Origin: FCB group bacterium
Lineage (GTDB): Bacteria; Fidelibacterota; Marinisomatia; Marinisomatales; JAADGP01
Direction: 5' to 3'
Assembly (NCBI GenBank): GCA_013152315.1
Contig: JAADGP010000145.1
Span: forward strand, 1 to 32,249
Length of the DNA: 32,249 nucleotides
Shown: piece by piece, positions 1 to 32,249 of the stretch
Layout of the letters: each line of letters starts with the position of its first letter
Numbering within the stretch: the first letter of the stretch is position 1
Notes under the pieces: generated by a model
Database searches by the model: none
Seen by the model: only the letters and a program-made list of their open reading frames with translations
What the model was told of the DNA's origin: nothing
Translations under genes and position numbers: made by a program

Positions 1-148
1 CAAAATCAGGTTCACTATATTTTAGGCTGAGTTCAAATATTTCAGAGATTCCGGAATCGAACACCAGGTTACTATTCCTAATCGAATCCGAACTCACCAT
101 CCTGTAGAGATGACATAATAAGATAACAACCATGAAACATACCCGTAA

Positions 149-162
149 GTCCCGTCAGGGAC
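149..162. repeat. Short REP-like hairpin GTCCC-GTCA-GGGAC in a non-coding flank
   Basis: Read directly: gtcccgtcagggac, a 5-bp perfect stem with a 4-nt loop, in a stretch without a credible ORF. Confidence 0.35.
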
Positions 163-395
163 GAGATAGCAGAGGATAGACATCTATAAATGAAAATACA
201 ATAGACCGTATGTTTAAAACCGTTTAATTCGCTTCCTTTGTTGTTAATCCATCCTCAAATAAATAAAAGGAATTATTCCCAAAACCGTTTTACTTTTTCT
301 CCGATCGGAACGGCCGATGAACACCGGGAATCAACAAAAATTATTCTTTCCATTTACCCCGTACAGTAAAGGTCAACGGTAACAGACCGGGTACT

Positions 396-1358
396 ATGAT
401 TGAAAATCACTTAACGGATTGGCTGCTGCAGGGTGACCCCTGGGTCCGGTACCGTACCCGCATCGACCTGTTGGGGCAGTCTCCCGATCATCCCCAGGTA
501 CAACAGGACTATCGTGAAACCTGTGAGCATCCTTTGGTGAAAGGTTTGTTGCGGGACCTGTCCGACTGGCCCGATAAAATTCTGAACAATCACAAAAACT
601 CCGGTCACCCGCTCCATAAACTGGTATTTCTTGCCGATCTGGGTTTGAAACCAGACGTAGCCGACCTGCGGGCAATCATCGCCCGGATAATGCAACATCA
701 GTCCGCGGAAGGCCCCTTCCAGGTAAAGATGAATATCAAACCGGCCTACGGCGGATCCGGTGAGGATACCCTTGCCTGGGCTCTATGTGATGCGCCGCTT
801 GTGTTGTATGCCTTGATGAAATTCGGTTTTGGTGATCATGAACAGGTGCGGGCCGGGTTTGAACATGTGAAAAGCCTTGTTCGGGAGAACGGCTGGCCCT
901 GCGCCGCCGCTCGGGAATTAGGGTCGTTTCGAGGCCCGGGACGGAAGGCGGACCCTTGTCCTTACGCCACCCTGCTGATGGTCAAAGCAATCGCTTTAAC
1001 GGACGATCGGGATGCCGCCCGGGTTGGAATTGAAACTCTCCTTACGTTATGGGAACAAAGCATGGAACGACATCCCTATATGTTTTATATGGGAACCGAC
1101 TTTCGGAAGCTCAAGGCGCCCCTTATCTGGTACGATATTGTCCATTTGGCGGATGTGTTGTCCCGCTGTCCCGATGCGGTGCGGGATAAGCGTTTTATTC
1201 GAATCGCAGAACTGGTTTTTTCGAAGGCGGATGAAGATGGCCGTTACACTCCGGAATCAGTATGGCGGCCCTGGAAGGATTGGGATTTCGGGCGGAAGAA
1301 GGCGCCGTCACGGTGGTTAACGTTGATTATCAAGCGGATCGAACAAAGAATACAATGA
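396..1358 (+). CDS. Hypothetical protein, possibly alpha/alpha-toroid (prenyltransferase/squalene-cyclase-like repeat) fold
   Basis: 320-aa ORF; motifs such as WALCDAPLVLYALMKFG and GSFRGPGRKADPCPYATLLMVKAI resemble toroid repeat proteins. Confidence 0.6.
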   Translation: MIENHLTDWLLQGDPWVRYRTRIDLLGQSPDHPQVQQDYRETCEHPLVKGLLRDLSDWPDKILNNHKNSGHPLHKLVFLADLGLKPDVADLRAIIARIMQHQSAEGPFQVKMNIKPAYGGSGEDTLAWALCDAPLVLYALMKFGFGDHEQVRAGFEHVKSLVRENGWPCAAARELGSFRGPGRKADPCPYATLLMVKAIALTDDRDAARVGIETLLTLWEQSMERHPYMFYMGTDFRKLKAPLIWYDIVHLADVLSRCPDAVRDKRFIRIAELVFSKADEDGRYTPESVWRPWKDWDFGRKKAPSRWLTLIIKRIEQRIQ

Positions 1359-1449
1359 TTTCCCCACCCCGGAGAACCGCGCTGAAAATATTTTATCTTT
1401 CGGAATAAACTCCCTCGGAGCCCGTCCCCGTATTTTTGTAACTTTTGTT

Positions 1450-2868
1450 ATGACCAATATAAAAGATTTAGTGCTTCCCCATAAGGTAGCGTACCAAACT
1501 CTGGTTCGGGCGGGTGAACTGGGAGCCAGGCTTAATCTGGAAACGTACGTGGTGGGCGGCTTCGTGCGGGACCTGTTTTTGGGGCGCAAATTAAAGGAGA
1601 TCGATCTTATGGTGGTGGGTGACGGAATTGCCTTCGCCTGGAAGTTGGCCGATCGCCTGGGCGTGAAAACGATTGTCCCCTTCCGTTTGTTCGGCACCGC
1701 CAAGATTCCCTACCGGGCCATCCCGGTGGAGGTCGCTTCCGCCCGTCAGGAATCGTATGATGATTATTCCCGGAAACCGGCCAAGGTGATTTACACCGAT
1801 TTGGAGGGCGACCTCAAACGGCGTGATTTTACCGTGAACGCCATGGCGATGGATATCCGGCCGGAGAAATTCGGCGAATTGCACGATCCTTATCGGGGAA
1901 TCGCGGATCTGCGCGCCAAGCGATTGATTACGCCGCTGGATCCGGCGGAGACCTTTTCCGATGATCCCCTCCGTATGCTCCGGGCGGCATATTTTGCCGC
2001 CGAACTGGGATTTGATATTGATGAAGCATGCGTGAAAGCCATGCGGGAGCAGGCGGACCGGATTCAAATTGTTTCATGGGAAAGAATAACCGGGGAATTG
2101 ATCAAAATTCTGAAGGCGCCGAAACCCTCCGTTGGTTTGATCCTGTTGCAAAAAACCGGATTGATGCGCTATGTTTTTCCGGAAATCGACGTGATGTATG
2201 GTCTGCGCCAGAGCTCCGATTGGCACCACAAGGACATTTTTTACCATACCATGCAGGTCGTCGATAATGCCGCTCAACTGACGGATAAAATGGAAGTCCG
2301 GTTTGCCGCGCTGGTTCATGATATCGCCAAGCCGCGGACCCGTCGCCTGGATTCCGACAAAGGATATACTTTCTATGGTCATGATGATCTTGGAGCGCAA
2401 ATGGTCAAGCGGGTTGCCCAGCGGATGAAACTGCCGAACGAGTTACGGGATTACCTGATGAAAATGACGCTTCTGCACCTGCGTCCCATCGCGTTGGCGA
2501 AGGAAGGCGTCACCGATTCGGCGGTACGGCGCCTGATGGTGGCCGCCGGCGAGGAAGTGGATGATTTACTCACCCTGTGCCGGGCCGACATCACCAGCAA
2601 AAATCCGCGTTTGGTGGAGAAGTACTGGGAGAATTTCGAACGGGTGGAAAAACGGATGAAAGACGTCCTGGAAAGAGACGCCATGCGGGCTTTCCAGTCT
2701 CCCGTCCGGGGCGATACGATCATGAAAGTGTGTAACCTGCCCCCCGGTAAAAAGGTCGGCGTCATCAAAAAGGCGATTGAAGAGGCAATCCTGGACGGAG
2801 AAATAGAAAACACCTACGACGCGGCCTATGAATACCTGTTGAAGATAAAAGATAAATATATTGAATGA
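1450..2868 (+). CDS. CCA tRNA nucleotidyltransferase-like protein with HD domain (polyA polymerase head domain)
   Basis: YVVGGFVRDLFLGRKLKEIDLMVVGDG nucleotidyltransferase motif, RRDFTVNAMAMDI, and HD motif AALVHDIAKPRTR. Confidence 0.9.
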   Translation: MTNIKDLVLPHKVAYQTLVRAGELGARLNLETYVVGGFVRDLFLGRKLKEIDLMVVGDGIAFAWKLADRLGVKTIVPFRLFGTAKIPYRAIPVEVASARQESYDDYSRKPAKVIYTDLEGDLKRRDFTVNAMAMDIRPEKFGELHDPYRGIADLRAKRLITPLDPAETFSDDPLRMLRAAYFAAELGFDIDEACVKAMREQADRIQIVSWERITGELIKILKAPKPSVGLILLQKTGLMRYVFPEIDVMYGLRQSSDWHHKDIFYHTMQVVDNAAQLTDKMEVRFAALVHDIAKPRTRRLDSDKGYTFYGHDDLGAQMVKRVAQRMKLPNELRDYLMKMTLLHLRPIALAKEGVTDSAVRRLMVAAGEEVDDLLTLCRADITSKNPRLVEKYWENFERVEKRMKDVLERDAMRAFQSPVRGDTIMKVCNLPPGKKVGVIKKAIEEAILDGEIENTYDAAYEYLLKIKDKYIE

Positions 2869-2872
2869 TGTG

Positions 2873-3033
2873 TGTCGTAACGTAGTGGAGATTCCGGTGG
2901 AGCGCAGCGGATGTCGGTGATGCGTGAAACGTGAAACGTGATGCGTGATGCGTGTCGGAGCGCAGCGGATGTCGGGGAAACGTTTTTAAAGATCCGGGCC
3001 AATTTTTGGTTCTTGGAATTTGACTCTTGTCCG
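2873..3033 (-). repeat. Composite intergenic repeat, locus 1: 45-bp core (2873-2917), five 7-bp units (2918-2952), 23-bp deleted core (2953-2975), CAA-type 7-mers (about 2998-3031)
   Basis: Reverse complement aligns without gaps to the 45-bp cores at 6351, 11068, 11141, 11200 and 23190. Confidence 0.85.
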
Positions 3034-3216
3034 CCGGAAGGAAGAATTCCTTTTGAAAAAATTGCCTTTTAATACATAAGTAATGTTTATGATAATTAAT
3101 AGTTGAATTAATAATATTTAATAATAATCAATAAAATATAAAATTAATTAAATAATAAGTTGTAGAAATTCATATTACCTTTTTATTTTCTCCCTCACTA
3201 AATCAGCAGGATTGCA

Positions 3217-3570
3217 ATGAAAATAATTGATTGTCCGGTCTGCCGCGAAAAAATGCTCAGCACGCAATTGTATTGTGAGCATTGTGATATCCTCATTGAC
3301 GGAAAGTTTGAGCATGATCGGTTTGCTTATTTGGACAATGACACGGCCGATTTCCTGGAGGTCTTTGTGCTTGCCCGCGGCAATATTAAGGAAATCGAAA
3401 AGCAGTTGGGGATTTCCTATCCTACCGTCCGGGCCAAGATCGACAGATTGGTGGAGGCCGTTATTGGCATTAAGGAAATAGAAGAACAGCAATTGGCAAA
3501 AGAGCAAAAGGCGAAGGCCGATTCGGAGCGGAAGAGCCGGATTGTAAAATCTATCACCAGGAAGTATTGA
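3217..3570 (+). CDS. DUF2089-like protein (zinc ribbon plus HTH-like region)
   Basis: CPVCREKMLSTQLYCEHCDILIDGKF double CxxC, then FLEVFVLARGNIKEIEKQLGISYPTVRAKID, the DUF2089 pattern. Confidence 0.8.
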   Translation: MKIIDCPVCREKMLSTQLYCEHCDILIDGKFEHDRFAYLDNDTADFLEVFVLARGNIKEIEKQLGISYPTVRAKIDRLVEAVIGIKEIEEQQLAKEQKAKADSERKSRIVKSITRKY

Positions 3571-3586
3571 AAGGAAGGGAAGTTAA

Positions 3587-3904
3587 ATGATTATAGTCAC
3601 AACCCCGGATATCCCGGGAAAAAGAATTGTAAAGGTATTGGGAATTGCCCGCGGAAGTACGATTCGGGCCCGCAATTTAGGGCGCGATATTATGGCGATT
3701 TTGAAAATGTTGATTGGTGGTGAAATCAAAACCTATACCGAAATGATGGCCAGGGCGCGGGAGGAATCCATCGCCCGAATGGAAACGGTGGCGAGAGAAA
3801 TGGGAGCCAATGCGATTGTGAATGTGCGTTTAACCTCGGTTACCGTTCTTTCCAGCACGGCTGAGATCCTGGCCTATGGTACCGCCGTGGTAATCGATGG
3901 ATAA
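3587..3904 (+). CDS. YbjQ/UPF0145 family protein
   Basis: TTPDIPGKRIVKVLGIARGSTIRARNLGRDI...AREESIARMETVAREMGANAIVNVR matches the YbjQ family pattern. Confidence 0.9.
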   Translation: MIIVTTPDIPGKRIVKVLGIARGSTIRARNLGRDIMAILKMLIGGEIKTYTEMMARAREESIARMETVAREMGANAIVNVRLTSVTVLSSTAEILAYGTAVVIDG

Positions 3905-4003
3905 TTTATCCCGCCTGGCGGCATGCGAATTCAGAACTCAAATGGTTTATCTTTGGAACTCCATATTCAAAGTGATGAATAAGCGAACACTGGTTTGAAT
4001 ATC

Positions 4004-4103
4004 GAACAAGGATTAACGAAGTTTGATTTTGGAAGTAATGGAGATTGGAACCAAGGTGTGTCACAGGAACGGTTCAGAAATCATCATTCGGCGTTCCTTG
4101 TTC
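4004..4103. repeat. Imperfect inverted repeat in intergenic region (GAACAAGGATTAACGAA ... TTCGGCGTTCCTTGTTC)
   Basis: Left arm 4004-4020 and right arm 4087-4103 are reverse complements except in the central bases (GAACAAGGA and CGAA shared). Confidence 0.5.
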
Positions 4104-4258
4104 TTAAATCAAAGACCGCGTGATAGTGGGTGGGAAGCAACGGATTCATTTCCAGGTATGATAAACAGGGAATGATCGGAATGGATTGTTTTTAAAATCC
4201 TGACAACCATATTAAACTAAGTAGGTCTAACGTAGTCTTATATTAAAAAGGTAGGTGT

Positions 4259-4969
4259 ATGTTCTTTATCAATAACCTGATTAACCTGTTTGTTTCACCG
4301 AGTCGTTTGTTCGAAACAATAAGGAAACGTTCAAATTGGAAGGACATTCTTGTTCCTTTCGCGATTTTGGTAGTACTGGGTGTCCTTAGCATGGGACTAC
4401 TGAAGGATTTACTGATCGAGGTCCAGCTCAGCCGGGCCGTAAGCCGGATTGAGAACGACAGTCGGATCCCGGTCGAAAAGAAAGATGAATTCATCCTGCG
4501 GATTGAAGACCGGTTTACAAACCCGACTCCGTTTATGAAAACCATAGCGTGGGTAAACGCCGGATTGTCCATACCCATCAGGGTATTGTTCATGGCTCTC
4601 GTATTAATGGTTATCGGAAACGCCATGTTCGGAGGGGCGGTGCCTTACGGGAAATTGGTACACATGAGCGCCTATGTTTATCTGGTTAATATTGTCGAAC
4701 AGGCGGTGAAAGTACCATTGATGCTTAGCCGGTGGAGCGTGGAAGTTTATACCGGGCTGGGTTTACTGGGCCTGGGAGAAAAAGGAAGTTTTCTTCATAA
4801 TTTTTTAGCCGGGATGGACTTTTTCGCGTTTTGGCGGATTGTTTTATTGGCCATCGGGATGGGAATCTTGTACCAACGAGAAACAAAATCGTTTCTATGG
4901 GCGTTAATCGTCTTTTGGATGCTCCAACTGGCGCTCCTCGCCGGACTAAATATGGTTGCTTATTCGTGA
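4259..4969 (+). CDS. YIP1 family integral membrane protein
   Basis: 236 aa, multiple hydrophobic segments; N-terminal LFVSPSRLFETIRKRSNWKDILVPFAIL resembles YIP1-domain bacterial proteins. Confidence 0.75.
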   Translation: MFFINNLINLFVSPSRLFETIRKRSNWKDILVPFAILVVLGVLSMGLLKDLLIEVQLSRAVSRIENDSRIPVEKKDEFILRIEDRFTNPTPFMKTIAWVNAGLSIPIRVLFMALVLMVIGNAMFGGAVPYGKLVHMSAYVYLVNIVEQAVKVPLMLSRWSVEVYTGLGLLGLGEKGSFLHNFLAGMDFFAFWRIVLLAIGMGILYQRETKSFLWALIVFWMLQLALLAGLNMVAYS

Positions 4970-4971
4970 AA

Positions 4972-6306
4972 ATGAAAATTAACACTCTGTTTTTTATTTG
5001 GCTGTTTTCCTTTGCGCTGCTATCGGGACAGACCCTTACCTTGACTGAATGCGTGCAAATCGCGCTGAAAAATAAGGAGACGGTAAAGTCGGCCGTGTTG
5101 GATATTCAGTCCGCCGAAGCGGGCAAACGAAGCGCTTTAAGCAATGTTCTCCCCAGCCTGCGATTGTCTGGGGGATGGAATGAATCCCGATTCCCGGGGC
5201 GGGATTTTACCATTGATCCAGTGACGGGCGAGCCGGTCGGTCTTCCCGGCACCTCCATATCAAGTTTAACAACCTGGTCCAGCGGAGTGGGCCTGAACCA
5301 GGTGCTTTACGACGGTTCCGGTTCCTGGAATCGCATTGCGCAAGCCAAGGAAAATTATCGATTAGCGATTCAGCGTGACCGGCAGGCGCGGATTAATGTG
5401 ATTCGGGATGTCTATCAAACCTTTTATCAGTTATTGAAGGAACAGCAACTGTTAAAAGTGATCCGCCTGAATCTCGACCTGACGGAACAACAGGTGGAAC
5501 TGGTTCGGCGACAGTACGAATTGGGGGCGGTGAAGAAAACCGATCTGTTGAAAGCGGAAGTTCGGGCGGGACAGGCAAAAGTTGATCTGGTTAACCAGGA
5601 ATCCGCGGTAAATAACGCCCTGTTTGCCTTGCGTAACGCCATGGGATTGATTGGTTCCGAACAACAGTTTACAATCAAAGAAACCGACCTTCCGTTACCG
5701 GAACTACCGGACCGGAAAACCGCCTATGAACTGCTACGGGATAACAATCCTGCCCTGCAATCGGCCAAAATTCAACTTAAGCAGGCGGAAATTAATTACC
5801 GGATCGCCCGTGGCGTGCGACACCCGATTGTAAGCGCCAATATTAATTATTCAGCCTCATCGGAAGAGTTAAGCAAATTTGTTCAGGATTTCAATGAATC
5901 CTGGCGTTTAAACAGCAGTATTTCCTTTTCCCTGCCGCTATTTACGGGATTCGATGTTTCCGGCAAAATTCAACAAGCCCAACTGACTGCCATGAAGCAA
6001 CAATATACATACACGACCCTTCGGAATGACCTGATCGTTCAATTGGAAGCGCTTATGGAAGTGCTCCGGAATTATGAGGAGATTATCTCCATCAACGAGG
6101 AAGTATTGGCGGCCGCGGAAGAAGATTTAAAATTAGTGCAGAAACGGTATTCGCTCGGTTCGGCTACGATTCTTGAGGTGTTGGATTCCCAGGTTTCGTT
6201 AACACGCGCCCGTTCCAACCTCGTGACCTCCCGCTACGACGCACGCGTGCAGGAAGCCAACTACCGGGCCGTATTGGGTATTCTTGGTCAGGATATTGAG
6301 GAATGA
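4972..6306 (+). CDS. TolC family outer membrane efflux protein
   Basis: Signal peptide MKINTLFFIWLFSFALLSGQ; LTLTECVQIALKNKETV; repeat LVRRQYELGAVKKTDLLKAE / LVQKRYSLGSATILEVLDSQ. ATG 4972 (or GTG 4966) fits better than the track start at 4831. Confidence 0.93.
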   Translation: MKINTLFFIWLFSFALLSGQTLTLTECVQIALKNKETVKSAVLDIQSAEAGKRSALSNVLPSLRLSGGWNESRFPGRDFTIDPVTGEPVGLPGTSISSLTTWSSGVGLNQVLYDGSGSWNRIAQAKENYRLAIQRDRQARINVIRDVYQTFYQLLKEQQLLKVIRLNLDLTEQQVELVRRQYELGAVKKTDLLKAEVRAGQAKVDLVNQESAVNNALFALRNAMGLIGSEQQFTIKETDLPLPELPDRKTAYELLRDNNPALQSAKIQLKQAEINYRIARGVRHPIVSANINYSASSEELSKFVQDFNESWRLNSSISFSLPLFTGFDVSGKIQQAQLTAMKQQYTYTTLRNDLIVQLEALMEVLRNYEEIISINEEVLAAAEEDLKLVQKRYSLGSATILEVLDSQVSLTRARSNLVTSRYDARVQEANYRAVLGILGQDIEE

Positions 6307-6350
6307 TTATTCCCGCGGGGATAAGTTCGTGTTAAAATCAGCGCCTGATT

Positions 6351-6395
6351 CCGACAGTCGCTCCGTTCTACCGGGATATCCACTTTGTTCCGACA
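6351..6395 (+). repeat. Degenerate copy of the 45-bp intergenic core, locus 4
   Basis: CCGACAGTCGCTCCGTTCTACCGGGATATCCACTTTGTTCCGACA; same 45-nt length as the other cores with no gaps, followed by TGTTTCA. Confidence 0.75.
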
Positions 6396-6463
6396 TGTTT
6401 CACAAAATATTCAAAAGGAAAAAACAGTTTAGTTAAATATATCGCTTGGGAAGGAAATGAACA

Positions 6464-7783
6464 TTGGCTGTAAAACGTAAACGATTATCAAAAAAGACCC
6501 GTTGGATAGTGGCCATCATTGTCCTGGTAATTATTGGTGTTTTTGTTGTCGCGAATTTGAGAAAGTCGAACGGTGATGCCATCCGTGTGGAGACGGAAGA
6601 AGTGTCCCGTCAGACTATCGTTCATAAGGTAAACGCCAGCGGCCGGATTCAGCCTGAAGTGGAAGTGAAGATCAGCGCCACTATCTCGGCCTGGATTACG
6701 GAGATTACGGTTCAGGAAGGGGACTATGTAGAGGTAGGTCAGCTTTTAATAGCGCTTGACGAAAAACAATACCAGGCTTCCGTCGAACAGGCGAAATCTT
6801 CGGTGAAATCCGCAAAAGCCAGGCTCAAGCAGGTTAAGGCCCAGAAAGACCGGATTGAATCGCTGTTCCGGCAGGATCTAGTTTCGGAACAGGAATTGGA
6901 AACCATCACCGCGGAGTTTGAACTGGCTGAGAGCCAGTTGGAACAGGCCCAGGCGGCGCTGGAATCACGCGAAGATGAATTATCCAAGACGCGTATCACC
7001 GCTCCCCAGGCCGGTGTTGTTACCAAAATCAACAAAGAAGTAGGTGAAATGGCCCTCGGGTCGGTCTTTCAGGCGGATGTGTTGATGACAATTGCCGATC
7101 TGAGCCGCATGGAAGTGGTTGTCGACGTGAATGAGAATGATGTGGTTTCGGTAGCGGAAGGCGATACGGCGGAAATTGAAATCGACGCTTTTCAGGATAC
7201 GCTTTTTTACGGAGTGGTAAGTGAAATTGCCCATGTTGCGGAAACTCAGGGGCTTGGCACGCAGGAGCAGGTTACCAATTTTAAGGTTCGGGTCCGGATG
7301 CTGGAAGTACCGGAGAAAATCCGCCCGGGGATGAGCGCCACGGCGAATATTATCACCGATGTGCGTAAGAATGTGCTGGCCATTCCGATCCAGGCCCTTA
7401 CGATTCGCCCGGAAGGAGCGGAAAAAAGGTTGCCCGGTGAAAAAGGGAAACGCAAAGGGAAAAAGAATCCGCGAAAAGGAGGGTCAGGTCCGGGCAATAG
7501 GAACGGAAAACGAAAGATGCAGGAGGTGGTCTTTGTCGTCTCGGATACTTCCGCCAATGTCGATAACCCCAAAAGTCTTGGGAAAAACCAAAAATACGCC
7601 CTGATTCGTCCCGTTAAGGTGGGGATCGCGAGTGAAACCCATTATGAAGTATTAAGCGGTCTGGAAGAAGGAAACGTCGTTATCACCGGCAGTTACAAGG
7701 CGATCAGTCGTGACCTGTATAACAACGCGGTGGTTATACCGGAGGAGAATTTCGCGCCGGGGAAGTACGGGAATAATGAATGA
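6464..7783 (+). CDS. MacA/HlyD-type periplasmic adaptor subunit of an ABC efflux system
   Basis: N-terminal TM; lipoyl-like [49 protein letters not shown]; coiled-coil hairpin; TTG start. Confidence 0.92.
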
Positions 7784-8462
7784 TCTGATCACTCTGAAAG
7801 GTGTTACCCGGGTTTACGAGGTCGGCACGGAGAAAATCCATGCCCTGGCCGGCGTTGACCTGACCATCCGCCCGAACGAGTACATATCAACCATGGGGCC
7901 GTCCGGTTCCGGGAAATCGACGCTCATGAATATTATCGGTTGTCTGGATACACCTACCAGCGGTACGTATGAATTCGAAGGTGAACCGGTTCATAAAATG
8001 GACGATAACCAACTGGCGTCGATTCGCAATCGTAAAATTGGGTTTGTGTTTCAAACCTTCAATTTGCTTCCCAAGCTTACGGCTCTGCGTAATGTCGAAT
8101 TACCGCTTATTTATGCCAATGTACCCCGTGATGAGCGACTGGAACAGGCGGAAAGGGCATTAAGAAGGGTCGGACTGATTGACCGCATGAATCACAAACC
8201 AAACGAACTTTCCGGAGGTCAGCGCCAGCGCGTGGCGATCGCGAGAGCCCTGGTTACCAACCCTTCCGTAATCCTGGCCGATGAACCGACCGGAAATCTG
8301 GATTCGAAGAGCGGCGAAGACATCATGCGTTTGTTCGATGACCTTCATGAAGCGGGGAATACAATTATTTTGGTAACACATGAAGAATACATTGCCAAAC
8401 ACGCTCAGCGGACGCTACACATCCTCGACGGCAAGATTAATGAGGACACGCTTAATGGTTAA
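7776..8462 (+). CDS. MacB/LolD-type ABC transporter ATP-binding protein
   Basis: Walker [10 protein letters not shown], signature [15 protein letters not shown], Walker [16 protein letters not shown] 7776 overlaps the adaptor stop. Confidence 0.95.
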
Positions 8463-8543
8463 GAGCGGATCCGTATCTCCTGAAGCCGCAACGGGTTTTT
8501 ATGATATGTTTCGTCCCTATCACCGGTAACACCTGACGTATCC

Positions 8544-9761
8544 GTGTTCAGATTATTTATCGGCAATGTGCGAATCGCCACGGAAGCGATCGTGGCCAAT
8601 AAGGCGCGGACCTTATTAACTACCCTGGGCATTATTATCGGTATTTTGGCGGTAACTCTGATGGGAACTCTGATTTCAGGGCTGGACCGGTCGTTTGAAA
8701 GAAGCATGTCTTTTTTAGGGAGGGATGTATTGTTTATCTCCAAGCATGAATGGTTTGGTAACCAGGAATGGTGGGAAGTCCGGAATCGTCCGGATATTAA
8801 ACTGGATTATGCCGGAAAATTGATGGAGTACTCAAAGTATGTCCGGGCCGTCGCCCCGGTGGTACGGAGACGATTGGAAGTGGTACGCAAGGGGAAAAGT
8901 GTGTCGGATGTGATGGTCGTGGGCACAACTCCGGAGTATACGTTGACATCGACGATCAATGTTGAAAACGGTCGGTTCATCACCCGTGGAGAAGAGCGCT
9001 CGGGGTCGCGGGTTGTCGTGATTGGCTATGATGTGGCCCAGGCGTTGTTTGAAGGTGAAGATCCATTGGATAAAAAAGTCAAGATGGGGCCGTACTCGTT
9101 CCGCGTGATCGGGGTGATTGAAAAGCAGGGGAAATTCCTGGGTCTGTTCAGTATGGACGACCAGGTGATTATTCCTTTAGGGTCTTTTATGCGGTTATTT
9201 TCCCGACGGGGTTGGATGCAATTGAATGTAAAGGTTGATAGTGATCATGTTTCCGAAGCCCGGGATGAAGTGCGGGGCATCATGCGCCGCCTGCGCGGTT
9301 TGCATCCCCAGGAGAAAGATAATTTCGCCATTAACCAGCAGGACGCCTTTCGCAAACAGTACGGTATGATCAAATTGGCGATCGGAGGGACCGGTATTTT
9401 TATCACGATTCTCTCCCTGGTGGTAGGAGGGATCGGTATTATGAACATTATGTTTGTGTCGGTGAAGGAACGCACCCGGGAAATCGGTGTGCGCAAAGCA
9501 ATCGGAGCAACCCGGGCGGTCATTTTGCAGCAGTTCCTCCTGGAAGCGGTATTCATTTGTTTAATCGGGGGATTGACGGGGTTGCTATTGGCTTACGGGG
9601 GTAGCCTGTTGATTGATAAGTATGTTTTTCCTTCCACAATGCCGGTTTGGCTCGCTGTTGTATCCATGGGACTGAGTATGCTGGTCGGCATTATTTCCGG
9701 TCTGGCCCCGTCGTTTAAAGCCGCGCGCCTGGACCCGATTGAGGCCTTGCGTTATGAGTAA
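8544..9761 (+). CDS. MacB-type ABC transporter permease (1)
   Basis: NKARTLLTTLGIIIGILAV, periplasmic core domain, FtsX-like GGIGIMNIMFVSVKERTREIGVRKAIGATR; GTG start. Confidence 0.93.
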   Translation: MFRLFIGNVRIATEAIVANKARTLLTTLGIIIGILAVTLMGTLISGLDRSFERSMSFLGRDVLFISKHEWFGNQEWWEVRNRPDIKLDYAGKLMEYSKYVRAVAPVVRRRLEVVRKGKSVSDVMVVGTTPEYTLTSTINVENGRFITRGEERSGSRVVVIGYDVAQALFEGEDPLDKKVKMGPYSFRVIGVIEKQGKFLGLFSMDDQVIIPLGSFMRLFSRRGWMQLNVKVDSDHVSEARDEVRGIMRRLRGLHPQEKDNFAINQQDAFRKQYGMIKLAIGGTGIFITILSLVVGGIGIMNIMFVSVKERTREIGVRKAIGATRAVILQQFLLEAVFICLIGGLTGLLLAYGGSLLIDKYVFPSTMPVWLAVVSMGLSMLVGIISGLAPSFKAARLDPIEALRYE

Positions 9762-11013
9762 AAGCAAACGCAGTCATCTTAAAAATACCGTAAAGGAAAG
9801 CCTGCGAATGGCCCTGGAGGCCATTCGTGACAACAAACTGCGCTCGGTTTTGACGCTGTTGGGGATTGCCATCGGGGTGTTTTCGGTCATCGGCGTAATG
9901 ACCGCGATCCGGACATTGGAAACATCGATTGAATCCGGCCTGAATGTGTTTGGTACCAATACCTTTTTAATACAAAAATACCCGGCGGTGACGATAGGCG
10001 GACATTCAAGACGAAAATACCGCAACCGGAGGAATATTACTTATGATCAGTTTAAGGAATTAAAAAGACGCGCCCGTTTACCGATCATGGTAAGTGTTAC
10101 CGACTATAGCGGCGGCCAAACAATTAAGTATCGCGATAAACAGGCGAAGAAGAACGTATATCTGCAGGGTGGTGACGAGGGGAGCTTACGGACGTTTAAT
10201 ACTTTCATAGGTGATGGCCGCAACATTACCGCGCATGATGTGGAATTCTCACGCAGGGTTACCGTGCTGGGTATGGACGCGGTTGACCAGATGTTTCCTT
10301 TCGAAGACCCTTTGGGGAAAATAATCACTATCAATGGAATTGGTTTTACGGTAGTCGGAATTGCCGAGCGAAAAGGTAAGATGTTTGGTCAGAGTCAGGA
10401 TAATTATGTCCTGATCCCGATTACGACGTATTTGCAGCGTTATGGTAAACGGTGGACTTCCCTGGCCATAACGGTGGAGGCGCCGTCGGCGGAACTATAC
10501 GACAAAACGAGGGATGAGGTGATTGGGATTTTGCGCATGATCCGAAAGGTTCCTCCCGGTAAAGAAAATGATTTTGAAGTAGTTTCCAACGCCCAGTTAA
10601 TTGAAACTTTCGGTCAGTTTACCGGAGGGGTGAAACTGTTCGCCCTGGCGATCAGTATTATCGCGCTGTTGGTGGCGGGAATCGGAATTATGAACATTAT
10701 GTTGGTTTCGGTCAGCGAGCGTATCAAGGAAATCGGTATCCGTAAGGCCATTGGGGCGACCCGCAGGGATATCCTGATTCAGTTTTTAACCGAAGCCGTT
10801 TTCCTGAGTGAATTCGGTGGAATTACCGGCGTTATTTTGGGTGTGTTGGGGGGTAACCTGGTGGCCATGGCTTTTAATATCCCGGCCGTAATTCCGTTGG
10901 ATTGGGTACTGATCGGATTGGCGGTGTGTTCCGTTATCGGCGTCGGTTTCGGAATTTACCCGGCATACCGGGCGGCGAAATTGGATCCGATTACGTCATT
11001 AAGGTATGAGTGA
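9754..11013 (+). CDS. MacB-type ABC transporter permease (2)
   Basis: RDNKLRSVLTLLGIAIGVFSV ... GIGIMNIMLVSVSERIKEIGIRKAIGATRRDIL; ATG 9754 overlaps the upstream stop. Confidence 0.93.
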   Translation: MSKSKRSHLKNTVKESLRMALEAIRDNKLRSVLTLLGIAIGVFSVIGVMTAIRTLETSIESGLNVFGTNTFLIQKYPAVTIGGHSRRKYRNRRNITYDQFKELKRRARLPIMVSVTDYSGGQTIKYRDKQAKKNVYLQGGDEGSLRTFNTFIGDGRNITAHDVEFSRRVTVLGMDAVDQMFPFEDPLGKIITINGIGFTVVGIAERKGKMFGQSQDNYVLIPITTYLQRYGKRWTSLAITVEAPSAELYDKTRDEVIGILRMIRKVPPGKENDFEVVSNAQLIETFGQFTGGVKLFALAISIIALLVAGIGIMNIMLVSVSERIKEIGIRKAIGATRRDILIQFLTEAVFLSEFGGITGVILGVLGGNLVAMAFNIPAVIPLDWVLIGLAVCSVIGVGFGIYPAYRAAKLDPITSLRYE

Positions 11014-11019
11014 TCTTAG

Positions 11020-11244
11020 GGGCCAAGAGCCAAGAACCAAAATTCACGTTTCACGCATCACGTTTCCCCGACAGTCGTTGCGTTCCATCGGGCTCTCCGC
11101 TACATTCCGACACGTATCACGCATCACGTATCACGTTTTCCCGACAGTCGCTCCGCTTCGTCGGGATCTCCGCTACGCTCCGACACGTATCACGTCTCCC
11201 CGACCGGCGCCGCGTTTCGTCGGGCGTTCCACTGCATTCTTCCA
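11020..11244 (+). repeat. Composite intergenic repeat, locus 2: CAA/CACG 7-mers, cores 11068-11112, 11141-11185, 11200-11244 separated by 28 and 14 bp of 7-mers
   Basis: Three gap-free 45-bp cores counted directly; spacers cgtatca-cgcatca-cgtatca-cgttttc and cgtatca-cgtctcc. Confidence 0.9.
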
Positions 11245-11345
11245 TATCCAAAGAGGGAAATACAATATTCAGGATTATTTTCCTTTTTCTTGAAACAAGA
11301 AGGGGGTAGGGTCTAAATTTGCCAACCGCTTTTGTTAATATATTG

Positions 11346-11672
11346 ATGCCAAACGAAAACAAAATCACCACTCAGGAAGTCCGTAAAATAGCTCGTTTAG
11401 CCCGTTTAGCGCTGACCGATGATGAGCTCACGCAATACACCGGTCAGTTAAACCGGATTTTGGAGTATATGGATCAGCTTGGCGAATTGGATACCTCCGA
11501 TGTGGAGCCGATGAGTCATGTGCTGAATTTGGTTAATGTGGCCCGGGACGATGTGCCCGGTCAAACCTTGGCATTGGAAACGGTGCTGAAGAACGCGCCC
11601 ATGGAAAAAGACGGACATATCGCCGTACCGGCTGTGATCGGTAATCAAGAGGCTGGAAAGAGGACCCGTTAA
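11346..11672 (+). CDS. gatC: Asp-tRNA(Asn)/Glu-tRNA(Gln) amidotransferase subunit C
   Basis: ITTQEVRKIARLARLALTDDELTQYTGQLNRILEYMDQLGELDTSDVEPMSHVLNLVNVARDD is a typical GatC sequence. Confidence 0.95.
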   Translation: MPNENKITTQEVRKIARLARLALTDDELTQYTGQLNRILEYMDQLGELDTSDVEPMSHVLNLVNVARDDVPGQTLALETVLKNAPMEKDGHIAVPAVIGNQEAGKRTR

Positions 11673-12377
11673 GTGGTCGTCGGGGTAATTCCGGCCCGTC
11701 TTCATTCCACCCGTTTCCCCCGTAAAATCCTTGCCCCCATAAGTAACAAGCCGATGGTTGTCCATGTTTATGAAAGGGCAAAACAGGCAAAGAATCTGGA
11801 TCTGGTAATTGTTGCGATCGATGATGAATCGGTGGCGGAGGCGCTGGCGCCGTTTTCGGTTGAAACCGTCATGACGGCCGGCGATCATGCCTCCGGGACC
11901 GATCGCATAGCGGAAGTGGTGCGGGACATGGAAGCGGATATTGTGGTGAACATACAGGGGGATGAGCCGTTCATAGATCCCGGTATTATCGATGAATTGG
12001 TAACCGTGTTTACGGATAAACATGTTGAAATGGCAACCGCCGTCAGTACGGTAATCACGGCCGAGGATCTGTTGGATCCGAACACGGTCAAAGTTTTATT
12101 GGATGCCCATTGCAATGCCGTTGTTTTCCGGCGGGAAGTATCCGAAAAGGAAATCGGCGGCTATTATCGCCATATTGGACTTTATGCCTTTCGAAAGGAA
12201 ACACTTTTGAAATTCACACAACTTCAACCGACTCAAAATGAATTGCGGTTTCGGCTGGAGCAGTTACGGGCGCTGGATAATGGTATTCCAATCCGCGCCG
12301 TCATCACCGGTTATCCCTACCGGGGTATCGACACGGAGGAAGATCTCCTGAAACTGCAATCCGAACAAAGTAAATGA
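11673..12377 (+). CDS. kdsB: 3-deoxy-manno-octulosonate cytidylyltransferase
   Basis: VVGVIPARLHSTRFPRKILAPISNKPMVVHVYERA ... NIQGDEPFIDP; GTG start directly after gatC stop. Confidence 0.95.
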   Translation: MVVGVIPARLHSTRFPRKILAPISNKPMVVHVYERAKQAKNLDLVIVAIDDESVAEALAPFSVETVMTAGDHASGTDRIAEVVRDMEADIVVNIQGDEPFIDPGIIDELVTVFTDKHVEMATAVSTVITAEDLLDPNTVKVLLDAHCNAVVFRREVSEKEIGGYYRHIGLYAFRKETLLKFTQLQPTQNELRFRLEQLRALDNGIPIRAVITGYPYRGIDTEEDLLKLQSEQSK

Positions 12378-12417
12378 AACAATAAACGTATAACCTTGAA
12401 ATATACTGGATAAAACA

Positions 12418-14037
12418 ATGACGCCAAGACTTCCGGTTAAATACATTTTTGTGTTAGGGGGTGTTATTTCCGGGCTGGGAAAGGGAATCGCCGCCGCCTC
12501 GATTGGATACCTGTTGAAAAGTTCCGGCCTGCGGGTGACCATCCTCAAGCTGGACCCCTATTTGAACGTTGATCCGGGTACGATGAATCCGTACCAGCAT
12601 GGGGAAGTGTTTGTCCTGGACGATGGTTCCGAAACCGATCTCGATTTGGGCCACTATGAACGCTTCATCGATCTGAATATGAGCAAGAACAACAATGCCA
12701 CAACGGGGCAGATTTACCAATCGGTATTGGATCGCGAGCGGGCCGGCGAGTATCTGGGTGAAACCATCCAGGTGATTCCCCATATTACCGATGAAATTAA
12801 ACGACGCATAAAAGCGGTGAACACGCCCAAGAAATACGATGTGGTGATTTGCGAGGTGGGTGGCACAGTGGGTGACATTGAAAGTTTGCCCTTCCTGGAA
12901 GCGATCCGCCAATTGTCGGTGGAAGTAGGATACCATAATCACCAAATCATCCACGTGACGTTGGTCCCCTACGTTAAAGCCAGTGAGGAATTGAAAACCA
13001 AACCGACGCAGCATTCGGTAATGAAATTGCGCGAGATCGGTCTGTCGCCGGATATCATTCTTTGTCGCTCCGAATACCGGATTACCCAATCGGTACGGAA
13101 TAAGATCGCTCTTTTCTGTAATGTATCTCCCAATCATGTTATTGAGGGACGGGAAGTAAAAAGTATTTACGAAGTGCCGTTGGTCATGTATCAACAAAAC
13201 ATCGGGCGAATCGTGGCGGAAAGACTGGAATTGCCCTGTGAACCGGATATATCGAAGTTAAAGCAATTTATTGAGCGCTATAAGCATCCCGGTTGTACGG
13301 TAACCATTGCCATGTGCGGTAAATACACCGAACTGCCGGATGCCTACAAAAGTGTGTTGGAAGCCTTCGTTCATGCCGGCGTGGAGAATGACGCCCGGGT
13401 AGAGGTGAAGTGGGTACCGACGGAAGAAATTAAGGATGATGCCAGCGCCCGGGAAGCATTCGCAGGTGTGGACGGTATTTTGCTCCTGCCCGGTTTCGGA
13501 TCCCGCGGTTCGGAGGGAAAAATTCTTTCCGCCAAGTATGCCCGGGAAAACAAAATCCCCTACCTGGGAATCTGCCTCGGGTTGCAGTGTGCGGTAATTG
13601 ATTTCGCCCGGAATGTGTGTGGAATGGAAGGGGCCAACAGCACGGAATTTTCCCCGAACACGAAGTACCCGGTTATCGATCTCATGGAATCGCAACGGGC
13701 CATAAAAGCCAAGGGGGGAACCATGCGTTTGGGGGCCTATGAGTGCCAACTCATCCCGGGAACCAAGGCGTACGCAGCTTATCGCAAAAAGAAAATTTCC
13801 GAACGTCACCGTCACCGCTGGGAAGTGAACAATCGTTTCCGGGCAAGACTGGAGAAACACGGGATGGTTATTTCCGGTGTGAATCCCGAATTGAATTTGG
13901 TGGAAATCGTGGAAATACCGGATCACCCCTGGTTTGTTGCCAGCCAGTTCCACCCGGAATTAAAAAGTCGTGTAAACCGGGCCCATCCCCTGTTTCGCGA
14001 GTTTATCCACGCGGCGGTAAAATATAAAAAAACGTAA
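12418..14037 (+). CDS. pyrG: CTP synthase
   Basis: KYIFVLGGVISGLGKGIAAASIGYLLKSSGLRVTILKLDPYLNVDPGTMNPYQHGEVFVLDDGSETDLDLGHYERF; glutaminase motif PYLGICLGLQ. Confidence 0.98.
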   Translation: MTPRLPVKYIFVLGGVISGLGKGIAAASIGYLLKSSGLRVTILKLDPYLNVDPGTMNPYQHGEVFVLDDGSETDLDLGHYERFIDLNMSKNNNATTGQIYQSVLDRERAGEYLGETIQVIPHITDEIKRRIKAVNTPKKYDVVICEVGGTVGDIESLPFLEAIRQLSVEVGYHNHQIIHVTLVPYVKASEELKTKPTQHSVMKLREIGLSPDIILCRSEYRITQSVRNKIALFCNVSPNHVIEGREVKSIYEVPLVMYQQNIGRIVAERLELPCEPDISKLKQFIERYKHPGCTVTIAMCGKYTELPDAYKSVLEAFVHAGVENDARVEVKWVPTEEIKDDASAREAFAGVDGILLLPGFGSRGSEGKILSAKYARENKIPYLGICLGLQCAVIDFARNVCGMEGANSTEFSPNTKYPVIDLMESQRAIKAKGGTMRLGAYECQLIPGTKAYAAYRKKKISERHRHRWEVNNRFRARLEKHGMVISGVNPELNLVEIVEIPDHPWFVASQFHPELKSRVNRAHPLFREFIHAAVKYKKT

Positions 14038-14104
14038 TAGACGATTTCGTTCGTGGTAAGGGGGAAAAGTGCGTTGTTGGTTTCCCAGGCATAAAGTGTG
14101 AGCT

Positions 14105-14145
14105 GTAATACGTAAAACTTCTCTAAGAAGAGGAGTTTGTATTAC
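14105..14145 (+). promoter_or_regulatory. Stable stem-loop in the pyrG-kdsA intergenic leader with a competing downstream pairing partner (14174-14184)
   Basis: GTAATAC[GTA]AAACTTCTCT-AAGA-AGAGGAGTTTGTATTAC: 17 pairs (one G.U), 3-nt bulge, tetraloop; no immediate T-tract. Confidence 0.6.
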
Positions 14146-14239
14146 CGGGGTGTAGGATTGAAATCCGAATTTTAAATTCCTCTTTTGCTCCATACTGTTA
14201 TTTGTAGGTATCTTTAACGATGAAGGACGTGCAAAAATC

Positions 14240-15070
14240 ATGCCTACTGTCAAAGTAAATTCGGTAATATTCAAAGGTGATACCCTGCCGGTCATCGCCG
14301 GTCCCTGCGTCATCGAAAGTCGTGATCACAGTCTGCGGATGGCCGAAGGTATTATTGAAATCACTACCCGGTTAGGCCTGCCGTATATTTTTAAAAGTTC
14401 GTTTGACAAAGCCAACCGGACATCGTTTCATTCTTTCCGCGGACCGGGACTGGAAGAGGGTTTACGGATTTTGGCGGATGTAAAATCCACGTTCGGCGTA
14501 CCGGTTTTGACCGATATCCATTTGCCGGATCAGGCGGAAACGATTGCCGAAGTAGTGGACGTTTTACAGATACCGGCCTTCTTATGTCGCCAGACTGACT
14601 TACTGACCGCCGCCGCCCGGACCGGCAAACCGATTAATGTGAAAAAGGGGCAATTTTTATCTCCCTGGAAGATAAACGGAGTTATCGAAAAAATAGAGGC
14701 GACGGGTAACAGGAAAATCCTGCTTACCGAACGGGGAACGACTTTTGGTTACCATAGTTTGATTACGGATATGCGCTCGATCCCGATAATGCAGGGAACC
14801 GGATATCCGGTTATTTTTGATGCCACGCATAGTGCCCAGATGCCCGGCATGGGGGGTGAGAACACAGGTGGGTTGAGGGAATACATTCCCACTCTGGTTC
14901 GAGCCGCGGTGGCCGCCGGGTGTGACGGCTTATTCCTGGAAGTACACGATAATGTGGTTCAAGCTAAATCCGATGCGGCTACGCAGTGGCCCTTGGACCA
15001 GTTGGAAGAGATACTTACGGTGGCGAAACGTATTTTCGAAGTGATAAGGAATCATGACAGAACAAATTAA
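14240..15070 (+). CDS. kdsA: 3-deoxy-8-phosphooctulonate synthase
   Basis: VIAGPCVIESRDHSLRMAEGI ... YIFKSSFDKANRTSFHSFRGPGLEEGLRIL ... DATHSAQMPG. Confidence 0.97.
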   Translation: MPTVKVNSVIFKGDTLPVIAGPCVIESRDHSLRMAEGIIEITTRLGLPYIFKSSFDKANRTSFHSFRGPGLEEGLRILADVKSTFGVPVLTDIHLPDQAETIAEVVDVLQIPAFLCRQTDLLTAAARTGKPINVKKGQFLSPWKINGVIEKIEATGNRKILLTERGTTFGYHSLITDMRSIPIMQGTGYPVIFDATHSAQMPGMGGENTGGLREYIPTLVRAAVAAGCDGLFLEVHDNVVQAKSDAATQWPLDQLEEILTVAKRIFEVIRNHDRTN

Positions 15071-15596
15071 AAAGCGGTTGGCAGCGATCAAGTTGATTAT
15101 CAGCGATGTGGACGGTGTTCTGACGGACGGGACGGTGATTATGGGGGCCAACGGTGTGGAGTATAAACGCTTCAGCATCACCGACGGTGCCGGTATTGCC
15201 GTAGCCAGAGCGTTGGGTATCCGGATCGCGTTTATTTCCGGGCGTTATTCTACGGCTACCGAAAGCCGGGCCAAGGAGTTGAATATTGAGGATGTGTACA
15301 ACGGGACGCTCAACAAAATTCCGCCCTACGAAGAATTAAAGGCCAAATATAATTTAACTGATGCCGATATCGCCTATGTTGGCGATGACCTGATTGATAT
15401 TCCCGTGATGGAAAAGGCGGGGATTGCCATAGCGGTAAGGAATGCTTATCAACCGGTGAAGAAAATTGCGCATTATATTACTGAAGCCAAGGGTGGCGAA
15501 GGAGCTTTGCGGGAAGCAATTGACTGGATCATCCAAAGCCAGGGTCGCTATGAAGAAGCGATTGCCGTTTTAAAAAGGCGTCTGGTCAACGAGTGA
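15054..15596 (+). CDS. kdsC: 3-deoxy-D-manno-octulosonate 8-phosphate phosphatase (HAD, KdsC type)
   Basis: IKLIISDVDGVLTDGTVIMGANGVEYKRFSITDGAGI ... ISGRYSTATESRAKELNI ... YVGDDLIDIPVMEKAGIAIAV. Confidence 0.93.
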   Translation: MTEQIKKRLAAIKLIISDVDGVLTDGTVIMGANGVEYKRFSITDGAGIAVARALGIRIAFISGRYSTATESRAKELNIEDVYNGTLNKIPPYEELKAKYNLTDADIAYVGDDLIDIPVMEKAGIAIAVRNAYQPVKKIAHYITEAKGGEGALREAIDWIIQSQGRYEEAIAVLKRRLVNE

Positions 15597-15620
15597 TTAT
15601 TTCGAGGAATCGGCGACGCG

Positions 15621-16176
15621 GTGCATGATGAAAGTAAAAAGCAATTTGTCTTTGTTGTTTGTTATTTGCTGGTTGGGTTGATATTGGCCGGCTGCCGTTC
15701 GGTGAATACGCAACTAAACGATGAAACACGCGAAGGACGGCCGGACCAGGAAAGCTGGGGAGTGGAGATTACCCTTACTGATGAAGGTATTAAGCGCGCC
15801 GTTGTGGTAGCCGATCATTTGGAAAAATACAATGAACGCCAATTCATCATGCTGGAAAATAATGTAGTGGTTGATTTTTATGATAACACCGAACGCCACA
15901 CTTCGCGTTTAACCGCTGAACGGGCTGAGATTGAAGAACAATCCAATTATATGCGCGCCATGGGGCAGGTGGGTATCCGACAGCGGGGTGACGCTTTTTA
16001 CCGATACCCTGGCCTGGGATAATGAGCTGGAACTGATTTACACCGATGATTCCGTCATGGTCACCACCGAATTGCAGGACACCTTGTACGGAGTTGGATT
16101 TGAATCGGATGTTCGTCTGGAATACTGGAAAATAATGCAACCCTCAGGAGTAACGGATCGTGGCGAGGAAGAATAG
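15621..16176 (+). pseudogene. lptC: LptC-like LPS export lipoprotein gene, interrupted by an apparent frameshift near 15969-15973
   Basis: Frame of 15621 gives lipobox LAGC and ...NYMRAMGQV; the LptC-like sequence continues in another frame as VSDSGVTLFTDTLAWDNELELIYTDDSVMVTTELQDTLYGVGFESDV. Removing one G from GTGGGT joins them. Confidence 0.75.
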
Positions 16177-16903
16177 TCACCAAAAATTAACGGCGGTTAA
16201 TTTACACAAGCAGTATGGACGGCGCTGGGTGGTGCGGAACGTTGACCTGGAGGTGAAAAAGGGAGAAATAGTGGGGTTGCTGGGTCCGAACGGAGCAGGG
16301 AAAACCACGACCTTTTACATGATCACCGGGATGATAAAACCCACGCGCGGGAAAATATTTATTGATGAAGATGACATCACACACGACCCGATGTACCTCC
16401 GCTCCCGCAAGGGAATTGGATATTTGGCGCAGGAGCCGTCGATTTTCAGCAAACTGACCGTTGAAGACAATCTCAGGCTGGTGTTGGAAATGACGGGAAT
16501 GTCAAAACAGGAACAAAAGGAAAAGTTGGAGCAATTGCTGGAAGACCTTTCCATCCGGCATCTGAGGAAAAACAAAGGATTCACCCTTTCCGGGGGAGAG
16601 CGCAGGCGCGTCGAGATTTGCCGATCCCTGGCAATGGATCCGGATTTCATTCTGTTGGACGAACCTTTCGCCGGGGTCGATCCCATCGCCGTGGAGGATA
16701 TTCAATCCATCGTTTATTCGTTGAAAGATCGAAATATCGGCGTGCTGATTACCGATCACAATGTGCGGGAGACGCTATCCATTACGGATCGATCCTACTT
16801 GTTGTATGACGGACAGATCCTGAAGGCGGGGACCTCCGAGTTTTTGGCTAATGACGAAGAAGCCCGTCGACTGTATTTGGGAGAAAAATTTAAATTAGAC
16901 TGA
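16160..16903 (+). CDS. lptB: LPS export ABC transporter ATP-binding protein
   Basis: Walker A GPNGAGKTTTFYMITGMIKPTRG, LSGGERRRVEICRSLAMDPDFILLDEPFAGVDPIAVEDIQ is typical of LptB. Confidence 0.96.
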   Translation: MARKNSHQKLTAVNLHKQYGRRWVVRNVDLEVKKGEIVGLLGPNGAGKTTTFYMITGMIKPTRGKIFIDEDDITHDPMYLRSRKGIGYLAQEPSIFSKLTVEDNLRLVLEMTGMSKQEQKEKLEQLLEDLSIRHLRKNKGFTLSGGERRRVEICRSLAMDPDFILLDEPFAGVDPIAVEDIQSIVYSLKDRNIGVLITDHNVRETLSITDRSYLLYDGQILKAGTSEFLANDEEARRLYLGEKFKLD

Positions 16904-18252
16904 TGCCCAGGCTGGAACAAAAACTTACCCAGAAACAGGTTCTGACACCGCAGCAGATCCTGCAGGCATCGTTGCTGCAGTTGAATACCATCAACCTGGA
17001 GCAAAAAATTCTGGATGAGCTGGAATCCAATCCGGTACTGGAACCGGCTGAACCAACCCCGGAAGAAACGCCTAAGGAAGAAGAAAAACCGGAAGATACA
17101 TTGGATATACCGGATGACGACGATGAATATGAACCGGCAAATATTTACGACAATTCACAGCCGGAATGGAATCTTCCCATACCGGATCAGCAGGATTTCG
17201 TCGAGGGCTTGGTCAAGCAACTGGATTTGACCGATTTAACCGGAGAAGATCGGCTGATTGCGGAAGAGATATTATGGAATCTGGATGATCGTGGTTATCT
17301 TGTTACGGAATTGGTGTTGATTGCCGATCGATTTGGGAAGACCGAGGAAGAAATCCTGCCTATATTGCGCGTAGTCCAGCATCTGGATCCTCCGGGAATC
17401 GCGGCCCGGAATCTTCAGGAATGTCTGCAAATTCAATTGGACGACCAACCGGATTCCCTGGCGTACAGAATCGTCAGCCATCATTTTGATGACTTTGTGA
17501 ACAAACGGTTTGAAGTCATTCAGAAGAGGGTGGGATGCACTAAGGAGGAACTTGCCGAAGCGATCGACGTTATATCGCATCTGAACCCGCGTCCCGGAGA
17601 GGGACGAATCTTCACTCGCGATGAATTGGTTGTTCCCGATTTGATTGTTCGTGAACAGGATGGGGAATGGCTGATCCAAACCAATGACGGGGGATTGCCG
17701 GAATTACGGATTAGTCACGATTATCTGGAAATGATGGAGGCGAAAGCCAAATTACCGGTTGAAGCCCAACGATACCTGAAAAGAAAACTGGATTCGGGTC
17801 ATTGGTTTATCCAGGCCATTCGACAGCGACGGGAGACAATGAAAGCGGTAATGAAGGCCATCATCGATCGGCAACCGGAATTTTTCGCCGGAAACATTCA
17901 TAAACTGCGTCCCATGAAACTGCAGGATATCGCCGACGACATCGGTATGGATATTTCCACCGTAAGCAGATCAACGCGCGGGAAATATGTCGATACCGTG
18001 TTCGGGGTTTTCGAACTTAAATCATTCTTTACCGAAGGAATGGCCCGTGAGGATGGCAGCATGGTAAGCACGCATCAAATAAAACGAGCGTTAAAAGAGA
18101 TCATTGACAGGGAGGACAAACATCATCCTTTAAATGATGAGAAATTAGTGGAAGAATTAAAAGCACGAGGATATTCCGTTGCGCGACGGACCGTAGCCAA
18201 ATACCGGGAACAAATGAATATTCCGGTGGCGCGTTTACGGCGTCAATTGTAG
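16903..18252 (+). CDS. rpoN: RNA polymerase sigma-54 factor
   Basis: Gln-rich N-terminus LTQKQVLTPQQILQASLLQLNTINLEQKILDELESNPVLE; C-terminal RpoN box ARRTVAKYRE. Confidence 0.97.
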   Translation: MPRLEQKLTQKQVLTPQQILQASLLQLNTINLEQKILDELESNPVLEPAEPTPEETPKEEEKPEDTLDIPDDDDEYEPANIYDNSQPEWNLPIPDQQDFVEGLVKQLDLTDLTGEDRLIAEEILWNLDDRGYLVTELVLIADRFGKTEEEILPILRVVQHLDPPGIAARNLQECLQIQLDDQPDSLAYRIVSHHFDDFVNKRFEVIQKRVGCTKEELAEAIDVISHLNPRPGEGRIFTRDELVVPDLIVREQDGEWLIQTNDGGLPELRISHDYLEMMEAKAKLPVEAQRYLKRKLDSGHWFIQAIRQRRETMKAVMKAIIDRQPEFFAGNIHKLRPMKLQDIADDIGMDISTVSRSTRGKYVDTVFGVFELKSFFTEGMAREDGSMVSTHQIKRALKEIIDREDKHHPLNDEKLVEELKARGYSVARRTVAKYREQMNIPVARLRRQL

Positions 18253-18272
18253 CGGAACAGGAAGGAGAAACA

Positions 18273-19250
18273 ATGTCATATCGAAGAATCATTATCGGGG
18301 ACACGGAAATTAAAATCCCGGATAAATTATTAACGTTAGGAGTATTTCCGATTATCGGATTGGCAATATTGCTTTGGTTATTGACGGGAATCTATATCGT
18401 TGGTCCCGATGAAGTCGGAGTAGTGCGAACCTTCGGCAAGTATACACGCACGGTCCAGTCCGGCCTGCGTTACCATTTGCCTTACCCCATTGAGAAGGCG
18501 GATACTCCCAAGGTAATGGAAGTGAAGCGCGTTGAGGTCGGGTTCCGGACTCTGGGAAAAAATCAGTACCGAAAGATTGATCGGGAAAGCTTAATGCTGA
18601 CCGGCGACGAAAATATTGTGGATGCCGAGATGATCGTCCAGTATAAGATTAAAAACCCATCGGACTATCTCTTCAAATTTGTTCAGCCGGAGCTAACTGT
18701 TCGTGAGGCGGCGGAAGCTTCATTGCGAACGGTAGTAGGCCGAAATAAGATTGATGAGGCTCTCACGGCCGGTAAATTTATGATCCAGGAGGAAACCAAG
18801 ACGTTGTTACAAGAAATCTTGGACAAGTATCAGACCGGTATTCAAATCGTGGCTGTCCAGTTGCAGGCCGTTGCTCCGCCCAAGCCGGTGGTCGCGGCTT
18901 TTAAAGACGTTGCTTCGGCTAAGGAAGATAAAAACCGCATGATAAACCAGGCGGAGGGATATCGGAACGATATCATCCCCAAGGCCCGGGGACAAGCGCA
19001 AGCGTTGATCCGGGAAGCCGAAGGTTATCGGGAAGCCCGGATTAAACGCGCCGAAGGAGACGTAGCTAAATTCAAAGCGATTTTGAGAGAATATCGCAAG
19101 GCTAAAAATATCACCAAGAAGCGGTTGTACCTGGAAGCCATGGAAGAGATTCTCCCGAACATCCAGAAATATATAATCCCGGATGGGAAGAATGGCAATC
19201 TATTGAATTTATTGAATCTTGGATCAACCAAGGGAGGGAGTAAAAAATGA
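18273..19250 (+). CDS. hflK: FtsH protease activity modulator HflK (SPFH/band 7)
   Basis: GIYIVGPDEVGVVRTFGKYTRTVQSGLRYHLPYPIEKADTPKV; SPFH domain; paired with hflC. Confidence 0.93.
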   Translation: MSYRRIIIGDTEIKIPDKLLTLGVFPIIGLAILLWLLTGIYIVGPDEVGVVRTFGKYTRTVQSGLRYHLPYPIEKADTPKVMEVKRVEVGFRTLGKNQYRKIDRESLMLTGDENIVDAEMIVQYKIKNPSDYLFKFVQPELTVREAAEASLRTVVGRNKIDEALTAGKFMIQEETKTLLQEILDKYQTGIQIVAVQLQAVAPPKPVVAAFKDVASAKEDKNRMINQAEGYRNDIIPKARGQAQALIREAEGYREARIKRAEGDVAKFKAILREYRKAKNITKKRLYLEAMEEILPNIQKYIIPDGKNGNLLNLLNLGSTKGGSKK

Positions 19251-20095
19251 AAAAGGTGATTATAGGTGTTATCATCCTGGCTGTCTTGGTTGTGTGGACA
19301 ACCGTTTTTACCGTGGATATGACCGAGCAGGTAGTGATTTTGCAGTTTGGAAAACCGGTGCGTACGATCAAGGAACCGGGCTTGAATTTTAAGTTGCCGG
19401 TACCGTTTCAAAATGCGATTGTGTTTGATAAACGATTGCTTGAGTACGACGTTCCGCCGGAAGAAATTCTAAGTCAGGATAAAAAGACTCTGATTGTGGA
19501 TAATTACGTTCGCTGGCGGATCGTTGATCCCTTGTTGTTCCTGCAAACCGTTCAGGCAATACCCACGGCTGTAACCCGGCTGGACGATATTGTGTATTCC
19601 GAATTACGGCGTGAATTGGGTACTCACAACATGGTGGAGATCATTACCGAGAACCGGGAATTGATCATGGAAAAGGTAACGGAAGCCAGTAGCAAGGCCA
19701 CGCAATCGTATGGTCTTGAAGTGGTGGATGTTCGTATCCGCCGTGTGGATTTACCACCTGAAAATGAGAAATCCATTTATGCCCGGATGGATGCGGAACG
19801 GAAACGAAAAGCTAACAGATTCCGCTCCGAAGGTTCGGAAGAAGCCCAGAAAATCCGCGCGAAAACCGATAAGGAAAAAACCATCATTCTGGCTGAATCT
19901 TATAAACAATCGGAAGAAATCCGTGGTGAAGGCGATGCCCGAGCGACAGAGATTTATGCCGGTACCTATTCCGCCGATCCGGAGTTTTATGAATTTGTAC
20001 GGACTTTGGACGCCTACCGGAAGATCGTTGATGATCAAACAACCCTGGTGTTGCCGGCCGATTCAAAATTGTTTGAGATTCTGCAGGGGAAATAA
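19247..20095 (+). CDS. hflC: Protease modulator HflC (SPFH/band 7)
   Basis: TTVFTVDMTEQVVILQFGKPVRTIKEPGLNFKLPVPFQNAIVFDKRLLEYD; ARMDAERKRKANRFRSEGSEEAQKIRA. Confidence 0.93.
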   Translation: MKKVIIGVIILAVLVVWTTVFTVDMTEQVVILQFGKPVRTIKEPGLNFKLPVPFQNAIVFDKRLLEYDVPPEEILSQDKKTLIVDNYVRWRIVDPLLFLQTVQAIPTAVTRLDDIVYSELRRELGTHNMVEIITENRELIMEKVTEASSKATQSYGLEVVDVRIRRVDLPPENEKSIYARMDAERKRKANRFRSEGSEEAQKIRAKTDKEKTIILAESYKQSEEIRGEGDARATEIYAGTYSADPEFYEFVRTLDAYRKIVDDQTTLVLPADSKLFEILQGK

Positions 20096-20185
20096 GTGCT
20101 ACCTGCTGGCAAGGTGTCAATCGAATAAATTTTTCACTGATGTCTTGTCAATCGGGGAAACCCCGAAAATGAGGTTCTTGTTATG

Positions 20186-20222
20186 AGCAGTCTTAGTCGA
20201 TTAGATACCGATTAAGACTGTT
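20186..20222 (+). promoter_or_regulatory. Stem-loop in the hflC-hslV intergenic region (possible hslVU leader hairpin)
   Basis: AGTCTTAGTCG-attagatac-CGATTAAGACT (20189-20199 / 20209-20219), extendable to 14 pairs with G.U wobbles; no T-tract. Confidence 0.55.
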
Positions 20223-20286
20223 GCATACAGGAAGGGTAGTGAAGGTTTATTATTAAAAACGTTTGTAATTATATAGGATATTGTGA

Positions 20287-20832
20287 ATGGAAAAACAATT
20301 TCATGCCACGACGATTCTTGGCGTGCGACGTAAAAGGGACGTCGCCATCGGTGGGGATGGTCAGGTGACCTTTGGAGATATGGCGCTGAAACAGAAGGCG
20401 GTAAAAGTTCGTCGTTTTGAGACGGAGCGTGGTCAGATCCTTGGTGGTTTTGCCGGCGCGGCGGCCGATGCGTTAACCCTGTTCGAAAAATTCGAACAGA
20501 AGCTGGATGAATACGGTGGCGATTTGCGGCGCTCGGTTGTGGAACTGGCCAAGGAGTGGCGTACCGATAAATACCTGCGGCATCTGGACGCCTTATTGGC
20601 GTTGATGGATCGTAAAAACAGTTTTATTGTATCCGGGGACGGAAATGTAATTGAACCCGACGGGTCCGTCATCGCCATCGGTTCCGGTGGCGGTTTCGCT
20701 CAGTCCGCGGCCACGGCCTTTTTGGCGAGTACCAAATTATCCGCGAAAGAGGTGGTGAAACGATCGTTGAAAATCGCCGCCGACCTTTGTATTTATACCA
20801 ACGATTCAATCACGGTTTTGGAGTTGGAATGA
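20287..20832 (+). CDS. hslV: ATP-dependent protease subunit HslV
   Basis: Propeptide MEKQFHA then [37 protein letters not shown]; catalytic Thr start. Confidence 0.97.
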
Positions 20833-22172
20833 AGGCCCTGACCCCACGAGAGATTGTAAAGGAACTGGATAAATACATTGTTGGCCAGGAAAAGGCCAAG
20901 CGCGCGGTGGCTATCGCTTTGCGAAATCGTTGGCGCCGGCAACAAGTTCCGGCCAACATGCGGGACGAAATCGTGCCGAACAATATTATTTTAATCGGAT
21001 CCACCGGTGTCGGGAAAACCGAAATTGCCCGTCGTCTGGCAAACCTGGCCCACGCGCCTTTCATTAAAGTTGAGGCCAGCAAGTTTACCGAAGTCGGTTA
21101 CGTAGGGCGGGACGTGGAATCGATTATTCGTGATTTGACCGATATCGCGGTGAATATGGTGCATGTGGAAAAAGAAAAGGAAGTGGTTTCCCGGGCCGAG
21201 GAACTGGCCCAGGAGCGATTGCTGGATCTGCTGTTCCCGGGCGAAGGATTAAAAGACCGGAAACGCACGCCGGAAGCGAAGGAACGGTATGAACGTAACC
21301 GGCTGCGGTTATTGAAAAAACTGGAACGGGGCGATTTCGAAGATCGCGAACTGGAGGTTGAAGTGCCGGAAGATTCATTTCCGATGATGCAGGTGTTTGG
21401 CCCCATGGGTATGGAGGATGTGGGGATTAATTTAAAGGAAATGATATCCAGCGTACTTCCCGGTTCGAAAAAACGTCGCCGCATGAAAGTTTCCGAAGCG
21501 CGTTCGTTTTTGGTCGAATCCGAAATACAGAAATTAATCGACCATGAGGAAGTGAACCGGATCGCGAAAGAACGGGTTGAGAATCACGGTATCGTCTTTT
21601 TGGATGAAATCGATAAAATCACCGATAGTAACGGTGGCGGTGCCGGCCCCGACGTAAGCCGGGAAGGTGTCCAGCGGGATTTGCTGCCGATTATTGAAGG
21701 AAGTACGGTCCCGACGAAATACGGTCTGGTGCGGACCGACCATATTCTGTTTATCGCCGCCGGGGCTTTTCACGTGGCCACGCCCTCGGATATGATTCCC
21801 GAACTGCAGGGGCGCTTCCCAATCCGGGTCGAAATGAATAAATTGAGCACCGAGGATTTCATTAAAATCCTGACCCACCCCAAGAATGCCCTGATTAAAC
21901 AGTATAAGGCCTTATTGGCGGCGGAAGGGGTGGAACTGGAATTCAATAAACCGGCTATCAGGGCGATTGCCGCGATTGCCACTGAAGTGAACAACAAAAC
22001 CGAGAATATCGGCGCCCGACGTCTCCATACGATTATGACGAAGCTCCTCGATGATTACCTCTTTGACCATTTTTCCGGGAAAAAGAAGAAGATCATGATT
22101 ACTAAAAAAATTGTGGAAGAGAAATTATCCGGCATTGCCAGAGACCAAGACTTAAGCCGTTACATTCTGTAA
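20829..22172 (+). CDS. hslU: ATP-dependent protease ATPase subunit HslU
   Basis: [37 protein letters not shown]; Walker [30 protein letters not shown] 20829 overlaps hslV stop. Confidence 0.97.
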
Positions 22173-22211
22173 AATTCGGGTACGGAAACATAGGATAACC
22201 AAAAGCTTTAA

Positions 22212-23138
<927 letters not shown>

Positions 23139-23166
23139 GGATATACAATTAGGGTCCGGGGCTTCC

Positions 23167-23270
23167 CCCGAGTCACGCAACACGTTTCCCCGACAATCGC
23201 TTCGCTTCGTCGGGGTCTCCGCTCCGCTACGACACGTTTCACGCTTCACGTTTCAACGCATACGTCACGT
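23167..23270 (+). repeat. Composite intergenic repeat, locus 3: core 23190-23234 flanked by 7-bp units
   Basis: CCGACAATCGCTTCGCTTCGTCGGGGTCTCCGCTCCGCTACGACA (45 nt) then cgtttca-cgcttca-cgtttca; ends at the stop codon of the minus-strand gene. Confidence 0.88.
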
Positions 23271-24059
23271 TTATTTGGTTTCCTCCCAATGTACCGTATA
23301 GGTCCGGTAGGACACTTTCGCTCCCTCAGGTAGAGGAACCGTAATTTTAAATTTCACCGTTTGCTCAGGGATAATTGCCGTATCGGTGATTACCCCGGAT
23401 TCATATTTAATTTCCTTGCCGGTAACGAAAACCGAATCAAGCGCCACCAGCTCCGTGGTATTGGTCCATAACTGGGCAATGACGCGAACAAAGTCGGCGC
23501 GTTTTTTCCCTACATTTTTCACGGCGCCGCTGATTTCTTCGCGGTCCGGATAAGCGTTAACAAAAGGTTCTCCCAGCAATTCAACTTTCGCCGCCGGTGG
23601 CGATTCCTTCTCAATCCGGACGACATAATTCCGGTCAATCGCCAGACGTCCGATGCTTGTCCTGACAATAATTTGATCGGCCGATTCACTGATAATTTCA
23701 CCCAATACAACGGACCCGTTTTGAAGCGTGATCCGGTTTTGTATTTCGGGCATTCTGATCAGATCCAGAAGCTTCTCGTTTATTTGTGGCATAACGCGCT
23801 GTTTCTGGTAAATCTTAATTATTTGTTTCAGCGAATCGATTTGCATTTGAAGCTGGTCGATATTGGATTTGTATTCGAAAAAGGGTTTCCCGAATTGAAG
23901 TGTTTCCGGTGGGGTGGAAGTGGTGCGAAGAGGAGGAAGTGAATCCCCGGGAACAACGGTTGAATCGTTCCCGGCCGGGATTGACAGGGTGGTGTCTTCC
24001 GCTTGCCCCCAAATGAAGCTTATCATCAACAACGCGGAGATCAGAAAACAGCGGATCAT
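23271..24059 (-). CDS. Secreted/periplasmic hypothetical protein with C-terminal FxLYD-like domain
   Basis: Signal peptide MIRCFLISALLMISFIWGQA; coiled coil; ISGAVKNVGKKRADFVRVIAQLWTNTTELVALDS ... EQTVKFKITVPLPEGAKVSYRTYTVHWEE. Confidence 0.7.
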   Translation of the reverse strand: MIRCFLISALLMISFIWGQAEDTTLSIPAGNDSTVVPGDSLPPLRTTSTPPETLQFGKPFFEYKSNIDQLQMQIDSLKQIIKIYQKQRVMPQINEKLLDLIRMPEIQNRITLQNGSVVLGEIISESADQIIVRTSIGRLAIDRNYVVRIEKESPPAAKVELLGEPFVNAYPDREEISGAVKNVGKKRADFVRVIAQLWTNTTELVALDSVFVTGKEIKYESGVITDTAIIPEQTVKFKITVPLPEGAKVSYRTYTVHWEETK

Positions 24060-25183
24060 GGCCGGATTGCGTTTTTATGGGCCCGGAAGGCCAGGCGCCG
24101 GCGTTCTTCGGAATACCGGTCCGTTACTCCCAGGTCCTCGATCAACGAATAAATGGGACGGTACAAACGATAGTTCTTCGCGTCCCCCAGCAAGGGCAAC
24201 AGTTTGTCTATTACCGAGGGATCATTAAATTGCCCCAATTTACGGATGGCTTTTTTCCGGAGTGAAAGAGGATAATCGTTATTCAGGGCGATTTCGGAAA
24301 GGGTTAGTTTGACTTCGGGATCATCAAAATCTCCCAACGCATCCATGAGAGTATTTAATAAACTGTAATATTGTTTTTTGCCGGTATTGTAGGTGTCGAG
24401 CAGCGTCAGGATCAGCTTTTCTTCCTTTACCCCGGCAAGAGTGTTGAGGGCGAAGTCGCGGACTTCAAGATTGGTTGTCGGATCTCCCAGCAATTCCGTA
24501 AAAGCGCCGATGATTTCAGTGGACTTCTTTTTGCCGAGGATCTCAACCGCGCGGTTGCGAACACCGATACTGACGTTGGGATCTTTGGCAATATTCAATA
24601 GAACCGGGATCACTTCTTCATTGCCCAGGGCGCCCAAGGTTTCGGTGAGTAATTTTTCGGTGCGTGAGAGGTTCGCCCTGGCTACCTCGTATAAATCCAG
24701 CAAGGCCAGCAGTTGGTCTTTGGTACGGACCTTATTTAGGTATTTTACCAGGGTCATATAAAGTTGATTGGATTTATTTTCCACGTTGTGCATGGCCTGG
24801 ACCATTGCTTCCGGCGCTTTTGGATTTTCGCGGAATTCAGCCAATAGTTCGATGGAGGCTTCCATGAAAGTAATATCCATCGCGTCGGCGTTTGCCACGA
24901 CTTTGGCAATGGCATTCAGAGCGGTGGGATGTTGGGTCTCAGCCAAGGCTTTGCCCGCCGCGATACGGACATCGAACGGCTGGTTCGCATCGTTGTATAT
25001 ACTGATTAATTCTTCCAGGGCCTGAATGCGCCCGTCCTGATAAGCCATGCGGAGTTTCTCAATATCGCTGTACATAAGCTCACCATAGCCTTTTTTCTTT
25101 CCAAACAGGGTCAGTTGTTTGACCTTGGAACAGGCCGAAAAAAGCAGCAGTCCCGCTAAAAAAATGGTTAATAGTTTATTCAT
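24056..25183 (-). CDS. HEAT-repeat lipoprotein
   Basis: Lipobox MNKLLTIFLAGLLLFSAC; repeated helical units such as VIPVLLNIAKDPNVSIGVRNRAVEILGKK and LGDPTTNLEVRDFALNTLAGV. Start at 25183, not the track start 25231. Confidence 0.85.
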   Translation of the reverse strand: MNKLLTIFLAGLLLFSACSKVKQLTLFGKKKGYGELMYSDIEKLRMAYQDGRIQALEELISIYNDANQPFDVRIAAGKALAETQHPTALNAIAKVVANADAMDITFMEASIELLAEFRENPKAPEAMVQAMHNVENKSNQLYMTLVKYLNKVRTKDQLLALLDLYEVARANLSRTEKLLTETLGALGNEEVIPVLLNIAKDPNVSIGVRNRAVEILGKKKSTEIIGAFTELLGDPTTNLEVRDFALNTLAGVKEEKLILTLLDTYNTGKKQYYSLLNTLMDALGDFDDPEVKLTLSEIALNNDYPLSLRKKAIRKLGQFNDPSVIDKLLPLLGDAKNYRLYRPIYSLIEDLGVTDRYSEERRRLAFRAHKNAIRP

Positions 25184-25916
25184 TAGCTTCCCATCGCCGG
25201 AGGGTAAATTCCTTGCCGTCAAAATAACCATAAGAATTGTTGTGAATCCAGTCGCCCAGAATTACTAATCTCCCATTTTCCACGGCCAAATCAACAGCCT
25301 GGTGGTAATGCCCGGTAATAACGTAATCGAAACCGTTCTTTATGTGATCCGAAGCGTAAACTTTTAATTCCTCCTGTACCCGTAGATTGTAAGCTTCGGG
25401 GTGGGTATTCTGGTGTCCGCGATTGGCAATCCATTGAGCAAAGTTATACCCAATTGTCGGATGTAACCAACGATAGAACCATATAAAAACCGGGTTGCGG
25501 ATAATCGCTTTTAATACACGATAACCTTTGTCCCAGGGGATGATACCGTCGCCATGAGTTACGTAGAATTTTTTACCGGCCAATTCGAACGCGGTATCGT
25601 TGAAATACGTTTTGGTAGTGAGCGTGTCGGTAACGAAGTCTAACACCCAGTAATCATGGTTCCCCAGCACATAATGGATTTCAATCCCCTGTTGCTTTAG
25701 CTGGTGAAGTTTGCTGAAAAATTCAAAATACATTTTGGGAATCAGATGGGGATACTCAAAATAAAAGTTGAATAAGTCTCCCACGATTAGCAATGACCCC
25801 CCTGTTTGGATAATCTGTTGGAAGAACCGAAACAATCTTTGCTGTCGTTCAATCCCTTGCCGGGTTGGTGACAGCATTAAATGAATGTCGGAAATAAAAT
25901 AGACAGGTAAACGCAT
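25176..25916 (-). CDS. UDP-2,3-diacylglucosamine diphosphatase-like metallophosphoesterase (LpxH family)
   Basis: YFISDIHLML, LLIVGDLFNFYFEYP, HYVLGNHDYW, YVTHGDGIIP, ITGHYHQAV calcineurin-like motifs. Confidence 0.85.
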   Translation of the reverse strand: MRLPVYFISDIHLMLSPTRQGIERQQRLFRFFQQIIQTGGSLLIVGDLFNFYFEYPHLIPKMYFEFFSKLHQLKQQGIEIHYVLGNHDYWVLDFVTDTLTTKTYFNDTAFELAGKKFYVTHGDGIIPWDKGYRVLKAIIRNPVFIWFYRWLHPTIGYNFAQWIANRGHQNTHPEAYNLRVQEELKVYASDHIKNGFDYVITGHYHQAVDLAVENGRLVILGDWIHNNSYGYFDGKEFTLRRWEANE

Positions 25917-26014
25917 GAACGGGCGAACTTAGCGTTTCGAACCGGTTCAGGCAAATAAATTGTCAGGCGGATTGGTCCCGCGAGCGGGGAATGTTTTCGA
26001 TCGTTTTACCTGCT

Positions 26015-26041
26015 AAAAAACCGCGGATGAGGAAACGGTTT
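26015..26041 (-). terminator. Candidate intrinsic terminator downstream of the Lrp/AsnC-like gene
   Basis: Minus-strand AAACCG-tttcctcatccg-CGGTTTTTT; short 6-bp stem followed by T-run. Confidence 0.4.
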
Positions 26042-26125
26042 GGGGGGCTTGGGAGTTTTTACCACTCCCCGGAGTTTTGTCCCGGATGATCCTGGTCGGT
26101 AAAATTATCGGCAAGGGAGTACTGA

Positions 26126-26590
26126 TTAATCCCGGGAGTAGGCAATTTTTTTATTGGTGAAAAAAAGTTCATTTACGATGACTGTTCGGGTGGAAATATC
26201 GGGTATATCGTTTTGAATGGAACGTATAATTTGGTTCAGTTCCTGAATGGTCCCGGTATATATTCTAACCGTAATATATTTTTCGCCGACCGTTGTGTTT
26301 GCCGACCTGACACCGTTTATCGCGGAAATATAATTCAGGGCGCGTTTTTCCACTTCGGGCGTGAAAGACCGTTTGAATATGATATCAACATAGGCAATGA
26401 TTCCTCTTCCGAGGCGTTCGTGATCCAGATCGGCGCAAAACCGGCGGATGAATCCGTTATCGATCATTTTTTTTACGCGTCGACTGACGGCTTGCCTGGT
26501 TAATCCGACCTTCTTCCCAAGGTTTTGAAACGGAATCCGACCGTCCTCCTGCAGGATATCCAATATTTTGTAATCAATGTTATCCAACAT
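26126..26590 (-). CDS. Lrp/AsnC family transcriptional regulator
   Basis: MLDNIDYKILDILQEDGRIPFQNLGKKVGLTRQAVSRRVKKMIDNGFIRRF is the AsnC-type HTH followed by an RAM-like domain. Confidence 0.93.
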   Translation of the reverse strand: MLDNIDYKILDILQEDGRIPFQNLGKKVGLTRQAVSRRVKKMIDNGFIRRFCADLDHERLGRGIIAYVDIIFKRSFTPEVEKRALNYISAINGVRSANTTVGEKYITVRIYTGTIQELNQIIRSIQNDIPDISTRTVIVNELFFTNKKIAYSRD

Positions 26591-26674
26591 AATAAAAATT
26601 CGTTTTTTTCATAAATCCGACCGTGTTTGAATTTTTTTCACGTTCAACAAACGCATAAATATAAAGATCCTATG

Positions 26675-26747
26675 TTGCATAAAGCAATTGATACTAATAT
26701 ATACTTACCATATGCAATCGATATAGCATAAATAGTTGCAAATTTGC
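26675..26747. promoter_or_regulatory. Cluster of TTGC/GCAA inverted repeats between the Lrp-like gene and the SSS symporter
   Basis: TTGCataaaGCAA (26675-26687), TATGC-N10-GCATA (26711-26730), GCAAATTTGC (26738-26747). Confidence 0.45.
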
Positions 26748-26844
26748 GAAATATATTTTAAAATGGTTGCGTATAGACTACTGCTTGATGCTATTACATC
26801 CCTTCGATCCGTAAGGATATCGTTAAAACAAAGAAAGATCAGGT

Positions 26845-28440
26845 ATGCCCGCATTCACCATAAATCTTATCGATTTATCTATTGTTGGTGTCTACGTTGT
26901 TTTTATTGTCGCATTGGGTCTGCATTTCGCGAAGAAACACGAAAGTGCGGAGGAATATTTCCTGGGTGGCCGGAAGTTTACCTGGCCCCTTATTGGATTG
27001 TCGCTTTATGCCTCCAATATGTCGAGCAGCAGCCTTGTCGGATTAGCCGGAAGCGCCTATGGAACGGGCATATCCGTATACAACTACGAATGGATGGCCG
27101 CCATTATATTGATTTTCTTCGCGATCTTTTTCCTGCCGTATTTTTTACGATCACAGGTTTACACAATGCCCGAGTTTCTGGAAAAACGCTACGATAGCAG
27201 GGCCCGTTATTATTTTTCAGCGCTAAACATTTTAATGACCATCGTGATTGATACCGCCGGAACGTTATATGCCGGGGCCTTGATTATTAATCTTATTTTT
27301 CCTGCCATTCCCCTGTGGCAAACAATGCTTGCCCTGGCGTTGGTTGCGGGAGCGTACACCATTGCCGGGGGATTATCCGCGGTGGTTTATACCGATGCGA
27401 TACAGGCCGTACTGCTTACTGTGGGCGCCATTATCATCGCGATAGTGGCGTTTGTTAAGGTCGGTTCCTGGAGCGCCGTAACCGCTGTGACACCGCCCGA
27501 AATGTTAAAGGTGTTTATGCCTTTGGATGATTCTTTTCTACCCTGGCTTGGGGTCTTGACCGGTGTCCCGATACTGGGGTTCTATTTCTGGTGCACAAAT
27601 CAATTCATGGTTCAGCGTGTACTGGGAGCGAAAAGCATTGAACACGGACGGTGGGGCGCGCTGTTTGCCGGTTTGCTTAAGCTGCCGGTGATTTTCATCA
27701 TGGTTTTACCCGGTACCATGGCCAGGGTTTTGTATCCCGATTTACCGCGCGCGGATTTGGCGTTTCCAAGTCTCATGTTCGGTCTCCTGCCGGTAGGTGT
27801 CCGGGGGTTTATTATGGCAGGTCTCCTGGCTGCCATTATGTCCAGTATCGATTCCACTCTCAATTCCGCCTCCACGTTGATTACCATGGATTTCTTTAAG
27901 AAACTTCGTCCGAAGACAAGCAGCGAAGGATTGATGTGGGCCGGGCGTATTTTTACCTTTGTGTTTATGGCGTTGGCCGCGGCCTGGGCCCCGCAAATCC
28001 TCAAATTCCCGTCCCTGTTTCAATATTTGCAGACGGTTCTGGCATATGCCAGTCCACCCATTGTGGCGTTGTTCCTGGTGGGATTGTTCTGGAAACGCGC
28101 CAATGCCCAAGGCGCTTTCGCGGGGATTGTGGTGGGGTTTATTTTTGGTCTTGGACAGTTTACAGTTCGGATAATCGCTCCGGAAACCGCGTGGCTGCCG
28201 GATATTCATTTCCTTTATATGGCCCTTATTCTGCTCATAATAACGGTGCTGACTATTGTAATTGCCAGTTTGCTTACACCGGCGCCGGATAATGAAAAAG
28301 TAAAGGCTTATATATGGAAACGGGCGGACTATGATGCGGAAACCAGGGAACTCGCTTTATTGCCCTGGTACAAGAATTTTCGTATTCAAGCCGTTGTGCT
28401 GTTTATCCTAACCGTTCTGTTTGTCGGAATGTTTGCCTAA
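26845..28440 (+). CDS. Sodium:solute symporter (SSS family)
   Basis: EEYFLGGRKFTWPLIGLSLYASNMSSSSLVGLAGSAYGTGI; AGGLSAVVYTDAIQAVLL; GLLAAIMSSIDSTLNSASTL. Confidence 0.95.
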   Translation: MPAFTINLIDLSIVGVYVVFIVALGLHFAKKHESAEEYFLGGRKFTWPLIGLSLYASNMSSSSLVGLAGSAYGTGISVYNYEWMAAIILIFFAIFFLPYFLRSQVYTMPEFLEKRYDSRARYYFSALNILMTIVIDTAGTLYAGALIINLIFPAIPLWQTMLALALVAGAYTIAGGLSAVVYTDAIQAVLLTVGAIIIAIVAFVKVGSWSAVTAVTPPEMLKVFMPLDDSFLPWLGVLTGVPILGFYFWCTNQFMVQRVLGAKSIEHGRWGALFAGLLKLPVIFIMVLPGTMARVLYPDLPRADLAFPSLMFGLLPVGVRGFIMAGLLAAIMSSIDSTLNSASTLITMDFFKKLRPKTSSEGLMWAGRIFTFVFMALAAAWAPQILKFPSLFQYLQTVLAYASPPIVALFLVGLFWKRANAQGAFAGIVVGFIFGLGQFTVRIIAPETAWLPDIHFLYMALILLIITVLTIVIASLLTPAPDNEKVKAYIWKRADYDAETRELALLPWYKNFRIQAVVLFILTVLFVGMFA

Positions 28441-28591
28441 CCAAAGTCCCGGTGATAATGTATTTTCGGGTCAGTCTTTATAAAAATATTCGCTCAATAT
28501 CAATTGCGCGAATTATTATTCCCGATGATTATCATTATGCATCCGCCGGAGATGGAGCCTGTTGGAGTGCCAAATAAGAAAGGTAGTTAAA

Positions 28592-29482
28592 ATGAAAAAA
28601 GTATTATTCGTTGCAGGCCTTCTTCTGATCCTGACCGGTGGTTGCGAAAATGCGAATCAAGGCTCGATTGAAAAATTAACTCCTCCTGTGGGAGACAATG
28701 TATTGGTCGTCGCCCATCGTGGTTATTGGAGAACTGCTCCCGAAAATTCATTGCAAGCCATTAAAAACAGTATTGATATAGGAGTTGATATAGTTGAGAT
28801 CGATGTCCGGAGGACAAAAGACAAGCGATTTATTTTAATGCACGATGAAACCGTTGACAGAACTACAAATGGAAGCGGAAAGGTGGAAGATTATACCCTG
28901 GATTCATTAAAACAATTGTATCTGAAGGATGCTGCCGGATCCCTGACAAAACAAAAAATTCCGACCTTGAAAGAGGTTATGTTGTTGGCGAAAGGTAGAA
29001 TATTGGTAAACCTGGATAAAAGTGAAAATTATATTTCCGAGTTGTATGAACTGTTACGGGAAACAGGAACCGTACAACAAGCAATTTTTAAAGGATCAAA
29101 ACCCGTTTCAATAGTACGGCAAGAGTATGGATCGCTTTTAGACAGCATCATTTATATGCCGATAGTTAACTGGGAAACGAGCCCGACCCTGGATTATATA
29201 AACGAATTTGAAAAAGGTATTAATCCCATTGCTTATGAAGTAATCTATCAGACTGAAAATTCACCGATAATAGGATATATTAAAACTATTAAGGAAAACA
29301 AGGACCATGTGTGGGTAAATACTTTATGGGCTTCCCTGTGTGCCGGGCATGATGACGACAAAGCGGTTGAAAATCCGGACGAGGCGTGGGGCTGGGTAAT
29401 ACAAAATGGAGCCACCATTCTGCAAACCGACAGGCCGAAGCTGATGTTGTCTTATTTAAGAAAAAAAGGATGGCACAGGTGA
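28592..29482 (+). CDS. Glycerophosphodiester phosphodiesterase family lipoprotein
   Basis: Lipobox LILTGGC; VVAHRGYWRTAPENSLQAIKNSIDIGVDIVEIDVRRTKDKRFILMHDETVDRTTNGSGKV. Confidence 0.93.
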   Translation: MKKVLFVAGLLLILTGGCENANQGSIEKLTPPVGDNVLVVAHRGYWRTAPENSLQAIKNSIDIGVDIVEIDVRRTKDKRFILMHDETVDRTTNGSGKVEDYTLDSLKQLYLKDAAGSLTKQKIPTLKEVMLLAKGRILVNLDKSENYISELYELLRETGTVQQAIFKGSKPVSIVRQEYGSLLDSIIYMPIVNWETSPTLDYINEFEKGINPIAYEVIYQTENSPIIGYIKTIKENKDHVWVNTLWASLCAGHDDDKAVENPDEAWGWVIQNGATILQTDRPKLMLSYLRKKGWHR

Positions 29483-29580
29483 ACACGAAACGGCAACGCA
29501 ACAATACAAAACAGGTCGGATTCTGGTTTTACCAGGTTAGGAACAAAGTGATAATTAATTATGAATGATAGGAGATTTTC

Positions 29581-31431
29581 ATGCTAGATGTTATTATTGT
29601 TTTCGCCTTTATAATTTATAGCATCGGTTCCGGTTTCAGGGCCAAGGCCAAGGCCTCCGAAAACCTGGAGGAATATTTTCTGGCCGGCCGAACCATCAGT
29701 GGCTGGAAGGCCGGTTTCAGTATGGCCGCCACGCAATATGCCGCGGACACTCCCTTGCTTGTTACGGGATTAATTGCCACCGGGGGCATCTTCATGCTCT
29801 GGAGGCTCTGGATATACGGTCTGGCGTTTCTAATGATGGGGTTTATTCTGGGCCGGGCCTGGCGCCGGGCGATGGTGTTAACCGATGCCGAACTTACCGA
29901 GATCCGTTATAGCGGCAAGGGCGTATTGGCCTTAAGGAGCCTAAAGGCCATTTATTACGGCACGGTAATAAATTGCACCGTGATGGCCATGGTGCTGGTG
30001 GCGGCCACACGGATATCGGAGACGTTTTTGTACTGGCATTTGTGGCTTCCGAATGGAGTTTACAATACCATTCTGGGTTGGATTCAGGCGTTGGGAATTA
30101 ATCTTTCCTCCGGGGCGACCCACTTGGATCCCATGGTGGCTACCACCAATAACGTTATCAGTATCCTGGTAATTGTGGCTTTCACGGCCCTTTATTCCAC
30201 GACCGGCGGATTGCGCAGTGTTATCGCCACTGACGTCGTTCAGTTCTCAATCGCGATGATTGCGACGTTGATTTACGCCATCGTTGCCGTGTCCCGGGCC
30301 GGCGGGCTCGATAACATGATTGATAAAATGGTATCCCTCTATGGCGCGGCCCGCACCAGTGAAATTCTTTCCTTCAGTCCCAGTGGTTGGGATATGCTGT
30401 GGCCCTTTTTAATCCTCATCGGATTGCAATGGTTCTTCCAGATGAACAGTGATGGTACCGGCTATCTGGCGCAACGGACCATGGCTTGCCGAACGGATCG
30501 GGGCGCGCGCTCGGCGGGCTTCATTTTTACGGTGGCCCAGGTTCTTATTCGCAGCCTGTTCTGGCTGCCGATCGGAGTAGCCCTGTTGGTGATTTATCCC
30601 TTCGAAGCAAGTGCCGTCGGCAAGGAAACGTTTGTTTCCAGTCGTGAAATACTGTTTGCCACCGGGATAAAAGAATTGTTACCGGTTGGAATAAAAGGGC
30701 TCATGCTTACCGGTTTGCTGGCCGCTTTGGCATCGACGATTGACACGCATCTTACCTGGGGCGCCAGTTACTGGAGCAACGATATCTATTTACGCCTGAT
30801 AAATAAAACATTGTTAAAGCGTAAACCTTCGTCACATGAATTGGTTATCGTCGCCCGTCTCTCAAACATTCTGATCCTGGCAATTGCCCTCACAATAATG
30901 GCCAACCTGGGTTCCATTCAAACGGCCTGGTACATTACATTGCTGTTTGGCGCCGGCACCGGTTCGGTATTGATTCTCAGGTGGTTCTGGGAAAGAATCA
31001 ACCTCTATTCCGAATTGGCCGCCATGGCCGCTTCGCTGATTATTGCGCCCATAATATTGTTCACAGTTGACGCCGAGTGGCTCAAATTATTGTTGATGTC
31101 GGCTTCCTCGACAGCAATTGTGTTGATTGTAACCTGGTTGACGCCCGATACCGATAAGGACGTTTTGGATCGTTTTTACCAGCGGGTGAACCCTCCCGGT
31201 CTGTGGCGGAAAACCGCTGCCCGGTTGGGAATGGATGTCCAAAGCCCCGGACGTGAATTTCGTCAGGGAGCCTATTTGGTATTGACCACGGCCGCGACTA
31301 TCTACCTGCTGTTGGTGGGAATCGGCAAGTTGATGCTTCCGGATCCTCTGGGCTCATCGGTGGCGGCCTGGATATACGTACTTCTGGGACTTGCCAGCAT
31401 CCCCCTGTGGTGGAAAAAAGTATTCGCGTAA
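29581..31431 (+). CDS. Sodium:solute symporter (SSS family), long form
   Basis: EEYFLAGRTISGWKAGFSMAATQYAADTPLLVTGLIATGG; TGGLRSVIATDVVQFSIAM; GLLAALASTIDTHLTWGASYWSNDIY. Confidence 0.93.
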   Translation: MLDVIIVFAFIIYSIGSGFRAKAKASENLEEYFLAGRTISGWKAGFSMAATQYAADTPLLVTGLIATGGIFMLWRLWIYGLAFLMMGFILGRAWRRAMVLTDAELTEIRYSGKGVLALRSLKAIYYGTVINCTVMAMVLVAATRISETFLYWHLWLPNGVYNTILGWIQALGINLSSGATHLDPMVATTNNVISILVIVAFTALYSTTGGLRSVIATDVVQFSIAMIATLIYAIVAVSRAGGLDNMIDKMVSLYGAARTSEILSFSPSGWDMLWPFLILIGLQWFFQMNSDGTGYLAQRTMACRTDRGARSAGFIFTVAQVLIRSLFWLPIGVALLVIYPFEASAVGKETFVSSREILFATGIKELLPVGIKGLMLTGLLAALASTIDTHLTWGASYWSNDIYLRLINKTLLKRKPSSHELVIVARLSNILILAIALTIMANLGSIQTAWYITLLFGAGTGSVLILRWFWERINLYSELAAMAASLIIAPIILFTVDAEWLKLLLMSASSTAIVLIVTWLTPDTDKDVLDRFYQRVNPPGLWRKTAARLGMDVQSPGREFRQGAYLVLTTAATIYLLLVGIGKLMLPDPLGSSVAAWIYVLLGLASIPLWWKKVFA

Positions 31432-31496
31432 AGTAAGCGTATTCATAAGCACTGTTTTTAATTCATTAATTCTATTTCAGAGTTCGGGAAATCCAT

Positions 31497-32249
31497 ATGC
31501 CAAAACACTCATTCACTGCCGTTATCTTTGATCTGGACGGCGTCATTACTCAAACTGCGTTGGTGCACAGCCAGGCCTGGAAAGAAATGTTTGATGAATA
31601 TCTGCGGTTTCGCGAAAAACAGTATGGCGAACCGTTCCGGGAATTCACCCATGACCGTGACTACCTTCCGTACGTCGACGGAAAACCAAGGTACGAAGGA
31701 GTGCAGTCGTTCCTGAAAGCGCGGGGGATCGATATTCCCTGGGGGGATCCCCAGGACCCTCCGGACAGGGAAACCGTCTGTGGATTGGGAAACCGGAAAA
31801 ATCAAAAATTCAATGAAGTGCTGGAACGGGATGGGGTTGCGGTATACGAAAGCACGGTTTCATTGGTAAGAAAATTGAAGGATGAAGGAATTCGTGTTGG
31901 CGTGGCCTCCTCCAGCAAGAATTGTAAGACGATCCTGGAAACAGCCGGGATAGAGGATCTTTTTGAAGTGCGCATTGACGGAGTGACTTCGGTCGAACTC
32001 AATCTGAAGGGCAAACCGGAACCGGATATTTTTACCACCGCCTGCGATCATCTCGGTGTTTCCTACGATCAGGCAGTGGTGGTGGAGGACGCAGTGGCCG
32101 GCGTTCAGGCCGGCGCAAACGGCAATTTCGGTTTGGTTGTGGGCGTTGCCCGTGAAAACAATGAGCAGGAATTAAGGTTAAACGGCGCCGATATTGTGGT
32201 ACGGGACTTACGGGAAATCGATATCGAAAAAATCGAGGAATGGTTTCGT
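31497..32249 (+). CDS. Beta-phosphoglucomutase-like HAD hydrolase, 3' end cut by the window edge
   Basis: My translation from ATG 31497: MPKHSFTAVIFDLDGVITQTALVHSQAWKEMFDEYL ... GVASSSKNCKTILETAGIEDLFEVRIDGVT ... GKPEPDIFTTACDHLGV ... VVVEDAVAGVQAGANGNFGLVVGV. 251 codons with no stop. Confidence 0.9.
   Translation, partial: MPKHSFTAVIFDLDGVITQTALVHSQAWKEMFDEYLRFREKQYGEPFREFTHDRDYLPYVDGKPRYEGVQSFLKARGIDIPWGDPQDPPDRETVCGLGNRKNQKFNEVLERDGVAVYESTVSLVRKLKDEGIRVGVASSSKNCKTILETAGIEDLFEVRIDGVTSVELNLKGKPEPDIFTTACDHLGVSYDQAVVVEDAVAGVQAGANGNFGLVVGVARENNEQELRLNGADIVVRDLREIDIEKIEEWFR

Follow-up and report, generated by a model that had tools for sequence, protein, structure and literature searches.

The short repeats found between genes in the analyzed window (the whole stretch of 32,249 nucleotides) are, with a probability of roughly 0.7, copies of a very small non-autonomous hairpin mobile element, herein referred to as X, which inserts mostly 5' of the dinucleotide CA. 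The source genome, that of a marine-type bacterium, is a 2.08-Mb draft in 163 contigs, a Fidelibacterota/Marinimicrobia bin, Fidelibacterota being the current name of the phylum. All counts given here are based on profile, BLAST, and pattern searches together with extracted sequence stretches.

X forms a genome-wide family. Searched with a profile made from 33 copies, the 2.08-Mb draft gave 107 matches, and BLAST gave 46, which bears out the intergenic repeat family of the original prediction and the dispersal process that it implied. The six 45-nt cores originally listed for the window were all recovered. Five of them have 2–10 mismatches to the family consensus, and the sixth (11200–11244) is decayed, with 15 mismatches; the best chance match in 30 shuffles of the window had at least 19. 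The mobile unit is offset by 2 nt from these cores, both of its ends lying 2 nt further 5'. The densest group is on the plus strand and starts with a heptamer array identified by pattern match at 11045–11065 (CACGTTT CACGCAT CACGTTT). It continues with a full copy at 11066–11110 (6 mismatches, R1 profile E-value 9e-18; earlier core 11068–11112), a 28-bp array of four heptamers at 11111–11138, and the best copy at 11139–11183 (45 nt, 2 mismatches to the consensus; earlier core 11141–11185), which lies in junction phase between the heptamers CACGTTT and CACGTAT. Two more heptamers (14 bp, 11184–11197) lead to the decayed copy at 11198–11242, whose 3' end is lost (R1 profile E-value 1.6e-4, model positions 4–48). 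On the minus strand, the window contains a full copy at 2875–2919 (8 mismatches, R1 profile E-value 3.6e-15; earlier core 2873–2917) and, at 2955–2977, a half unit of 23 nt (45 minus 22; profile match to model positions 1–28) followed by 35 bp of heptamers. The spacer lengths of 28, 14, and 35 bp reported earlier are correct. The remaining plus-strand copies are located at 6349–6393 (10 mismatches), with almost no flanking array, and at 23188–23232 (6 mismatches; earlier core 23190–23234), followed by CACGTTT CACGCTT CACGTTT.

X is built as YCCCGA-loop-TCGGGR-TCTCCRCTNCGYTCCGA, and in most cases CA comes next. The element is hairpin-forming DNA of about 33–45 nt, with typical copies of 32–51 nt. 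Its ends are direct (CCGA ... CCGA), without terminal inverted repeats, and adjacent copies are arranged head to tail in one orientation. The junction CACGTTT-X-CACGTTT places X exactly between heptamers, 5' of the single CA of each unit. Phase was scored over 62 copies of the source genome with the final two bases excluded. The end of the upstream heptamer coincides with the start of X in 52 copies and the start of the downstream heptamer with its end in 44, compared with 0–5 copies at each of the other six offsets on either side. The reported phasing of cores with a 7-bp lattice therefore holds. The dinucleotide CA directly follows X in 53 of the 62 copies, although it was not scored; these are not independent events, because recombination between arrays may have spread copies in this genome.

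The spacers between X copies are ordinary CACGNNT heptamer arrays. A two-unit CACGNNT pattern matched the source genome 119 times and the reversed-pattern control did not match at all; it is the spacers, not X, that are heptameric tandem repeats. Many arrays are free of X, with no core within 160 bp for about half of the sampled array positions. The core and the heptamers are separate entities. Two further repeats accompany these arrays. A second heptamer type (CAAGAAC/CAAGAGC/CAAAAAC) often adjoins them, both in the window (11023–11041) and at many other loci of the source genome (for example, L004 and L019). A third dispersed module, CAGATTCTNTNTCTCAGCCTTNATGGATATCCAAAAATGAAGAATA, is often located after the heptamers and was found at 11 distinct sites in the extracted stretches (L005, L009, L013, L018, L019, L026, and L028).

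The lattice itself has a simple origin, because X inserts beside CA and each heptamer contains one CA. The single CA fixes the phase and orientation of X, and whole-heptamer distances are multiples of 7. Spacers were measured for 13 adjacent pairs: 10 are multiples of 7, and three (13, 34, and 41 bp) equal 7n−1, owing to an array unit that is one base short and retains six. Core lengths also vary. Among 61 near-complete copies in the source genome, 54 are 45 nt long and seven are 43, 44, or 49 nt long, and at least nine distinct, precise 23-nt half units (45 minus 22) are present. The original prediction had named variable core lengths or off-lattice spacers as fatal to it. Its strict form, with cores of exactly 45 nt and spacers that are all multiples of 7, is refuted by these exceptions, and a looser form, true of most copies, survives. 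A special length-measuring process, which the 7-bp spacing had been taken to suggest, is unsupported.

The same arrays can be used to argue that X is not mobile in this genome. X could have arrived once in a heptamer array and spread with it by gene conversion or unequal exchange, so that the lattice would be no more than a homology register. Arrays adjoin nearly every copy of X, in one orientation and phase, and tandem copies are separated by 7–35 bp of array. The arrays are abundant and changeable, and their content is wholly different between orthologous sites. We nevertheless regard this explanation as rather unlikely. The window copy at 6349–6393 is almost array-free, and X with clean ends and no array is present in uvrA-derived segments of another phylum.

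No other finding argues as strongly as these segments that X inserts as a unit and is more than a part of the arrays. In CP054189 (Chthonomonadaceae, Armatimonadota; a complete genome in a single contig), X is located inside segments encoding the C-terminal part of UvrA (L257 and L229). Uninterrupted uvrA-derived paralogs are present in the same stretches, resulting in three filled/empty pairs, in which the empty sites are paralogs within one genome of another phylum and not strains. With X in square brackets, the first pair (X32) is GACGTGAT[TCCCGAAGGTCGGGATCTCCGCTTCGCTCCGA]CAAAACGG filled and GACGTGATCAAAACGG empty. The second (X33) is ACACGAT[TCCCGGCAAGCCGGGATCTCCGCTGCGCTCCGA]GATCGTG filled and ACACGATGATCGTG empty, and the third (X33, other strand) is CTG[TCGGAGCGAAGCGGAGATCCCGATGTGTCGGGA]GACGTGG filled and CTGGACGTGG empty. 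The ends are clean, and no target-site duplication was found in any of the three pairs. Replication by slippage, as suggested earlier, suits the heptamer arrays. It does not suit X, which is array-free and cleanly inserted in coding sequence here. In CP054189, the segments coding for the UvrA C-terminus occur several times over, and at least three X copies landed in them. In-frame insertion into uvrA was considered as a general rule and rejected, as the copy in L229 shifts the frame.

X content also differs at orthologous intergenic sites. The window is syntenic with, and 83–90% identical to, a genome of the same genus (G001), whose Y1 hits are identical to those of the genome to which the Neomarinimicrobiota contig L044 belongs; the gene flanks align, while the intervening repeats differ. 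At the site of the window copy at 2875–2919, the second genome has an orthologous heptamer array without X, and the site corresponding to 6349–6393 has no recognizable X. Upstream of gatC, the source genome has three X copies, whereas G001 has one truncated copy and a long CAAGAGC array; the CAAGAAC-type array is strongly expanded at this site. At C37 and C51, a 23-nt half in the source genome corresponds to a full unit in G001. The difference is exactly 22 nt, and the two GCTNCGCTCCG repeats lie the same distance apart.

In the proposed mechanism, X would insert cleanly, without target-site duplication, and mostly just 5' of CA, and most copies in the source genome would have entered pre-existing CACGNNT arrays. 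Slippage within arrays and recombination between them would then alter the spacing and probably add copies at a site. That array recombination adds copies in the source genome is very likely, on a comparison of two species that does not separate this process from insertion. Deletion between the two GCTNCGCTCCG repeats would produce the half units. X itself may move as a folded single strand, either by an enzyme acting in trans or by replication or repair acting on the hairpin.

Folding of X involves two elements. The 5' palindrome YCCCGA-loop-TCGGGR has a stem of 6–7 bp and loops from about 4 nt up. The tail TCTCCRCTNCGYTCCGA contains a 7-nt mini-hairpin, GCTNCGC (GCGNAGC on the other strand), in which the loop base N35 varies freely. 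Mini-hairpins with a GNA loop are unusually stable in DNA. Positions 32 and 38, the outer pair of the mini-hairpin, have the highest mutual information of 990 position pairs. This pair is A-T in 18, G-C in 27, and G-T in 2 copies of the source family, and in the other phyla it is G-C in 56, A-T in 6, A-C in 4, and G-T in 1. For the named structure, 20 cells changed on both sides, a value that 0 of 500 shuffles reached (shuffled mean 8.8), and sliding the partner by 1–3 columns destroyed the signal. The folding energy of a single X strand is only mildly better than that of shuffles (z from −0.3 to −2.1) and by itself unremarkable. Covariation supports the GCGNAGC mini-hairpin, and the structural case is good but not proven, because the shared ancestry of two subfamilies (the A-T and G-C forms) explains part of it.

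A conserved mini-hairpin pair could also indicate that X is kept for a function, as a terminator, an RNA-stability element, or a protein-binding element of intergenic regions. Genuine copies do lie in intergenic array sequence, and the reading frames that cover them are short (82–130 codons) and look spurious. Such a role is nonetheless very improbable. There is no T run after the hairpin, the fold scores are weak, and no arrangement of neighboring genes is favored (tandem 16, convergent 7, divergent 5; same strand 10, opposite strand 6). X is rapidly lost and gained at orthologous sites, its presence is patchy, and an Rfam search with X gave no match.

The distribution of X extends far beyond the source genome. 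Searching 84,980 species genomes for TCGGGNTCTCCNCTNCGYTCCGACA yielded 48 stretches, where about 0.06 matches were expected from base counts. These stretches belong to Bacteroidota, Acidobacteriota, Desulfobacterota, Planctomycetota, Armatimonadota, Calditrichota, and Fidelibacterota. Across the seven phyla, the element is nearly identical in its right half and built on a common plan. The palindrome loops are lineage-specific, being different between lineages and alike inside one: TACGCTACGCTA in one Bacteroidales genome, TGGAA in a Planctomycetota genome, and CCTTTCGG or CCTGCCGG in a Bacteroidetes genome. Within Fidelibacterota, only 4 of 245 genomes gave a match to the exact tail.

In the other phyla, several copies of X occupy host-specific arrays (CATCCAG, CAAGACCG, and CATTACCC) and keep the array phase on both sides, as in ATCCAG-X-CATCCAG, AAGACCG-X-CAGGACCG, ATTACCC-X-CATTACCC, and ATGACCG-X-CATGACCG. 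The same ends of X in unrelated arrays of other lineages are a further argument against a passive passenger of one array. The initial search pattern ended in CA and was biased for this reason; with a CA-free pattern, CA follows X in 26 of 31 retrieved copies. Transfer between phyla may explain this distribution. Plasmids and phages were rejected as vehicles, since X had no match in the plasmid collection or among viral contigs and only one weak partial match in phages (E-value 0.3). A variant tail, TTTCCGCTNCGCTCCAACA, in which C28-G42 has jointly changed to T-A, recurs in Desulfobacterota and Armatimonadota (L251, L252; G013, G015) and is perhaps a sister element of X. Loci of Acidobacteriia AH_259_A11_L15 (L258 and others, G002) contain long chains of CCTTCGACAAGCTC, CTTCGGCTGCGCTCAGGG, and TCTCCGCTTCGCTCCGA, in which X tails are interspersed with a second, very common dispersed motif.

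No mobilizing enzyme for X was identified among the Y1 transposase and reverse transcriptase candidates. A possible mover in trans is an IS200/IS605-like Y1 (HUH) transposase or a RAYT, which would act on single-stranded hairpins in the manner suggested for REPs and REPINs. A hairpin element inserted without target duplication beside a fixed dinucleotide would suit such an enzyme, and of 18 X-bearing genomes tested, 16 contain Y1_Tnp; the remaining two, both drafts, had no match. However, the X tail is present in 0 of 30 Y1 loci (89 kb) from X-bearing genomes. The only Y1_Tnp of the source genome scored 73.7 bits against NF047646 (REP_Tyr_transpos), just under the cut-off of 80, and its gene has another REP family (GTACGTCAAGC..GCTTGACG) on either side. 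On this evidence a Y1 enzyme is a doubtful mover of X, and RAYT was rejected as a candidate. At the RAYT-like Y1_Tnp locus L109 (G000:C76, about 51.4–54.7 kb), dense REPs, GTACGTCAAGCATCCTTGCTTGACGG and CGACAACCGAGGACGGTTGTCGTAC, lie on both sides (780–1150 and 1845–2145), and a sequence similar to the X tail, TCTCCACTGCGTTATGCCAGACA, is present in some of their loops.

Spread through an RNA intermediate, by reverse transcription in trans, has been proposed for some cyanobacterial SDRs. The conserved structure with compensatory change is consistent with such a route for X, and an RVT_1 gene was found in 7 of 14 X-bearing genomes tested. This route is improbable, as no RVT_1 match was found in the source genome, which has the most X copies, or in six other X-bearing genomes, all of them drafts. 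Reverse transcriptase was rejected as the X mover because the source genome has no RVT_1 match.

On the reading preferred here, X would work in the manner of Nostoc SDRs, Rickettsia RPEs, or REPs. By description, its nearest known counterparts in kind are the SDRs (small dispersed repeats) of Nostoc. SDRs are reportedly dispersed repeats of 21–27 nt that are essentially confined to one cyanobacterial group. They are said to be often embedded in tandem heptamers, to insert at a short fixed motif, and to share a hairpin backed by compensatory changes. No enzyme is known to move them. X likewise consists of small dispersed copies, embedded in heptamers in exact phase, with a structure backed by compensatory changes and a short fixed insertion motif. 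It differs from this description of SDRs in its length (32–51 nt), in combining a constant tail with a lineage-variable palindrome, and in its presence in at least seven other phyla. Rickettsia palindromic elements (RPE), described from Rickettsiales, are small palindromic elements cleanly inserted in coding sequence. X is similar to them by description in its clean insertion in coding sequence, and RPEs are larger. The SDR study (Elhai et al., 2008, Genome Res 18:1484) is cited in PMC3116915 and PMC2884548.

Other known repeats are more distant. The CGTC-tagged REPs are short, palindromic, and patchily distributed in many phyla, with no associated transposase known (Di Nocera et al., 2013, PMC3733652). 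Their tag is located directly beside a stem of 8–9 bp with a loop of 4–5 nt, and they form mostly head-to-head dimers (PMC3733652). X is also patchy in many phyla, and its other strand, TG-TCGGAG, resembles the TGTC variant of the tag. However, in X a 14-nt GNA-hairpin stretch, GGAGCGNAGCGGAG, separates TGTC from the stem, which is 6–7 bp long with variable loops, and the copies are arranged head to tail. The GTAG REPs and REPINs associated with RAYT are, like X, non-autonomous hairpin elements and are thought to move via single strands (PMC2817692, PMC3116915). Unlike them, X has no GTAG tag at either end, forms no inverted doublets, and, as described above, has its tail in none of the Y1 loci. 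X also lacks the terminal inverted repeats and target-site duplications of MITEs derived from DDE transposons. The CACGNNT and CAAGAAC arrays belong to the same general kind as other heptameric tandem repeats, such as the TAACTGA arrays (PMC4679880) and cyanobacterial STRRs, which are arrays and nothing else; X, by contrast, is an insert distinct from the arrays that contain it. A literature search by sequence did not find the X sequences in the papers covered.

The movement of the smallest dispersed bacterial repeats is a long-standing question, for example for the CGTC REPs without a known transposase (PMC3733652). X has a defined sequence, sharp ends, duplication-free filled/empty sites, and many hosts; its mover can therefore be searched for by strain comparison. 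It also provides a simple reason for an apparent 7-bp lattice. That seven phyla have almost the same tail implies either that a unit of 33 nt has spread laterally or that a recognition site is under strong constraint. In a more far-reaching reading, which we offer only tentatively, X would be an element of only about 33 nt that spreads horizontally through at least seven phyla, almost unchanged in its right half, and multiplies in each lineage with a palindrome loop of that lineage's own. It would be moved by a novel enzyme or replication process, and for it targeting of CA within arrays may provide a safe intergenic harbor.
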